The position numbers were made by a program, and so were the translations under genes. 64,000 bases of DNA from Lacticigenium naphthae DSM 19658 (GTDB lineage: Bacteria; Bacillota; Bacilli; Lactobacillales; Carnobacteriaceae_A), in the NCBI RefSeq assembly GCF_000425865.1, contig NZ_AUEG01000002.1:62001-126000 (forward strand). The letters run 5' to 3'. Positions 1 through 64,000 of the stretch are shown here, one piece after another; positions within the stretch are counted from its first letter, which is position 1; the number at the start of each line of letters is the position of its first letter. The notes below the pieces were generated by a model. The model worked only from the letters and a program-made list of their open reading frames with translations. It had not been told where the DNA came from and did no database searches.

Positions 1-666
1 CCGCGTGATGTAGCGCTGGATCAAGTCGGCGTCCATTGTTCGAATGTCTTCTGCTAAATCGACTAGTGTCAGTTTCGGAAAGATATCTGTCGCCAGAGGT
101 ATTGCACTGAATTCTAAGTCTAAGTCCAGAAGGATCACTTTGGAATCGTCAAATTCTTGACTTAATTCAACAGCCAGATTGACTCCTAAAAAGGTCCGCC
201 CGACTCCTCCTTTGGCGCTGAAGATACTAAAAATTTTTCCTTTAGAGTCATTCAGTTCTCGATTTCCTCGGGATGCTTTCAGTCGCGTAGCTTTTTCTTC
301 GAGTGACTGGCTGATACGGGAAAGTTTTTCGATTAGTTCTTCTGGTTCGAAATTTTTGGGTAAAACGCCTTTTGCTCCGGAAGCAATCACTCGGTAAAGG
401 GATTCTTCCGTCACATCTTCTTCCATTACTAACGTAATAGCGTTTTGATAATCTTTTCCTATTTCAGCGGCTACTCTATAAGTGTCTTCCACTTCTGTTC
501 CAACCAATACTACGTCGACTGTTCGGTTGTCTAGCAACTGGCGGGCATCCGGGAGGTTGGTATAGCCTCCTAAAAGGGACACGTACTCCAGATTAGAAGC
601 AACTGAGGCAATTAAACTGGTTTCTTTTGAGTCTGTTCCAATCAATAATAAGTAAATATCGCGCAT
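1..666 (-). CDS. TadZ/CpaE-like pilus localisation ATPase, partial (C-terminus beyond window)
   Basis: This frame opens at an ATG at 666 and runs off the left edge, giving the first 222 residues. The first ~125 residues look like the receiver-like domain found in TadZ/CpaE. A ParA/MinD-type ATPase domain follows, beginning with AKGGVGRT at about residues 151-158 and then LLDLDLEF. The signature lysine of the deviant Walker A is present, but the usual GKT is GRT, as is common in the TadZ/CpaE branch. In the family this protein positions the Tad secretion machine. It lies 3 bp downstream of the cpaB-like gene, so it is the sixth gene of the flp operon. The missing tadA/B/C genes are expected beyond the left edge. 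Function is inferred from domains and context. Confidence 0.85.
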   Translation of the reverse strand, partial: MRDIYLLLIGTDSKETSLIASVASNLEYVSLLGGYTNLPDARQLLDNRTVDVVLVGTEVEDTYRVAAEIGKDYQNAITLVMEEDVTEESLYRVIASGAKGVLPKNFEPEELIEKLSRISQSLEEKATRLKASRGNRELNDSKGKIFSIFSAKGGVGRTFLGVNLAVELSQEFDDSKVILLDLDLEFSAIPLATDIFPKLTLVDLAEDIRTMDADLIQRYITR

Positions 667-669
667 CTG

Positions 670-1401
670 TTACTCCTCCTCTGCATTCGTTTCTTCAGCT
701 GGTTCAGCTTCCGGTGTTGATTCTGGGACGGTCTGTTCCACTTGGTTATCTCCTGGATTACGCAAGGTGTACGTAAAGCTTCCATTTGCTCGCGCCAAGG
801 CTATTTCTTCTGCCATTTCGGGAGAAACGAGTAGGGTCAGTGAAGTGGTCACTCCTGATCCTTCCGTTTCGGCTGGTGGCATTGCTGGGCCCACTTGTAG
901 AATTTTAACATTTTGAAATTGAGTTTCGATTCTGTCGTCTGCAGGTTCTTCTTCGCCCGGATAGTACACAAGCACATCGATGCGGTTGCCTTCTTTCAAG
1001 TATCCACCTACACCGGATATTTCGTCTACCGGTACAGTCACGGCACGCATACTTGCTGGGATACGGTAGGCCAATGCTTCACCAACGTTCCCTTCAGTCA
1101 CGATCCGGCCTTGCAGGACTTGTTCCCCAGCGAGAACGTCGGTATTGGTCATGCCTCCCACGACTTCACTGATCGTGCGATAGGCCTCTGAGTGGGCTGT
1201 TTGAGCCGGTACGGAACGCATCTCGACCATTTCTTCCGTCACCACTGTATGTTGCGGGATAAGTTGTTTTACAAAAACCACCTGTTCCACTTCAGGAGGG
1301 GCGACGGGTTCTTGCCGGATACTTTCTATGTAACTAAAAACGCTGATGGTAACGATCAAACTGAAAAGCAATGCCAGCCCCCATACTTTCTTGTTGTTCA
1401 T
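670..1401 (-). CDS. cpaB: CpaB/RcpC-type Flp pilus assembly protein
   Basis: A 243-residue protein with one N-terminal membrane segment (about residues 8-25). A SAF-like domain (roughly 40-105) and an RcpC/CpaB C-terminal domain (roughly 110-215) follow, with the characteristic RAVTVPVDEISGVGGYL stretch. The last 30 residues are a low-complexity Glu/Pro/Thr-rich tail. In Tad systems CpaB/RcpC sits between the membrane platform and the envelope. Gram-positive versions have no outer-membrane secretin partner, so here it is probably an extracytoplasmic assembly factor. The gene sits between tadG (18 bp upstream) and tadZ (3 bp downstream) in one minus-strand operon. Confidence 0.85.
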   Translation of the reverse strand: MNNKKVWGLALLFSLIVTISVFSYIESIRQEPVAPPEVEQVVFVKQLIPQHTVVTEEMVEMRSVPAQTAHSEAYRTISEVVGGMTNTDVLAGEQVLQGRIVTEGNVGEALAYRIPASMRAVTVPVDEISGVGGYLKEGNRIDVLVYYPGEEEPADDRIETQFQNVKILQVGPAMPPAETEGSGVTTSLTLLVSPEMAEEIALARANGSFTYTLRNPGDNQVEQTVPESTPEAEPAEETNAEEE

Positions 1402-1419
1402 ACGTGTCTTTCCCCTCTC

Positions 1420-2529
1420 TTATTCGATCAATTGAATGTTAATCTCTTCATCTCCACCACCGATATCATTCCCGTTTAGATCGACCTTACGACCAGTGAA
1501 CTGACCGACCAATGAATCCCGCGGTATATTTCTAGGGTAATCAAACTGACCACTTGCTTGGGAAGGAGATGTGATTTTTCCTAAGTAAACATTATCCTCA
1601 AATACATAGTTACTCATATTGTTTATACCAGTTCCGTTCCAAGTAAAATCTTCTACTCGATATTCAGCAAAATACAAAAGCTCTCCATTGGCATTTCCAC
1701 CATTATCTTTTAGCGGTGCAAGAACCGCTATCAATCCGCTTATTGATTTTTTTCTTTCCCATTCATCTTTGTCTTTATTTCTGTCCACTATCGATTGAAT
1801 TCCGTTCTGGATATAACTTGCGTGATAATAATTATTACTATTTTGAGCTTTTAATGGATCATCAAAATCGCTTAGATTTAAACCCCGACTCCCAGATAGA
1901 ATATGGTTCACATGATTTTGATCACTTATTCTGGATATATCGGGTATTCCCCATCTGGCTGAATCAACATTCCCTGTCCCTCGCGATTCATCCTTGTCAA
2001 ATATGTAAGCTCCACCACTACTTAGATATTCACTTTCGAGAACAAAAAAAGGAAATACTTTCCCTGCTCCAAGTCCTCTGCCTCCAGCTTTGTATTCATA
2101 GGCTGCTTTTGCGGAGGCTTGGACGGTACGTGTTTTATCTGAAAAGGTTGCTGAAAAGGCCATGGGGACGGTTGCTTCTGTGATGACTTGGATAAACGTT
2201 TGTCCATCTACCTCTCCGAGAGAAACTTCTACTACAGTATCTGCTTCGTTTAAGAACGCATACTCGCGGGCAATTGTATTCGCTTCTTCCAATGGAATGG
2301 CTCGATTTTCTTTTAATCCCAATGCCATCTCTTTGGCACCTGCTAAAGCAGCGGCATCGGCTGCTGTTTGCATTTGTGTTTTTTCAGCGTATAACATTCC
2401 GACATCGACACTCAAAGCTGCAAATCCAAAGAAAACCACAGGAATGAGGATGGCAACGAAAGGCAGGATACTTCCTTTTTCTTCATTTATAAATGTATGC
2501 CACAATCCTTTTAATGAAAACTTTCGCAT
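1420..2529 (-). CDS. TadG-like pilus-associated protein
   Basis: A 369-residue protein with a short cytoplasmic leader, a GSILPF processing-like motif near residue 20 and a hydrophobic segment at about 23-45. The typical TadG N-terminal stretch follows (SVDVGMLYAEKTQMQ, then TAADAAALAGA). The rest is a predicted extracellular domain with no catalytic motif I can recognise and no clear von Willebrand MIDAS motif, unlike long proteobacterial TadG. TadG proteins are minor pseudopilins or envelope anchors. It lies 12 bp after tadE and 18 bp before cpaB. The N-terminal assignment is firm; the role of the C-terminal part is unknown. Confidence 0.8.
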   Translation of the reverse strand: MRKFSLKGLWHTFINEEKGSILPFVAILIPVVFFGFAALSVDVGMLYAEKTQMQTAADAAALAGAKEMALGLKENRAIPLEEANTIAREYAFLNEADTVVEVSLGEVDGQTFIQVITEATVPMAFSATFSDKTRTVQASAKAAYEYKAGGRGLGAGKVFPFFVLESEYLSSGGAYIFDKDESRGTGNVDSARWGIPDISRISDQNHVNHILSGSRGLNLSDFDDPLKAQNSNNYYHASYIQNGIQSIVDRNKDKDEWERKKSISGLIAVLAPLKDNGGNANGELLYFAEYRVEDFTWNGTGINNMSNYVFEDNVYLGKITSPSQASGQFDYPRNIPRDSLVGQFTGRKVDLNGNDIGGGDEEINIQLIE

Positions 2530-2541
2530 AAAAGTTCCTCC

Positions 2542-2931
2542 TTATTCCTCTAGCCGCATAGTCGCAGATGCCGAGAGCGTATACAAATCATCCATAACAT
2601 CGAATAACCCTGTCAAAGACGAAGCTTCTACCTCAACATAAACGGTCGCTTCTTCTTCATTATATTTGATTGTGATCGTAGGATCGCTAACTGAACTTGG
2701 CAAGGAATTTGCAACAGCAGTGTCTACTTTTTCCTTACTCACGTTCTCTGCCATCATGACCACGCGAGTGCGGGCACCTTCTCTTGCGGCGGCAGTGACC
2801 TGGGTTTGTTGGTGAAACAGCCAACTAAATTCCATGATCCCCACAATGAGTAACAATAGAATCGGCAAGATCAATGCAAACTCCACCATCGATTGTCCCG
2901 ATTCTTCTTTCTTCCAACCTAAATGCTTCAT
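2542..2931 (-). CDS. tadE: TadE-like pseudopilin
   Basis: 129 residues. After a short charged leader comes SGQSMVEFALI, a prepilin cleavage site in which G is followed by QSMVEF. A hydrophobic helix (about 18-40) and the TadE pattern of QTQVTAAAREGARTRVV follow. The Glu five residues after the cleavage point, conserved in type IV-like pilins, is present. The adjacent TadV/CpaA-type peptidase probably processes it. It lies 19 bp downstream of that peptidase gene and 12 bp before tadG. Length and motif order are normal for TadE. Confidence 0.88.
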   Translation of the reverse strand: MKHLGWKKEESGQSMVEFALILPILLLLIVGIMEFSWLFHQQTQVTAAAREGARTRVVMMAENVSKEKVDTAVANSLPSSVSDPTITIKYNEEEATVYVEVEASSLTGLFDVMDDLYTLSASATMRLEE

Positions 2932-2950
2932 TTACATTCACCTTCTTCTT

Positions 2951-3523
2951 CTAAAATAACCCGTTGCCAGTTATGTTCAATAGCACTGCCAGAACCGTGC
3001 CCAGTGTGATCGCACCTGCATAGGGAATGTATTCTTGTTCTGTAAAGATTTTTTGATCAGTAAATTTATTATACCATTCTAAAAACGATTGTTTCTTAGT
3101 TTTCAAGTAAAGAAAATAAAAAAGTGGTTTGAGTAAAACAAACCCGATTTTTTTCATTAAAACCCATAAACGACCTTTGATAGCCATGGTTACGATAGCA
3201 ATGACCCCACCGATGGCTGCGATATAAAGAATCGCTTCCGCTGTTAAGATCCAGCCCAACATCGATCCAATCGCACCCATCAACTTCGCATCGCCTGCCC
3301 CCATAAATCCGAGTGCAAAAAAGATGAAAAAAACACCCAAACCGATCCCAAAACCGGCCAGACTGAAAACCAAGCCGGATAAGCCAGCAGTGAGCAGATG
3401 ATACAGCACCCCAAAAGCTAAAAAGGGAACGGTCAGTTTATTCGGGATCCGTCGTTCTTTAAAATCATAATAAGACGCCAAAGCCAGTAAACTAGCTAAA
3501 GCTATGTAGAGAACTACTTTCAT
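2951..3523 (-). CDS. Prepilin peptidase, TadV/CpaA type (A24 family)
   Basis: The longest frame begins further upstream, but the ATG at 3523 has AAAGGAG directly in front of it, so I use that start (190 residues). The protein is a multi-pass membrane aspartyl protease. The two expected catalytic aspartates are visible: D20 in YYDFKERRIPN and D78 in the FMGAGD motif. It lacks the N-terminal methylase domain of PilD, as is usual for Tad-specific peptidases. It would cleave the leaders of Flp and TadE at G/Q. A terminator-like hairpin separates it from flp upstream, so it is probably expressed at a lower level than the pilin. Confidence 0.88.
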   Translation of the reverse strand: MKVVLYIALASLLALASYYDFKERRIPNKLTVPFLAFGVLYHLLTAGLSGLVFSLAGFGIGLGVFFIFFALGFMGAGDAKLMGAIGSMLGWILTAEAILYIAAIGGVIAIVTMAIKGRLWVLMKKIGFVLLKPLFYFLYLKTKKQSFLEWYNKFTDQKIFTEQEYIPYAGAITLGTVLAVLLNITGNGLF

Positions 3524-3552
3524 AATAAACTCCTTTAAAATTGATCTTACCT

Positions 3553-3580
3553 TTAAAAAAAGCCCCCAGGAAGGGAGCAA
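3553..3580 (-). terminator. Intra-operon terminator/attenuator between flp and the peptidase gene
   Basis: On the minus strand GCTCCC pairs with GGGGGC across a five-base loop, and seven Ts follow. The hairpin is 47 bp past the flp stop and just before the peptidase ribosome binding site. Partial termination here would leave much flp mRNA and little downstream mRNA. Confidence 0.7.
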
Positions 3581-3627
3581 AAATATATATTTTAATGGAC
3601 CTATTGGTAATTATTATAGTATTAAGA

Positions 3628-3831
3628 TTACTCTCCAGCAGCAGCAGGATCAACTGTTACATCAGCAGCATCATCAATATTTCCGAATACATTTTCAAAC
3701 AATTCAACAATTTTATCTCCTGCAAAGGCAAATACGGCAACAGCTATAACTGCGACTAACCCAATAATCAACGCATATTCAACTAATCCTTGTCCTTCTT
3801 CTTCGTTCCAAAATCTTTTTAATAAATTCAT
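3628..3831 (-). CDS. flp: Flp/Fap-type major pilin
   Basis: 67 residues: a leader ending EEEG, then QGLVEYALI, the classic Flp site (cleavage after G, with E and Y at positions +5 and +6). A long hydrophobic alpha helix and a short acidic tail rich in D, V and A follow. It is the major subunit of Tad/Flp pili, which serve in adhesion and, in some Gram-positives, colonisation or DNA uptake. An AAAGGAGG ribosome binding site and a near-consensus promoter lie upstream and a terminator lies downstream, so it can be transcribed strongly and alone. First gene of the Tad operon. Confidence 0.93.
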   Translation of the reverse strand: MNLLKRFWNEEEGQGLVEYALIIGLVAVIAVAVFAFAGDKIVELFENVFGNIDDAADVTVDPAAAGE

Positions 3832-3862
3832 GTGTTTTTCCTCCTTTTAGTATTGCTTCCTA

Positions 3863-3891
3863 ATTATAAAAAACATTTGTTGAGAGTTCAA
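3863..3891 (-). promoter_or_regulatory. Promoter of the flp/Tad operon
   Basis: On the minus strand TTGAAC (3891-3886) and TATAAT (3868-3863) are separated by exactly 17 bases. This is a near-perfect housekeeping promoter about 30 bases upstream of the flp start codon. Confidence 0.75.
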
Positions 3892-4162
3892 TTATAATCA
3901 ACCAATCAATATAAGGTATATAAATGCTGGTATGTTAAGATTTTACTAGGATGAGCTGTTCATTTCCTGACGCAAACAAACTAAATGAGATTTTTCTAAT
4001 GTTGGTTCGCCTTATATACGATTACCATTAGCACATATTAAACATTTGTCAAAGATGTGAATTTAAAATAATATTTGTTATATAACTTTATAATTCGCTT
4101 TTTTTCGTTTTTGTATCCGTTTTCTTTCCGTTTTCATTTTTTTGCTAATTTCTTGCGAAACA

Positions 4163-4191
4163 TTGACATCCATTTTAGAATTGACTATACT
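4163..4191 (+). promoter_or_regulatory. Promoter of the tyrS T-box transcript
   Basis: A perfect TTGACA (4163-4168) is followed after 17 bases by TATACT (4186-4191). The predicted start near 4198 fits a leader of about 265 nt containing the T-box. Confidence 0.8.
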
Positions 4192-4197
4192 AAGTGG

Positions 4198-4440
4198 AAA
4201 TTCAATATAATTAGACGAAGAACAAACGCAGTAAGTTTATTGGTCCCTATTGCAGAGAGTCGGTGGATGGTGCAAATCGACAGATACTAATAAGCTGAAA
4301 TACATTTGGGAGTCTCTGTAAACAGCGTTGCCTACGTTACAGGTAAGAGTGGAATGCGCTGCATTCAAACTGGGTGGTACCACGGAAAATTTTCGTCCCA
4401 ATGAAAAGATAAAATCTTTTCATTGGGACTTTTTATTTGC
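4198..4440 (+). promoter_or_regulatory. T-box riboswitch (tyrosine) in the tyrS leader
   Basis: The leader shows T-box landmarks. The base of stem I pairs GCAGAGA near 4252 with TCTCTGT near 4313-4319, and an internal GGTGGATGGTGCAAATCGACAG-like loop follows the 5' arm. A likely specifier TAC, the tyrosine codon, sits at 4301-4303 on the 3' side of stem I. The conserved GGTGGTACCACGG T-box lies at 4373-4385, followed by an intrinsic terminator. Uncharged tRNA-Tyr would bind and favour the antiterminator, raising tyrS expression under tyrosine starvation. The 5' limit is set from the promoter; secondary structure was judged by eye. Confidence 0.9.
4395..4435 (+). terminator. Terminator stem of the tyrS T-box
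   Basis: A perfect 16-bp hairpin (4395-4410 with 4414-4429) is followed by a T-tract. The 5' arm is just after the T-box core, so the antiterminator would compete with it. Confidence 0.9.
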
Positions 4441-4463
4441 AGTCAACTACGAGGAGGAAAAAA

Positions 4464-5729
4464 ATGAGTATTTTAGAAGAATTGCATTGGCGCGGAGCCG
4501 TGAATCAACAGACTGATGAAGACGGATTAAAAGAACTGATCGCTGAAAAGGAAATCGCTTTATATTGTGGGGTCGACCCGACTGGTGACAGCATGCATAT
4601 CGGACACTTGATCCCCTTCATGATCTTAAAGAGATTCCAGTTAGCTGGGCATAAACCGGTTATTTTGATTGGGGGAGCGACTGGTTCGATCGGAGACCCA
4701 AGTGGTCGTACCTCTGAAAGAACGCTTCAGACAATGGAACAAATCAATCAGAATGCTGAAAAATTAAAAGTCCAAATGAAGAAATTGTTCAATGCCGGTG
4801 AGGGCGAGGCGATCCGTTTGGTCAACAACCATGATTGGTTAAAGGATCTATCATTGATCGATTTCTTGAGAGAATACGGGAAAGAATTCAATATCAATAC
4901 CATGTTAGCAAAAGATGTCGTGGCTAGTCGCTTAGATTCCGGCATTTCTTTTACGGAATTCACTTACCAAATCATCCAGTCCATTGACTTTTTGCACCTC
5001 TACCAGCAAGAAGATGTTCAGCTTCAAATCGGTGGGGCGGATCAATGGGGCAATATAACTGCCGGATTGGATCTTATTCGCAAGAAAGAAGGTCCTCAAG
5101 CAAAAGCCTTTGGGTTAACGATACCGTTACTGTTAAAAGCAGATGGAACGAAATTCGGAAAATCTGCCGAGGGGGGAGTCTGGCTAGACCCTGAGAAAAC
5201 AAGCCCGTATGAATTTTACCAATTCTGGTTGAATCAAGATGACCGCGATGTGATTAAATACTTGAAATACTTCACTTTTCTTTCGCAAGCAGAAATTGAA
5301 GCTTTGGAGGAAAAAGTAGCGACTGAACCGCATAAGCGAGAGGCTCAACGGACATTGGCGCAAGAGATGACGCGCTTTGTGCATAGTCAGGCAGCGTTAG
5401 ATGAAGCGGAATTGATCAGCCAGGCACTCTTTTCCGGAAATATTCAGGAGCTGACGGCCGATCAGATCGAACAAGGTTTCCAACATGTTCCCTCTTCCAC
5501 TGCACCAAGAGAAGAGCGGAATTTGGTCGAGTTTTTAGTCGATGTGACTAAAATCGAACCGTCTCGTCGCCAAGCACGCGAGGATATCAAAAATGGTGCG
5601 ATCCGCATCAAAGGCACGCAGATCAAAGATGTGGATCACATCGTAAGCGCTGCGGATAGTTTTGATGATCGCTTCATCATTGTCAAAAAAGGAAAGAAAA
5701 AATATTTTCTGGTCCAGTTGGAAGGGTAA
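4464..5729 (+). CDS. tyrS: Tyrosyl-tRNA synthetase
   Basis: 421 residues from the ATG at 4464, which follows an AGGAGG site; the slightly longer frame has no ribosome binding site. It is a class I synthetase that attaches tyrosine to tRNA-Tyr. Visible motifs are MHIGHLI (HIGH at residues 45-48), GGATGSIGDPSGR in the tyrosine-binding region, the GGADQWGN stretch, and KFGKS (230-234) as the KMSKS equivalent. The last ~65 residues form an S4-type RNA-binding domain. Length is normal for bacterial TyrS. It is a single-gene unit controlled by the upstream tyrosine T-box and ending at a hairpin shared with the convergent gene. Confidence 0.97.
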   Translation: MSILEELHWRGAVNQQTDEDGLKELIAEKEIALYCGVDPTGDSMHIGHLIPFMILKRFQLAGHKPVILIGGATGSIGDPSGRTSERTLQTMEQINQNAEKLKVQMKKLFNAGEGEAIRLVNNHDWLKDLSLIDFLREYGKEFNINTMLAKDVVASRLDSGISFTEFTYQIIQSIDFLHLYQQEDVQLQIGGADQWGNITAGLDLIRKKEGPQAKAFGLTIPLLLKADGTKFGKSAEGGVWLDPEKTSPYEFYQFWLNQDDRDVIKYLKYFTFLSQAEIEALEEKVATEPHKREAQRTLAQEMTRFVHSQAALDEAELISQALFSGNIQELTADQIEQGFQHVPSSTAPREERNLVEFLVDVTKIEPSRRQAREDIKNGAIRIKGTQIKDVDHIVSAADSFDDRFIIVKKGKKKYFLVQLEG

Positions 5730-5731
5730 TA

Positions 5732-5775
5732 AAAAAAGAGGAGGGTGCTGAAAATCCAGCGCCTTCCTCTTTTCT
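5732..5775. terminator. Bidirectional terminator between tyrS and the DUF1002 gene
   Basis: AAAGAGGAGGGTGCTG pairs with CAGCGCCTTCCTCTTT around a short loop. It is flanked by A7 on the left and Ts on the right, so it can serve both converging genes. Confidence 0.8.
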
Positions 5776-5784
5776 ATTGGTTCT

Positions 5785-6747
5785 TTAATTGAATAGTCCC
5801 CGGATGGCTTCGACGATTTGTCTGAAGAAGTTTCCGATCCGGTCTAGCACTCCGCTGTCTTCTGCTTGTTGCCAGGCATCTCCAAAGCGATCGCGTAAAT
5901 TATTGGACAAGTTTTCCAGTTGTTCTTTTACCTGTTGGGAATCGATGGCTCCAGTTTGTTGGTAGCGTTCAAAGAATGCTAGGAGTTGATCGATTTGTTC
6001 TTGTGAAATGACATTTTGCAAATCATTGTTTTCTAGAGCTTCATTGATGATACGCTCAATATCTTCTCGTGTTGCTAATTCATCTTGACGTTCCCGTAAT
6101 TCTGCCAGCTGTTGTTTGATTTCCACGATGGCCTGGTCAAAACGCGACGTGTCAAATTCTTCATTGCCTGCATTTTCCTGGGCAATGTCGTTGGTCGTTT
6201 CCAATTCCTCCTGGGCAACTTCCATCCGGTCCTGGTCTAGATCCTCACCATTCACATCAAAAGCTTTATAAATACCCGTCAAGGCACTTTCACCTGTTAC
6301 GGGGCGGATGCTAGCAACCATGATGGTCACATCTTCGACACCAGCGGTAATAGCCGCATTGGCATATTGCTCTTCAGTGATCTCGGTGATATCGTCGGGT
6401 GTTTCAATGATGACGTTCACACCTTCACCGGCATCTTCACGTTGGACCAACACAGAAGAAATCATACTGGCTGTATTTCCCGAACCGGTGTTTAAATAAT
6501 TTTGTAGATCTTCACCAGTCACATCTACACTGGCTACATTATTTTGATCATCGATACCAAGCAAATCAGCAGTTTCCTGGATTTGGGCTTCATCTAGTCC
6601 GCCTCCGTAAACATAGGTCGGTAATCCCCAGGCTTCATCAACTACACTCGTATCGATACCATCTGCTGCATGGACTGATGTCAGCGGAAGGAAAAACATT
6701 CCACTTGCCGCGATCAGCACACTTACTTTTTGTTTGAATTTATTCAT
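5785..6747 (-). CDS. Secreted DUF1002-family protein
   Basis: 320 residues with a signal peptide ending at about SVHAADG. The central ~170 residues match the DUF1002 pattern I know from Firmicutes: WGLPTYVYGGGL, a VDVTGEDLQNYL element, and EQYANAAITAGVEDVTIMVASIRPVTGESALTGIYKAF-like features in order. The C-terminal ~110 residues are helical, rich in Q, E and N, and end in a weakly amphipathic segment. Function is unknown for the family; extracytoplasmic location is inferred from the signal sequence. It is monocistronic and convergent with tyrS. Confidence 0.75.
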   Translation of the reverse strand: MNKFKQKVSVLIAASGMFFLPLTSVHAADGIDTSVVDEAWGLPTYVYGGGLDEAQIQETADLLGIDDQNNVASVDVTGEDLQNYLNTGSGNTASMISSVLVQREDAGEGVNVIIETPDDITEITEEQYANAAITAGVEDVTIMVASIRPVTGESALTGIYKAFDVNGEDLDQDRMEVAQEELETTNDIAQENAGNEEFDTSRFDQAIVEIKQQLAELRERQDELATREDIERIINEALENNDLQNVISQEQIDQLLAFFERYQQTGAIDSQQVKEQLENLSNNLRDRFGDAWQQAEDSGVLDRIGNFFRQIVEAIRGLFN

Positions 6748-6835
6748 CTATTTGTTCTCTCCTTTTATTCTTGTTGTGTTGAAGAACAAGAATAGTGTAC
6801 CACCAAAAAGTTAAATTTCTCATAAATCTAAAAAA

Positions 6836-6900
6836 CAAACGGGGCAAAAAGCAGTGACCTTGAAAATTTGGATCGAAGAGCAGCGTGAACTTGCCGTTTG
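6836..6900 (-). terminator. Possible terminator of the redox gene group
   Basis: On the minus strand CAAACGGCAA (6900-6891) pairs with TTGCCCCGTTTG (6847-6836) and TTTTTTAG follows. The loop is long (about 43 nt), so this is only moderately supported. A second weak hairpin lies nearer the oxidoreductase gene at about 6938-6965 (GCTGGGG with CCCTAGC). Confidence 0.4.
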
Positions 6901-6977
6901 ACTCCCTCTTAAAGAGGATCACTGGAGAAATAGAAAGAAGCTAGGGCATTTCCCCCAGCCTCGCTTTGAATAGAAAA

Positions 6978-7631
6978 TCAAACCATTTCTATTGCATCTT
7001 CTATTGCCAGTTTCCCTGTGACTAGATCAAACGATTTTCTGAATGTAGACTCTTGGTTTAAACACTCTACGATTGTTTTAGCTACGTCTATACGTGGAAT
7101 ACTTTTCTTCTCGCTTTTCAATGCATCCTCACCTACAGCAATTTTTCCTATAGCCTCTTCATTTGTCAACATTCCGGGACGAATGATCGTATAATGCAAA
7201 TCTGAGAGAGTCACCATTTCATCTGCATAATGTTTGGCTACATAATAAGATTTCATTTCTTCATTCCATAGTTCGCGGTTATCCGCACCATAAGCACTGA
7301 CCAGAATAAACCTGTCAATTCCTGCTTCTTGAGCGGCTCTCATTGTTTTTACAGCTCCATCCAAATCAATGAGCAATGTTTTATCTGCTCCAGTCCCTCC
7401 GCCTGATCCAGCTGTGAATACGACTGCATCACATTTCTGCATGCTTTGCGCAAGTATTTGAATAGGGTCTTCCAGATCTCCAACGACTGTTTGAACCTCT
7501 AATTTGTCGAACTTTTCCTTTTGTTCTTCTTTGCGGATCATTGCTACGGGAGTATACTGATTTGAATCTTTTAACTCTTTTGTCAGTAGTGTACCGATCT
7601 GACCGTTTGCTCCAACAATAAAAATTTTCAT
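6978..7631 (-). CDS. NAD(P)-binding oxidoreductase, atypical SDR (YwnB/YhfK-like)
   Basis: 217 residues with an N-terminal Rossmann motif GANGQIG (residues 7-13) and the DAVVFTAGSGGGTGAD region typical of atypical short-chain dehydrogenases of the YwnB/YhfK/NmrA-like type. A SAYGAD segment and YYVAKHYADE follow, resembling the YxxxK active-site region but shifted. These proteins bind NAD(P)H and act as reductases or redox sensors; the substrate is unknown. It lies 67 bp after a small gene at the 3' end of a minus-strand cluster of oxidoreductases and may be cotranscribed with it. Confidence 0.8.
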   Translation of the reverse strand: MKIFIVGANGQIGTLLTKELKDSNQYTPVAMIRKEEQKEKFDKLEVQTVVGDLEDPIQILAQSMQKCDAVVFTAGSGGGTGADKTLLIDLDGAVKTMRAAQEAGIDRFILVSAYGADNRELWNEEMKSYYVAKHYADEMVTLSDLHYTIIRPGMLTNEEAIGKIAVGEDALKSEKKSIPRIDVAKTIVECLNQESTFRKSFDLVTGKLAIEDAIEMV

Positions 7632-7698
7632 CTAATCTACTCCTTTCTTCCTATACTACACTGTATCAAAAACAAAATTAAAGCTCCAAGTAAAACGC

Positions 7699-7884
7699 TC
7701 ATTCATTCCATTTCCGCGGACTCCACAAAGATCCATCCAACTCTCCTTGCATTTGTTCGATACGATTGCTTTGTTCTGCAATGTGTTCTTTTAAAGCTAA
7801 AATCAGTGCTTTTTGTTTGTAATCTCTGCTTTCTTTAAATAGTTTCTCTAATTCTCCTTGGATCCACTGGGCCTCTTCCATCAA
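7699..7884 (-). CDS. Small helical protein, unknown function
   Basis: 61 residues, strongly charged and predicted almost entirely helical (heptad-like L/I spacing through KALILALKEHIAEQSNRI), ending WSPRKWNE. I do not recognise a family. It is likely real because its ATG overlaps the stop of the upstream flavodoxin-fold gene by 4 bp (ATGA arrangement), a sign of translational coupling. Its role is probably linked to that oxidoreductase. Confidence 0.6.
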   Translation of the reverse strand: MMEEAQWIQGELEKLFKESRDYKQKALILALKEHIAEQSNRIEQMQGELDGSLWSPRKWNE

Positions 7885-8579
7885 TAATCCTCTCCCTCTG
7901 CATCCAACAACATCGCGAGTTCGTCAATGGCTAAGCGGTGATCTTCAACTATCGACAACGCTTGTTCCAATATGAACCAACCCTCAGTGGATATTGTCGT
8001 TCTATTTGTCTCTTGGACTTGTTCCACAAGCCAGTCTTCCCTTTTCTTCAAACTATCCGGATGTTGGCGGGTCAGGTATTGTTGATACTTGATCAATAAA
8101 CGCATTCGATCTCGCTCACTTAAGTAGTGAAACTGATAAATAATGAGTGGTTTTACATACTGCATGTCCAATTTATTGGCTAAAGCCCTTAATGGCGCTA
8201 CCAATTCATTCACTGTAAAGCCTTCACGCCCACCTGCCTGGTATTCTGTTTCTTTGATCCCGACAGAAATAACGAGACCAAACTCTTTTCCAGTTAGATT
8301 CTTTTGTTTTCCATAAGCAAAATCTTCGGTCAAGACCTCATCTTGCCACTTTTTTAACAAAGACGGCGTACTATACCAATAAAAAGGAAATTGAAATAGG
8401 ATCCGGTCATGTGCGAGCAACATTGCTTGTTCTTTTTCTCGATCGATTTTCCCGTCTGAATAAAGTGTATCCAAATGGCGAACTGTTATCGCAGCTGAGG
8501 AGGGAAGAGACTGCAGTAAATATTGTTGACTTCCTGAATCTTCAATTTCTGGATGGGAAATTAGCAGTAATGTTTTCAT
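7881..8579 (-). CDS. Flavodoxin-fold NAD(P)H dehydrogenase (quinone reductase-like)
   Basis: 232 residues. The N-terminal ~170 residues match the flavodoxin_2 (KefF/MdaB/YwrO) family: LLISHPE at the start of the FMN-binding beta strand, then FQFPFYWYSTPSLLKKWQDEVL, the hallmark flavin and dimer segment, and FGLVISVGIKETEY. These enzymes reduce quinones or nitro-compounds with NAD(P)H. The last ~60 residues are an extra acidic helical region not usual in the family. It is 13 bp after the aldo/keto reductase-like gene and overlaps the small gene downstream. Confidence 0.82.
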   Translation of the reverse strand: MKTLLLISHPEIEDSGSQQYLLQSLPSSAAITVRHLDTLYSDGKIDREKEQAMLLAHDRILFQFPFYWYSTPSLLKKWQDEVLTEDFAYGKQKNLTGKEFGLVISVGIKETEYQAGGREGFTVNELVAPLRALANKLDMQYVKPLIIYQFHYLSERDRMRLLIKYQQYLTRQHPDSLKKREDWLVEQVQETNRTTISTEGWFILEQALSIVEDHRLAIDELAMLLDAEGEDY

Positions 8580-8592
8580 TTCTGGCTCCTTT

Positions 8593-9405
8593 TTAATACG
8601 GTCGATTCCTTTTTTTTAACACATAAGGGATAGCTTCCATTTCTTTTTTTGTTAGGATGAAATCATCGATGTGCAGGCTTTCTTGTATTCGTTTTGAATT
8701 TTCCGATTGGGTGAGTACACTTATTTCGCGTTGAATAAGCCATTTATAAATCACTTGGATAGTCGTTTTTTGATAGTGTTCTGCAATCATACGTAAATCA
8801 GGATCATTGATAAGGTGCTGGCTTCCTCTTCCAAGAGGACCGCGTGCTATTGGCAGAATGCCTTCTTGTTTCAAATAACGGACCAGCGAGTATTGCGGCA
8901 TTTCTGGATGGATCTCTATTTGGTTCACCATCGGTTTGATGCGTGCATCTTTCATCAGTTCCTTTAAGTGTTTTTCCTGAAAATTACTTACGCCGATTAT
9001 CCGTATCTTTCCTGCATCATATAAGTCTTCCAAAGCTTTCCAGGCTTCTTTGTATTGTCCAACTGGCCAATTGATCAGGAATGCATCGATATAATCCGTT
9101 TCTAATCGTTCCAGTGTTTCTTCTACCGATTTTTGTGCATCTTCATACCGATAATCCGTATTCCATAATTTATACATCAGAAAAAGGTCTTCTCTTTTGA
9201 CGTCTGTGTGGTGCAGTAGTTTGTTCAACAGTTTTTCATTTTTATGGATGGTCGTTGTTTCAAATAAACGATAGCCAGATCCTAAAGCACTTTCTATGGC
9301 TGATGCCCTTTCCTTTTCTTCTGACTGTTGAAAAGGCGGCAACGTTATACCCATAGCCGGAATCATTCTTCCATTCGCTACTTCAAATTGCAATGCAGTC
9401 TTCAT
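8593..9405 (-). CDS. Aldo/keto reductase-family protein with degenerate catalytic tetrad
   Basis: 270 residues with the whole AKR barrel recognisable: GYRLFETTTIH, LETDYIDAFLINWPV, KAWxALEDLYDAGKIRIIGVSNF-like core, and NQIEIHPEMPQ. Standard AKRs use D-Y-K-H. Here the aligned residues are E49, H54, K79 and N112, so only the lysine remains. The IPKS cofactor-binding motif near the C-terminus reads LTQS, losing the lysine that normally holds NADPH phosphate. The frame is intact with a normal start and operon spacing (29 bp after the upstream gene, 13 bp before the next). It may therefore be a binding or regulatory pseudoenzyme, or have changed chemistry, rather than a decaying gene. Confidence 0.85.
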   Translation of the reverse strand: MKTALQFEVANGRMIPAMGITLPPFQQSEEKERASAIESALGSGYRLFETTTIHKNEKLLNKLLHHTDVKREDLFLMYKLWNTDYRYEDAQKSVEETLERLETDYIDAFLINWPVGQYKEAWKALEDLYDAGKIRIIGVSNFQEKHLKELMKDARIKPMVNQIEIHPEMPQYSLVRYLKQEGILPIARGPLGRGSQHLINDPDLRMIAEHYQKTTIQVIYKWLIQREISVLTQSENSKRIQESLHIDDFILTKKEMEAIPYVLKKRNRPY

Positions 9406-9434
9406 GACCGGTCATCCTTTCCTATTCCTCTCTA

Positions 9435-10466
9435 TTATAAAGGCTTATCTGTTTTTTTTCGAATATATTCAATCAGAGGAACACGTTCCACTAATTCCAC
9501 TTCTATTTCTACTGCTTCTAGCAGGCAACCAAAATAAGCTGACAGTTTTGCTTCACTAAAAATCGGAAAAATTATACTGAGTGGACGGACTCCTGATTGG
9601 ATGATGATCCGTAAAAAATTGCGTTGCATTTGGACACGATCGGATTCGATCAGTTTAGTCGTCCAGAACTGAGGAGTCGTTTCCGGTCGCACAATTGTGA
9701 GTAAGAGAGGATAGTAGCCACGAGGAGAAAATTGTGTATAAATAGCGCGTGGGATCGTTTCAATATCCATTTCCCACACGACCATTTCTTTTGGTAAGGA
9801 AAGGCCTCGCTGTTTTTCGAATTCTGTCAATAGAAAAGGACTTTCTGGAATGATTTTTTCACTGAGTCCAATAACTGCTATTTCGGGCAATTCATAATAG
9901 TTTTCTTGAAAGCTTCCATCAGTATTATATTGACGGGTGAGCACTTCGAATGAATCAGCGAGGGAATGATTATTTTCCGTAGCACATTTATCCGAGATAA
10001 ATTCTGTGACATATTTTAGAATGGCTGTAAATTTCTCCTGCTGTTCGTCTTCTAAAATGAGCGGTTCAAATCCGGGTAAGTACTCGATGAAACGGGGCCA
10101 TGCTTTTTTTCCTCTGAAGAGGATACCACTTTCTTTGATCGTCCGATACTCTTTCTTTGAACAATCTTCCCTATCTTCATAAGTAAGATGGATGCCCGTC
10201 TGATAAGCAATTCGTTCAAATTCTGGACGTGTCTGATCATAGTAATCCCATAATAACATTTCAAAGAAATAAGCAAGCTCCTTTGTGTCCCGATAAACTA
10301 CTAAGCCTTTTGCATCTTCCTCTTTCCCCCAGACAGACACATAAACGGGGCTCGAAGCATCCGGTAACTGAATGGCAAAAATATTTTCTTTCGAAAATTT
10401 CTCCCACGGTTTAAGCTTGTAGATTTCTTTACTGAATTGATATAAAGATGCACGTGCATTTTTCAT
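9435..10466 (-). CDS. DUF7309/DUF6930-like two-domain protein of unknown function
   Basis: 343 residues. The first ~130 residues begin with an LYQFSKEIYKLKPWEKF helix and FAIQLPDASSPVYVSVWG, resembling the DUF7309 pattern. The following segment (WPRFIEYLPGFEPLIL) resembles the start of DUF6930. The family names are from memory of the pattern and should be checked. No catalytic motif, signal peptide or membrane segment is seen, so it is probably cytoplasmic. It is the first gene of the minus-strand redox group, 29 bp before the aldo/keto reductase-like gene. Confidence 0.55.
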   Translation of the reverse strand: MKNARASLYQFSKEIYKLKPWEKFSKENIFAIQLPDASSPVYVSVWGKEEDAKGLVVYRDTKELAYFFEMLLWDYYDQTRPEFERIAYQTGIHLTYEDREDCSKKEYRTIKESGILFRGKKAWPRFIEYLPGFEPLILEDEQQEKFTAILKYVTEFISDKCATENNHSLADSFEVLTRQYNTDGSFQENYYELPEIAVIGLSEKIIPESPFLLTEFEKQRGLSLPKEMVVWEMDIETIPRAIYTQFSPRGYYPLLLTIVRPETTPQFWTTKLIESDRVQMQRNFLRIIIQSGVRPLSIIFPIFSEAKLSAYFGCLLEAVEIEVELVERVPLIEYIRKKTDKPL

Positions 10467-10602
10467 ACTCTGCGCCTCTTTTCCTAAGACATACCACTTT
10501 CTTCTATTATCTCAATAAGTTGAAAAAAAGAGAAGAAGAAGGTGTTTCTATTTGACAATTGTTTTAATTCCTCTACAAGAAAATGGATGCGTCTTCTCTA
10601 CA

Positions 10603-10640
10603 TGAGTCGAGACTGGAACAAAAGTCCCAGCCTCGACTCA
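10603..10640. repeat. Large stem-loop, possible intergenic repeat element
   Basis: TGAGTCGAGACTGG (10603-10616) faces CCAGCCTCGACTCA (10627-10640), a 14-bp stem with one mismatch around a 10-base loop. Neither strand has the T-tract of a classical terminator. The ~105 bases to its right up to glpK contain no reading frame. The block may be a dispersed palindromic repeat. No second copy was seen in this window. Confidence 0.5.
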
Positions 10641-10752
10641 CTTCACGTTGGTGTAGGCGATATCGATCCGCATTAGCTATTACTGCTTCGCCAGTTTACT
10701 CGTAAAGCAGCCGAATCGTTATTCAGATCTGTTCACCTTTTGTCCCGCTATT

Positions 10753-12348
<1,596 letters not shown>

Positions 12349-12427
12349 TTATTTTGTGCAAAACCTTTTAGAAAAAACGCTTCTTGAACTATACTATGGA
12401 TAGAGAAAAAAGATTGGAGGGAATGTG

Positions 12428-12910
12428 ATGGACATATTTTTATGGATCGTCGTCCTCAGTTTGTTCGCTCTTAGTTTTATGGGTCTAGTTTTTCCCATTT
12501 TACCATCTGTACTTGCTGTATGGGGTGGTTTCTTAGTTTACACTTTCTTCATTAATTCTCAAGCGTTATCTCCTTTCTTTTGGATAGGAATGATTGCCTT
12601 AACGTTTATATTATTGATAGCGAATGTTTTAGCGAATCAACTGGCGGTAAGAAAATTTGGCGGCAGTAAATTAGGAGAAAAAGTCGCAGCGGTTTCCGTT
12701 ATCGTAGGAGCCTTTATCTACCCACCGATTGGTATGATCGTTCTTCCTTTTGTGGCTGTTTATTTAATCGAATGGGTTCAACGAAGGAATCCGAAAGAGG
12801 CTTTGCAAGTTGCTACTGGTTCGTTGATCGGCTTTTTTAGTGGTCAAGTTGCTGAAGGGCTGATCCAAGCAATTATGATCGGCTGGTTCTTTCTTAGTAT
12901 CTGGCTTTAG
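12428..12910 (+). CDS. DUF456-family membrane protein
   Basis: About 160 residues with four to five hydrophobic segments. The ATG at 12428 is used instead of the adjacent in-frame GTG at 12425 because GGAGGG is then correctly spaced. The layout matches DUF456: a first helix with GLVFPILPSVLAVWGG, the RKFGGSKLGEKVAAVSVIVGAF-type loop, and a glycine-rich C-terminal helix pair. Function is unknown; the protein is inner-membrane. It is a single gene with its own terminator. Confidence 0.82.
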   Translation: MDIFLWIVVLSLFALSFMGLVFPILPSVLAVWGGFLVYTFFINSQALSPFFWIGMIALTFILLIANVLANQLAVRKFGGSKLGEKVAAVSVIVGAFIYPPIGMIVLPFVAVYLIEWVQRRNPKEALQVATGSLIGFFSGQVAEGLIQAIMIGWFFLSIWL

Positions 12911-12928
12911 CCACATTTGAAAATTGGG

Positions 12929-12976
12929 AACAATTTGTAGACGAGAGTATTTTCTCAGCTGCAAATTGTTTTTTTT
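12929..12976 (+). terminator. Terminator of the DUF456 gene
   Basis: AACAATTTGTAG pairs with CTGCAAATTGTT around an 18-base loop, followed by a run of Ts. Confidence 0.8.
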
Positions 12977-13041
12977 ACTATGACAAAAAAACCATTTTTA
13001 AAAAAAGAAAGAAAGAGTTTTGAATTTTTCACTCTTTTGCC

Positions 13042-13070
13042 TTTACAAAATATACCTTAGGGGGTATAAT
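13042..13070 (+). promoter_or_regulatory. Sulfur-operon promoter with embedded CsoR/CstR-like operator
   Basis: TTTACA (13042-13047) and TATAAT (13065-13070) are 17 bp apart. Inside the spacer and overlapping the -10 is TATACC-N6-GGTATA (13051-13068) with a G-rich centre. It resembles the ATACCCC/GGGGTAT operators of CsoR-family repressors, including the persulfide sensor CstR. Binding there would block RNA polymerase. The genes downstream are rhodaneses and a CoA persulfide reductase-type enzyme, which is the known CstR target class. No CsoR-family gene is in this window. Confidence 0.7.
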
Positions 13071-13116
13071 TGGAATCGTTGAGTTACAAAAAATAAAGTA
13101 CCACCAGGAGGAATTT

Positions 13117-13422
13117 ATGTTTTTTAGTCGTATGCCTTCCATTTCTACCAAAGAATTGGAACAAAAACTATCCGAAAAAATAGAACTAATAGATGTACGT
13201 GAAACAAATGAATTCGCAAATGGACACATTCCACGTGCCAAGAATATTCCTCTAGGAAAGATCGATAAGTATAAACCAAATGGTACGGTTTACGTTATCT
13301 GCCAGTCAGGTATGCGTAGCAAGCGTGCTGCTAAAATATTAAAAGCAAAAGACTGTGATGTAGTGAATGTCAAAGGCGGCATGTCTGCATGGTCTGGTAA
13401 AACCAGAGGAGGAAAATTATAA
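13117..13422 (+). CDS. Rhodanese-like sulfurtransferase (single domain)
   Basis: 101 residues forming one rhodanese domain: ELIDVRETNEFANGHIPRA near residues 23-41, the active-site loop CQSGMRS with catalytic C62, and the closing VKGGMSAW. It transfers sulfane sulfur via a cysteine persulfide. A strong AGGAGG site precedes the ATG. It is the first gene of a four-gene operon, 2 bp before the reductase gene. The partner is probably CoA or another low-molecular-weight thiol, inferred from context. Confidence 0.93.
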   Translation: MFFSRMPSISTKELEQKLSEKIELIDVRETNEFANGHIPRAKNIPLGKIDKYKPNGTVYVICQSGMRSKRAAKILKAKDCDVVNVKGGMSAWSGKTRGGKL

Positions 13423-13424
13423 AC

Positions 13425-15077
13425 ATGAAAATCGTTATAGTTGGAGGCGTCGCTGGCGGAATGTCCGCTGCTACTCGCTTACGCCGTTTAAATGAAGACG
13501 CAGAAATAATTGTATTAGAAAAAGGCCCTTATGTTTCTTTCGCAAACTGTGGCCTTCCTTATTACGTTGCACAAGAAATTACAGATCGCGAAGAATTGCT
13601 CGTTCAAACACCCGAAAAATTAAAAAATCGATTCAACTTGGATGTCCGCCCAAATAGTGAAGCGGTAGCGATCGATGGCGACAAAAAAATGGTTCGTGTG
13701 AAATCGCTAGATGAAGAATACGAGTTGCCTTATGATAAATTGATTCTTTCACCTGGTGCACGTCCTTTTATCCCACCAGCAGCTGGATTAGAAGAAGCTT
13801 CAAATATCTTTACTTTACGTTCTATTCCTGATGTAGATGGTATAATGGCATACATTGAAGCACATCAACCGAAAAAAGCAGTCGTCATCGGCGCTGGCTT
13901 TATTGGTTTAGAAATGGCCGAAAGTATGGTCCACCGTGGTATCGAAGTGACTATTGTCGAAAAAGCACCGCATGTTCTTCCTCCGTTAGATGAAGAAATG
14001 GCCGCTTACATCTCTAAAGAACTCGAAGCGAACAATGTAAAACTCTATACCGGTCTGTCAGCACAAGCCTTTGAAGAAAACGGGAAATATGTTGTTTTGG
14101 AAAATGGTGAGCGTCTTGAGAGCGACATTACCTTAATGTCTGTCGGTGTTCAACCGGAATCGACCCTTGCCCAAAGCGCAGGTGTCAAAGTAGGCATGCG
14201 TGGCGGAATTTTAGTGGATGATCAGTATGAAACAAGCGTAAAAGATATCTATGCTGTTGGAGACGCGATCATTGTCAAACAACAGATCACGGGTCAAGAT
14301 GCTATGATAGCACTAGCTTCTCCTGCCAACCGTCAAGGAAGACAAGTTGCCGATATCATCAGTGGCTATAAGCGTACAAATAAAGGGAGCATCGGAACGG
14401 CGATCGTCCGCGTGTTCAACCAGACAGCTGCTTCAACTGGATTAACTGAACGTCAATTAAAAATGAGTGAAATTCCTTATCAAACGGTTCACGTTCAAGG
14501 AAAAAACCATGCGGGCTATTATCCAAATGCAACAGATCTCCTGTTAAAAGTCCTATTCGATCCAAAAACTGGTAAAATCTTTGGTGCACAAGCTATCGGA
14601 GCAGATGGTGCAGACAAACGGATCGACATCATCGCTACAGCGATAAAAGGGAACTTAACTGTTCATGACTTACCTGAATTAGAGTTTACGTATGCACCAC
14701 CATTCGGTTCTGCTAAGGATCCTGTCAATATGGCTGGTTATGCTGCGTTGAACGTATTAGAAGGACATTCTGATACTATCCAATGGTATGAATTAGAAGA
14801 CCTTATTAAGGATGGCTGGTTATTGCTGGATGTTCGTGACGAAAAAGAAGTCACCGAAGATGGCCGCTTGAAAAATTCGCTCGTTATTCCATTAAATGAA
14901 TTACGTGATCGTTTAACTGAAGTGCCAACTGATAAAAATATTATTGTCAGCTGCTTTAGTGGCCAAAGAAGTTATATCGCTGAACGTTTATTGAAACAAA
15001 AAGGCTACACGGTTAAAAATCTTGACGGTGCATTCAGTCTATATAGCACTGTCCAATCAGAAAAGGTGGAAAAATAA
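13425..15077 (+). CDS. CoA-disulfide/CoA-persulfide reductase with C-terminal rhodanese domain
   Basis: 550 residues. Residues 1-~440 are a pyridine-nucleotide disulfide oxidoreductase: FAD site GGVAGGMSAATRLRR, the single redox cysteine C42 in SFANCGLPYYV, the NAD(P)H site GAGFIGLEMAE, and YAVGDA for FAD. Residues ~455-545 are a rhodanese domain with the loop CFSGQRS (C510). This fusion is the architecture of CoA-disulfide reductase-RHD proteins and enterococcal CoA-persulfide reductase, which use NADH to reduce persulfides or polysulfides, releasing sulfide. It lies between two single rhodaneses, with 2 bp before it and no gap after it. Confidence 0.93.
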   Translation: MKIVIVGGVAGGMSAATRLRRLNEDAEIIVLEKGPYVSFANCGLPYYVAQEITDREELLVQTPEKLKNRFNLDVRPNSEAVAIDGDKKMVRVKSLDEEYELPYDKLILSPGARPFIPPAAGLEEASNIFTLRSIPDVDGIMAYIEAHQPKKAVVIGAGFIGLEMAESMVHRGIEVTIVEKAPHVLPPLDEEMAAYISKELEANNVKLYTGLSAQAFEENGKYVVLENGERLESDITLMSVGVQPESTLAQSAGVKVGMRGGILVDDQYETSVKDIYAVGDAIIVKQQITGQDAMIALASPANRQGRQVADIISGYKRTNKGSIGTAIVRVFNQTAASTGLTERQLKMSEIPYQTVHVQGKNHAGYYPNATDLLLKVLFDPKTGKIFGAQAIGADGADKRIDIIATAIKGNLTVHDLPELEFTYAPPFGSAKDPVNMAGYAALNVLEGHSDTIQWYELEDLIKDGWLLLDVRDEKEVTEDGRLKNSLVIPLNELRDRLTEVPTDKNIIVSCFSGQRSYIAERLLKQKGYTVKNLDGAFSLYSTVQSEKVEK

Positions 15078-15374
15078 ATGTATAAATCAATTTCAGTACC
15101 CGAATTAGAACAAAAATTAAAAAAAGAAGAGGTCGTTGTTTTGGATGTACGTGAAACTCACGAACACCAAGCCGGACACATTAAAGGTGCACAATTGTTG
15201 CCTCTTAGTGGATTCCCCGAAAACATTAACGAATTAAACAAAGATACTGAATACCACGTAATCTGTTTTACTGGATCACGTTCAAGCATGGCGTGTGAAT
15301 ATTTAGGGAATGCGGGTTACAATGTAGTTAATGTGATGGGTGGCATGTCCGCTTGGCGCGGTGAAACAGTTTAA
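15078..15374 (+). CDS. Rhodanese-like sulfurtransferase, second copy
   Basis: 98 residues: VVLDVRETHEHQAGHIKGA, the active loop CFTGSRS (C63) and the closing VMGGMSAWRG. It starts directly after the stop of the reductase gene, so it is translationally coupled. Its active loop differs from the first rhodanese (CFTG versus CQSG), suggesting different donors or acceptors. The ligand is unknown. Confidence 0.92.
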   Translation: MYKSISVPELEQKLKKEEVVVLDVRETHEHQAGHIKGAQLLPLSGFPENINELNKDTEYHVICFTGSRSSMACEYLGNAGYNVVNVMGGMSAWRGETV

Positions 15375-15415
15375 CCGTACCCTATTCACATAAAAAAAAT
15401 CAAGGAGGAAACACA

Positions 15416-15802
15416 ATGGATATTCAATTCAAAGTAGAAACAAGTAAAGATTTTGCTTCCGCAATCGCTGCACTTAAAGAAGAAATGAGTCAATACGGTT
15501 TTGGTGTGCTTTGGGAAATGAATTTCAAAGATAAACTCCAAGCTAAAGGGCTTGATTTTGATAAAAACTTCCAAATAATGGAAGCCTGCAATCCTAAGCA
15601 AGCAAAAGTTGTTCTCGACAAAGACATTGAAGCTGGGTATTTCTTGCCTTGTAAAGTAGTCGTGTATGAAAAAGATGAAAAAGTCTTTGTAGGAATGTTA
15701 CGTCCAACGTTATTGATGGATATGATGGATGTGGCCGGACTAGAGGCTATTGCTCAAGAAGTCGAAGAAGACTTGAAAAAAGCAATCGAAGCAGTAAAAT
15801 AA
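15416..15802 (+). CDS. DUF302-family protein
   Basis: 128 residues that fit DUF302: VETSKDFASAIAALKEEMSQYGFGVLW-type opening, an EACNPKQAKVVL motif with a conserved cysteine, LPCKVVVYE, and a C-terminal helix. Members are often found beside sulfur, rhodanese and CsoR-type genes and are proposed to bind small ligands; no function is proven. It follows the second rhodanese by 41 bp with an AAGGAGG site, and the operon ends at a strong terminator behind it. Confidence 0.85.
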   Translation: MDIQFKVETSKDFASAIAALKEEMSQYGFGVLWEMNFKDKLQAKGLDFDKNFQIMEACNPKQAKVVLDKDIEAGYFLPCKVVVYEKDEKVFVGMLRPTLLMDMMDVAGLEAIAQEVEEDLKKAIEAVK

Positions 15803-15820
15803 ATAAGAAGATACTAGTAA

Positions 15821-15854
15821 AGAAGAATCGGATTTTTCCGGTTCTTCTTTTTTT
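15821..15854 (+). terminator. Terminator of the sulfur operon
   Basis: AGAAGAATCGGA (15821-15832) pairs with TCCGGTTCTTCT (15837-15848) and a T-tract follows. Confidence 0.9.
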
Positions 15855-16351
15855 ATATGATCATACGCCTCTGATCCCTCAAAATGAACGTGCGGCAACA
15901 TGTGAACAAACTCGAATAGAGCTTTGCGCAAGTAATAGCTTTTCCGGAAAATCAATGGTGAGAGCTACTATTGCAGCAACCGTTTGCTGTCGATAGTTGA
16001 AAAGATGCAGAAACATTCTGGGGCACTATACCTATTTTCTTCACCGGCCTCTCTTGTATTTGTTTCGTGCGGGTATCATCACTCGCTCTCACACTAACCT
16101 TTAACGGAGCCAGATAGTTTTAGAATTTAAAAGTTTCTATTTTAAATGACACCTAATCGGACTTATTTGTTATCCGCTGTCTTTCCATTGTTTTTGGATG
16201 ATTTTATAGAAATCCATTAACAGGCACTGAGTTGATTTCGACTGCTGAAATCTGATTTAAGAAGCTTTTTTCTTTGCTTTTTAATTTTTGTTTAGTGTAA
16301 GTTAGACATATACAGACCGTCATTGAGACCAACGAAATGAGGGGGAAGAAC
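15855..16351. other. Intergenic region of about 500 bp with no recognised gene
   Basis: No frame with a ribosome binding site and a plausible protein was found on either strand. A 71-codon minus-strand frame overlaps the terminator and DUF302 end and looks like a shadow. An imperfect inverted pair (GTAATAGCT near 15931 and AGCTACTAT near 15963) is present. The base composition is less AT-rich on the left than on the right, and it could hold decayed sequence. The right end supplies the promoter for the Mur ligase gene. Confidence 0.4.
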
Positions 16352-17830
16352 ATGAAGATCAACTTTCAAAAAGAATTTGACCGTAGCTTGATCCGTGCTA
16401 TTTATGGAAAGCCTGTCCCTCATGTTTCATCTCTTGAATATAATTCGAAAAATGTTAAACAATATACGGCTTTTTTCTGTATTCCTGGCGAAAAATTTGA
16501 CGGCCATCAATTTATAGAAGATGCTTTGACACGAGGAGCCTCTGTTATTATTGGTACACAATCACAACACTTGAGGCACCTTTCTTTTCGCTATCCCGAA
16601 ACGACTTTTATACTCGTTTATGATGTAAAATATTTTATGGCTCGCTTTTCTGCTGTTTTTTATAACAGTAGCTATACCCACCTCTCGACCTTTGCCGTAA
16701 CAGGGACAAATGGAAAAACAACAGTCGTTTCCTATATCCGTTCATTATTAAATTATTTAGGTGTTCCAACTGGCTCGATCGGGACCGCAGGCATATGGGA
16801 CGATCAAATCAAACTCGATCTCAATCACTCAACACACACGACCCCTGAAGCCCCGGATCTGCACAGAGCTCTGGACACTTTTTATACACAAAAATTGAAA
16901 GCGGTTGCAATCGAAGTGACTTCTATTGCTCTTGAACAACAACGTGTTGCAGATATGCTATTTGATGTTGGGATCCATACGAATTTGACCCCTGAGCATC
17001 TCGATTTTCATTCTTCTTTTGAAGAATATAAGCAAGCTAAGTTAAAACTTTTCCGACAGGTCAAAACTGCAGTCGTCAATTTGGATGATCTTGGAATGGC
17101 ACAAGATATTTTGCATTCCTTTGAGGGGCCTCTCCTGACCTATAGTTTAATACAAGAAGCAGATGTAATGGCTCAAGCTATTGAAACTAGAAAAGAAGGT
17201 ACTGATTTCGAACTGCGTATCCATGATTTTTCTGCTCAGGTTCACTCTCCTATTTACGGAGCATTTAATGTTTCCAATTTATTAGCAGCTATCTGTGCTT
17301 GTCTACAATTAAATATCGCACCTGCTTTACTCGCAGAAGCTGTGGAGGAGGTTGGAAATACAGCGGGACGCTTTGAGGTTTTTGACCATTACGCAGACTA
17401 TACACTCATTTTGGACTTTGCTCATACACCCAGCGGATTGGAAAGCGTTGTGAAAACAGCTCAAGACTTACCGCATAATCGGCTTATTTTACTGATTACA
17501 GGCGTTGGGTTGCGAGATCCTAGACAGCGCCCTCAACTAGCCAGGGCAGTTGAAGGAAAAGCAGATGAAATTATTGTCAGTGTTGACCACCCTCATTTTT
17601 TTGACAGGCAGATGATTGCCGATGATGTATTAAAGGGATTTCAAGGTGCTAAAAGGAATGTTCAAGTCATCTTACAGAGAGAAGAAGCTATTCATGCTGC
17701 TCTTTCTCAAGCTCAAGCGGGTGACATTGTGTTGCTCACTGGTCTTGGTTCAGGTGGGTATCAAGTGATTGAGGGACAGAATATTCCTTATTCTGACGAG
17801 GAAGTTATCCAACGTTATTTTCAAGAATAA
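16352..17830 (+). CDS. Mur ligase-family protein (MurE-like paralogue)
   Basis: 492 residues from the ATG at 16352, which has AGGGGGAAG in front; an ATG 15 bases earlier lacks one. The three Mur ligase domains are present: an N-terminal UDP-binding-like domain, the ATP site TGTNGKTT (117-124) followed by the HTTPEAPDLH element of MurE, and a C-terminal domain with DFAHTPSGLESVV. The carbamylated-lysine region (YKQAKLKLF) is kept. Where MurE enzymes have DNPR or a similar substrate-selection motif, this protein reads VDHPHF. It stands alone with no cell-division genes nearby. It is therefore probably a second, specialised ligase for a muramyl or amino-acid substrate that cannot be named from sequence. 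Confidence 0.82.
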   Translation: MKINFQKEFDRSLIRAIYGKPVPHVSSLEYNSKNVKQYTAFFCIPGEKFDGHQFIEDALTRGASVIIGTQSQHLRHLSFRYPETTFILVYDVKYFMARFSAVFYNSSYTHLSTFAVTGTNGKTTVVSYIRSLLNYLGVPTGSIGTAGIWDDQIKLDLNHSTHTTPEAPDLHRALDTFYTQKLKAVAIEVTSIALEQQRVADMLFDVGIHTNLTPEHLDFHSSFEEYKQAKLKLFRQVKTAVVNLDDLGMAQDILHSFEGPLLTYSLIQEADVMAQAIETRKEGTDFELRIHDFSAQVHSPIYGAFNVSNLLAAICACLQLNIAPALLAEAVEEVGNTAGRFEVFDHYADYTLILDFAHTPSGLESVVKTAQDLPHNRLILLITGVGLRDPRQRPQLARAVEGKADEIIVSVDHPHFFDRQMIADDVLKGFQGAKRNVQVILQREEAIHAALSQAQAGDIVLLTGLGSGGYQVIEGQNIPYSDEEVIQRYFQE

Positions 17831-17984
17831 CATTGGCTAACTTTTTTTTACTGTTCATTCTTATCCTAATTTTACTAAGTTGGCAGTCGTCCATTTCCGA
17901 GACGGCCCAGACTGATTTTATCTACTAACCTTTTTCACCCAAAGGAAGCACATCAGAGGTTTACAGGGTGGCCCATTCCTAAAC

Positions 17985-18028
17985 AAAAAAACTCACCAAA
18001 AAACACTCTCATCGTTTCTTGGTGAGTT
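17985..18028 (-). terminator. Terminator of the cis-prenyltransferase gene
   Basis: On the minus strand AACTCACCAA (18028-18019) pairs with TTGGTGAGTT (17999-17990), followed by Ts (A-run on the plus strand). It lies 80 bp past the gene stop. Confidence 0.75.
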
Positions 18029-18108
18029 CAACTGGTCTTCTCGAATCAACTGGTTCACTTTACAGTATTGAGTGTCACTCTACCAGAGCGTTTACCTTTT
18101 TCATCTGT

Positions 18109-18768
18109 TTACCCACCCAGAGTAACATCCTGGTTTTGGTACCAATGGAGAGCTTCATAAAGTTGCTCTTTTTTGTAATCCGGCCAATATTCCTCCAGAA
18201 CATAAAAGTCGGAGTAGACCGATTGAATTGGTAGAAATCCGCTCAGGCGCCGTTGGCCTCCCCAGCGCAAGATCAGATCGATACGCGAGATATCTTTTGA
18301 GGCAATATGATTTCCCACATTGCCAGTGATAAGGGTCTCCTCATCGTTTAAAGCCTGATTCAAGTCCCAATCCCATCCATAATTGACAAGAAAGTTCACT
18401 TTCATCTTTCCCTCGCCAAAACGTGTACGAGTCGTATAGGGTTTCAATTCTTCCGGAAAAACTTTCGAATCGGTATTCCCTATCACTAGCAGGTCGGCAT
18501 CGAGTTTTTGCAGTTCGCGAACGGAATCCACACAAGCCTTTTGAAATGCACGTGCTTGAAGAGAGGGACGTTTCACATTATCCATCGTAAAGCCATAGAA
18601 GGTCATCTCTTCGACGCCCAGTTCTAGGCAAGCTTCATAGAGTTGAAGTCCAGGCCCGACGCCGTGACGGTATCCCTCTTGCTTCTGCATCCCGTGAGAG
18701 GTTGCCCACCGTCGGTTCCCATCGGGGATGACACCTATATGTCGTGGTAGTCGTTTAAATGTTTTCAT
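18109..18768 (-). CDS. Cis-prenyltransferase (UppS-family) paralogue
   Basis: 219 residues, about 30 shorter than typical UppS. The diphosphate-binding motif IPDGNRRWA is intact, with catalytic D16. The TLYAFSxEN-like motif appears as MTFYGFTMDNVKRP, and the C-terminal signature as DLILRWGGQRRLSGFLP, where canonical UppS has an RTxGExRxSNF pattern. The family condenses isopentenyl diphosphate to long-chain prenyl diphosphates for cell-wall lipid carriers. The altered motifs and short length suggest a paralogue making a different chain length rather than the housekeeping UppS. It is a single gene, convergent with the MurE-like ligase. Confidence 0.85.
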   Translation of the reverse strand: MKTFKRLPRHIGVIPDGNRRWATSHGMQKQEGYRHGVGPGLQLYEACLELGVEEMTFYGFTMDNVKRPSLQARAFQKACVDSVRELQKLDADLLVIGNTDSKVFPEELKPYTTRTRFGEGKMKVNFLVNYGWDWDLNQALNDEETLITGNVGNHIASKDISRIDLILRWGGQRRLSGFLPIQSVYSDFYVLEEYWPDYKKEQLYEALHWYQNQDVTLGG

Positions 18769-19194
18769 AGTGATGTCCTTTCTTTGACGAATTAAGTATC
18801 GACTCTCATTTCACGGAGAATTACAAACAAAACCCGATTTCAACTCCTTTTAAATGGCAATTTAACTTAAAAAAATCAGTCAAGATTTAAATTCACCACT
18901 TTCTAACATGCATGACCTCATCATATCTATTATTTCGCTAAAAATCAATTCTAGTACTCTATCTAAGGAAAAGCAGTCTTTTTCAATATAGTTTCCTTTT
19001 TAAAAATATAATATAGAATTATATAAACACTCAGAAGAATATTTTCACTTATCAGTTGTTTTCTAATAAAATTAAACTGAATCACTATCAAAATAATCTA
19101 TCTTCATGAGATCTTTTTATCTTGTGTTACCTAAAACCTAACTCTATACTGTATGACTAGCTTTTTTAGCAATATAATTATTGGTTTAGTTAGT
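18769..19194. other. AT-rich intergenic region, no gene seen
   Basis: About 425 bp, very AT-rich, with stops in all six frames and no coding frame with a start and ribosome binding site. It holds the promoter region of the cis-prenyltransferase gene on its left side. No other structure was recognised. Confidence 0.5.
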
Positions 19195-19238
19195 AAAAAC
19201 TGGGAGTAAAAGCTAAATCAGCTTTTACCCCCAGTTTT
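19195..19238 (-). terminator. Terminator of the sigma54 sugar-acid operon
   Basis: A 19-bp hairpin (19196-19214 with 19220-19238, one mismatch) lies 14 bp past the dehydratase stop. On the minus strand it ends in a T-rich tail. Confidence 0.85.
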
Positions 19239-19251
19239 AACAGATTTTTAA

Positions 19252-20397
19252 TTACCACTCAGCAATAGTGCCGTCATAATTTTTCCATTTTGGATTGGTC
19301 CACACTAACCCCTCTTGAGAAATTTCATCTATGAGTTCTTCATTAAGTTCCAGTCCTAGACCCGGCTTAGTTGGAAGATCTACAAAACCATCTTTATACT
19401 GGAAAACTTCTTTATTATGAACAAAGTCTAATAAATCAAAACCTTTATTGTAGTGAATGCCTAAACTCTGCTCTTGTATGAACACATTCGGAGTACAAGC
19501 ATCAACTTGTAACGTTGCAGCTAAAGCAATTGGTCCATAAGGAGCATGTGGTGCAACAGCTACATCGTAAGCTTCAGCCATCGCTGCTATTTTCTTGGTC
19601 TCTAAAATACCACCAACTAAAGCAACGTCTGGTTGAATGATGTCGATACTGCCTTGATTGAAGATGTTTTTAAAAGCCCATCTACTATACAAGCGTTCTC
19701 CAGTTGCTAGTGGTGTAGCTACATGGTGTGCTATTTCAGAGAATGCCTCCTCATTTTCTGGAAGTACAACTTCTTCTAAAAACATAGGTTTCAAAGGTTC
19801 AAGCTCTCTAGCCAATACTTTTGCCATCCCTTTGTGTACTCTACCATGGAAATCTACGGCAACTTCCATTTCATATCCTAATTTTTCCCGTATAGAAGCA
19901 AATCTGTCGACTACTTTTTGTACTTCTTTAAATGAGTCGATATAATGCAATTCTTGAGTGGCGTTCATTTTAACAGCTCTGAACCCTCTATCATATCTAT
20001 CCATAGCTTCAGTCGCTACATCTTCAGGCCTATCGCCTCCAATCCATGAATAAACTTTTATGTTATCACGTGCAGCTCCACCCAATAATTCGTAGACAGG
20101 AACATTAAAATATTTCCCTTTAATATCCCATAAAGCCATCTCTATTCCGGATACAATTGTTCCATTAATTGGTCCACCTCTAAAGAATGAGCGGTGAAGT
20201 TCTTGCCATAATCTTTCAATCTCAAAAGGATTTCGACCAATAATTCTATTGCCCATTTCGTAAGCACCAGAGACGACCATCTCTGTTTTCGTACCTGATA
20301 TCATTTCTCCCCAGCCATCAATGCCTTCGTCTGTACTAATTTTTATAAAAATCCACCGCGGTTTGACCTTGTAAACTTTAATATCTGTAATTTCCAT
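19252..20397 (-). CDS. dgoD: Enolase-superfamily sugar-acid dehydratase (D-galactonate dehydratase-like)
   Basis: 381 residues, the length of DgoD. It has the capping domain, then the barrel with Mg ligands D182 (VDFHGR), E208 (FLEEV) and E234 (TGERL). H184 and H284 (APHAPYGPI) are the acid/base histidines characteristic of galactonate dehydratase. The family dehydrates D-galactonate to 2-keto-3-deoxygalactonate. It is the last gene of a PTS operon that also encodes a KDPG-type aldolase but no kinase, so its natural substrate may be a phosphorylated sugar acid delivered by the PTS. This is an inference; the phosphate pocket cannot be judged by eye. It starts 21 bp after EIIC with a GGGGGA site. 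Confidence 0.85.
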   Translation of the reverse strand: MEITDIKVYKVKPRWIFIKISTDEGIDGWGEMISGTKTEMVVSGAYEMGNRIIGRNPFEIERLWQELHRSFFRGGPINGTIVSGIEMALWDIKGKYFNVPVYELLGGAARDNIKVYSWIGGDRPEDVATEAMDRYDRGFRAVKMNATQELHYIDSFKEVQKVVDRFASIREKLGYEMEVAVDFHGRVHKGMAKVLARELEPLKPMFLEEVVLPENEEAFSEIAHHVATPLATGERLYSRWAFKNIFNQGSIDIIQPDVALVGGILETKKIAAMAEAYDVAVAPHAPYGPIALAATLQVDACTPNVFIQEQSLGIHYNKGFDLLDFVHNKEVFQYKDGFVDLPTKPGLGLELNEELIDEISQEGLVWTNPKWKNYDGTIAEW

Positions 20398-20418
20398 TAT
20401 ATATCCCCCATCAAGTAG

Positions 20419-21813
20419 TTATGTTGACTGCTCTCCCATTTCTAATTCTCTTTGTTCTCTAACTTGCTTCGATTTAGGTTTCATAACTTCAAAGTAATAC
20501 CAGAAAATCCCAATGATAACTATCATCGTAGGAAGCGTAACTAGTAACGGACCAACAAAAGCAAAAAATACTAAGAAACTATGTGTTAAGCTTGTTGCTG
20601 AAAATGATGAAATCAATAGAGCGCCACCAGCAACAGCTACTTCAATACCTACAGAACCTGCAAGGTCAGTAAGGATAGGGGCTGTAATCGTACCTGCATA
20701 TAAAATTGCAGCACTTGTTGCTAATCCCAAAATAATATTCTTGAAAAAATTCCCCCGTGTGAGCGCAACGATTAAAGCAATTCTAAAAGGAATAATCGCT
20801 AAATCAGCGAAAGGTAACATTCTATTTCCAGGCAAAATAAATGCGAGTCCAATGGTCAAAGGAATTAAAATTAATGCAGTTGTAATTACATCTTGGTTTC
20901 CAACTACAACTGCTGCATCTAGACCAATAAACAATTTTCTGTCTTTGAATTTCTTTTGAGACCAGTTTTGTGCTGCTTCAGAGATGGGCATTAATCCTTC
21001 TACAAATAAAGAGGTCATTTTAGGAATAATGACTAATACCGCAGCCATACTTACACCTAATTGTAGTGAAGTAGTGACATCGTATCCACCTAATAATCCA
21101 ATAGCTGATCCTAAAATTAAACCTAGAACCATTTGATCTCCGAAAAACCCGAGATATTTTTGAACATCTTTAAGAGTAATATTAATTTTCTTTATTCCTG
21201 GAATTCTATCTAATAGCCAGTTTAAAGGCCAAGCAAGCACCAACGTGGAGGTTGCTGACACTGTTGGTAGAGAAACTCCCGGAATACCAAAGAATTTTTC
21301 AATCATTGGCTGCGACCAATCAGCTATTTTAAAAGTTGTAATCGCCATAACAACTGAAGCTCCAATCCCAAGCCATATATTTTTTGTAACATAGTGAACC
21401 ATTATTCCAACAATAGCCATATGATGATAATTCCAGATGTCTACATCTAAAGTATTTGTTGTCCTAGTTAACAGCATGAGAATGTTTACTGCAAATATTG
21501 AAATAACAATAAACACAATGATAGGAGAAGACCAGGTGACAGCTGCTATAGAGCCCCAGCCTACATCTAGAACATCTAAATTAATACCAATATTATCCAC
21601 CATTGCTTGAGAAGCAGGGCCGAGATTTGAAGCCATGTAATCTAGTAATAATCTAATCCCGGCAAACCCAATCCCTAATGTTAAACCAGATTTAAATGCT
21701 TTGCCTAATTTCAAGCCAAAAAACAAGCCAATAACAGTTATAACAATGGGCAACATTACTGTTGGACCAGCGCCAATGATCCAATCGAAACCTGACATTA
21801 TTGCATCCCACAT
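20419..21813 (-). CDS. PTS EIIC, galactitol (GatC) family
   Basis: 464 residues with about ten to twelve hydrophobic segments. The opening (GFDWIIGAGPTVMLPIVITV) and the DIWNYHHMAIVG and PMIEKFFGIPGVSLPT regions are typical of GatC/SgcC permeases, which carry the substrate across the membrane during phosphorylation. It sits between EIIB (23 bp) and the dehydratase (21 bp) with an AGGAGG site. The substrate is probably an acidic hexose derivative, judged from the dehydratase and aldolase in the same operon. Confidence 0.88.
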   Translation of the reverse strand: MWDAIMSGFDWIIGAGPTVMLPIVITVIGLFFGLKLGKAFKSGLTLGIGFAGIRLLLDYMASNLGPASQAMVDNIGINLDVLDVGWGSIAAVTWSSPIIVFIVISIFAVNILMLLTRTTNTLDVDIWNYHHMAIVGIMVHYVTKNIWLGIGASVVMAITTFKIADWSQPMIEKFFGIPGVSLPTVSATSTLVLAWPLNWLLDRIPGIKKINITLKDVQKYLGFFGDQMVLGLILGSAIGLLGGYDVTTSLQLGVSMAAVLVIIPKMTSLFVEGLMPISEAAQNWSQKKFKDRKLFIGLDAAVVVGNQDVITTALILIPLTIGLAFILPGNRMLPFADLAIIPFRIALIVALTRGNFFKNIILGLATSAAILYAGTITAPILTDLAGSVGIEVAVAGGALLISSFSATSLTHSFLVFFAFVGPLLVTLPTMIVIIGIFWYYFEVMKPKSKQVREQRELEMGEQST

Positions 21814-21836
21814 AATTTTTCCTCCTCAGTCTTTTT

Positions 21837-22112
21837 TTATTTTAAATAGCTCAAAATCTCTTTTAAGGTCTCTTCTTTACCAACACCAGTTAATAATGAT
21901 AATCCACCTACCACGGGAGTTTTAACTTGTCCGCCAAATTGTCCAGTTGTTACAACTAAATCATAATCGTCTCCTTTTCCAGGAACCTCCATTAATTTAC
22001 ATTGTTCGGTCTTAATATTTATTCTTTCATTTTCTGCATATTCTTTTATTTTTGAAGCTACTACTGTTGATGTTGCAATTCCATTTCCACAAGCTACTAA
22101 AACTCTTTTCAT
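21837..22112 (-). CDS. PTS EIIB, galactitol (GatB) family
   Basis: 91 residues with the active cysteine C8 in VACGNGIATSTVV, the P-loop-like phospho-cysteine motif of the lactose/galactitol EIIB fold. It passes phosphate from EIIA to the incoming substrate. Length is normal. It lies 17 bp after EIIA and 23 bp before EIIC. Confidence 0.92.
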   Translation of the reverse strand: MKRVLVACGNGIATSTVVASKIKEYAENERINIKTEQCKLMEVPGKGDDYDLVVTTGQFGGQVKTPVVGGLSLLTGVGKEETLKEILSYLK

Positions 22113-22129
22113 TTTAAATTCCTCCTATT

Positions 22130-22600
22130 TTATTCTTGCTTTTGATATAAATATGGCTCTAACATTTCTAAAACTCCACTTTTATTCGAAGTGTTTACAA
22201 TTCTATTTGTTAATTCTTCATTTTGAATGATAGTTACTACCTTTTGCAACATTTCTATTTGTCCATGTGGTTCTTTAATAGCTAGCATTATAACCATTTG
22301 GACACCTAACTCAGTTTCTGTATTTTCCATTGAGTTAAAGAGAACTGGCTTCTTTAATATTCCAATCGCTATCGAGGTCTCATTCACTAAATTGTTATCT
22401 GCATGAGGTATGGCTATGTTCACTCCTGGTGAAGGTAACCCAGTGGGGTAAACTTTTTCTCTTTCTAAAATAGCTTGTTGATATTCAGCTTTTACTAAAT
22501 CTCGTTTACATAACTCTTCTGAAAGAAATAAGAGTACCTCTTCTTTTGTATTTAAGTCTAAGTCTATAAAAACCAAGCTTTTGCTAAGATCAAGATCCAT
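22130..22600 (-). CDS. PTS EIIA, fructose/mannitol/galactitol type
   Basis: The longest frame starts 45 bp earlier inside the aldolase gene. The ATG at 22600 follows AAAGGAAAG and gives 156 residues, the normal EIIA size. The phospho-accepting histidine is H66 in AIPHADNN, preceded by YPTGLPSPGVNI. It takes phosphate from HPr and hands it to EIIB. It is the second gene after the sigma54 promoter, 16 bp past the aldolase stop. Confidence 0.92.
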   Translation of the reverse strand: MDLDLSKSLVFIDLDLNTKEEVLLFLSEELCKRDLVKAEYQQAILEREKVYPTGLPSPGVNIAIPHADNNLVNETSIAIGILKKPVLFNSMENTETELGVQMVIMLAIKEPHGQIEMLQKVVTIIQNEELTNRIVNTSNKSGVLEMLEPYLYQKQE

Positions 22601-22616
22601 AATGACTTTCCTTTCT

Positions 22617-23252
22617 TTATTTATTGATGTTATTCTTTTCTTCAAAAGAGTTCAAAGATTTCTTCAAGTTCTTTATATCTTGGTTTATTATATCCTCTTT
22701 ATTAAATATTCCGGAACCAATCCCGACAAAGCTTGCACCGTTTTCAAAAAAAGCATAAGTGTTCTCGGCAGTTATTCCTCCAACAGCCATCAGAGGAAGT
22801 TTCCCTAATGGCGATTGGACATCACTAAAGAATTTGTACCCTACTGTTCTTGCTGGAAAAACTTTTATAATATCTGCTCCATTTGTTTTTAACTCAACTA
22901 TTTCAGAAGGTGTCATAGCTGCTGGCACAACAATTATATTGTTATTATTACAATATTTTATAACCTCTTTTTCCAGTTTAATAGGAGATAAAATAAATTT
23001 AGCGCCTGACTGAATCGCTCTTTTTGTATCTTCAAGATTTAATACTGTCCCAGCACCAATATGAAATTTACCGCCATACTTATTAGATATTTTCTTAATC
23101 GTTTTAAATACATCTGGTGAATTTAAAGTAATTTCAAGTGCATACTTCTCTTGTTTGTTTTCTTCTTCTAATAATTGTATTACAGTATTTACCTGTTCAA
23201 AATTATAGCCTCTTAAGATAATCGTAACTTTTGGAAAATTACTCTCTGTCAT
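22617..23252 (-). CDS. KDPG/KDPGal-type 2-keto-3-deoxy-phosphosugar-acid aldolase
   Basis: 211 residues. The class I aldolase Schiff-base lysine is K130 in ADIIKVFPA, and the catalytic glutamate is E40 in ALEITL. GAGTVL and MAVGGITAEN form the phosphate-binding loops. It cleaves 2-keto-3-deoxy-6-phospho-gluconate or -galactonate to pyruvate and glyceraldehyde-3-phosphate. It is the first structural gene behind the -24/-12 promoter, with a GGGGAGG site. A phospho-specific aldolase beside a dehydratase, with no kinase, implies phosphorylation earlier, at PTS uptake. Confidence 0.9.
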   Translation of the reverse strand: MTESNFPKVTIILRGYNFEQVNTVIQLLEEENKQEKYALEITLNSPDVFKTIKKISNKYGGKFHIGAGTVLNLEDTKRAIQSGAKFILSPIKLEKEVIKYCNNNNIIVVPAAMTPSEIVELKTNGADIIKVFPARTVGYKFFSDVQSPLGKLPLMAVGGITAENTYAFFENGASFVGIGSGIFNKEDIINQDIKNLKKSLNSFEEKNNINK

Positions 23253-23282
23253 TTTTCAACCTCCCCTCTCACTTTATATTAA

Positions 23283-23298
23283 GCAAATACCATGCCAA
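23283..23298 (-). promoter_or_regulatory. Sigma54 (-24/-12) promoter of the PTS/aldolase/dehydratase operon
   Basis: On the minus strand the sequence TTGGCATGGTATTTGC has GG (23296-23295) and GC (23284-23283) separated by exactly 10 bases, matching YTGGCACG-N4-TTGC with one change. It lies between the stop of the activator gene and the aldolase gene, 30 bp upstream of the aldolase start codon. Its partner activator is the adjacent gene with a GAFTGA loop. Confidence 0.85.
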
Positions 23299-23306
23299 CT
23301 TTTGGC

Positions 23307-26180
23307 TCAAATTGTATTTTTTGTCAAAATGGAGTATATCTCTTGGGGAGAAGTTGCAGATTGAAGGTTATCTATAGTGTCTTTGCTATAGATAACCTTG
23401 TATAAGTGTTCAATTTCTTCAGTATTTTTTTCGGTAAGTGCAAGCATAAAAATTATGTCAACATATTGATTGTTTTCCCATATAATTGGTTTGGCCAATT
23501 TTGTAACCACTATGGCTGGATTTGTTACAAATTCACCTTCCCCATGTGGAATCGCAATTCCTCCTTCTAAATAAGTGTTTCCCATTGTTTCTCTTTTATA
23601 AACACTCAAAGAATAATCGAGATTTACATCCTCCTGTATTTCTAATTGAGTCACCATTTTGTCAATAACATCATTTTTCATAATAAATTTCTCTTCTACA
23701 TATATAGAATCTAAATCAATCAAATCTTTTAATGGGTTTTTAGGTATGATCAATTTATCCTTTTGTATTATGTTAATCAGCTTATCGCTATCGTTAAATA
23801 GTGTTTCTGCTGACATAAACGGAACATTTTCATAGTTTAAATTGACTGTTCCAATGATGGCTATAATTTCTTTTGATTGCGATATCTCATCTAATTTACT
23901 AAAGGTATCTTTACTTGAAAAATAACCGACAGGAAGAATTTCAATATTATCAGGAATGCGTTCAATGGACGTTTCAATATAGTTTTTTAGTACTTGTGCA
24001 GCTCCCTCACCTGTTAAACAAAGGGTAATGATGGCTTTTTCTTTTTTTATAGAATCAACAAACGTACTTCCTGTCAAAAATTGTTTTGTATCAATATCTT
24101 TTGCAATATCTTCTAGCGTATCTTCGGGTAATAATGAACGTCTGACTGATTCAATTACCATTAGGGTATCCACTCGCCCTATAACACGGACATCAATACC
24201 TGTACGTGCAGTTATAATATCTCCAAAAAGAATTAAAGAACCCATATCCGCTAATATTATAACCCCTTTTCCTTGATTAGCTTTTTCTATGATAGGCAGT
24301 GTTTTTTCTAACATTAAATTAGGTGAGTCTGTTAATCCCATTTCCAAACCGATAGCATGAGTTACACCTAGCAACTTATTTGCTACTTCTGCCATCCCTT
24401 TAGCAACATGGCCATGAGATAAAACAACGACTCCAATTTTTTGAGTATTCTTTTGAACACTTCCTTTAAAGTTTTTCAGGTACATTGCTATAAATCCTAC
24501 TTCATCTTCAGATAAATCCACGTTGAATTGTTGGTCTATATATATTTTGATACGGGTGGCTACTTGAAACTCTTCAACATACTTATGTTTTATATTGACT
24601 AAATTAGGATTTTTTGTTCCTTTATTTAATAAGAATCGATTTATAGCCGAATTTAAATGAATTGATAATGGGAAAAAAAGATTAGGATCCAAGTTAGAAA
24701 TATATTTTTTAGCAATTTCAAAGCTTCCTTTTGCTGCATCTATTGCCTTTTTCCCGATGACATTTTGTAAAATTTCATGATTCATCTCTTTGTTATTAAT
24801 TACTTTTGATAACCGTTTCATCTCGTTATCTAGTTGTTGGCTTAAGACTTTATTTATTTGATTTATAGTATAATCTTCTGATCTCATTGTGTTATAGGTG
24901 TTTTCAATGTAATCATAAATAGTCGTCGTTTCTAGATTACTTGGAGAATGAACTAATTGTTTGTTATCACTTTCATCAATAAGTAAATCATCTAAACTAT
25001 ACGAGTATACTTCTGTATCAAAGTAACTCTTATTGATAATTTCGTCCATAATAAATCGCGGTAGGTCTTGGAAAGTTACTAATACATTTTTTTGAAGATT
25101 TAAAGTGGACTGTAGAAACCCTTTAGCAGAAGTGGCTTGAATATCACTTTTTAATTGCCCTATATTACCTTGACAAGAATAAGATAAAAATGACTTTATT
25201 ACATCTCGTTTAATTTTAAATGGTTTTCCCACGCGTTTACTTTCATCTTTAAAAAATAATTCAATAAACTCAAATCGTTCTTTAATGGTTCGCTCGTGGT
25301 ACCCTGGCAAATTAATTGCTATTGGGATTCTTCGTCTAAAAGTCAATAACAATGCCTCTGAAGGATCTTCTGTTGTAGCTCCGATTAGTAGTAAATCACT
25401 TGAGTGGGTAAGTTCTGTTTCTCCCATCCTTCTGTAAAGTTTTTGATCTAACAAATAAAATAAAATCTCCTGTCCTTCTGGTGGTAATCGGTGAATTTCA
25501 TCTAAGAACAGAATTCCTTTGTCACAAATTTCTACCAATCCTTTTTTATCTTCACCTGCACCGGTAAATGCACCTTTAGTATGACCAAATAGTTGAGAGA
25601 GTAATAGCTGTGGATTATCGGCATAATCAGCGCAATTTAAAATTTCAAAAGGAGAATTTTCATTAAAATTAGAAGTTGTTTTAGCGTACTCATACATATT
25701 TTTTGCTAAAAAACTTTTCCCAGAGCCTGACGGACCTGTTATAAGAGTGTGTAATCCTCTGGGAGGGTAGAGTACAGAAGCCTTTGCTTGATTTATTTGT
25801 GTTTTTAAACTTTCGTCAACTCCTATTATTGTATTGAAAGGGTTATATTTTTTATCCGCAACCTCATTTTCACTACTAAAGTTGCTGTCCATAATTTCTT
25901 TTTTCAACTTATTAACAGAGGACCGAGCAATTTTAAATCCACGCTCATTTAATAATTCAGTCAACTTTCGTTCAGATAATTTTGAGTTGTCTGTTAAAAT
26001 ATCAATAATCTCTTTTTCAATGATTTCTGCCCTTCTATCGCGAGAATCTGAAATAGAATGTTCTATTCTTAGCTTAGTTACTGTCTCTCTTGAAGTGTTT
26101 AGATAATGTGCTAGCTGACTATCTGTGTATGGATTTTTAGGGTCTTCTTCTTTGATTAATTTTTTTAATTTAGTCAACAT
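23307..26180 (-). CDS. LevR-type sigma54-dependent activator with PRD and PTS domains
   Basis: 957 residues from the ATG at 26180; a TTG 9 bases earlier would sit on the ribosome binding site. Domains in order: two short helix-turn-helix-like segments (about 18-41 and 68-96); an AAA+ domain with Walker A GPSGSGKS (149-156), the sigma54-contacting loop GAFTGA and Walker B ILFLDEIHR; a PRD region; an EIIA-Man-like domain (VVLSHGHVAKGM, then ILADMGSL); a GatB-like segment (LCLTGEGAA); and a C-terminal EIIA-Mtl/Fru-like domain with AIPHGEG. Phosphorylation by HPr and by the operon EIIB would tune activity. Both N-terminal segments resemble the RpoN box of sigma54 itself, which is unusual for a LevR. 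Confidence 0.92.
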   Translation of the reverse strand: MLTKLKKLIKEEDPKNPYTDSQLAHYLNTSRETVTKLRIEHSISDSRDRRAEIIEKEIIDILTDNSKLSERKLTELLNERGFKIARSSVNKLKKEIMDSNFSSENEVADKKYNPFNTIIGVDESLKTQINQAKASVLYPPRGLHTLITGPSGSGKSFLAKNMYEYAKTTSNFNENSPFEILNCADYADNPQLLLSQLFGHTKGAFTGAGEDKKGLVEICDKGILFLDEIHRLPPEGQEILFYLLDQKLYRRMGETELTHSSDLLLIGATTEDPSEALLLTFRRRIPIAINLPGYHERTIKERFEFIELFFKDESKRVGKPFKIKRDVIKSFLSYSCQGNIGQLKSDIQATSAKGFLQSTLNLQKNVLVTFQDLPRFIMDEIINKSYFDTEVYSYSLDDLLIDESDNKQLVHSPSNLETTTIYDYIENTYNTMRSEDYTINQINKVLSQQLDNEMKRLSKVINNKEMNHEILQNVIGKKAIDAAKGSFEIAKKYISNLDPNLFFPLSIHLNSAINRFLLNKGTKNPNLVNIKHKYVEEFQVATRIKIYIDQQFNVDLSEDEVGFIAMYLKNFKGSVQKNTQKIGVVVLSHGHVAKGMAEVANKLLGVTHAIGLEMGLTDSPNLMLEKTLPIIEKANQGKGVIILADMGSLILFGDIITARTGIDVRVIGRVDTLMVIESVRRSLLPEDTLEDIAKDIDTKQFLTGSTFVDSIKKEKAIITLCLTGEGAAQVLKNYIETSIERIPDNIEILPVGYFSSKDTFSKLDEISQSKEIIAIIGTVNLNYENVPFMSAETLFNDSDKLINIIQKDKLIIPKNPLKDLIDLDSIYVEEKFIMKNDVIDKMVTQLEIQEDVNLDYSLSVYKRETMGNTYLEGGIAIPHGEGEFVTNPAIVVTKLAKPIIWENNQYVDIIFMLALTEKNTEEIEHLYKVIYSKDTIDNLQSATSPQEIYSILTKNTI

Positions 26181-26774
26181 AAAAAACAACTCCTTTAATT
26201 TTTGTTCCTTATAGTCTATTTTTTGATTTTAATTATTCTACTGCTTCAACCTTTCTATTTGTCAATCCACATTCTCACCATAATATATATATAAATATCC
26301 ATACCTTGCCTTCAATTTATTACTCAATTCTATTACATTTAATTAACACTTAAAACCTACACTAATAACGCGACTAAGGCAATACTCTTTATAGATTCAA
26401 CTTAAAAAGAGTATCGTGAACAAGGTATGCTTGAAACAATACACACTTAAAAATTAAGTTTTATCAATTTTCACATCTTCTATCACATAATACACTAATT
26501 TAATTATTCGTACTTTTCTACACTGTTTAAAGTACTTTTATAATTTTCCATATAAAATAATCATTCTATCCAATTATTTTATATGGAAATTTTACTGACT
26601 ATAAATATATTTCTATTAAACCTTTCTCCATGTCCACTTTCTATCATTATTTGATTCAATTGCGGCTTTTCTAATCTTTTCATAGACCTTTTTTATATTT
26701 CTAACTATACATGTTCAAGTATTTTGACAATACTATTCGTAATTATTAAATCTCTTTAATCCATAATACTCAAC
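26181..26774. other. AT-rich region upstream of the LevR-type activator
   Basis: About 590 bp with stops in all frames and no convincing gene. On the minus strand TTGACA (26265-26260) and TAGAAT (26240-26235) are 19 bases apart, a possible but loosely spaced promoter for the activator gene. Several AT-rich inverted repeats are present but none has enough GC to call. Confidence 0.4.
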
Positions 26775-28511
26775 TTATAATAGCAATCCTTGTCTTTTTG
26801 CAAATTCTCGGTACAACAAATGGGAATCGATCAACTCAAAATGCGTCCCGATTCCAGTAATGCGTCCCGATTCTAAGAAAATAAGCTGATCTGCTTCGAT
26901 AATGGTTGACAGCCTGTGGGCGATTATCAGCGTCGTTCGCCCTTCCATCAAGCGTTGTAGTGCTTCCTGCACATGCGCCTCGGAACCACTGTCCAAATTG
27001 GAGGTCGCTTCGTCTAACAACAGAAGCTCAGGGTCGTTTAATAGCGCTCGTGCAATGGCGATTCGCTGACGTTGACCACCGGAAAGTTTCATGCCCCTTT
27101 CTCCAACAAGCGTTTCGAACCCATCCGGCATCTCCTCGATGAACGGAAGGGCATTTGCCGCCTGCGCCGCGTTCTGGACATCTTCCATTGAAGGCCGAGT
27201 TTCCAGTCCAAATGCGATATTATCTAAAATCGTCCCACTTAACAACGGACTCTCCTGGGACACATATCCGATCCGCTTTCGCCAGTCGGATAGTGCAATG
27301 TCTTGAATGGGTGTCTCCCCCATGAAAACATTTCCCTTTGTGGGTATATAAAAGCGTTCCAAGAGTGAGAAAATCGTTGTCTTTCCTCCTCCACTCGGAC
27401 CAACAAATGCCGTAATGGTCCCGGGTCGTACCTGGAATGTGACATCCTTTAGTACTTCTTTACCCGATTCATAAGCGAAATCGACCGACTCGAAACGCAA
27501 TGCACCTTTGGGAACGACACTCACCCCTTCAGTGCTTTCACTATCCATATCGAGGATCTGCTGAATCCGTTCCGTTGCCCCGATCGCTTTTTGAAAAATC
27601 GTAAACACTTGAGTCATCCGTGCAAAGGGGAGAACGATTTGGAACAATAAGAATATAATCGCGACGAGTGTTCCTGCACTCAATAGACCTTTCGACACTT
27701 GAGACCCGCCATATCCGAGAATGATGACGACTATACTCATCATTACAAAGGTCATTACGGGGGATATGATCGACTGGATCTTTGCTTCTTTCAAACCGAA
27801 TAAAAATAAGGACCGGATCGCTTTCTCCCCTTTCTCACCTTCATTGGGTTCTGCCCGATAAGCCTTCACTAAACGGATATCACCCAACACCCTACTTAGG
27901 TGACCGGAAAATTTCGCCATTTCTGCCTGAGTTGCTCGTGCAATCTTATAGGTGATTTTGCCGAGCGGCAAGATGATGGCAAAACTTATCGGTATGCTGA
28001 TAAGCATGAGGAGCGTGATTTTCCAATCCAAATAAAATAAAATTCCCACCGCACCCACAATGGATATGATCCCTGTGATGAACGACACGAGGTGTTCTGA
28101 CACGAGTCGTTTCAATAATGCTGTATCTTGCGTGATTCGACTCATCGTCTCCCCTGTTTCATTATCATCGTAATAGGAAACAGGCAATCTAAGAACTTTG
28201 CTCCATAATTTGACACGCAAGTCTGCAACAATCGTTTCTCCTACGTAGGCCAACAGATAAAGCGAGATCCCTCCTAATATTGCCTGGACGACAAAAACAG
28301 CGAATAAAAACAATCCTGTTTTCCAGCTAAAAGATGCCATCGTTAGAGAATCTACCAATTCTTTTGTAACAAGCGGAATAACTAAACTCGCACCGGTTGA
28401 AAATAAAGACAATACCAGTGCGATCATCATCCTGCCTTTTGGCCAATTGAATTGATTCAATAAAGAGAAAAATTCCTTCATCGACTTTTTAGTGTTTACT
28501 TCCGTTTCCAT
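26775..28511 (-). CDS. ABC exporter, fused membrane and ATPase domains (BmrA/MsbA-like)
   Basis: 578 residues: six transmembrane helices in the first ~310 residues, then the nucleotide-binding domain with Walker A GPSGGGKTT, Q-loop YVSQESPLLSGT, signature LSGGQRQRIAIARALL, and Walker B LLLLDEATSNLDSGS. It is a homodimeric half-transporter of the lipid/multidrug type (BmrA-like). The substrate is not knowable from sequence. It is monocistronic; its nearest neighbours are unrelated. Its GC content is somewhat higher than that of the sigma54 locus beside it. Confidence 0.92.
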   Translation of the reverse strand: METEVNTKKSMKEFFSLLNQFNWPKGRMMIALVLSLFSTGASLVIPLVTKELVDSLTMASFSWKTGLFLFAVFVVQAILGGISLYLLAYVGETIVADLRVKLWSKVLRLPVSYYDDNETGETMSRITQDTALLKRLVSEHLVSFITGIISIVGAVGILFYLDWKITLLMLISIPISFAIILPLGKITYKIARATQAEMAKFSGHLSRVLGDIRLVKAYRAEPNEGEKGEKAIRSLFLFGLKEAKIQSIISPVMTFVMMSIVVIILGYGGSQVSKGLLSAGTLVAIIFLLFQIVLPFARMTQVFTIFQKAIGATERIQQILDMDSESTEGVSVVPKGALRFESVDFAYESGKEVLKDVTFQVRPGTITAFVGPSGGGKTTIFSLLERFYIPTKGNVFMGETPIQDIALSDWRKRIGYVSQESPLLSGTILDNIAFGLETRPSMEDVQNAAQAANALPFIEEMPDGFETLVGERGMKLSGGQRQRIAIARALLNDPELLLLDEATSNLDSGSEAHVQEALQRLMEGRTTLIIAHRLSTIIEADQLIFLESGRITGIGTHFELIDSHLLYREFAKRQGLLL

Positions 28512-28847
28512 TCCAGCGCCTTCTTTCTCTCTATTTCTTGACCATTTTTTGTTTTGTCAGTTCTTTCAAGAAAAGCTCATTTTATCTATTTAGTCTGTTT
28601 CGCTATACGATCGTCCCCAGCTTGAAAAAACTATTTTTCCTTTAGTAATTAGTAAATAGAGAGGGTCTAGCTAGTCACTCTCCATTTCGCTTTGCTTGAA
28701 TCCACGTTTTTTTCTATGTAAAAACACTTCCGTCATGGCATTTTCTTGATTATACCATTTCGAAAGTGTTTTATATTGTCTCATTTTTTGTGTTAGCCGA
28801 TCGATCCTATCTACTAAGCTTTGTTCTTTTGTTTATTCTTCTATAAT
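28512..28847. other. Intergenic region with a weak hairpin
   Basis: About 336 bp with no plausible gene. AAAACACTT (28721-28729) and AAGTGTTTT (28764-28772) form an imperfect stem with an additional inner ATGG/CCAT pairing, flanked by T-rich sequence. It may terminate transcription of the PAP2 gene from the right. The left part is the upstream region of the ABC exporter. Confidence 0.4.
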
Positions 28848-29516
28848 TTATTGATTCGTCCTCTCGGCTTTCCACAAACCATAGAGAGCGATACTAAAAG
28901 CTAAGGCCGCCGCTCCCAATGAATAACCACCAATGACATCTGATGGGAAATGAACGCCCAGATAGACCCGACTGATGCCTACGAGGAAAATGATCAGCCC
29001 CGCTACAATTGCTGCCACAAGCTTCTTCACTCTTCCTTTTCCTAATTGCACAAATAAGAAGACTAGCCCACCATAGACGACCAATGAACCCATTGAATGG
29101 CCACTTGGAAAAGAGTAGCCCCCTTGTTGAATCAACTGTTCTATTTCAGTCGGACGTTCCCGTTCAAGTAAATATTTAAACAGTTGATTGAGCCCACCTG
29201 CACCTAAAGCTACAGTTAGGACATACCACACTGCCAATGCCTTTTCTTTTAATATAAAATAGAGATACCCCGTAATTCCCATGAGGATCACAACACTAGC
29301 TGTTACTCCTCCTAAATGCGTGATCCACGTCATTATAGGATTTAAGAAAGGATGTCGATTTCCCACTATTTCCATCCCGATTTCATCATCGATCCACCCA
29401 AGCAGTCCCCATTCATACAAGCTCGCAATAGCTAAAAGAACAAAAGGAATCACAAGAAATAGCCCTAGCCAAACCATTATTTTGGGTCTGAATACATTTT
29501 CTTTCTTCCAATTCAT
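28848..29516 (-). CDS. PAP2-family membrane phosphatase
   Basis: 222 residues with about six transmembrane helices. All three PAP2 signature motifs are present: KYLLERERP, YSFPSGHSMG with the catalytic histidine, and SRVYLGVHFPSDVIGG. These enzymes remove phosphate from lipids such as phosphatidylglycerophosphate, or from undecaprenyl diphosphate to recycle the wall carrier. Which lipid is used cannot be told. It is a single gene with an AAGGACGTG site. Confidence 0.92.
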   Translation of the reverse strand: MNWKKENVFRPKIMVWLGLFLVIPFVLLAIASLYEWGLLGWIDDEIGMEIVGNRHPFLNPIMTWITHLGGVTASVVILMGITGYLYFILKEKALAVWYVLTVALGAGGLNQLFKYLLERERPTEIEQLIQQGGYSFPSGHSMGSLVVYGGLVFLFVQLGKGRVKKLVAAIVAGLIIFLVGISRVYLGVHFPSDVIGGYSLGAAALAFSIALYGLWKAERTNQ

Positions 29517-29610
29517 TGTTTCACGTCCTTCTGTTTATTATTCAGTATACAGATAATCTTGTCTCTCTATCAATCGTTGTGCTTATTTCATACTAATCTA
29601 TTGTATTTAG

Positions 29611-29619
29611 TGCTATACT
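29611..29619 (+). promoter_or_regulatory. Extended -10 promoter of the cation/proton antiporter gene
   Basis: TGCTATACT is an extended -10 element about 47 bp before the start codon, without a good -35. Confidence 0.45.
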
Positions 29620-29665
29620 AACTGTGTTTTTAAAAATTCATATTACTATTATAAGGAGTTTTTTT

Positions 29666-30841
29666 ATGTTGACAAGTCTCGCACTTATATTTTTGACTGG
29701 AACCGCACTCGGCGGAATATTTTCTAAAGTAGGCTTGCCTCGTTTAATTGGCATGTTGCTGACCGGCATGCTTCTTGGGCCCTTTGCGTTGAATCTGTTA
29801 GATGAGAGTATTTTATCTATCTCAAGCGAATTAAGAGAGCTAGCATTAGTCATTATCTTGACACGGGCAGGGTTAGCACTCAATACAACGGACTTGAAGA
29901 AAATTGGCATCCCCGCTTTTTTAATGGCTTTCATCCCAGCACTATTTGAAATTGCGGCCATCGTACTCATTGCCCCTCTATTATTTGACTTGACCTATAT
30001 AGAAGCTGCCTTGATGGGGACTGTAGTAGCTGCCGTTTCACCTGCTGTGATCGTGCCCAAGATGATCAAAATCAAAGAAGAAGGGTACGGGCAGAAAAAT
30101 CGTATCCCCCAATTGATTTTGGCAGGAGCCTCCTTAGATGATATTTTTGTCATTGTCTTATTCTCTTCCTTTTTAACAGTAGCTAGTGGATCCGCCGGTT
30201 TTGAAGCGTCTCAATTTTTAGAGATTCCGGTAACGATTCTTCTTGGTATTGTCTTTGGATTTAGTGTCGGAATGGCGTTGGTCTATTTTTTCAAAAAAGT
30301 ACATTTACGCGACTCGGCTAAAGTGATCATCATTTTAAGCTTATCGTTCTTATTGTTGGCTTTTGAAGATCAGTTACAAGGCTTCTTTTCCTTTTCAGGA
30401 TTACTCGCCATTATGAGTTTAGGTGTGACCTTGAATCAGTTTTATCCTGTTCTCGCAGTTCGTCTGGAACAAAAATACAATAAAATTTGGGTCGGAGCAG
30501 AAATTCTGTTGTTCGTTTTAGTCGGCGCCACAGTGGATATTCAGTATGCTTTAGCCGCAGGATTCGCAGCCTTCATTCTGATCATGGCTGCACTCGTTTT
30601 TAGAGCCATTGGTGTTGCTTTGAGTCTTGTTCCGTCTGCACTCTCAAAGAAAGAAAAACTGTTCACGATCATTGGGTATATGCCAAAAGCTACCGTACAG
30701 GCGGCTATCGGTGGCGTCCCCTTAGCTTACGGACTGGAAAGTGGAAATACGATCTTAACTGTAGCTGTTTTAGCCATTTTGATCACCGCTCCACTAGGGG
30801 CATTTGGGATCGATTTACTCTATAAACGATTATTGGATTGA
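29666..30841 (+). CDS. Cation/proton antiporter (CPA, Na_H_Exchanger family)
   Basis: 391 residues from the ATG at 29666, preceded by ATAAGGAG; an upstream ATG lacks a site. About twelve hydrophobic segments, with the opening GTALGGIFSKVGLPRLIGMLLTGMLLGP-type pattern of CPA antiporters. The ion-binding region includes LAGASLDDIFVI, where the adjacent aspartates resemble the transport site of these exchangers. It probably exchanges Na+ or K+ for H+ in pH or salt homeostasis. There is no C-terminal regulatory (RCK) domain. Confidence 0.88.
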   Translation: MLTSLALIFLTGTALGGIFSKVGLPRLIGMLLTGMLLGPFALNLLDESILSISSELRELALVIILTRAGLALNTTDLKKIGIPAFLMAFIPALFEIAAIVLIAPLLFDLTYIEAALMGTVVAAVSPAVIVPKMIKIKEEGYGQKNRIPQLILAGASLDDIFVIVLFSSFLTVASGSAGFEASQFLEIPVTILLGIVFGFSVGMALVYFFKKVHLRDSAKVIIILSLSFLLLAFEDQLQGFFSFSGLLAIMSLGVTLNQFYPVLAVRLEQKYNKIWVGAEILLFVLVGATVDIQYALAAGFAAFILIMAALVFRAIGVALSLVPSALSKKEKLFTIIGYMPKATVQAAIGGVPLAYGLESGNTILTVAVLAILITAPLGAFGIDLLYKRLLD

Positions 30842-30868
30842 TTTTTTGCTTTTTACCGCTTTTTTCCT

Positions 30869-30897
30869 TTGACAATTGCCCATTTATTCGTTAGAGT
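30869..30897 (+). promoter_or_regulatory. Promoter of guaC
   Basis: TTGACA (30869-30874) and TAGAGT (30892-30897) are 17 bases apart, about 87 bp before the chosen guaC start. Confidence 0.55.
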
Positions 30898-30983
30898 ATA
30901 TCAGGGACGAAAATTTATATATGTTTAGTATGAAATTGTTCGTTTTTAACCCTAATTCGCTAACGAAAGAGGTTTTCTATAAA

Positions 30984-32027
30984 ATGAAAGTATTTGATTA
31001 TGAAGATATCCAGTTGATCCCAGCAAAATCCATTGTTCGTAGCCGTTCTGAATGTGATACATCTGTTCAATTAGGAAATAGACGCTTTGCATTGCCGGTC
31101 GTACCTGCTAATATGCAAACCATCATTGATGAACCCTTGGCTATTTGGTTAGCCGAACGTGATTATTTTTATGTCATGCATCGTTTTGAAGAAGAAAGAC
31201 GCTTTAACTTTATCAAATCAATGCATGAAAAAGGCTTATTTGCTTCCATCAGTTTAGGCGTAAAACAAGATGAATATGCTTTTGTGGAAATACTGAGAGA
31301 AGAAAATTGTCTTCCAGAATATATCACCATCGATGTGGCACACGGTCATTCGGTGCTGGTTCTCGATATGATCGCACACGTAAAAAAACACTTGCCAGAT
31401 ACGTTTTTAATTGCGGGAAACGTAGGGACACCTGAAGCTGTTCGTGAACTGGAACATGCCGGGGCAGATGCGACCAAAGTGGGCATCGGACCTGGGAAAG
31501 TCTGTACAACTAAGTTAAAAACCGGTTTCGGTACCGGTGGTTGGCAACTAGCAGCCTTGTCTTCTTGTTCAAAAGTGGCTATGAAGCCTTTGATTGCTGA
31601 CGGAGGTGTCCGAACACATGGTGATATCGCTAAATCGATTCGTTTTGGTGCTTCCATGGTCATGATTGGATCCTTATTTGCCGGACACGACCAAACTCCG
31701 GGAGAAATTGTTGAACATGACGGCCAGCTTTACAAAGAATACTTCGGAAGTGCTTCTCAATTCCAAAAAGGGGAAAAAAGAAACGTCGAAGGAAAAAAAA
31801 TATTGACACAATACAAAGGGGATATCCAATCTACCCTACAAGAAATGAAAGAAGACTTACAATCAGCTATTTCTTACGCTGGTGGGAATGAAGTCGAAGC
31901 CATTCGTAAAGTAGATTATGTTATCGTAAAAAATTCCATTATGAATGGGGAACAATACAATGCTAGCGGGATCGATGTCCCTTCTAGCTTTGCCTCATCC
32001 AACTTCCAAGATAGTTTGAATGACTGA
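30984..32027 (+). CDS. guaC: GMP reductase
   Basis: 347 residues from the ATG at 30984 ([15 protein letters not shown]). The longer frame includes 36 extra codons that fall on the promoter region and do not resemble GuaC. It converts GMP to IMP with NADPH. Signatures: [22 protein letters not shown], the active-site loop [20 protein letters not shown], and [21 protein letters not shown]. It is the catabolic counterpart of guaB at 58.3-59.8 kb. The C-terminus extends ~20 residues past the family end (after KNSIMNGEQ), of unknown meaning. Confidence 0.95.
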
Positions 32028-32042
32028 TCCGATTTACTGCAC

Positions 32043-32100
32043 AATAAAGCTGAATCTTTTAAATGGACTTCTCTCCGTTTAAAAGATTCAGCTTTATTTA
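32043..32100. terminator. Long hairpin terminator after guaC
   Basis: AATAAAGCTGAATCTTTTAAA pairs with its complement ending at 32100 (21-bp perfect stem, 15-base loop). It overlaps the 3' end of the convergent small membrane protein gene, so it may serve both. Confidence 0.85.
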
Positions 32101-32264
32101 TTCATCAATTCAAAATAAATGAGGAGTATAAAATAACCAATCACCACAAGCAGTGCAATGAATACTACATAAATAGGAATGTCAAAAAAATAGTACACTA
32201 AAGCAAGCCCTGTAAACATACCCAATGGGTAATAGAGAAAATGCTTTGGGTCGATTTCAGGCAT
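32094..32264 (-). CDS. Small two-helix membrane protein
   Basis: 56 residues, MPEIDPKHFLYYP at the start followed by two hydrophobic segments (about 14-28 and 31-51) and a short FELMNK tail. An AGGAGGGG site sits correctly before the ATG. The frame begins 14 bp after the stop of the 191-residue gene upstream, so the two form a likely operon. No family recognised. Its last codon and stop lie in the arm of the guaC terminator hairpin. Confidence 0.7.
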   Translation of the reverse strand: MPEIDPKHFLYYPLGMFTGLALVYYFFDIPIYVVFIALLVVIGYFILLIYFELMNK

Positions 32265-32278
32265 CCGGTCCCCTCCTG

Positions 32279-32854
32279 TTATTGTAACTCTGTATTTAAT
32301 CGAAAGAGTAACTGCTGTCCCTTTTGATAAATTGCATCAAATGGAGGAATGATCTGTGCTCCTTGACTAAATCCGAATACATTCATTTTCCAACACTGTT
32401 CCGATTCGATATAATGAATAGAGGCCATAGGCTGAACAAGTTGGTCTCCTGTTATTTTAAATGAGTACACGACGGTTTGATCTGTCTGATGCTTGCTGGC
32501 CAATAAATCTTTGAGTGAATAGAAAAATTGATCGATTTCTTCCAAATGCTTGACTAAATGTGATTTTTCATTTGTTAAGTCGGCTTTATTCTTATTATTA
32601 AACTGATGAATGAGAGGGATAAATTCTTCATACATATGAATGATATCTTGATAACTACCTTTCTTATCATGCGGTTTAGATACAAGCGCTACTGTCCATC
32701 CCACTTTTTCATTTTTAAAATCAAAGTGAAAAGGATGCTGGCAAAAATAAAGTTTGAACCCTTTTGGATGCCTTGTAAAGGAATATTCGTGATCATACTT
32801 TTCGACTGTTCGTTCGATCGCCTCAATAAGAAAAGGGTGTTGTTGATTTTTCAC
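32279..32854 (-). CDS. Uncharacterised cytoplasmic protein
   Basis: 191 residues, no signal peptide or membrane segment. The sequence looks like a compact alpha/beta protein with a helical middle (QFNNKNKADLTNEKSHLVKH) and a C-terminal QPMASIHYIESEQCW element. I do not recognise a family. It is the first gene of a two-gene minus-strand unit with the 56-residue membrane protein. Confidence 0.65.
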   Translation of the reverse strand: MKNQQHPFLIEAIERTVEKYDHEYSFTRHPKGFKLYFCQHPFHFDFKNEKVGWTVALVSKPHDKKGSYQDIIHMYEEFIPLIHQFNNKNKADLTNEKSHLVKHLEEIDQFFYSLKDLLASKHQTDQTVVYSFKITGDQLVQPMASIHYIESEQCWKMNVFGFSQGAQIIPPFDAIYQKGQQLLFRLNTELQ

Positions 32855-33019
32855 TATCTCGACCTCCTTAGACTATTCCTTGTCTAATTTAGTATACAAA
32901 TTGCTACTCTTTCTTTCAATCAATAGGCCTTTTTGAAATAGTGCTCCTTGAGTCAATTCAGTGTTCGCGCATTCTGTTGATTCTTAGTATAATGAACAAG
33001 CAAAGAAAGGAGCTCTTAT

Positions 33020-33649
33020 ATGACAACCATGGATATATTGATCGATTTGCAATTGCGTTTAAAACCTTTTTTACAAAAAGATACGACGGGGCATGATTGG
33101 TACCACACTTTGCGTGTATACAATACTGCTCTACAGCTTAGTGAAGAAGAGCACGCAGATAAATTGATCACTGGTCTCGCTGCTTTATTGCACGACGTAG
33201 CTGACCATAAATTTGGTTATACGGATTCTGATCGTGAACGGATTCTAAACGACTGGTTATCTTGTTACTCTCTTGATGGATCCATTACAAAGGAAGTAAT
33301 ATACATCGTAAACCATATTTCTTTCAAAAGAGGAACGAACACACATAAAATGCAAACGATTGAAGGAGCGATCGTTCAAGATGCTGATCGTTTGGATGCC
33401 ATTGGTGCTGTTGGAATTGCACGTGCTTTCGCTTATGGCGGTTCTGAGGATCGACCACTCTATGATCCTGATGGAAAGACTGTTGATGAACAAGGTACGA
33501 TCGGACATTTCTATGAAAAACTCTTACTGCTGAAGGATCGGATGAATACGGAGGCTGGCAAGAAACGTGCCGACCATTTCCACAAAACCATGGAGACTTT
33601 TCTGCAAGATTTTTATGCTCAATGGGATGGCGAAGATTTGGATAAATAA
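33020..33649 (+). CDS. HD-domain phosphohydrolase (YpgQ/YedJ-like)
   Basis: 209 residues. Metal-binding motifs of the HD superfamily: H in TGHDWYHTLRV, the HD pair in AALLHDVADHKF, and a distal aspartate in VQDADRLDAIGAVGIARAF. The last motif is diagnostic of the YedJ/YpgQ subgroup, of which Bacillus YpgQ is a Mn-dependent nucleotide pyrophosphohydrolase. Substrate here is not established. An AAAGGAG site precedes the ATG, and a clear terminator follows. Confidence 0.88.
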   Translation: MTTMDILIDLQLRLKPFLQKDTTGHDWYHTLRVYNTALQLSEEEHADKLITGLAALLHDVADHKFGYTDSDRERILNDWLSCYSLDGSITKEVIYIVNHISFKRGTNTHKMQTIEGAIVQDADRLDAIGAVGIARAFAYGGSEDRPLYDPDGKTVDEQGTIGHFYEKLLLLKDRMNTEAGKKRADHFHKTMETFLQDFYAQWDGEDLDK

Positions 33650-33650
33650 T

Positions 33651-33696
33651 AATAGCCAGTTGTAGTCCAGTATGAACTACGACCGGCTATTTTTTT
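33651..33696 (+). terminator. Terminator of the HD hydrolase gene
   Basis: AATAGCC pairs with GGCTATT, with an inner GTTGTAGT/ACTACGAC extension, followed by seven Ts. Confidence 0.85.
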
Positions 33697-33722
33697 GAAA
33701 ACTATTTCATTCAAACTATTGC

Positions 33723-34595
33723 TCAATAAAATTTTCCATCCCAGCTAAAAGTATCTCCACGAGACAAATCACCTGTTTCAAACCCTCTTTCAAACCAGTA
33801 CATCCGTTCCTGGGAAGTCCCATGAGTAAAACTGTCTGGAACTGCATATCCCTGCGCTTGTTTCTGGATACGGTCGTCCCCGATTGCAGCTGCGGCAGTC
33901 AGCGCTTCTGCATAGTCTCCATCCTCTAAGTACCCCATCCCTTCAGCATGATGTGCCCAGACACCGGCTAGATAATCCGCCTGTAGCTCAAACCGGACAG
34001 ATAAAGCATTTGCATCGGCCTCTGTTAGTGTTCCTTGTGCTTTTCGAAAATCCTTTGTGATCCCTAATTCTGTTTGCACGTGGTGTCCCACTTCATGCGC
34101 AACGACATATGCCATTGCAAAGTCTCCTGGCGCATTGAAGTTATAGCGTAGGTCATCATAAAAACTTAAATCAATATAGAGTTGTTTGTCTGCGGGGCAG
34201 TAGAAAGGCCCTGTTGATGATCCTGCGACTCCACAAGCAGATTGGACTTGCCGGTTGTAGACAACTAGAGTAGGTTCTGTATAAATCGATCCATTCTCTT
34301 CAAAAATAGTCTGCCAAACATCTTCTGTATCAGCTAATATAACCGAAACAAAATCATATAATTCCTGTTCTGCGGCTGTCGTATAGTGTCCCTCAGTAGT
34401 GGGCGGATCGTTCACCTCTGTTGGTGCTTGTGTTTCTATCCCTCTAAAATTTCCGCCCAATACAGAAAAAAGCAAGAAAAGAATGATTCCACCGATTCCA
34501 CCAACACCCATCATACTACCTGCTAAACCACCTCTGCCACTGCGCCCTCTTCGGTCTTGTACGTTTTTACTTTTCCTCCTGTCTTTCCATTTCAT
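33723..34595 (-). CDS. YpfJ/KPN_02809-family zinc metallopeptidase
   Basis: 290 residues from the ATG at 34595, which has GGAGGACG in front; an upstream ATG does not. After a basic RKSKNVQDRRGRSGRGG leader there is one membrane helix (GGIGGIILFLLFSVLGG), placing the protease domain outside. Catalytic motif VVAHEVGHHVQ (HExxH type), then ADANALSVRFELQADYLAGVWAHH and a C-terminal SFTHGTSQERMYWFERG, all typical of the family. The substrate is unknown. Confidence 0.9.
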   Translation of the reverse strand: MKWKDRRKSKNVQDRRGRSGRGGLAGSMMGVGGIGGIILFLLFSVLGGNFRGIETQAPTEVNDPPTTEGHYTTAAEQELYDFVSVILADTEDVWQTIFEENGSIYTEPTLVVYNRQVQSACGVAGSSTGPFYCPADKQLYIDLSFYDDLRYNFNAPGDFAMAYVVAHEVGHHVQTELGITKDFRKAQGTLTEADANALSVRFELQADYLAGVWAHHAEGMGYLEDGDYAEALTAAAAIGDDRIQKQAQGYAVPDSFTHGTSQERMYWFERGFETGDLSRGDTFSWDGKFY

Positions 34596-34839
34596 TTGGA
34601 CGTCCTCCTCCAAGAACCGTTTGTTCTTTAAGTTTAGCACGCTTTCCCGCTATTTAGCCTGTATTTACTCCTCTAAAAGTGATGAAACGTCTGCCATAGT
34701 TTTATGTTTCGTTTATTTGAGATGTAACCACAGTCAACTTTTGAAAAATGAGTCCCCTCCGTGATTCTGTTTTCCATTTCTTCTCTGCTTCATAATCTAC
34801 GTAAAAAATCTGACTTTCAAAAATATAGTAGCCAAATAC

Positions 34840-34874
34840 AAAAAAGGCTAGAAGTTTACTCCCCCCAGCCTTTA
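34840..34874 (-). terminator. Terminator of the 121-residue membrane-anchored gene
   Basis: On the minus strand TAAAGGCT pairs with AGCCTTTT, with six Ts at the end. The loop is 17 bases. Confidence 0.6.
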
Positions 34875-34920
34875 CTTATTTTACGAAAATTGTTTTCTAA
34901 ATCACTTTCTTCTTTCTACT

Positions 34921-35286
34921 TTAATAGTGCGCAGAAATAGCTTCTACAAACTCTTTATAGTGACGGGCGTATGGATACTCCTCGGAACTTTCATTCCCGA
35001 GAAATTCAACTTCATTTTTTGAAGGTTCATATCTAAATGAAATATTCCCGCTTTGGCCCTCTTCATCTGACCAGTACACTGCCCCTCTATTTTCTACTAA
35101 AAATGTAACCTCATCTATTGAAATAGGACTATTTTCTATTCCTTCAGTCTGCTGCCGCTCAATCGTATCTTCAACCGCATGCCGTTCTTCCGCATCTTCA
35201 ATGGCCTGCACGACAATTGTCGCGACAGTTGCCAGGACAACAACAAAAAAAGACAAGATGCCCAGCCATTTGATCAATTTTTTCAT
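34921..35286 (-). CDS. Membrane-anchored protein of unknown function
   Basis: 121 residues: a KK leader and a single hydrophobic helix (about 6-28), then an acidic extracytoplasmic part with the pattern FLVENRGAVYWSDEEG and EYPYARHYKEFVEAI. No known family recognised. It begins 39 bp after the dsdA stop on the same strand, with AAGGAG in front, so read-through from dsdA is possible. Confidence 0.65.
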   Translation of the reverse strand: MKKLIKWLGILSFFVVVLATVATIVVQAIEDAEERHAVEDTIERQQTEGIENSPISIDEVTFLVENRGAVYWSDEEGQSGNISFRYEPSKNEVEFLGNESSEEYPYARHYKEFVEAISAHY

Positions 35287-35325
35287 TTATCTTAACTCCT
35301 TTAGTTTAGAGTTCAGCCTGCCACT

Positions 35326-36711
35326 TCATTTGTTTATCTTCTGGTCTTCTTTATTGATTTCTTCTTGGCTCTCTTGTAAAAACTGTTCTTGGTCTATTTT
35401 AGGAACCATTGAACCACCTGTAGCCCAAGCAATATGTGTCGCCTGCTGTAATTTTTTTGTTAAGCCTTGTTTCTCTAAATAGGATCGTCCTGCCTTTGTT
35501 TTCAACAAACGGGCTGGACCGGAAACGCCGGCTAATGCTGCCGGTTCAAGAAAAATGTTTTCTGTGTCATGCAAGGCTTTGAGCAAGATTTTAAATTCGC
35601 TTTCGGCGACTGTATACCCTCCACTGAAGAAAGACTGCATAATTTTTGCAACCAAACCAGAAGTTCGCGGAACCGCTAATCCATCCGCGACCGTTAACGA
35701 TCCCAACCCGAGTTCATTAACAGAAATATTGTCGTATTCTTCGGTCAATAACCCCACGAGCATACTAGGCATTTCCGTCGGTTCAGCGAAGAAACAATGG
35801 ACGTTATCTCCAAATGCCTGTTTCATCCCAAATGTAATGCCACCTGGTGAGCCGCCGATTCCACAAGGCAAGTAGACGAACAATGGATGGTCAGCATCCA
35901 CTGTTATTCCCTCCTCGGCTAATTGGGCTTTCATTCGGTAACCACCAGCTGTGTAGCCTAAAAAGAGTTCCTGCGAATGTTCATCATCCACGAAATAACT
36001 TTTGGGATTTTGTTCTGATTCTGCTCTTCCTTTGGTGACAGCTTCGGTGAAGTTTGTCTGGTGTTCGATCACTTCGACACCTTTACTTCTCAGAAAATCT
36101 TTTTTCCATTGTTTGGCTTCTGCAGACATGTGGACCGTTACGTTGAAACCCAGTTCGCTCCCCATTCTCCCGACGCTGATTCCTAAATTCCCTGTTGTGC
36201 CCACTGTGATATTAAACTGAGAGAAAAAATGATGGAATGCTTTTGTAGCAAAAACACTATAATCTTCTTCCTTATCTTGAAGCAGACCTTCTTGTAAGGC
36301 TAACTCTTCTGCGTGTTTTAAGACCTCATAAATAGCACCGCGTGCTTTGATCGTTCCCGCAATCGGAAGCAAATCGTCTCTTTTTAAGTAAAAATCACCT
36401 GTGATCGGTTGATCGTATCGGTTCTCAATGTATCGTTTCATTTCTTTTAATTGTGTGATCGGTGATTCGATGATCCCCTTTGCTTTTTCTGTTTCAGGAA
36501 AAGCTATTTGAATAAATGAAGCGAAGCGTTGCAATCTGGCTTCTGCATCCTCTACATCAGCAAATGAAAAATGTGTATTATCCATAGCCTCACTAAAAGG
36601 CATATATGATGGATTCCTCCAAAACATTTCCTCTGAATGAGCGATCGCTTCTAATTCAGGAAAGCGGCTGGTCCATTTCGATTGTGATTGATTCGTGTAG
36701 TGTTGATTCAT
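35326..36711 (-). CDS. dsdA: D-serine ammonia-lyase (D-serine dehydratase)
   Basis: 461 residues, slightly longer than E. coli DsdA. The PLP lysine is K122 in PIAGTIKARGA, followed by the substrate loop VGTTGNLGISVGRMG and the phosphate-binding glycine loop CGIGGSPGG. It deaminates D-serine, and often D-threonine more weakly, to pyruvate and ammonia, removing a compound that interferes with cell-wall synthesis. AAGGAG precedes the ATG. It is divergent from a split ThrE-type hydroxy-amino-acid exporter, so the two may act on related substrates. Confidence 0.95.
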   Translation of the reverse strand: MNQHYTNQSQSKWTSRFPELEAIAHSEEMFWRNPSYMPFSEAMDNTHFSFADVEDAEARLQRFASFIQIAFPETEKAKGIIESPITQLKEMKRYIENRYDQPITGDFYLKRDDLLPIAGTIKARGAIYEVLKHAEELALQEGLLQDKEEDYSVFATKAFHHFFSQFNITVGTTGNLGISVGRMGSELGFNVTVHMSAEAKQWKKDFLRSKGVEVIEHQTNFTEAVTKGRAESEQNPKSYFVDDEHSQELFLGYTAGGYRMKAQLAEEGITVDADHPLFVYLPCGIGGSPGGITFGMKQAFGDNVHCFFAEPTEMPSMLVGLLTEEYDNISVNELGLGSLTVADGLAVPRTSGLVAKIMQSFFSGGYTVAESEFKILLKALHDTENIFLEPAALAGVSGPARLLKTKAGRSYLEKQGLTKKLQQATHIAWATGGSMVPKIDQEQFLQESQEEINKEDQKINK

Positions 36712-36913
36712 TTTGCATTCTCCTTACGTACATTATTCCGCTACATGCTGTGCATTTCCTGATTATTGTAGCACAATTGCAGCCTTTGTTTAACCTAGAT
36801 TAAAACTTTCATATTCTATTTTCTTTTCTTACGTTATAATGAAGTGTACATTCTACCAAACATACATTTCACTTACTGAATACCTTTAAAAATATGCTTT
36901 AGGAGGACGTTGA

Positions 36914-37678
36914 ATGAAACCCGTCACTTTTCAAGTTGCCGATATACTCGATGTCTGCATCGCAGCTGGTCGAGTTATGCTAGCCAATGGAGCGGAGACT
37001 TATCGTGTAGAAGATACACTCCAACGTATTGCCAAAAGTTATAATCTTCATTATGTAAATGTCTTTGTTGTTCCTACTGCCATTATCCTCACCGTTCAAG
37101 GAGAAGATGGACAGGACCATACCGAGCTATTGCGGATGACTGAACAACAGACAAATTTGGAAAAAGTTGCTCTGGTCAATAATCTTTCAAGGCAATTAGC
37201 GGTTTCTCCCTATTCTCCTGAGATTGCCAAAGAAAAGATTCGAGAGATAGAAGAAGATTCACACTTTTTCAGTGAAACGCAACGCTTGATCGCCGTTTCC
37301 ATTGCTTGCGGTTCCTTTTCATTGCTTTTTGGAGGCGTCCTAGCCGACTTTATTCCTGCCACTATCGCAGGCGGTGTAGGTTATCTCGTATATACAAAAA
37401 TTGAAAAGTTGATCCATGTAACTTTTTTTGCAGAAATGGTGGCTTCTTTCCTGATCGGCATACTCGCTCTTGTATTTACCTCTCTGCAGTTCGGACAAAA
37501 TTTAGACATGATCATCATCGGCGGCGTGATGGGCCTTGTTCCCGGAATGGCTATCACTAACAGCTTCAGGGATTTGATGGCGGGACATCTACTCGCAGGC
37601 ATATCCGTTGCTGCCCAAGCTATCTTAACAGCCTCAGCCATCGGCATCGGCATTGCGCTTGTCCTGACTTTTTTATAG
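36914..37678 (+). CDS. ThrE-type exporter, N-terminal half (DUF1212 family)
   Basis: 254 residues. A ~110-residue cytoplasmic domain (LANGAETYRVEDTLQRI, then a VVPTAIILTV element) is followed by about five membrane helices (VAVSIACGSFSLLFGG, GGVMGLVPGMAITN). This is the first half of the ThrE threonine/serine exporter family, as in E. coli YjjP. The second half is the next gene, 79 bp downstream. AGGAGG precedes the start. Together they probably export serine or threonine-like compounds. Confidence 0.87.
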   Translation: MKPVTFQVADILDVCIAAGRVMLANGAETYRVEDTLQRIAKSYNLHYVNVFVVPTAIILTVQGEDGQDHTELLRMTEQQTNLEKVALVNNLSRQLAVSPYSPEIAKEKIREIEEDSHFFSETQRLIAVSIACGSFSLLFGGVLADFIPATIAGGVGYLVYTKIEKLIHVTFFAEMVASFLIGILALVFTSLQFGQNLDMIIIGGVMGLVPGMAITNSFRDLMAGHLLAGISVAAQAILTASAIGIGIALVLTFL

Positions 37679-37757
37679 AAATAAGGTCGTGATTGAAGCT
37701 TGACCAATATACCATGATTTTTACAAATAGAAGCTTCATAGATATGGAGGTAATATA

Positions 37758-38219
37758 GTGTTCGAACAATTTATTCCTTTTTTGGCTAGTTTCTTTGCAA
37801 CAATGGGTTTTGCTATTTTATATAATGCTCCCGCACGTACGATTATCCCTTCCGGCATAGCAGGAATGACCGGCTGGTTTATTTTTGATTATTTTTTAAC
37901 CTTTTCAGAACTCGGTAACTTTTTTGCTTCAGGCATAGCCTCTTTTGGTGTAGCCATTATCTGTCAATTACTTGCGCGACAATTCCGGATGCCCGTTATC
38001 GTCTTTAGTATTCCAGGAATTATCCCGTTAGTTCCCGGCGGTGCTGCCTATACGATGATGCGTGCACTCGTTGAAGGTAATGGAGAAATGGCGCTTCACT
38101 TTGGAACCCAAACATTCTTGGTTTCTGGTGCCATTGCACTGGGTCTTTCATTGAACAGTGCGCTCTTTCAAATTATTCAGCCTTATTTCTTTTATCCTCG
38201 TAATAATAAACGACCTTAA
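37758..38219 (+). CDS. ThrE-type exporter, C-terminal half (ThrE_2/DUF3815 family)
   Basis: 153 residues beginning with a GTG start 10 bases after TGGAGG; no in-frame ATG fits better. Five hydrophobic segments contain SGIAGMTGWFIFD and IPGIIPLVPGGAAY, the signature of the second ThrE half (YjjB-like). It works with the preceding gene; the two-gene split is common in Firmicutes and enterobacteria. A strong terminator follows. Confidence 0.87.
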   Translation: MFEQFIPFLASFFATMGFAILYNAPARTIIPSGIAGMTGWFIFDYFLTFSELGNFFASGIASFGVAIICQLLARQFRMPVIVFSIPGIIPLVPGGAAYTMMRALVEGNGEMALHFGTQTFLVSGAIALGLSLNSALFQIIQPYFFYPRNNKRP

Positions 38220-38228
38220 TAACATAAT

Positions 38229-38265
38229 AAAAAGGGTTGCGACTATTGTCGCAACCCTTTTTATT
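38229..38265. terminator. Terminator of the exporter operon
   Basis: AAAAAGGGTTGCGAC pairs perfectly with GTCGCAACCCTTTTT around a 4-base loop. It works in both directions and also lies beyond the stop of the converging M23 gene. Confidence 0.92.
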
Positions 38266-38326
38266 AGATAAGATAGCATATGTTTCGATTGTGCCTTCAA
38301 GTACTCCTAGTAATTCAAACTTTTTC

Positions 38327-39820
38327 CTAGAAATAAAGCATTGGATTTACAGTACGTCCATTTTTATAAACTTCTAAGTGCAAGTGTCTTCCAGTGGAGG
38401 CTCCCGTACTCCCCATAGTTCCAATCCTCTGTCCTTGAGAAACAGTCTGTCCTACTGAAACTCTCAAGTCACTTAACATATGAGCATAAAGTGTTTGTAC
38501 TCCATTACCGTGGTCTATTTTTACGTAATTTCCCCATCCTGTATTACTATATACCACTCTTACAACGCGTCCACTTTGGGCCGCTACAATTGAAGGAGCT
38601 GTTTTAGCGGATGAAGCCCAGTCTACTCCAGCGTGTAAACGATAAGTCTTATAAATTGGATGTAAACGGTATCCATATCTTGATGTCATTCTTCCAGAAG
38701 TTGGAAAAATAAATCCAGTTGAGTTCGTTGGTTTAACTTCCGGTTTTGGTGTTGGTGCTGGTTCTGGTTTGATTTCTGGTTTTGGTTTCGGTTCTGGTTT
38801 TTCTTCTTTTTTGATATTCACTACTGATGCAGCAGCGACCGCTTTTTCTTCTGCCTTTTTCTTAGCTGCTTTTGCGGCGGCATTTTCTTCCGCTCTCTTT
38901 TCAGCTAATATACGTGCTTTTTGGCTCGCTTCTTCTTCAGCTTTTGCTTCTGCTAAAGCTTTTCTTTCCGCTTCTTCTTGACGAGCTTTTTCTTCAGCAA
39001 CACGGATCTCTTCTTGACGAGCTTTTTCAATTTCGATTAATCGTTGTTGCTCTGCTTGCATTTCTTCATCTAATTTACTTGATTTTTGAGCTAGCGTTTG
39101 TTGTTCAGAAATAAAGGTTGCCTTTTCTTCAGCTGTCATTTCAAATTGATTAGCTACTTCATTGATGCGGTCTTCTAATTGTACCCGTTGACTAGCCAAT
39201 TCTGTACGATCCGCTTGCATTTCTTCTTTGATTTGTACAATGGCTTCTTTTTCCTTTTGAACACTTGTTTCTGATTCTTCCACTGCTAATTGGTCATTGA
39301 TTTGTTCTGTCATGATCCCTCTATTAGCAGAAACAATTTCATTCACCATTCCCATTCTCCCGATCAAGTCACTTAGACTTTCGGAGGCAACGACGATATG
39401 TACCATATTGGTCATATTTCCTTGTGTTTGAACGGCACGTGCCTGATGTTGCAATTTATCTTCACGATTAGCAATTTGTTCTTTCAATTTAGTGATTTCA
39501 GCTTGTAAGCGACTGATTTCGGTATTTGCTTCTTCAATTTTAATTTCTTGTTCATTTAATTTCAGCATTATGTCATCAATAGTTTCTTGGATGCCTCTTA
39601 CCTCTGTTTCGAGTGAAGCTTTTTCTTGGTCCAATTGATTCATTTCCTGATCGCGTGTTTGAATCAGTGAGCCTACTTCATTTGCTTTATTCTCAATTTC
39701 TTGTTTTTCTTGCTTCATTTCTTCTAAAGTTTGAGCACTAGCGGTTTCAAGTGGAGTGACGATTGAGCCGGTTGACAGTAACATGAAAGTAAGTAATCCA
39801 ACTGTAAGTTTCTTTTTCAT
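38327..39820 (-). CDS. Secreted peptidoglycan hydrolase: PcsB-like coiled coil plus M23 peptidase
   Basis: 497 residues. A signal peptide ends near TASAQ. Residues ~30-270 form a long coiled coil with Q/E/K-rich heptads, like the PcsB/EnvC/CwlO regulators. A repetitive lysine/alanine/glutamate and then proline linker (EEKPEPKPKPEIKPEP) precedes the C-terminal M23 domain. There HAGVD and RHLHLEV carry the zinc ligands, with GYRLHPIYKTYRLH leading into the fold. It should cleave cross-bridges in the wall. CwlO/PcsB-type proteins are usually controlled by FtsEX and WalKR; none is in this window. AGGAGG precedes the ATG. Confidence 0.9.
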   Translation of the reverse strand: MKKKLTVGLLTFMLLSTGSIVTPLETASAQTLEEMKQEKQEIENKANEVGSLIQTRDQEMNQLDQEKASLETEVRGIQETIDDIMLKLNEQEIKIEEANTEISRLQAEITKLKEQIANREDKLQHQARAVQTQGNMTNMVHIVVASESLSDLIGRMGMVNEIVSANRGIMTEQINDQLAVEESETSVQKEKEAIVQIKEEMQADRTELASQRVQLEDRINEVANQFEMTAEEKATFISEQQTLAQKSSKLDEEMQAEQQRLIEIEKARQEEIRVAEEKARQEEAERKALAEAKAEEEASQKARILAEKRAEENAAAKAAKKKAEEKAVAAASVVNIKKEEKPEPKPKPEIKPEPAPTPKPEVKPTNSTGFIFPTSGRMTSRYGYRLHPIYKTYRLHAGVDWASSAKTAPSIVAAQSGRVVRVVYSNTGWGNYVKIDHGNGVQTLYAHMLSDLRVSVGQTVSQGQRIGTMGSTGASTGRHLHLEVYKNGRTVNPMLYF

Positions 39821-39919
39821 TGTGTCCTCCTGTATATCTATTATTGCTTAAATTAATTATAATATTTAGCTTATCATTATATTTATTTTATCTTTAAATG
39901 CGTTTTTTCGGATAAACTC

Positions 39920-39928
39920 ATCTTAACA
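39920..39928 (-). promoter_or_regulatory. Possible extended -10 promoter of the M23 hydrolase gene
   Basis: On the minus strand TGTTAAGAT (TGnTAAGAT) is an extended -10 element about 100 bp upstream of the start. No clear -35 or WalR box (TGTWAH direct repeat with 5 between) was found nearby. Confidence 0.35.
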
Positions 39929-40001
39929 TAGGTATACAGAAATAAAGATTTTAATTGTGTTACAAATTGAATACGAACTGTTATCTAAAAGGTTCTGTGA
40001 C

Positions 40002-40036
40002 AAAAAAAAGACAAGTCTCTGACTTGTCTTTTTTTA
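40002..40036. terminator. Terminator of the 105-residue membrane protein gene
   Basis: AAAAAAAAGACAAGTC pairs with GACTTGTCTTTTTTT around TCT. On the minus strand it follows the gene ending at 40127. Confidence 0.9.
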
Positions 40037-40126
40037 TTCTCCATTAATTTTTTATAAAAAAATTGGATTCATTTCATACGCTCACCAATTTAACATTTAT
40101 TAACTCGGTTTAAAAATACTGTTCCC

Positions 40127-40444
40127 TTAATAAAAATTATATCTTCGTATTTTTTTATTTCGCAATTTGAACAAAACAGGATTAAGAATTGCCAGAGCAA
40201 AAACCGCTAGAAATAAATAGAATGATAAAGAGTCTGCGTCCATTATTAAATCCGTTAGCATTTGGTTTTCTGTGTAAAACAAAGCACCATTCACTGCAAA
40301 TGCAAAAACAGATAACAGTAAAATAGTAACAAAATTAATTTTAGATGAACGAGAATGTCTATGAAGCGAAAGACCTAAAACGATCAACTGAAAAGCAATT
40401 AGTACATATAAAACCAGTCTAAATTCTGTGAAAAGTTCTTCCAT
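40127..40444 (-). CDS. Small integral membrane protein, unknown
   Basis: 105 residues with three predicted transmembrane helices (about 10-28, 38-55 and 74-92) and a basic RNKKIRRYNFY tail. No family recognised. AGGAGTGG precedes the ATG, and the gene starts 18 bp after the end of the HMCES-like gene on the same strand. Confidence 0.68.
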   Translation of the reverse strand: MEELFTEFRLVLYVLIAFQLIVLGLSLHRHSRSSKINFVTILLLSVFAFAVNGALFYTENQMLTDLIMDADSLSFYLFLAVFALAILNPVLFKLRNKKIRRYNFY

Positions 40445-40462
40445 AATATTCGTTCCACTCCT

Positions 40463-41059
40463 TCAATTTTGATTGACCTTTTTAAAACGAAACCCCTGGG
40501 AAAGCGGATGTAGCGCTTGTACCAGCTGTGTTGGGTCTAGTTTTAGATTCAAATAACTTTCTTCATCATTCGGATGTAAAATAAAAGGCATCCGCTGATG
40601 GATTGCTTTCATTTCATTCGTTGCTTCTGTGGTGATGATGGAGAATGTCAATACGTTTTCCCCCTCTTTATTGGGGTAACGCTGACAAATACCCGCCATA
40701 GAAAAGATTGGAAGGTTTTCCATTTCTATTGTAAATTTTTCCTTCTCCTTTGTTTCCTCGTTAACTTTCCATTCAAAAAACGAGGTGGCCGGAATAATAC
40801 ACCGTTGTTTTTCAAACGGGACTTTAAACGTTTTTTTATCCAGAATTCCCTCTATACGTGCATTGATCAACGGTTTTTTAGTAAATCCAGGAGTGAATCC
40901 CCATTTCACCGGGTAGAATTTATGATTGGGCAATAACACGATGGGAGAATGGGTGGGGAAAATTTCTTTTTGTTTTTCAAACGAGTCCACATCCCACTGT
41001 GTATTGTATCTTTTTTCTAATTCTTCTGGTGATGCTTCCAACGAGTAACGTCCGCACAT
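40463..41059 (-). CDS. HMCES/YedK-type abasic-site DNA-protein crosslink protein (SRAP family)
   Basis: 198 residues beginning MCGRYSL. The catalytic Cys2 (exposed by removal of Met1), NARIEG with the conserved arginine/glutamate, and IHQRMPFIL with the active-site histidine are all present, along with PATSFFEW. In the family this protein covalently caps abasic sites in single-stranded DNA. AAAGGAGAGG precedes the start. It is 27 bp downstream of the DUF554 gene. Confidence 0.93.
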   Translation of the reverse strand: MCGRYSLEASPEELEKRYNTQWDVDSFEKQKEIFPTHSPIVLLPNHKFYPVKWGFTPGFTKKPLINARIEGILDKKTFKVPFEKQRCIIPATSFFEWKVNEETKEKEKFTIEMENLPIFSMAGICQRYPNKEGENVLTFSIITTEATNEMKAIHQRMPFILHPNDEESYLNLKLDPTQLVQALHPLSQGFRFKKVNQN

Positions 41060-41086
41060 AATATCCTCTCCTTTACTTATGTACTA

Positions 41087-41773
41087 TTAAATATACATAA
41101 ACCAAAATAAGACTGGTACGAAAACTGCCGGAACAAAATTCATGATTTTCAAGTTCGTGACCCCTAGTATATTTAACCCCAATGCAAATATCAAAATGGA
41201 ACCAATCGCATTGATATCTTGGATCATGGGATCCGTTAGAATCGAGTCCAATACGCCTGCAAATAATGTGATGCTCCCTTGATAAGCAAAAACTAAAAAC
41301 CCTGAGAATAGTACGCCTTTTCCTAAACTGGATGCAAGTACTAAGCTAGTTACACCGTCCATCACTGCTTTTGTGTAGAGGATAGAATGGTCTCCCGTCA
41401 GTCCGCTTTGTAAAGATCCTACAATGGATAATGCTCCGACCGCCAAAATCAAACTTGCCATCACGAATCCTTTCGAAAAAGAAACATCTTTATCTTTTGA
41501 AGGGAATTTTTCCTCTAATTTCTGCCCCAAATGGAGGATTTTAGCATCTAAATCAATGATTTCTCCTATAATCGTCCCCAATACTAAGGATAAAATAATA
41601 GACAATGTATTTTGACCACTGAATAATCCAGTCATCCCAATATACATCGCACTCAATGCTAATGCTTGCATCAGTGCCTTCTCTAGTTTTTTAGGTAGGC
41701 CTTTGTTAATAAAGAGCCCGATTGTTCCACCAACGAAAATTGCTATTGTATTGACAATGACACCTGTAAGCAT
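41087..41773 (-). CDS. DUF554 family membrane protein (YdfK-like)
   Basis: 228 residues from the ATG at 41773, which has AGGAAAGGAGG before it; the frame is eight codons longer upstream without support. Six or seven hydrophobic segments: VNTIAIFVGGTIGLFINKGLP at the start, then MYIGMTGLFSG and GALSIVGSLQSGLTGDHSILYTKAVMDG, characteristic of DUF554. The function is unknown. It heads a minus-strand group with HMCES and the small membrane protein. Confidence 0.87.
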   Translation of the reverse strand: MLTGVIVNTIAIFVGGTIGLFINKGLPKKLEKALMQALALSAMYIGMTGLFSGQNTLSIILSLVLGTIIGEIIDLDAKILHLGQKLEEKFPSKDKDVSFSKGFVMASLILAVGALSIVGSLQSGLTGDHSILYTKAVMDGVTSLVLASSLGKGVLFSGFLVFAYQGSITLFAGVLDSILTDPMIQDINAIGSILIFALGLNILGVTNLKIMNFVPAVFVPVLFWFMYI

Positions 41774-42528
41774 CTCACTCCTCCTTTCCTGACGCATTCC
41801 TTTCTATTATATAGGAGGAAAGTAACTAGAACAATTTTATTTTTCAGTTTTTTTGTTTAAATACCCATCTTCATTGCAAGGTCTAACTACAGAGAACGAG
41901 TATCCCCTGCCTCTACGATGGAAGTGGGTACAAAGACAACTAACTGTTTGCCCGAATACACAAATATACTCGCTCAGGAAATCCAAAAAAACAACTCGTG
42001 TATACTTATGCACCCTGTCAAACTTTTTATCTTTGTTAAAGACCACTAAGCAATCCGTGAAGTAATTGGGTAACGAACCCACTAATCTTACCCCGAACGG
42101 TGCCTCAGCTATAGCTTTACATGTTGATTAAAAAAATCCACTAGTTAAAGTGAACGATCCCAAATCGATACCACGAGCTAAAGCTGATAAAAATCCGAAA
42201 CGTATAAAAGCATACAGTTCAGTTTCATTGTCTGTTTTATACGTTTCCAAAAAACTATTCCTCCAACTTTCATTCTGTTCCTCGCTTTCTGTTGTTTCCA
42301 CCTTATGTACATTTACACAAAATATTTGTTGGAACTCTAGCTCTTTTATTTTATGGCCTACTGTCCATTAAAGCAACTGATAAAATCAACTGACTGATGA
42401 TCACGGGGAGATTTATTGTTGCTATTTCTTTTTTGTCGTTGCTTATCTTTCACCCTTCATACACTAAAATGGTATACTTTATCCATGAGATGCTTCAGAT
42501 TCTTCAGTCAACAAAGGAGGACGGATTC
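41774..42528. other. Gene-poor region with an inverted repeat and a possible degenerate ORF
   Basis: About 755 bp. A perfect 13-bp inverted repeat, GAAACGTATAAAA (42197-42209) and its complement (42235-42247), surrounds 25 bases. A minus-strand frame crosses it (listed separately). The left part (41830-42110) has only frames that look random. The right end contains the ribosome binding site of the FAD/Rieske gene. Confidence 0.5.
42128..42301 (-). pseudogene. Possible small or decayed gene
   Basis: From a GTG at 42301 the frame encodes 57 residues beginning METTESEEQNESW and ending SGFF, with protein-like composition (an acidic helix, then ELYAFIRFGFLSALARGID). There is no good ribosome binding site and no ATG. 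The frame stays open ~22 codons further upstream without a start. The pattern could be the C-terminal end of a decayed gene. The inverted repeat at 42197-42247 lies inside it. Confidence 0.25.
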
Positions 42529-44067
42529 ATGCAAAAAACTATGCTTGACACCTATCTTCATCCCTTTCCCCGATCTTTTTGGAGAGAAGAACTACTCCCT
42601 CACTATCCCACACTTGACTCGAATACAGAAACTGAGGTAGGGGTAATCGGTGGAGGAATCGTAGGGATCTTAACTGCGTATCGTTTAGCAAAACAAGGAA
42701 AAATAGTCACCTTGATTGAAGCCGATCGCCTTTTAGAAGGAGTGACCGGACATACCTCAGCAAAAGTGAGTATCCAGCACGGCTATTTGTATTCCGATCT
42801 AATTCAATCGATTGGAATACAAAAAGCAAAACTTTATGTGGAAGCCAACCGAGACGGACTAAATTATATAAGCGAACTTGTCGAAGAACTTTCAATCGAT
42901 TGTGATTGGCAAGAAAAAGAGTCCACTATTTATTCTACTACTTCCCAAGGAAAGAAAAAAATCCACAAGGAGTTGTGGGCCTATGAACAACTTCAGCTTT
43001 CCGCTACGTATTCAGAAGGATTATTGCATGATCTTCCCCTACCAGTGAAGAATGCACTTACTCTTTCGAGACAAGCTCAGTTTCATCCTGTGAAGTTTCT
43101 AAAACGGATACTCGAAGAATTTGTAAACCTAGGCGGCACGATTTACGAAAACACTCGTGCCACCCAAGTTTACAAGGATCCCACAGTAGTGCATACCAAC
43201 ACGGGCCATACATTGATTTGTGACAAAGTTGTGGTGGCCTCCCATTATCCTTTCAACGATTTCAATGGATCGTATTTTTCTAAATTGAGTATCTCTCGTT
43301 CCTATTCTGTCGCGGCCAAACTGGCTGGACCGGTTCCGCAACGAATGTATCTGAGTGTCGATCTTCCCAAACGCTCTATGCGTCCCCTGTCCATCTCGCC
43401 GGATGAACAATGGCTATTGATTGGTGGAGAAACTCACCCGACAGGCAAAAGCAAACAGTCTACCCAGGAACATTACCGTGCCTTAGTCGCATTCGGTTTA
43501 AACAATTTCCGTTTAGTTGAAGCACCTTTTCACTGGTCTTCACAAGACATGACAACTTTAGATTTGGTTCCTTATATCGGGCAAATGACTAAGCATTCCA
43601 GAAACATCTTTGTGGCAACAGGAATGAATAAATGGGGAATGACGAATGGCGCGCTAGCTTCCCAATTGATCACAGATTTGATTTGTGAAGAAGAGAATCC
43701 TTACACCACTGTCTTTACTCCTCTTCGCACACCTTTCAAACAGAAAAGCATTCAAAACTTCTTCAAGAAAAATCTGTCTATTCCCAAAGATTTCTTTCCT
43801 GATTTGACAGAAAAGAGAGAGTTGACTCTTTCAGACTTGAAAGTTGATGAAGGAAAAAAAGTGACCCATCAAGGAAAAATTTTAGGTGCATACAAAGATC
43901 CAGAACATCAGATTCATTTGATCCATCCTCATTGCACCCATATGGGGTGTAGCTTAAACTGGAATAATGCAGAACGTTCTTGGGATTGTCCTTGTCATGG
44001 TTCACGTTTCTCTTATACAGGAGAAGTGTTGAATGGACCGGCGACTAACCCCTTAAAAAATGAATAG
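42529..44067 (+). CDS. FAD-dependent oxidoreductase with C-terminal Rieske domain (YhfW-like)
   Basis: 512 residues from the ATG at 42529 after AAAGGAGGACG; the frame extends 44 codons upstream without support. The N-terminal DAO-type domain has the FAD site GVIGGGIVGILTAYRLA and HTSAKVSIQHG. The last ~100 residues are a Rieske domain. C469, H471, C487 and H490 (in CTHMGC and CPCHGS) would bind a 2Fe-2S cluster, and C474 and C489 form the usual disulfide. This DAO-Rieske fusion is known as YhfW; its substrate is not. The osmoprotectant ABC genes follow 48 bp later on the same strand, so a methylamine- or betaine-type substrate is possible but unproven. Confidence 0.88.
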   Translation: MQKTMLDTYLHPFPRSFWREELLPHYPTLDSNTETEVGVIGGGIVGILTAYRLAKQGKIVTLIEADRLLEGVTGHTSAKVSIQHGYLYSDLIQSIGIQKAKLYVEANRDGLNYISELVEELSIDCDWQEKESTIYSTTSQGKKKIHKELWAYEQLQLSATYSEGLLHDLPLPVKNALTLSRQAQFHPVKFLKRILEEFVNLGGTIYENTRATQVYKDPTVVHTNTGHTLICDKVVVASHYPFNDFNGSYFSKLSISRSYSVAAKLAGPVPQRMYLSVDLPKRSMRPLSISPDEQWLLIGGETHPTGKSKQSTQEHYRALVAFGLNNFRLVEAPFHWSSQDMTTLDLVPYIGQMTKHSRNIFVATGMNKWGMTNGALASQLITDLICEEENPYTTVFTPLRTPFKQKSIQNFFKKNLSIPKDFFPDLTEKRELTLSDLKVDEGKKVTHQGKILGAYKDPEHQIHLIHPHCTHMGCSLNWNNAERSWDCPCHGSRFSYTGEVLNGPATNPLKNE

Positions 44068-44115
44068 AAAAACTCCTCAGTGCACTAATTAGCTCTAGGA
44101 GTAAGGAGGCAGAAG

Positions 44116-45084
44116 ATGATACGATTTGAGAATGTTTCAAAAGAGTACACGGTAGGAGAACCTGTAGTGTCCGATTTTTCACTAGAAATAAAAGACCAGG
44201 AATTTTTTGTTTTAATTGGACCCAGCGGAAGCGGCAAAACAACTACATTGAAAATGATCAATCGATTAATTTCATTAACTAATGGATTTATTCGGATAGA
44301 TGAAAAGCCGATCAGTGACTATAACTTGCAAGAATTGCGTTGGAATATTGGGTATGTTCTTCAACAAATTGCTTTATTTCCCAATATGACTGTTGAAGAA
44401 AATATCAGGGTCGTTCCAGAAATGAAAAAATGGGATAATAAGAAGATGCATCACCGGGTCACTGAACTTCTCGAAAGTGTCGGCCTAGATCCGGAAAAAT
44501 ATCGCCACCGGAAGATATCCGAACTCTCAGGAGGCGAACAACAACGAATCGGTGTGTTGAGGGCTCTAGCAGCTGATCCGGATATTATTTTAATGGATGA
44601 GCCTTTTAGTGCGCTTGATCCTATTAGCAAGTACAATTTACAGCAAGATGTTGTCGAACTACAAAGAAAACTTAAGAAAACCGTTGTCTTTGTCACACAT
44701 GATATGCAAGAAGCTATCACTTTAGCCGATCGGATTTGTTTGATGAATCATGGGAAAATCGAACAAATCGGAACGCCGGATGAAATCTTAGCACATCCAA
44801 AAAATGATTTTGTTAAAAAATTCCTACAAACAGGGCTTCCAGATTACAAACAGCCCCAAACGGTTCAATCCATAATGGACAAAGGATTTTATTCTTCCAG
44901 CATTGAGGGACAAAGTTATACGGAAACAATATCATCAACGGCTAAATTGAATATACTTCTTCCGCTATTGGCCCAGCAAGCAGTCGTCGGTCTTTTAGAT
45001 GAAAAGGGAGAAGTCATCGGGTTGTTGTCACAAAGAAATTACATTGAATATCTCGCTCAAGAGCAGCAAGGAGGTACACAATGA
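44116..45084 (+). CDS. Osmoprotectant (glycine betaine/choline/carnitine) ABC transporter ATPase
   Basis: 322 residues: Walker A GPSGSGKTT, Q-loop YVLQQIALFPNMTVEEN, signature LSGGEQQRIGVLRAL, Walker B ILMDEPFSALD, then a C-terminal region with a CBS-like remnant (LLDEKGEVIGLLSQRNYIEYL). The sequence type is OpuCA/ChoQ. It energises uptake of compatible solutes under osmotic stress. Its stop overlaps the start of the permease/binding-protein gene (ATGA). The gene follows the FAD/Rieske gene. Confidence 0.92.
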   Translation: MIRFENVSKEYTVGEPVVSDFSLEIKDQEFFVLIGPSGSGKTTTLKMINRLISLTNGFIRIDEKPISDYNLQELRWNIGYVLQQIALFPNMTVEENIRVVPEMKKWDNKKMHHRVTELLESVGLDPEKYRHRKISELSGGEQQRIGVLRALAADPDIILMDEPFSALDPISKYNLQQDVVELQRKLKKTVVFVTHDMQEAITLADRICLMNHGKIEQIGTPDEILAHPKNDFVKKFLQTGLPDYKQPQTVQSIMDKGFYSSSIEGQSYTETISSTAKLNILLPLLAQQAVVGLLDEKGEVIGLLSQRNYIEYLAQEQQGGTQ

Positions 45085-46598
45085 ATACACTGATCACAAC
45101 ATTTCAAGAACGTGGTGGTGATTTGGTTCAAGCGCTGATCGAGCACATGCAACTTTCGTTTATTTCCTTGCTGATTGCCGTTATCATTACCATTCCCTTA
45201 GCTATTTATTTAGTTCAACATAAACGTGTTGCCGAACCGATCATACAAGTAACAGCTATTTTTCAAACGATTCCTTCCCTAGCATTGTTGGGTCTATTGA
45301 TACCAGTGGTCGGGATCGGGACCCTTCCTGCTATTATCACGCTTGTTGTCTATGCGCTTCTGCCCATTTTACGCAATACCTATACTGGGCTAGCGGAAAT
45401 TGACCCCGCTATTAATGAGGCGGCAGATGCAATGGGAATGAGTCACAGACGTAAACTCCTCAAAGTACAAATACCGATTGCAATGCCCGTTATCATGGCA
45501 GGGATTCGAAATGCTATGGTTTTGATCATCGGGACTGCAACGATTGCCGCTTTAATTGGTGCGGGTGGTTTAGGTAGTCTGATTTTACTCGGAATCGACC
45601 GAGGAAATAATGCACTCATTCTGCTTGGAGCGATCCCTGCTGCTTTGCTTGCGATTGTATTTGATTATATTTTAGGCTATTTCCAACGGATCCCTTTCAA
45701 ACAAACGGGAATTATTTTAGGTTTTGCCAGTTTGTTCATCGTCGGATTTATCGCCTATCCATTTTTTACACAAGAGGATAATGAATTAGCAATTGCAGGA
45801 AAACTTGGTACTGAACCAACTATTTTGATCAACATGTATAAAGATTTAATTGAGCAAGAAACAGACTTCACCGTTTCCTTGGAACCCAATTTTGGAAAGA
45901 CGACTTTCCTATTCAACGCTATTCGTTCAGGAGATGTCGATATCTATCCTGAATTCACCGGAACCGTTCTGGCAACCTTCCTAGAAGAAGAGGCTGCTGA
46001 AAACAATGCTCGCGTAGTTTATGAGCAAGCGCGTGATGGCTTAGCTGAACAATACGATCTGGCCTTGCTTGAGCCGATGGAATTCAACAATACCTATGCT
46101 CTGGCAGTTACTTCTGAATTAGCTGAGCAGTATGGTTTAGAAACCATTTCCGATTTAGGATCGATTACAAGCGAAATCAAAGCAGGTTTCACTCTTGAAT
46201 TTACTGACCGTCAAGATGGTTATCTGGGGATTCAAGAGTTGTATGGAATCAACTTTGAAAGCCTTCAAACAATGGAACCACAACTGCGTTACCAGGCAAT
46301 AGACGAAGGAGACATCAATCTAGTCGATGCTTACAGTACCGATAGCGAATTGGTCCGATACGATATGGTCGTTTTAGAAGATGACCTAGAATTGTTCCCA
46401 CCTTACCAAGGAGCTCCTTTACTGCTGCAAGAATTGATCGATGAAAATCCTGAGATCCAAGAAGCCTTAAATCTTCTAGGCGGTAAAATCACGGATGATG
46501 AGATGCGTGAAATGAATTACGCTGTCGATGTCGAAGGAGATACACCAGAAGAAGTTGCAGAAGACTACTTGCGAGAACAAGGGTTACTTACCGAATAA
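45081..46598 (+). CDS. Osmoprotectant ABC transporter permease fused to substrate-binding domain (ChoS/OpuABC-like)
   Basis: 505 residues. The first ~210 hold five to six membrane helices and the BPD permease signature EAADAMGMSHRRKLLKVQIPIAMP. From about residue 235 a substrate-binding domain follows (KLGTEPTILINMYKDLIEQ, DIYPEFTGTV, GFTLEFTDRQDGY). The fusion removes the need for a separate lipoprotein, as in lactococcal ChoS. The ligand pocket residues typical of the OpuC/choline class are suggested by EFTDRQDGY, but the exact solute is unknown. It forms a two-gene unit with the ATPase. Confidence 0.9.
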   Translation: MNTLITTFQERGGDLVQALIEHMQLSFISLLIAVIITIPLAIYLVQHKRVAEPIIQVTAIFQTIPSLALLGLLIPVVGIGTLPAIITLVVYALLPILRNTYTGLAEIDPAINEAADAMGMSHRRKLLKVQIPIAMPVIMAGIRNAMVLIIGTATIAALIGAGGLGSLILLGIDRGNNALILLGAIPAALLAIVFDYILGYFQRIPFKQTGIILGFASLFIVGFIAYPFFTQEDNELAIAGKLGTEPTILINMYKDLIEQETDFTVSLEPNFGKTTFLFNAIRSGDVDIYPEFTGTVLATFLEEEAAENNARVVYEQARDGLAEQYDLALLEPMEFNNTYALAVTSELAEQYGLETISDLGSITSEIKAGFTLEFTDRQDGYLGIQELYGINFESLQTMEPQLRYQAIDEGDINLVDAYSTDSELVRYDMVVLEDDLELFPPYQGAPLLLQELIDENPEIQEALNLLGGKITDDEMREMNYAVDVEGDTPEEVAEDYLREQGLLTE

Positions 46599-46639
46599 CA
46601 CTACTTTGATAATAGCCCTTCAACCTGTGGAGTAGATAC

Positions 46640-46698
46640 AAAAAACCAGAAACAAGTCAGTCTAGTTAATAGACTAACGCTTGTCTCTGGTTTTTTTT
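46640..46698. terminator. Bidirectional terminator between the osmoprotectant and sbcC genes
   Basis: AAAAAACCAGA pairs with TCTGGTTTTTTTT, with ACAAG and CTTGT extending the stem. It ends just 2 bp from the sbcC stop on the right. Confidence 0.85.
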
Positions 46699-46699
46699 A

Positions 46700-49600
46700 C
46701 TACACACGAATGGCAGCCGTACTTCCTTTAGTCGTTTTTTCTACTTCAATATGTGCTGGTATTCTTGTTTTGAGTTCTTCCACGTGAGATATCAGTCCAA
46801 CTAGACGCCCACGATCATTTAATTCCATCAATGTTTGAATGGCGTTGTCTAAAGAATCCGAATCCAATGTACCAAATCCTTCATCTATAAATAACGTATT
46901 CACTGTCACTCCACCATTTTGATTTTGAATGACTTCGCTGAGTCCCAATGCCAATGCGAGCGCAGCTTTGAAGGTTTCCCCGCCAGACAGCGTGTTCACG
47001 CTCCGTTCTTGACCAGTATATTGGTCGAATACATTTACCTCTAATCCTTGAGGACCAGCGCCTTTTGCTTTTGTCTGTTTCTTTCTTAATTGGTATCGTT
47101 TATTTGTCATCTTTTGAAAACGATGGTTTGCTGCTTGTAATATTTCTTCAAAATAAATCCCTAAAACGTAACGTTCAAAGGAAACATAGTCTGTTTCTTT
47201 GGATCCATTTGCTAATTCAGATAGATTCCCATAAATACGGAAAGCTTTCTGTGTGGCTGCTTCTTTCTTTAACCATGTTTTTAGTTCACGTAATGCTTTC
47301 TGATTAGCGTCAGTTGCTGCCACATAGAAATCTCTTTCTGCTTCCAGTTCGGTTTTTCTTGTTTTCATAACTGCTTCTCTTGCTGCATAGATATCAGCTG
47401 ATTCTAAGCTTCCCTTTACGGGTTTCTCTTTGCTATGCGCCTCTTTTTGATGAGCGTGCGCATAGGCTTCTTGTCTGAACCGGCTCGCTTCTTTTTCCCA
47501 CTCATCAGCTGTTTCTTCCCCCAACAGGAACGTTTCGAAGGGTTCACCCAGAGCTAATTCAGCTTCTTTTTCAGCAAATTCCGCTTCAGCTTTTTCTGCT
47601 TTTTCTTTTTGGTTCTGGAGACTATCCTGAAGTTGCTTTTTAGTAGCTTCAATACTGCTTTGTTGTCTTTGCAACGCTTGGATTCGTACTTGTTTTTCGT
47701 CATACTCCTTTTGAATGCGTGCAATTTCAATTTCCAACTTTGTTCGTTTTTCACGAACTTCTGTAACTTCTTCATGCATTTGCCTATTACTTAATTCCTC
47801 TATTTTTTCTTGTAACTCGTTCAAGTGATTTTGCATCCCTATAAGTGTTGCTGATGCATTTTCACTTTCTTTTTCTTTCTTTCGTTCCTCTGCATTTAAC
47901 TGGTCAAACTGTTTTTCCAGTGTCTCTTTTTGAGAAAGTTCTTGTTCGATTTGAGATGCTTGCTCAGAAAGAGTTGTACATTCTCTTTTTTTCCTCTGGA
48001 GATCCCCTTCTTGTTCTTCCCTGGCTTCTGTCAGGGTGACCAAGGAACAATTCAACTCTCGTATTTTTTCATCCAACTCTTCCTTAAGTGTACTGATTGT
48101 CGCTGTCAATTGATCAAGTTGTTGTCTTTCCCTATTGCGCGTTTCCTCATAAACTTTCAATTCTTCTTTTGTGATCGTCTCTGGAGTCACAACGGCTACC
48201 TGTGGATGATCAGTTGATCCACAAACAGGACAAGGCTCCTCACCTTCCAACTCTTTAGCTAAAATCCCCGCCAGGTTCCTGTTGTATTCATGATAGTGTC
48301 GATCAAACTGTTCGTTTGCTTCCCCATAAGCTTCTTGAGCTAGTTTCCACTCATTTTGTCTCATTTCCACTACTCTTTTTTTCTTTTCAGCATCCTGAAA
48401 CTCTTTTTGCTTCAGTTCCAGCTTTTCTTGCTCATTTTCTGCTTTCATTATTTCCGTTTTAAGCTGATTCCAAAGCTCTTTCTGTTTTTCTGTTTCCTCT
48501 TTTTGTTCTGCAACTTCTTGTTTTTCTGTTTCGATTTCTTTAAGCCGCTCGCCAAGTTCTTTTCGTTTCTTCTCTAACCTTTGTTTTTCTTCACTAATTT
48601 CTTGTTGTTTCCCTTGGTTTTTCTCTATTTCCTCAAACCTATTTTCCTCTTCTTTGAGTGCTTGCAGCAGTTCTCTTTTTTGGTCTACTGTTTGAAAAGC
48701 TTCTTGTAAAGCAGCAAACGTGTTCTCTTCTTTTGCAAGGTATTCTGCATTCTCTTTTTCTTCATCAATTGTGTTCTGCAAGCTTTTGATCAACCGTTTT
48801 TTTTCGCTCACATTTGCTTCAATCGTATCGTGCAGTGTTTTAAGTTGCTGAGCTTTTTTATGTAAGCTCACGTGCGTTTCTTTTACTGAAATGGCTCCTT
48901 CTCTAGCAGCCAATTCTTTTTCTTTGGATACCAAAGCCTCTTCTTTTGCTATCCATTGTTGAATGGCTTTAACCTCTTCTAACACTTTTTCGGTTTGCAC
49001 TTGTCTTTTTTTGATAGCGGTCAATGATTCAACTTGTTTCTGTACTTCTTTTTCCAACTCACTGACGACGTCAGCCATACGTTCTTCTTTTATTGCCAAT
49101 TCGAGCGATTCATCTCCATTGGATTGTATGCCAGTCATCACTTGTGTGAGAGCGTGCATCGTTTCTTTGTGTTTATCATCTAACACTTTTTTCTTTTTTT
49201 TCAACCGTGTTTGAAACAACTCGAAAGGAGACGTTTGAAAAATATTACGAAAGATTTTTTCTTTTTCTCCGCTGTCGGACTCCAGCATTCGCTTAAACTC
49301 TCCTTGGGGGAGCATCACGATTTGACGGAATTGTTCGTATTCTAATGAGAGCAATGCTTTAATTTCATCATTGGCTTCCTTGATTTTGGTGGTGATCCCA
49401 TTAGGATGACGAAACTCTACTTCACTCATGTATTTTTTTGTTTTTCCTTTTGCTTTGGCCGGTCCGCTTTGTGCAGGTGACCGTCTGATAAAGTATTCTT
49501 TTCCAACTAACTCAAAAGTAAGTTCCACATAGCATAATTCTTGATCGGTTGAAAATTGCGATTTAAAAGCATCTTTGTCTCGGCTATCTCCACTGGCATT

Positions 49601-49762
49601 ATCGTATAAGGCGTAGGCAATAGCATCAAAGATAGTCGTTTTCCCTGCTCCAGTAGGTCCGCTCACTAAAAATAATGTTTGCGCATTAAATAAACGGAAA
49701 TCCAGTTCCACTCTATCTTTATACGGGCCAAATGCATTCATGACTAATTTGATCGGTCTCAT
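46700..49762 (-). CDS. sbcC: Exonuclease SbcCD subunit C
   Basis: 1020 residues. N-terminal half of the ATPase: SGPTGAGKTTIFDAIAYAL. Long coiled coils with a zinc hook CPVCG in the middle (roughly residue 505), then the C-terminal ATPase half: NTLSGGETFKAALALALGLSEV signature and FIDEGFGTLDSDSL Walker B. With SbcD it opens hairpins and cuts DNA ends in recombination and repair. The start codon is immediately after the sbcD stop (no gap). Length is typical. Confidence 0.97.
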   Translation of the reverse strand: MRPIKLVMNAFGPYKDRVELDFRLFNAQTLFLVSGPTGAGKTTIFDAIAYALYDNASGDSRDKDAFKSQFSTDQELCYVELTFELVGKEYFIRRSPAQSGPAKAKGKTKKYMSEVEFRHPNGITTKIKEANDEIKALLSLEYEQFRQIVMLPQGEFKRMLESDSGEKEKIFRNIFQTSPFELFQTRLKKKKKVLDDKHKETMHALTQVMTGIQSNGDESLELAIKEERMADVVSELEKEVQKQVESLTAIKKRQVQTEKVLEEVKAIQQWIAKEEALVSKEKELAAREGAISVKETHVSLHKKAQQLKTLHDTIEANVSEKKRLIKSLQNTIDEEKENAEYLAKEENTFAALQEAFQTVDQKRELLQALKEEENRFEEIEKNQGKQQEISEEKQRLEKKRKELGERLKEIETEKQEVAEQKEETEKQKELWNQLKTEIMKAENEQEKLELKQKEFQDAEKKKRVVEMRQNEWKLAQEAYGEANEQFDRHYHEYNRNLAGILAKELEGEEPCPVCGSTDHPQVAVVTPETITKEELKVYEETRNRERQQLDQLTATISTLKEELDEKIRELNCSLVTLTEAREEQEGDLQRKKRECTTLSEQASQIEQELSQKETLEKQFDQLNAEERKKEKESENASATLIGMQNHLNELQEKIEELSNRQMHEEVTEVREKRTKLEIEIARIQKEYDEKQVRIQALQRQQSSIEATKKQLQDSLQNQKEKAEKAEAEFAEKEAELALGEPFETFLLGEETADEWEKEASRFRQEAYAHAHQKEAHSKEKPVKGSLESADIYAAREAVMKTRKTELEAERDFYVAATDANQKALRELKTWLKKEAATQKAFRIYGNLSELANGSKETDYVSFERYVLGIYFEEILQAANHRFQKMTNKRYQLRKKQTKAKGAGPQGLEVNVFDQYTGQERSVNTLSGGETFKAALALALGLSEVIQNQNGGVTVNTLFIDEGFGTLDSDSLDNAIQTLMELNDRGRLVGLISHVEELKTRIPAHIEVEKTTKGSTAAIRV

Positions 49763-50893
49763 TTATAGTTCCCTCCCGATTTCTTCAACAACTTCTTTTA
49801 CTGCCTGTTCACTTTCTTCATCCAATTCTTGCTGCTTATAGTAAGCAAAAAAATCCTTGAATAACTCAGGAACGGATTTGTTTTTCATCTGCTCGCGGTT
49901 CAATTGATCTTTTTCTTCATTTGATTGAACTGTTCGTCTATATTCAAGACTCATAGCATATGGATAACGTTTTTTTAGTTGATTCATTGCATCCATAACA
50001 TATTGTGTATCTTCCAATTCGATGAATACATAATCAGAAGATTGGTTTTGTAGTAACTCTTGAAAGGTCCCACGAACTACACGCATATCCCTGAACGGTT
50101 TAAGCGGTATTGATTCTGAAGTTATCCCCTCTTCCTCAATTGTTACGATCCGCACCTGTTTTTTATGCAGCACTTCCGATTTAGAGTACTTTAAAGGTGA
50201 ACCGCTATAACGAACTTGCTCTCTACCTACTTTTTGAGCTTTATGTAAGTGTCCGAGAGCAACATAATCAAATGCATCAAATAAATGAGCATCTACATAT
50301 TCGGCCGTCCCTATTGTTAAAGGGCGCTCTGAGTCAGAAGTTTCGACTGAATCGATACCATTATTTACTATATATCCATGGGCAATCAAAATATTTACAG
50401 CCTCAGGGTCCCAGTCGGCTTTTATTCGTTCCATTTGTTTTTGGGTGGCATCTTCTAGACTATGAATCGTATCGTCTTCCAGTAAATAGCGAATAGTTGC
50501 CGGATCTGCAAACGGTAGCAAATAAAAGTGATTATTTCCTATTTCAATTTTTCGCGTGACTTCTTTTACTGTCCCTTCAATAAACAATTGGCTTTTTTCT
50601 AATAGTTGCGCACCATATTCTAACCGTTCATTACTATCATGGTTTCCTGCAATTACTAACACAGGTACATGCATTTCCTGAACAAGAGTTGTGAGTATAT
50701 TATTTGCTAAAGTCACCGCATCTTTAGGGGGAATGGAACGATCATATAAATCTCCAGCCATGATCACTACATCTATTTCTTGTTCTTTTACAATCGTTAG
50801 GAGTTGGTTAAATATATATTCCTGATCTTCTAACATAGAAAATTCATTGACGATTTTTCCAATGTGCCAATCAGCTGTGTGTAAAATTTTCAC
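49763..50893 (-). CDS. sbcD: Exonuclease SbcCD subunit D
   Basis: 376 residues. The start is a GTG at 50893 (VKILHTADWH), 7 bases after GGAGGG. The longest frame would use TTG five codons earlier, on top of the ribosome binding site. Metallophosphoesterase motifs: HTADWHIGK, GDLYDRSIPP, GNHDS and AHGY. It is the nuclease subunit of SbcCD. It is the first gene of the sbcDC unit and divergent from a deoxynucleoside kinase gene. Confidence 0.96.
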   Translation of the reverse strand: MKILHTADWHIGKIVNEFSMLEDQEYIFNQLLTIVKEQEIDVVIMAGDLYDRSIPPKDAVTLANNILTTLVQEMHVPVLVIAGNHDSNERLEYGAQLLEKSQLFIEGTVKEVTRKIEIGNNHFYLLPFADPATIRYLLEDDTIHSLEDATQKQMERIKADWDPEAVNILIAHGYIVNNGIDSVETSDSERPLTIGTAEYVDAHLFDAFDYVALGHLHKAQKVGREQVRYSGSPLKYSKSEVLHKKQVRIVTIEEEGITSESIPLKPFRDMRVVRGTFQELLQNQSSDYVFIELEDTQYVMDAMNQLKKRYPYAMSLEYRRTVQSNEEKDQLNREQMKNKSVPELFKDFFAYYKQQELDEESEQAVKEVVEEIGREL

Positions 50894-51007
50894 ATCGATT
50901 CCCTCCAAAAAGTTTGTTTCTTTTATTATACGCGAGACCGCAGTAAATTTATATCACGTCTGCCATTCCTTAATGAATTTTTTTGAAAGAACTCTTTGAA
51001 TTCTCTC

Positions 51008-51037
51008 TTGCAACGCCACTATATCTAGTGGTATTAT
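51008..51037 (+). promoter_or_regulatory. Deoxynucleoside kinase promoter with NrdR-like box
   Basis: TTGCAA (51008-51013) and TATTAT (51032-51037) are 18 bases apart. In the spacer lies CCACTATATCTAGTGG (51016-51031), a perfect palindrome of CCACTA around TATC. It matches the NrdR box acaCWATATATWGtgt at 13 of 16 positions. NrdR represses ribonucleotide reductase and related nucleotide genes when dATP is high. Only one box was found, while many NrdR promoters have two. Confidence 0.6.
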
Positions 51038-51088
51038 TAATAACAGACAGCAAAACTATACTACATATAGAGACAGGAGATCTGACTC

Positions 51089-51751
51089 ATGGAAGGAGAT
51101 TACCAAGCCGTGATTGTATTAGCGGGTATGATTGGTGCTGGAAAAAGCACCATTACCGAACTTATCTCAAGCGAATTAAACAGTGAAGCGTTTTATGAAA
51201 GTGTTGACGATAATCGCATTTTAGAAAAATTTTATGCTGACCCAAAAAGATGGGCTTTTTCACTACAAATTTATTTTTTAAACACACGTTTCCGTAGTAT
51301 CAAGCAAGCTTTGACCCATCAACACAATGTATTGGATCGTTCGATTTATGAAGATGCTCTTTTTACTCAAATCAATTTTGAAGATGGAAATATGAGCGAT
51401 GCTGAAATGGAATTATATATGAATCTATTAGATAATATGATGGAAGAATTAAAAGGCATGCCCAAAAAAGCTCCTGATTTATTGATTTATCTACGTGGCT
51501 CTCTGGATACTCATCTGGAACGTATTAAAAAACGTGGACGTTCATACGAGCAAATTGAAGACAATCCAGAATTACTCAATTATTACAAAAAATTGCATGG
51601 ACGTTATGATGATTGGTACAATTCATACGATAAAAGTCCCACACTTATCTTAAATATTGATAAATTGGATGTAGAAAACACTGCTGATAGAGAATTCATC
51701 CTGGAACAAGTAAAAGCTAAATTACCACAAACTTATCAAGTAACATACTGA
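51089..51751 (+). CDS. Deoxynucleoside kinase (dGuo/dAdo kinase-like)
   Basis: 220 residues. P-loop LAGMIGAGKSTI (about 11-22), the substrate-binding DRS motif in VLDRSIYEDALF, and the LID arginines in ERIKKRGRSYEQ are typical of bacterial dGK/dAK salvage enzymes, which phosphorylate deoxyribonucleosides. Which nucleoside is preferred is not shown. It is monocistronic, with an AGGAG-like site, and may be under NrdR control through the box in its promoter. Confidence 0.9.
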   Translation: MEGDYQAVIVLAGMIGAGKSTITELISSELNSEAFYESVDDNRILEKFYADPKRWAFSLQIYFLNTRFRSIKQALTHQHNVLDRSIYEDALFTQINFEDGNMSDAEMELYMNLLDNMMEELKGMPKKAPDLLIYLRGSLDTHLERIKKRGRSYEQIEDNPELLNYYKKLHGRYDDWYNSYDKSPTLILNIDKLDVENTADREFILEQVKAKLPQTYQVTY

Positions 51752-51761
51752 AAATGCAAAT

Positions 51762-51802
51762 GACCGCACCCTAACACTCAGTTGGGTGCGGTCTGATTTT
51801 TT
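51762..51802 (+). terminator. Terminator of the deoxynucleoside kinase gene
   Basis: GACCGCACCC pairs with GGGTGCGGTC and a TGATTTTTT tail follows. Confidence 0.9.
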
Positions 51803-51881
51803 GCACGAAATAATGAATTTAATTGCTAGAAAACAATTGAAACACACAATAAAAAAATTCGTTCTGCTTTCAAAGCAAAAC

Positions 51882-51921
51882 AAATTCTGCTAATCTACCC
51901 CTAGATAGACTAACAGAATTT
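51882..51921 (-). terminator. Terminator of the deacetylase/LysM gene
   Basis: On the minus strand AAATTCTGTTAGTCTA pairs with TAGATTAGCAGAATTT (one mismatch), followed by a TTTG/TTTT-rich end. It lies 9 bp past the stop. Confidence 0.6.
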
Positions 51922-51929
51922 TTTACCGT

Positions 51930-53462
51930 CTACCGAATGATCAATACTTGCCCGATACTGATCAAACTTGGATTGGAAATATTGTTCAAAGATACGAGTT
52001 TACTGACCGTTGTGTTGTATTTCAATGCAATAGCGTATAATGTGTCACCGGCTTTGACCGTATACGTCGTCGTTGGGGTCGTAGTTGAACTCGACGGAAG
52101 TTTGATGACTTGCCCGATACTGATCAGACTTGGATTGGAAATATTGTTTAACGAAACAAGCGTACTGACTGTTGTGTTGTATTTCAACGCAATAGCGTAC
52201 AATGTGTCACCGGCCTTGACCGTATACGTTGTCGTTGGGGTCGTTGGCGGTGTAGGTGAACTCGACGGAAGTTTGATGACTTGCCCGATACTGATCAGAC
52301 TTGGATTGGAAATATTGTTTAACGAAACAAGCGTACTGACTGTTGTGTTGTATTTCAACGCAATAGCGTACAATGTGTCACCTGCTTTGACCGTATACGT
52401 CGTCGTTGGGGTCGTTGGCGGTGTAGGTGAACTCGACGGAAGTTTGATGACTTGCCCGATACTGATCAGACTTGGGTTGGAAATATTGTTTAACGAAACA
52501 AGCGTACTGACTGTTGTATTGTATTTCAACGCGATGGCGTACAATGTGTCACCGGCCTTGACCGTATACGTTGTCGTTGGGGTCGTTGGCGGTGTAGTCG
52601 AACTCGACGGAAGTTTGATGACTTGCCCGATACTGATCAGACTTGGATTGGAAATATTGTTTAGAGAAACAAGCGTACTGACTGTTGTGCTATATTTCAA
52701 CGCTATGGAATACAACGTGTCGCCAGCTTTTACGATATAAGTGGATGAACTACTTGTACCTCCGACTAAATCAGCAACTGTCACAAAACGATAACCCAAT
52801 GCTCTCAAGCGCGAAATCATTGTTGGCAAAGCTTTCACTGTCCCAGTAGCTCCTTGGCCAGTGTGCATCAGAACGATCGCACCTGGAGTAATTCTACTCA
52901 TGACACGTTCAACGATCGCATCGGAAGAGTTTCCTTGCCAATCTAACGTATCGATGGTCCACATTACGGAATACGTGTATCCGGCATCTCCGACTCTAGA
53001 AAGAACAGTGCTGTTATATGCACCATAAGGAGGTCTAAAGAACGGTTTAAGTTCTTTGCCTGTTAGTGAACGGATGATATCTTCTGTACGTTTTAACTGG
53101 CTGATGGTCTCTGTGGCAGATATTGTAGTGAAGTCAGGATGAGAATAGGAATGATTACCCAGATGGTGTCCTTGACTAGCGATCGCCTTGATCGAAGTAG
53201 GGTGGTGCTCTGCTCCAGACCCGGTCAAGAAGAAAGTAGATTTTATATTTTGGCTCTGTAATACTTGAAGAATACCACTGATATTGGTTCCATCTGCACC
53301 ATCATCAAATGTTAGCGCGACTACCTTTTCGCTCGTTGAACCTTTAGATAAGGTTTGAGCGGGTGCCGCAGATACTATTGAAATGAAAGGGGATAGAAAC
53401 AAACCGAAAAATGTGAATAAAAGAAATAGACTATAGAGTAAACGCTTTTTATTTTTGGCCAT
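51930..53462 (-). CDS. Secreted polysaccharide deacetylase with five LysM repeats
   Basis: 510 residues from the ATG at 53462, which has GAGG 8 bases upstream; the frame starts with a GTG three codons earlier. Signal peptide ([23 protein letters not shown]). The NodB domain shows motifs [25 protein letters not shown] and LMHTG. Five LysM modules follow at 57-residue pitch (54 for the last), each starting TY(T/I)VKAGDTLY, separated by Ser/Thr/Pro linkers. It should bind peptidoglycan and remove N-acetyl groups, giving lysozyme resistance. Enzyme identity as GlcNAc or MurNAc deacetylase cannot be settled. Confidence 0.92.
51933..52740 (-). repeat. Near-identical tandem repeats encoding LysM modules
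   Basis: The sequence CCCGATACTGATC recurs at 51951, 52113, 52284, 52455 and 52626, so the repeat pitch is 162, 171, 171 and 171 bp. The middle copies are almost identical in DNA, which suggests recent duplication or gene conversion. Confidence 0.9.
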
Positions 53463-53704
53463 TTTTCTCACCTCATTTCTTTAGCGGCTTTAGTTAAGTA
53501 GGTAAACGGTTTCATTATGTGCAAACTAACTTAACTGACTATGCAAAAAATCAGAATATAAAAGGGAGTTATCTCTATCTTTATTATACTCCGAATAAAA
53601 AAGAATGCCTATTGATTTAATTCATTATTACCGTTTATCCCATTTTTAAGTTAATATTGTGCTAAGAAATGATTTATTTACAATTAGAAAAGAGGATCAC
53701 AATT

Positions 53705-54229
53705 ATGAATAACATGGACACTCCCGTTTTTTATGCCACATTACCCACTCCGCAAGGTACCTTATACGTGGCGGCTACCACTAAAGGACTTTGTTATGTA
53801 AGTTCTTTTTATGAAACAAAAGAAGATTTGATTGCTTTTATAGACAAAAAAATCCCTTCCCCACTTTTACAGCAAAGCGAGGAAGAAATGCAGATTTATT
53901 TACAACAACTACAGGAATATTTTGAAGGAACACGACAAACCTTCAGTCTTCCGTTAGATTTGAGAGGTACTGCTTTTCAAAAAAGTGTTTGGATGGGTTT
54001 GAATAGTGCCCCATACGGTAAAACAAAGGACTATGAAATGATTGCTAAAAAAATCAATCACCCTACTGCCATTCGTGCCGTTTCAAGTGCTATCGGCAAA
54101 AATCCTCTAACCATTGTTTTACCTTGTCACCGTATCATTCGAAAGAATGGTGAGCTTGGCGGATATAGAGGAACTCTTGCTATGAAAAAATTCCTGCTTC
54201 AACACGAAACTGACCATCTAGATAACTAA
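53705..54229 (+). CDS. ogt: Methylated-DNA-protein-cysteine methyltransferase
   Basis: 174 residues from the ATG at 53705 (MNNMDTPVFYA) with AGAGGAT in front; an upstream ATG gives 12 more residues without support. The reactive cysteine is in VLPCHRII, with the HTH region SAPYGKTKDYEMIAKKI and RAVSSAIGKNP. It repairs O6-alkylguanine by irreversible methyl transfer. The N-terminal domain is that of Ogt rather than Ada. It is convergent with the lipoprotein gene, whose stop is 4 bp away. Confidence 0.95.
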   Translation: MNNMDTPVFYATLPTPQGTLYVAATTKGLCYVSSFYETKEDLIAFIDKKIPSPLLQQSEEEMQIYLQQLQEYFEGTRQTFSLPLDLRGTAFQKSVWMGLNSAPYGKTKDYEMIAKKINHPTAIRAVSSAIGKNPLTIVLPCHRIIRKNGELGGYRGTLAMKKFLLQHETDHLDN

Positions 54230-54233
54230 AGCT

Positions 54234-54887
54234 TCATAGCTCATAGTCCTCTATTTCGTCTACAGAATCGGAAGACTCTGTTTCTCTTCGAAAAAGCTCA
54301 ATAACATAGTGCATTCTTGCTTCTTCTCCTTCAAATAAGTAGCGTTCCCAAGGAGAAAGTTCCATGTATAAAGGCATGACTGTTTGGGGAGCCAGTACAC
54401 CGAAATCACTTGGAGATAGGTGGGTGGTATGCAATTTGATCACTCTATCCTTGACCGAACGGATACTGATTTGAAGAAATTCATTTGTTACGCTTTCTTC
54501 CGTCCGGTTAGCTACCAGCAAAGCAATGTATGTTTTTCCACGGTCTTCAAATAGTACAGAAGATAGATGGACTGTAACTAAATCAGGTACTGTCCCCTTC
54601 ATAAAAGAAGGGGCTCGAACCTCTGTTTCTAATTCGACTAAAACAGGATCGTCCGAAAACTCCCGTAAATATTTTCGTTCCTGTTTTTGGGGAACAAAAA
54701 GTAAGGGGTCTTCTTTTTTTGTGTCCACTGAAATAAAGGGCGGATATGTTAGAAAAGATCCTATTCCTTCTGGTGCGGGTGACAAAAGTGTATTTTCTTT
54801 TGCTTGTCCACTTTCTGGGATAGGAGTCGTACTGCCGCAGCCAGCAATAAACCATAAACTAGTAAATAAAATAACGATTCTTTTCAA
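54234..54887 (-). CDS. Predicted lipoprotein of unknown function
   Basis: 217 residues. Start is a TTG at 54887, preceded by GAGGGAG; the upstream sequence has no in-frame ATG. The lipobox is WFIAGC, so the mature protein is lipid-anchored outside the cell. It has two beta-rich segments (LVTVHLSSVLFEDRGKTYI and LLVANRTEESV) and an acidic tail. No family recognised. It lies 78 bp after the end of the YtrA-type ABC operon on the same strand and could be its last member. Confidence 0.7.
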   Translation of the reverse strand: MKRIVILFTSLWFIAGCGSTTPIPESGQAKENTLLSPAPEGIGSFLTYPPFISVDTKKEDPLLFVPQKQERKYLREFSDDPVLVELETEVRAPSFMKGTVPDLVTVHLSSVLFEDRGKTYIALLVANRTEESVTNEFLQISIRSVKDRVIKLHTTHLSPSDFGVLAPQTVMPLYMELSPWERYLFEGEEARMHYVIELFRRETESSDSVDEIEDYEL

Positions 54888-54965
54888 TTTCTCCCTCTTT
54901 CTTGATGATTATGATCTTACTTAGTATACAAAGAAGAGAGGGATAGGAGTAATAATATGCTCACC

Positions 54966-56213
54966 TTATTCTTCTATATCAATCAATTGTATTTCTGCAT
55001 CAAGTGGCTTCCACTCATCTGTTAAGTTATCAGGTTCTAATGTACCTTCGTAAACCGTCTGACCTGTATACAAGTCCACAACAACAATCGTAACATCTTC
55101 TCCATTTTGAATAGATTTAGTGCTGACTAAATAGAGCAAATCATTTGTGGCAGCTGCTCGCATCCCTCTCTCAACGTATTCGCCATTAAAGTTTTGCATT
55201 AGTGCAGCTGTCAACGGAACACTAAGAGTCGTTTCCAGTTTATTCGTTTCAATGTTGAATACACGCACCGTGAATCCGGCTTCTTCTTTTTCAATCAGAT
55301 AAAGTGTCTCTCCCTCATATATTTGCTGAGTAGGAGAATCTATCCATTCTTCCTTTATATCCAGGATGGTATGCCGATTATCTTTGCTGTCATAATTCGC
55401 AATTGAAGTCAGCGTTTCCCCTTCATTCTCATGATTGATCAAGAATAGATTATTTTCTTTTTGTTTATAGTCTTCATCTCCATTGATTGAATTCAAGGCC
55501 GAGACATTTGTCTCTGCCGGAAATTCGGTAGCCGGAAATTGCGTTAAAAAAGGTTCAGCTGATACAATTTTTTCAGTTTCTAAATCGATCTGATAAACAA
55601 ACAGCTCTACCGCAGTCGTGTTCATTCCATCTTCCCATTTGTTCTCACCAACGTGAGTAAGAAATAATATCAATTTATTCTCTACGACTTCTATCGATTC
55701 TAAGTAGCTGTATTCCGCAGGATTATCTAAAGGAAGATTGAACGTATATTTTTTTATATCTTCTGATTCTTTATTAAATTTTTCTACTTGGATAGTAGTA
55801 GAAGTCGATTGTTGCTTCTCCCAATCCACACTTGCCTCGACTATCGTTTCGGGTGTTTCTATCAGGAAATTGCCATAATTTTTACGTTTTACAAAGTTTG
55901 GATAATTCTCATATAATCGTTGAAAAGAGGGATGTGCATAAAAAACAGTATCCATTTGATAGAGGAATGGAAAGTCTTCCTCATACAGCGTCTCTTCTCC
56001 TTTTTGGATGAAGTTTGTTTGATTGTATTCATTATCGGGTTGGTAAATCGATCCGACAAGTTTTAACTTTTCTACGTATTCTTTATTTCCACGACTGGTT
56101 ACATAAGAAAAAGTCGGTTTTTGATTATGTGTGGCTTCCACTGAAAAATAATGCCAGCCAAAGGCACTCACAAATAAAATTATTGTAAGGAGAAGCAGTC
56201 CGTATCGTTTCAT
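54966..56213 (-). CDS. Secreted or membrane-anchored protein in a YtrA-type ABC operon
   Basis: 415 residues: an uncleaved-looking signal anchor (LLLLTIILFVSAFGWHYF) and a long extracytoplasmic part with repeated beta-strand features (VELFVYQIDLETEKI, TLYLIEKEEAGFTVRVFNIETNKLE, VVDLYTGQTVYEGTL), consistent with a beta-propeller-like fold. No family recognised. It follows the permease gene by 19 bp. Similar operons in Bacillus (ytrABCDEF) carry ABC genes of unknown function. Confidence 0.7.
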   Translation of the reverse strand: MKRYGLLLLTIILFVSAFGWHYFSVEATHNQKPTFSYVTSRGNKEYVEKLKLVGSIYQPDNEYNQTNFIQKGEETLYEEDFPFLYQMDTVFYAHPSFQRLYENYPNFVKRKNYGNFLIETPETIVEASVDWEKQQSTSTTIQVEKFNKESEDIKKYTFNLPLDNPAEYSYLESIEVVENKLILFLTHVGENKWEDGMNTTAVELFVYQIDLETEKIVSAEPFLTQFPATEFPAETNVSALNSINGDEDYKQKENNLFLINHENEGETLTSIANYDSKDNRHTILDIKEEWIDSPTQQIYEGETLYLIEKEEAGFTVRVFNIETNKLETTLSVPLTAALMQNFNGEYVERGMRAAATNDLLYLVSTKSIQNGEDVTIVVVDLYTGQTVYEGTLEPDNLTDEWKPLDAEIQLIDIEE

Positions 56214-56232
56214 ATTTATAATCCTTTCTTAT

Positions 56233-57060
56233 TTACACTGTAATTTTTTTGGTGAGTAAAAAGTTGCTGACGAGTATGGATAGTCCCATCAGAACGATCC
56301 CCATGATCGAAAACCAAAGAAATGTTTCACTGTTTGCAAAAATTATTCGGGTGTATAGTTGATAGATAGCCGGGGAGAAATAAATGAACAAGGATAGTCC
56401 AGCATAACCTGTAGCTAACAAAATTCCCTTCAGATGAAAACTTCTTTCAAATAATATCAACGTGAACAGCACCATCAGGACCATCAATCCTGTTAAATAG
56501 GCAAAAAAGAAAAATGGCAAAGTTTTTGGAAAAAGGAACACCATGAACGCTCCTTGTTCAATTACTTGGGCAATAGATTGTACTTGAGTAAATTCTTCTG
56601 AGATGATCAACGGAATCAGCCACTTGTATACATGTAAAAATAAATACTGGCTACTGACTAACCCTAATACGGAAAGAAATATCGTGAATAATTTCGCAAA
56701 ATAAATAGACATCCGTTTTGCAGGTAACAACAATAACCGATAAATAAATGTATTTTTCCCTAGCCAGTCTCGATACCAGATAAATACGCTATAAAATAAC
56801 AATGCTACTATTCCCAACATTATCGGTGCAACAAACCACAGAGAGTATGTATAGTTTAGTAGATCAAAATGACCTAATTGGGATAGAATTCCTTGCGTGG
56901 AAACTCCTTCTTCTTTGAGCATTTCCACTTTGGATAAGTAACTTCGGCTCTGGAAAAACAACCCGACTCCTTGAATAGTAAACGTCAGTCCGATCAAACT
57001 GAGGTAGCCTTTTTTAAAACGATTAAATTCAAATGCCAATAATTTTAAAAATATATTCAT
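56233..57060 (-). CDS. ABC-2 type permease of a YtrA-type operon
   Basis: 275 residues with six hydrophobic segments, opening FLKLLAFEFNRFKKGYL and ending LLTKKITV. There is no conserved motif beyond the ABC-2-like topology. It lies 1 bp after the ATPase gene, so it is the membrane partner. It probably exports an unknown compound, possibly an antibiotic or cell-envelope stressor. Confidence 0.8.
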   Translation of the reverse strand: MNIFLKLLAFEFNRFKKGYLSLIGLTFTIQGVGLFFQSRSYLSKVEMLKEEGVSTQGILSQLGHFDLLNYTYSLWFVAPIMLGIVALLFYSVFIWYRDWLGKNTFIYRLLLLPAKRMSIYFAKLFTIFLSVLGLVSSQYLFLHVYKWLIPLIISEEFTQVQSIAQVIEQGAFMVFLFPKTLPFFFFAYLTGLMVLMVLFTLILFERSFHLKGILLATGYAGLSLFIYFSPAIYQLYTRIIFANSETFLWFSIMGIVLMGLSILVSNFLLTKKITV

Positions 57061-57061
57061 G

Positions 57062-57748
57062 TTATTGATACACCTCTCTCATAACGTCAACAACGGATTT
57101 CCCTTCCGTTTCTCTCATTTCTTCTGTATAAAATTCCCGCACGACCTGACCATCATCGATCAACACCACTTTATCCACTAGTGTTTCAAAATCAGTCAAG
57201 TCATGTGTCGTCAATAACACACCGCGATCTTCTACTAAATGGCTACTGAACACGGAAAGAATTTGTTCCCGGCTAAATAGATCAATGCCTGAAAACGGTT
57301 CGTCCATTAACAAGTAATCTACATCTAGAGCCAATCCCAGCAACATATTCACTTTTGCTTTATTCCCTTTGGATAAATCTGAAATCCGCTCTTCTTTTTT
57401 TATTTTGAAAAATGTCAATAGATCTTCTGCCCGTTTTGGATTCCAGGATCGATAATAGTCTTTCATAAAATCCATCGATTGTTTGACTGTCATGGAAGGC
57501 ATCATTGTGAGCGTATCTGGGATGAACGTGATATCTTCATAGCGCTCGCTTGTAAGTGGTTTGCCGTCTATCTCAACCATACCTCCATTTAGTGGAGTTA
57601 AATTCATTATCCCCTTTAATATCGTCGTTTTTCCCACACCGTTCACACCGATAAGACACGTGATCTCCCCTTTGTGCGCTTGAAAAGATATATCTTTGAG
57701 AACGTGTCGTTTTCCATATTTCTTTTTCAATTGTTTTACTTCAATCAT
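57062..57748 (-). CDS. ABC transporter ATPase of a YtrA-type operon
   Basis: 228 residues from the ATG at 57748, which overlaps the end of the regulator gene by 8 bp (translational coupling). Walker A GVNGVGKTTIL, the SKGNKAKVNMLLGLA signature in place of LSGGQ, and Walker B LLMDEPFSGID. The variant SKGN signature is seen in many YtrB/BcrA-type ATPases. It lies 1 bp before the permease gene. Confidence 0.9.
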   Translation of the reverse strand: MIEVKQLKKKYGKRHVLKDISFQAHKGEITCLIGVNGVGKTTILKGIMNLTPLNGGMVEIDGKPLTSERYEDITFIPDTLTMMPSMTVKQSMDFMKDYYRSWNPKRAEDLLTFFKIKKEERISDLSKGNKAKVNMLLGLALDVDYLLMDEPFSGIDLFSREQILSVFSSHLVEDRGVLLTTHDLTDFETLVDKVVLIDDGQVVREFYTEEMRETEGKSVVDVMREVYQ

Positions 57749-58130
57749 CCGATTCACTCGCTTTCCCATTTACTTGATAACGTCTGCTCAATTCTTCTTG
57801 AGCTTCCTCTAAAGGAATGCCCAGAGACTTTACTACCTCGATAAATTGATCGACTGCCTCTTGAATCAATTCCTGTCTTACAAAGCTAAACTTTTTAAGA
57901 TCACCCGTCAGCTTACTCGGCATATTTTTTCCTGTATGCACAAGATCTTCCTCCTCCATCAATTTATAGGCACGCTGAGCTGTATTCGGATTGATCCCGA
58001 GCTGACTCGCCAGTTCTCTACGGGAAGGAACTTCTTGACCTGGTTTGTATTGTCCGTTGGCCATCTTCTCTTTAAATTGACGTACTACTTGTAGATATAA
58101 TGGATCGCGACTATTGAAAGTCTGCTTCAT
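57741..58130 (-). CDS. GntR-family transcriptional regulator, YtrA type
   Basis: 129 residues: an N-terminal winged HTH (LYLQVVRQFKEKMANGQYKPGQEVPSRRELASQLGINPNTAQRAY, motif in pieces) and a short C-terminal helix pair instead of an effector domain, which defines the YtrA subfamily. It represses its own ABC operon. Two palindromic sites overlap the operon promoter. The signal is unknown; in Bacillus related genes respond to cell-wall antibiotics. Confidence 0.92.
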   Translation of the reverse strand: MKQTFNSRDPLYLQVVRQFKEKMANGQYKPGQEVPSRRELASQLGINPNTAQRAYKLMEEEDLVHTGKNMPSKLTGDLKKFSFVRQELIQEAVDQFIEVVKSLGIPLEEAQEELSRRYQVNGKASESDD

Positions 58131-58160
58131 TCTTGCACCTCGCTTTTATTCTGCTCCAAC

Positions 58161-58221
58161 TGTATTACGTTCTTAATACAACCTTCCAGTGTATTATATG
58201 GTTAATACAGAAGAGTGTCAA
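58161..58221 (-). promoter_or_regulatory. YtrA-type operon promoter with two operators
   Basis: Perfect palindromes TGTATTA-N6-TAATACA occur at 58161-58180 and 58190-58209, with centres 29 bp apart. The minus-strand promoter is TTGACA (58221-58216), 17-base spacer, TATAAT (58198-58193). One operator covers the -10 and the other lies just downstream of it. A GntR regulator bound there would block transcription. Confidence 0.85.
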
Positions 58222-58253
58222 GAATTTTTTTGATCTAATTGATACAAAATCAA

Positions 58254-58327
58254 TACAAAAAAAGACAAGCAGAATATCATTCTCAAAGTAAGTTTGATTG
58301 CTCACTTTGAAAATAGCTGCTTGTCTT
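58254..58327 (-). terminator. Terminator of guaB
   Basis: On the minus strand AAGACAAGCAG pairs with CTGCTTGTCTT, with TCAAAGT/ACTTTGA inside, and TTTTTTTG follows. It is 18 bp past the guaB stop. Confidence 0.85.
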
Positions 58328-58345
58328 GGTAACTATTCAATTGTG

Positions 58346-59830
<1,485 letters not shown>

Positions 59831-60002
59831 TCAATAGCCTCCAATTTTTTACTTTTAATTTTTAATTATAAACCTATCAGAGAAACACCCTAGGCGTCAA
59901 GCATATTTCTTTATCCTTTGTAAATTCTCATTCCATTATTCGCTTTGTATACTGATCTTAAAGATATCCTCTTGTTGATCCAGATAAAATAATTCTTCAA
60001 AC

Positions 60003-60030
60003 AAAAAAATCCCCGCTTAGATGAGCAGGA
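60003..60030 (-). terminator. Terminator of the DUF1129 gene
   Basis: On the minus strand TCCTGCT pairs with AGCGGGGA (G-T and bulge tolerated), with seven Ts behind it. Confidence 0.7.
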
Positions 60031-60047
60031 AAGTTTCTGTTTTTCGA

Positions 60048-60752
60048 TTAAATTAATGTACCTTTTATATTTAATTTTTTCTTCAAATAGAATTTTAGTC
60101 CAAAAGCAATTGCTCCAATAATCAATGTAACGGTTCCTGGCAAGAATACATTAATTGTTGGCGGAATCAACGCACTGGTTAATGTCATTAAAATGATCCA
60201 TACAAACATTGATGCTATAGAAACGAGTAAATAGCGAATTAATCCGCCTTTTTCTCCTGGGACCGGAGCATTTTTTGTTATTGCAAGAACAACCCCTCCT
60301 CCGATTAGGAAGTTTAGGAGCAACGTGATCAATCCCATGCCCCCAGCTTGAGGATCTCCCCCAAACACAGAAGATAATCCTGTAACTAACGCAAACATAC
60401 CTCCAAGAAGTAATGACCCATCTAAGTATAGTTTCCAGTTTTCTGATGGTTCCCCTTTTTCTTGTTTACGTTCAACTGGAGAAGCAATCAATTCATTCGA
60501 GCGTTCAGTAACGGTCCCATATAATTGACGTGCAGTGACCCCTTTATTTTGTTCAGCCACGATTTCTTTTAACATGTCATTAAACACAATCGTTCTTTCT
60601 TCTGCGGTCATGCCCGCGATTTCCAAACGACGATTTAATTTCACCATATATTGTCTGTTTTTATTCGTTAATTTCTCAAACAACGCAGTATTTTCTTTTT
60701 CCATTGTTTCCATTTCGACTACCGTATCATTCACCTTTTTTTCAGTCTTCAC
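60048..60752 (-). CDS. DUF1129 family membrane protein
   Basis: 234 residues from the GTG at 60752, which follows AGAGGGG; the ATG 13 codons upstream has no ribosome binding site. The N-terminal ~115 residues are an acidic helical domain (LTNKNRQYMVKLNRRLEIAGMT and ERTIVFNDMLKEI). After it come four or more membrane helices, the DUF1129 arrangement. The function is unknown. It lies 47 bp after ychF on the same strand and is conserved there in related Lactobacillales by my recollection. Confidence 0.82.
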   Translation of the reverse strand: MKTEKKVNDTVVEMETMEKENTALFEKLTNKNRQYMVKLNRRLEIAGMTAEERTIVFNDMLKEIVAEQNKGVTARQLYGTVTERSNELIASPVERKQEKGEPSENWKLYLDGSLLLGGMFALVTGLSSVFGGDPQAGGMGLITLLLNFLIGGGVVLAITKNAPVPGEKGGLIRYLLVSIASMFVWIILMTLTSALIPPTINVFLPGTVTLIIGAIAFGLKFYLKKKLNIKGTLI

Positions 60753-60799
60753 CTTCTCGCCCCTCTCTAAACATTTTTCAATTAATTGCATTTGCCGAT

Positions 60800-61900
60800 T
60801 TATACATTGAAGCGGAAAAGTAAAACGTCACCATCTTTTACAATATACTCTTTCCCTTCGGAACGGTAAAGACCTGCTTCTTTCGCGGCTTGAACACTTT
60901 CATATTTATCATAATTTTCAAATGAAATAGTTTCCGCACGGATAAATCCTTTTTCAAAATCGCTGTGAATAACGCCAGCTACCTGTGGTGCTCTCATGCC
61001 TTTGTGGAAAGTCCAGGCTCTAACTTCTTGTACACCAGCAGTAAAAAAGGTTGCAAGACCAAGCAAATCATACGCTGAACGAATCAGTTTATTTAGTCCT
61101 GGTTCGCTGATACCCAGGTCTTCCAAGAATAATTTTTTCTCTTCATCTTCTAATTCAGCAATTTCTTCTTCAATAGCAGCAGAAATAACAATGACCTCTG
61201 CATTTTCTTCATCAGCAATTGCCTTTACTTGTTGCACATATTCATTCTCTTCGGGATCGGCTACATCTTCTTCCGCAACATTAGCCACGTATAGGACTGG
61301 TTTACTGGTCAATAAGAAAAATGAACGGACGATGGGCTCTTCATCTTCATTAAATTCCAACATACGGACCGGTTTTCCTTCTTCTAATACCGGTTTGATT
61401 TTTTCTAACAAAGCGAGTTCAGCTACAGCATCTTTATCTTTTGTTTTTGCAATTTTAGCTGTCCGAGCAATTCTTTTATCTACGGACTCTAAATCTGCAA
61501 GTGCTAACTCTAAATTGATCGTTTCGATATCTTCAACGGGATCGACTCGTCCACTTACGTGCGTGATATTCTCATCGTCAAAGCAACGGACGACATGACA
61601 AATAGCATCTACTTCTCGAATATTGGCTAAAAACTTGTTACCCAGTCCCTCACCCTTGCTGGCACCTTTGACAATTCCGGCAATATCTGTAAATTCAAAA
61701 GTCGTCGGCACAATTTTTTTAGGGTTGACCAGCTCTGCTAAGCGGTCCAATCGTTTATCCGGAACTTCCACGACTCCCACATTGGGATCGATAGTAGCAA
61801 ATGGATAGTTGGCTGCTTCAGCTCCGGCTTTAGTAATGGCGTTAAATAAAGTAGACTTTCCTACATTTGGTAATCCTACAATTCCTGCTGTTAATGGCAT
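60800..61900 (-). CDS. ychF: Redox-regulated ATPase YchF (OLA1 family)
   Basis: 366 residues from the ATG at 61900 ([12 protein letters not shown]); the frame opens four codons earlier with a GTG on the ribosome binding site. P-loop [10 protein letters not shown]2/G3 DIAGIVKGA, the NxxE-type G4 (YVANVAEED) that favours ATP, and the C-terminal TGS domain ([22 protein letters not shown]). The family binds ribosomes and is linked to stress responses. Confidence 0.97.
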
Positions 61901-61927
61901 AGACTTTCTCACTCTTTCTTCTCTAAT

Positions 61928-62122
61928 TTATTCTGATTCTTTAGCTTTGACTTTTTTCAATTTCTTTTCAAAATCACGTCTTGACATGAGCACTATATGA
62001 TTACATTTATCACAACGTATTTTTATGTCTGCACCCATTCGGATGATTTCCCAATGATTGGCTCCACACGCATGTGGTTTTTTCATCTCGACATAATCAT
62101 GTAAATCATAGTTTTTTTCCAT
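61928..62122 (-). CDS. DUF951 family zinc-ribbon-like protein
   Basis: 64 residues. Opens YDLHDYVEMKKPHACG, with cysteines in ACG and CDKCNHIV that could bind zinc or RNA. The RIGADIKIRC pattern is diagnostic of DUF951 (YyzM-like). Function is unknown, but it is conserved beside ychF and parB in many Firmicutes. It lies 34 bp after the parB stop and 27 bp before ychF. Confidence 0.93.
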   Translation of the reverse strand: MEKNYDLHDYVEMKKPHACGANHWEIIRMGADIKIRCDKCNHIVLMSRRDFEKKLKKVKAKESE

Positions 62123-62156
62123 TAGTTTTCTCCTTTTGCTTGGATATTCAGTTTCT

Positions 62157-63038
62157 TTAAGAGTCTAATTGAATATCTAACAATTCAAGTATTCGGGTCA
62201 AATCCTCTGTTGAAACATATTCTATTTCTATCTTCCCTTTTTCTTTTTTATCACGAATGACTACACCCGTGCCAAATTTATCCATCAACCGTTCTTCGCT
62301 TTCACGGATATAAAAAGGTTTTTCTTGTGTTTTTACTTGTTTTTCTTTTTTTGGTTCATTCATTTGGATAACAAGCTGTTCCAATTGTCTGACCGTCAGG
62401 CTCTCTTTGATAGCTTTCTTAGCTAGTGTAGCCATCTTTGTTTTGTTTTTTAAAGAAAGCAACGTTCTCGCTTGCCCCATAGACAATTCATTGTGCTGCA
62501 ATAACTGTTTGACCTCGTCAGGCAGACCCAATAACCGAAGATAGTTGGCAATATACGGTCTGCTTTTTCCTAATCGCTTAGCCACTTCTTCTTGCGTCAA
62601 TCCAAGTTTGTTCATTAATAAAGAATAGGCTTCAGCTTCTTCTAATGAAGTTAAATCTTCGCGTTGCAAGTTTTCTAAGATAGCCACTTGCATCATCTTT
62701 TCTTCGTCAAGTTCACGGACGATTGCAGGAATGGTTTCTTTCTCGGCTAATTTAGAAGCACGGAAGCGTCGCTCTCCGGCAATGATCTCGTATCCCTTGA
62801 CAGAAGATTCACGCACGATGATCGGCTGCAGAACGCCGGTTTCCTTGATTGATTCCGCCAATTCCTCTAAAGCAGTTGGATCAAAATTTCTTCTCGGCTG
62901 ATACGGATTTGGGCGAATTTCAGTCAATGGAATCTGCTGAACACGTTCATCTTTCGACTCAACATCTTCTAATTCAGGAATATCTCCAAAAAAAGCATCG
63001 ATTCCTCTGCCGAGTCCTTTACCTTTTTTATTCACCAT
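62157..63038 (-). CDS. parB: Chromosome-partitioning protein ParB (Spo0J)
   Basis: 293 residues. It binds parS sites and loads SMC at the origin. The CTP-binding GERRFRAS motif, an HTH with TQEEVAKRLGKSRPYIANYLRLL, and the C-terminal dimerisation tail are all present. The start overlaps the end of parA by 11 bp, with AAGGAAGTGAG inside parA as ribosome binding site. No parS-like palindrome (TGTTTCACGTGAAACA) was seen in this window. Confidence 0.97.
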   Translation of the reverse strand: MVNKKGKGLGRGIDAFFGDIPELEDVESKDERVQQIPLTEIRPNPYQPRRNFDPTALEELAESIKETGVLQPIIVRESSVKGYEIIAGERRFRASKLAEKETIPAIVRELDEEKMMQVAILENLQREDLTSLEEAEAYSLLMNKLGLTQEEVAKRLGKSRPYIANYLRLLGLPDEVKQLLQHNELSMGQARTLLSLKNKTKMATLAKKAIKESLTVRQLEQLVIQMNEPKKEKQVKTQEKPFYIRESEERLMDKFGTGVVIRDKKEKGKIEIEYVSTEDLTRILELLDIQLDS

Positions 63039-63792
63039 TTTGACTCACTTCCTTCGCCAATTCTTGATAGACTTGGGCCCCTTTGGATTTCATATCATAA
63101 TCAATGATCGATAAGCCATAACTTGGAGCTTCAGACAAACGTACATTTCGAGGAATAATGGTTTTATAGACCTTTTCACGAAAATATTTCTTCACTTCTT
63201 CTACTACTTCGTAGCCTAAGTTAGTCCGTGCATCTAACATTGTTAACAATACACCCTCAATTTTGAGGTTTGGATTAAAGTGTTTTTGCACTAGACGGAC
63301 GGTATTCAACAATTGACTGAGTCCTTCTAAGGCATAATATTCGCATTGTACTGGAATCAAAACAGAATCACTAGCTGTGAACGCATTGATCGTCAAGTGC
63401 CCAAGTGATGGTGGGCAATCGATAAGAATATAATCATAAGATCCAGCAACTGTATGAATAGCTGCTTTTAAACGTGTCTCTCTAGCCATTAAAGTCGTTA
63501 ACTCTACTTCGGCTCCAGCCAATTGAATGGTCGCAGGAGCTACAGACAGGTTTTCTCGACTAGAATCTTGAATGACATCTTCTAGGGGGGTTTCATTGAT
63601 CAATACATCATAGATATCTTGACCAACTTCACCCTTACGGATGCCTAGTCCACTCGTAGCATTTCCTTGAGCATCCATATCAATGAGAAGTACACGTTTT
63701 CCTAAATGAGCAAGAGAAGCACCTAAATTAACAGTCGTAGTGGTTTTACCTACTCCGCCCTTCTGATTTGCAACGGCAATAATACGTGCCAT
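63028..63792 (-). CDS. parA: Chromosome-partitioning ATPase ParA (Soj)
   Basis: 254 residues. Deviant Walker A KGGVGKTTT (11-19), LLIDMDAQGNATSGLG, the switch DCPPSLGHLT and PVQCEYYALEGLSQLL are typical of chromosomal Soj. It works with ParB in origin segregation. AGGAGGATAAAG precedes the ATG. It lies only 37 bp after the rsmG stop. Confidence 0.98.
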   Translation of the reverse strand: MARIIAVANQKGGVGKTTTTVNLGASLAHLGKRVLLIDMDAQGNATSGLGIRKGEVGQDIYDVLINETPLEDVIQDSSRENLSVAPATIQLAGAEVELTTLMARETRLKAAIHTVAGSYDYILIDCPPSLGHLTINAFTASDSVLIPVQCEYYALEGLSQLLNTVRLVQKHFNPNLKIEGVLLTMLDARTNLGYEVVEEVKKYFREKVYKTIIPRNVRLSEAPSYGLSIIDYDMKSKGAQVYQELAKEVSQNGE

Positions 63793-63829
63793 ACTTTATC
63801 CTCCATTTTTTGTTCGAGTTTACTCGGTT

Positions 63830-64000
63830 CTATTTTATCGGTTTTTTGTTTGGCAAACCTGGTTTCCTCGGATACTTATTCGGTGTTTCTTTTCTTTTTT
63901 CAATCATTACGATATGTCTCTCTCCGGCATCGTGCGGAAGGACAAAAGAAATATCTTCAGTTAATTTACCACCAAGTAAAGTGATCGCTTTATTGGCATC
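63830..64000 (-). CDS. rsmG: RsmG (GidB) 16S rRNA methyltransferase, partial C-terminus
   Basis: The frame enters from the right edge and stops at 63832-63830 (TAG). The visible 56 residues, [17 protein letters not shown] through the [14 protein letters not shown] end, match the conserved C-terminus of RsmG, which methylates G527 of 16S rRNA. It is next to parA, as in many Firmicutes, but the usual intervening noc gene is absent. Confidence 0.9.

Follow-up and report, generated by a model that had tools for sequence, protein, structure and literature searches.

A phosphotransferase-linked operon of Lacticigenium naphthae with the predicted parts of a kinase-free D-galactonate pathway

The D-glucosaminate system of Salmonella, DgaABCDEF with DgaR, was reportedly described by Miller et al. 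in 2013. In this route, an eliminating enzyme acts on a 6-phosphate and is followed by an aldolase, which parallels the steps proposed here for an operon of Lacticigenium naphthae. The two systems have in common a LevR-type activator, a σ54 promoter and, for the operon as proposed, a phosphotransferase system (PTS) that phosphorylates its sugar acid during import (PMC4987338), while the Salmonella system differs in its mannose-family PTS, in its PLP-type ammonia-lyase in place of an enolase-superfamily dehydratase, and in its product, which is KDPG and not 2-keto-3-deoxy-6-phosphogalactonate (KDPGal). Another related system is dgoRKADT of Escherichia coli, which has a homologous dehydratase and aldolase and the same KDPGal intermediate as proposed here, but relies on a proton symporter, a dehydratase for the free acid, a DgoK step and a GntR-type regulator. 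The galactitol PTS, GatABC, likewise has EIIC, EIIB and EIIA of the GAT family, and the Entner-Doudoroff pathway (Edd/Eda) also dehydrates a 6-phospho-aldonate before cleavage to pyruvate and glyceraldehyde-3-phosphate; however, Edd is an IlvD/EDD-family enzyme acting on 6-phosphogluconate, whereas the dehydratase described below belongs to the enolase superfamily and would act on a substrate of galacto configuration.

The window, a stretch of 64,000 nucleotides of the L. naphthae genome, was predicted to hold a LevR-type activator gene, a -24/-12 promoter, and genes for an aldolase, EIIA, EIIB, EIIC and a dehydratase on one strand, closed by a terminator. Every one of these elements was recovered, on the minus strand throughout, by profile searches, sequence inspection and RNA folding:

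23307..26180, minus strand: LevR-type σ54 activator (PF00158, PF00874, PF03610, PF00359)
23282..23297, minus strand: -24/-12 (σ54) promoter, TGGCATGGTATTTGCT (GG-N10-GC; co-occurrence with LevR)
22617..23252, minus strand: KDPGal-type (KDPG/KHG-family) aldolase (PF01081, residue comparison)
22130..22600, minus strand: PTS EIIA, EIIA_2 family, phospho-His motif IPHAD (PF00359)
21837..22112, minus strand: PTS EIIB, phospho-Cys motif ACGNG (PF02302)
20419..21813, minus strand: PTS EIIC, GAT family (PF03611, TIGR00827)
19252..20397, minus strand: enolase-superfamily dehydratase of the PTS clade (NF010624, clade and loop motif)
20284..20298, minus strand: dehydratase loop codons S34-G35-T36-K37-T38 (alignment, DSSP of structure model)
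19185..19250, minus strand: strong intrinsic terminator 3' of the dehydratase gene (folding energy -29.9 kcal/mol at z -7.76, with a T run behind the fold)

We suggest, with a probability of roughly 0.7, that this five-gene operon serves PTS-dependent, kinase-free catabolism of a sugar acid of D-galacto configuration, with D-galactonate as the likeliest candidate. By the usual chemistry of a PTS, EIIC, EIIB and EIIA would bring in the acid with a phosphate placed on its terminal hydroxyl, giving D-galactonate-6-phosphate, from which the dehydratase, a member of a specialised DgoD-family clade, would remove water to form KDPGal. The aldolase, whose key residues are in place, would then cleave KDPGal to pyruvate and glyceraldehyde-3-phosphate, while the LevR-type activator, by analogy to DgaR and LevR, would sense PTS flux and switch on the -24/-12 promoter. 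No description of a kinase-free galactonate PTS pathway was found in the part of the literature that was searched.

The PTS-linked dehydratases form a distinct clade of 33 sequences (support 100/100), and each of the 32 whose flanking DNA was long enough to judge lies in an aldolase/EIIA/EIIB/EIIC-GAT cassette. At each of 26 loci with 73-96% dehydratase identity, aldolase, EIIA, EIIB, EIIC and dehydratase genes occur together, and deeper members also lie in PTS operons (three at 64-66%, two from Clostridia at 70-72%); EIIC-GAT was found at 0 of 53 DgoD loci at <=60% identity. Some cassettes carry instead an EIIC only 33-40% identical, with a dehydratase still at 73-80%, which indicates that the dehydratase tracks the PTS mode of uptake and not one particular transporter. 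The cassette is spread over many gut and food bacteria, with carriers in Enterococcus, Streptococcus, Carnobacteriaceae, Lactobacillaceae and anaerobic Firmicutes, and it is also present on enterococcal plasmids, conjugative ones included. Judged by their sequences, the genes that come after the cassette are EI-like and HPr-like in Caproicibacter and include one that is HPr-like in Coprothermobacter.

The activator starts at an ATG at 26180, with a TTG at 26189 as a possible alternative, and its Sigma54_activat (with GAFTGA), PRD, EIIA-Man(-like) and EIIA_2 domains place it in the LevR-type class; against the DgaR-type NCBIfam model NF047795 it scores 442.6 bits, below the equivalog cut-off of 1400. 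The promoter, with GG-N10-GC spacing, is located about 30 nt 5' of the aldolase ATG within a 54-bp gap. Because the pattern TGGCAYN5TTGCW has only 7 matches in the 2.13-Mb genome, versus 4 for the reversed control, a chance match within this gap is very unlikely. Among the cassette loci tested, all 10 that have a LevR-type gene show a -24/-12 site before the aldolase gene, against 0 of 18 aldolase-first loci that lack LevR; an accidental site is ruled out by the genome counts together with this strict pairing. The genome also contains rpoN. The originally predicted σ54/LevR control is a trait of some cassette lineages only.

The configuration of the substrate is indicated by the aldolase. When compared with E. 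coli DgoA and Eda, it keeps Glu45 and the Schiff-base Lys133 (Eda numbering) and has Val at the V154/T161 stereo site, as defined for these aldolases in PMC4915726, and so carries the residues of a KDPGal aldolase (DgoA). This Val is found in every cassette, while the hexuronate-locus aldolase of the L. naphthae genome has Ser. Some Bacillaceae classical DgoD loci have a Thr-type aldolase, so the residue is not trivially constant. Since Val is the residue of KDPGal aldolases, it suggests as substrate D-galactonate or an acid that matches it at C4/C5, and it disfavours gluco- or L-configured substrates; among the acids first proposed, D-galactonate is retained, and L-gulonate and L-galactonate are not. 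The aldolase is blind to D-talonate, D-gulonate and D-idonate as alternatives, because the C2/C3 stereochemistry is already lost at its step, but the dehydratase is built on the DgoD scaffold, and we regard it as unlikely that one of these acids is the natural substrate of the same kinase-free route. This unlikely reading includes a variant in which D-galactono-lactone is phosphorylated on import and a lactonase then opens the ring. At L026, L033 and the plasmid locus L159, the dehydratase gene is followed by a PTE-family gene similar to those of phospho-furanose lactonases, as would suit sugar acids or lactones in phosphorylated form, but the window operon and most cassettes have no lactonase gene.

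The dehydratase itself passes the DgoD equivalog model NF010624 (PRK14017) with 598.8 bits (cut-off 311), is 50% identical to E. coli DgoD, and has 3rr1/3rra as closest solved structures. Across 40 aligned dehydratases, D182, H184, E208, E234, H284 and E309 are unchanged; in this family these residues bind the metal or serve as acid and base. The classical loop E-P-x-x-E-G-R-A is replaced by E-M-x-S-G-T-K/R-T in the PTS clade, and the window enzyme reads E-M-x-S-G-T-K-T, with G-T-K-T where E. coli DgoD has E-G-R-A, and so departs from the classical E-P-x-x-E-G-R/K. SGT[KR]T is present in 33 of 33 PTS-clade enzymes and 0 of 66 classical ones, and EG[RK] in 66 of 66 classical DgoD. With this change, the Glu invariant in classical DgoD is lost and what looks like a phosphate-binding turn is gained at the start of a helix; DSSP of the predicted model gives strand 28-33, coil 34-37 and helix 38-50, which puts the loop at the N-terminus of the first helix. 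We propose that the S-G-T-K/R-T loop holds the substrate phosphate. Against this proposal, the substitution arose only once, so that the coupling to PTS genes counts as a single event retained in many lineages and not as repeated independent ones. A natural control is provided by one genome (G314), which has a PTS-linked copy with SGTRT and a classical copy with EGRS adjoining DgoK.

It could be argued from the NF010624 score that the enzyme uses free D-galactonate like classical DgoD, with the PTS importing another sugar or a phosphatase freeing the acid, and KdgK phosphorylating the product. Contig C12 carries, in a hexuronate locus apart from the operon, a gene for a KdgK-like kinase, and PfkB kinases can be promiscuous, which counts against the kinase-free reading; so does a histidine-phosphatase-family gene downstream of some enterococcal cassettes, whose product might conceivably use one of the phosphorylated intermediates. 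However, DgoK (PF05035) has no match in the L. naphthae genome, the E. coli positive control having worked, and is missing from 25 of 26 cassette genomes, the sole carrier having it beside a second, classical DgoD; any KdgK relative (1e-15) is missing from 11 of 28. No kinase was seen among the ORFs near cassettes, and the PfkB genes close to L027 and L129 resemble those of ribose operons. The cassette also has no other sugar-acid transporter, removing a phosphate only for a kinase to add it again would waste ATP, and residues invariant in the classical loop are altered across the whole PTS clade, so a free-acid dehydratase appears quite improbable. A co-regulated sugar-acid kinase, named in the original prediction as one observation that would speak against it, was sought, and the KdgK-like gene was found, on a contig (C12) with no -24/-12 match. 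The predicted kinase-free logic of phosphorylation at uptake, a dehydratase for the 6-phospho acid and an aldolase is supported by the clade-PTS coupling, the clade-specific loop and the absence of DgoK.

A PTS for galactitol or a related polyol, with the dehydratase and aldolase as mere passengers, would agree with frequent annotation of the cassette as galactitol transport and with the listing of its E. faecalis genes under galactose/galactitol metabolism (PMC6042284). This reading of the operon is highly improbable, since its EIIA (NF007236, 61.9 bits, cut-off 139), EIIB (NF007643, 59.2, cut-off 95) and EIIC (TIGR00827, 413.5, cut-off 542.2) resemble the galactitol family but all fall below its models, the window operon has no polyol-phosphate dehydrogenase or tagatose-bisphosphate aldolase, and dehydratase and aldolase are missing from no cassette examined. 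The EIIC belongs to the EIIC-GAT superfamily (PF03611, 283.3 bits, cut-off 24.2). One further EIIC-GAT gene is present in the genome, on contig C14, as an orphan IIC with no EIIA/EIIB neighbours.

On balance, the PTS clade probably represents a new isofunctional family of D-galactonate-6-phosphate dehydratases (mandelate-racemase type, enolase superfamily) with an evolved phosphate-binding loop, which together with a GAT-type PTS and a KDPGal aldolase would make up an undescribed, plasmid-spread, kinase-free 'galacto' counterpart of the Entner-Doudoroff pathway. If so, the enolase superfamily would offer a case of a shift from free to phosphorylated substrate through one short loop, and the widespread labels 'galactonate dehydratase' and 'galactitol PTS' would be corrected in all the groups of carriers named above. 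Fermenting bacteria would have a further way to draw on an aldonic acid for energy, with PEP and no separate kinase step, and the cassette, being carried by conjugative plasmids of enterococci, is a candidate fitness trait in the gut.

Every part of the sigma54-controlled operon in the original prediction was located on the minus strand of the window, in the order LevR-type activator, -24/-12 site, aldolase, EIIA, EIIB, EIIC-GAT, dehydratase and strong terminator, with tight intergenic spacing as expected of a single operon:

26180 to 19252, minus strand, operon from the LevR-type activator through the dehydratase
23282-23297, minus strand, -24/-12 site TGGCATGGTATTTGCT, about 30 nt upstream of the aldolase start

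The whole 2.13-Mb genome, in which rpoN was found, holds 7 matches to the -24/-12 consensus versus 4 to the reversed pattern. A T-box leader in the window (4209-4403, plus strand) has no relation to the sugar-acid operon.

LevR-type genes also stand upstream of the five-gene cassette (aldolase through dehydratase) in Alkalibacterium, two more Lactobacillales genomes and several Clostridia and Negativicutes. The -24/-12 site, from which the LevR-type activator would presumably drive transcription, precedes the aldolase in 10/10 tested LevR-bearing cassette loci and in 0/18 aldolase-first loci lacking LevR. Sigma54 control is thus real in the window but does not define the system, because most Enterococcus and Streptococcus cassettes have in LevR's place a PRD/EIIA regulator of about 680 aa with an N-terminal winged helix.

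Relatives were collected by scanning a single genome from each species and comparing the ORFs of the flanks, and more members were sought by order-level and phylum-level searches. All five cassette genes were present in 26/26 loci with a dehydratase at 73-96% identity to the window's, and an EIIC-GAT gene was found in 0/53 loci at 60% identity or less (flanks up to 10 kb), several of which carry DgoK-like or DgoT-like genes. Three members at 64-66% identity lie in PTS operons with a different gene order, two Clostridia members at 70-72% lie in LevR-EIIA-EIIB-EIIC operons, and one locus on a short contig (L037) is not assignable either way. In a tree of 99 dehydratases, the PTS-linked enzymes form one group with 100/100 support and a long stem.

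The window dehydratase scores above the DgoD equivalog cut-off (598.8 versus 311 bits), and its structure model (pLDDT 92.2) has R. pickettii 3rr1/3rra as closest solved relative (47-48% identity, Z 53.5, 1.7 A over 372 residues). The residues known to serve as metal ligands and in proton transfer across the family are invariant in the alignment. Few positions distinguish the PTS clade from classical DgoD, and some of them cluster: residues 32-38 read M-x-S-G-T-K-T instead of P-x-x-E-G-R-A, residues 70-81 differ with a one-residue deletion, and P286, adjoining catalytic His284, is flanked by A285 and Y287 instead of C and L. Glu35 (E. coli numbering) occurs in 54/54 classical enzymes and is Gly in 28/28 PTS-linked ones; in a larger set, SGT[KR]T was found in 33/33 PTS-clade members and EG[RK] in 66/66 classical enzymes. 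A genome with both forms (G314) provides a natural control, since its PTS-linked copy (L125) has SGTRT and its classical copy (L128), adjoining DgoK, an aldolase and a permease-like gene, has EGRS; loop type tracks pathway context rather than organism. In the model, residues 34-37 form the turn joining strand 28-33 to helix 38-50, and strand-helix loops of this kind in the enolase superfamily are positioned over the active site. On general protein chemistry, the loss of an acidic residue and the presence of an S-G-T-K-T turn where a helix begins would suit a phosphate, and the dehydratase is predicted to act on the phosphorylated acid; we know of no mandelate-racemase-type dehydratase with demonstrated use of a 6-phospho acid.

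DgoK (PF05035) was not found anywhere in the L. naphthae genome, nor in 25/26 cassette-bearing Lactobacillales genomes, the sole exception being G314, where it lies beside classical DgoD. L. naphthae does encode a kinase of the PfkB family, a relative of KDG/KDGal kinases that scores 178.5 bits against NF040938 (cut-off 400), in a hexuronate-type locus on another contig (C12) with UxaC-like, UxuA, aldolase and TRAP-like transporter genes. The -24/-12 pattern has no match there. Because DgoK is missing from 25/26 genomes, and relatives of this PfkB kinase were not found at 1e-15 in 11/28 cassette genomes, a kinase is not a general partner of the cassette.

The cassette aldolase retains Glu45 and Lys133 (Eda numbering). 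The V154/T161 site sets the stereochemical choice between KDPG and KDPGal aldolases (PMC4915726); it is Val, as in DgoA, in every PTS cassette aldolase, and Ser in the second L. naphthae aldolase, at the hexuronate locus. This Val points to a KDPGal-type enzyme, and hence to an acid with D-galacto C4/C5. Loci such as L047, L051 and L063 (Gracilibacillus) have classical DgoD-family genes near Thr-type, KDPG-like aldolases, so a 'DgoD' label may in some cases not refer to galactonate. We put at roughly 70% the reading that PTS uptake yields D-galactonate-6-P, which would be converted through KDPGal to pyruvate and glyceraldehyde-3-P with no kinase. The same route with a related acid or a lactone as substrate is unlikely, and draws on a PTE-family gene added to the cassette in two loci and one E. 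faecium plasmid; its second NCBIfam match, a phospho-furanose lactonase (137.3 bits, cut-off 630), suggests phosphorylated lactones as an alternative entry. In logic, the closest precedent for the kinase-free galactonate route is the Salmonella D-glucosaminate system with DgaR (PMC4987338). The E. faecalis version of the gene set has been treated as galactose/galactitol metabolism (PMC6042284), and no other paper listing the set was found in the literature searched.

The same dehydratase is paired with two forms of EIIC (58-93% versus 33-40% identity to the window's); both forms occur in E. malodoratus, in one cassette each. In Caproicibacter the cassette is followed by EI-like and HPr-like genes, in Coprothermobacter by an HPr-like gene. 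Together with the PTE-family gene, these features fit phosphorylated intermediates.

The cassette, or the dehydratase with cassette neighbours, is also plasmid-borne in E. faecium, E. faecalis and Latilactobacillus curvatus, and several of these plasmids are typed as conjugative. Four such loci are:

L157, plasmid NZ_CP065771, cassette or dehydratase with cassette neighbours
L158, plasmid NZ_CP116963, cassette or dehydratase with cassette neighbours
L159, plasmid NZ_CP044267, cassette or dehydratase with cassette neighbours
L160, plasmid CP016217, cassette or dehydratase with cassette neighbours

Related dehydratases occur on E. durans and Lactococcus plasmids, and on E. faecium p17-318_1 IS1216 and dfrG are found close to the cassette genes. 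In many enterococci and one streptococcus the cassette is followed by two further genes (downstream of the dehydratase at L014, L015, L020, L021 and L157), one for a small conserved protein that matches no Pfam family and one of the histidine-phosphatase family. The L125-L127 operons additionally encode a 344-aa protein, likewise with no match in Pfam, and a xylose-isomerase-like TIM-barrel protein upstream of EIIB. In the basal members L161, L162 and L036, a 2-hydroxyacid dehydrogenase and a UxaA/GarD-type (altronate/galactarate) dehydratase lie between EIIC and the DgoD-like enzyme, which suggests that a second phosphorylated acid may join the route there.
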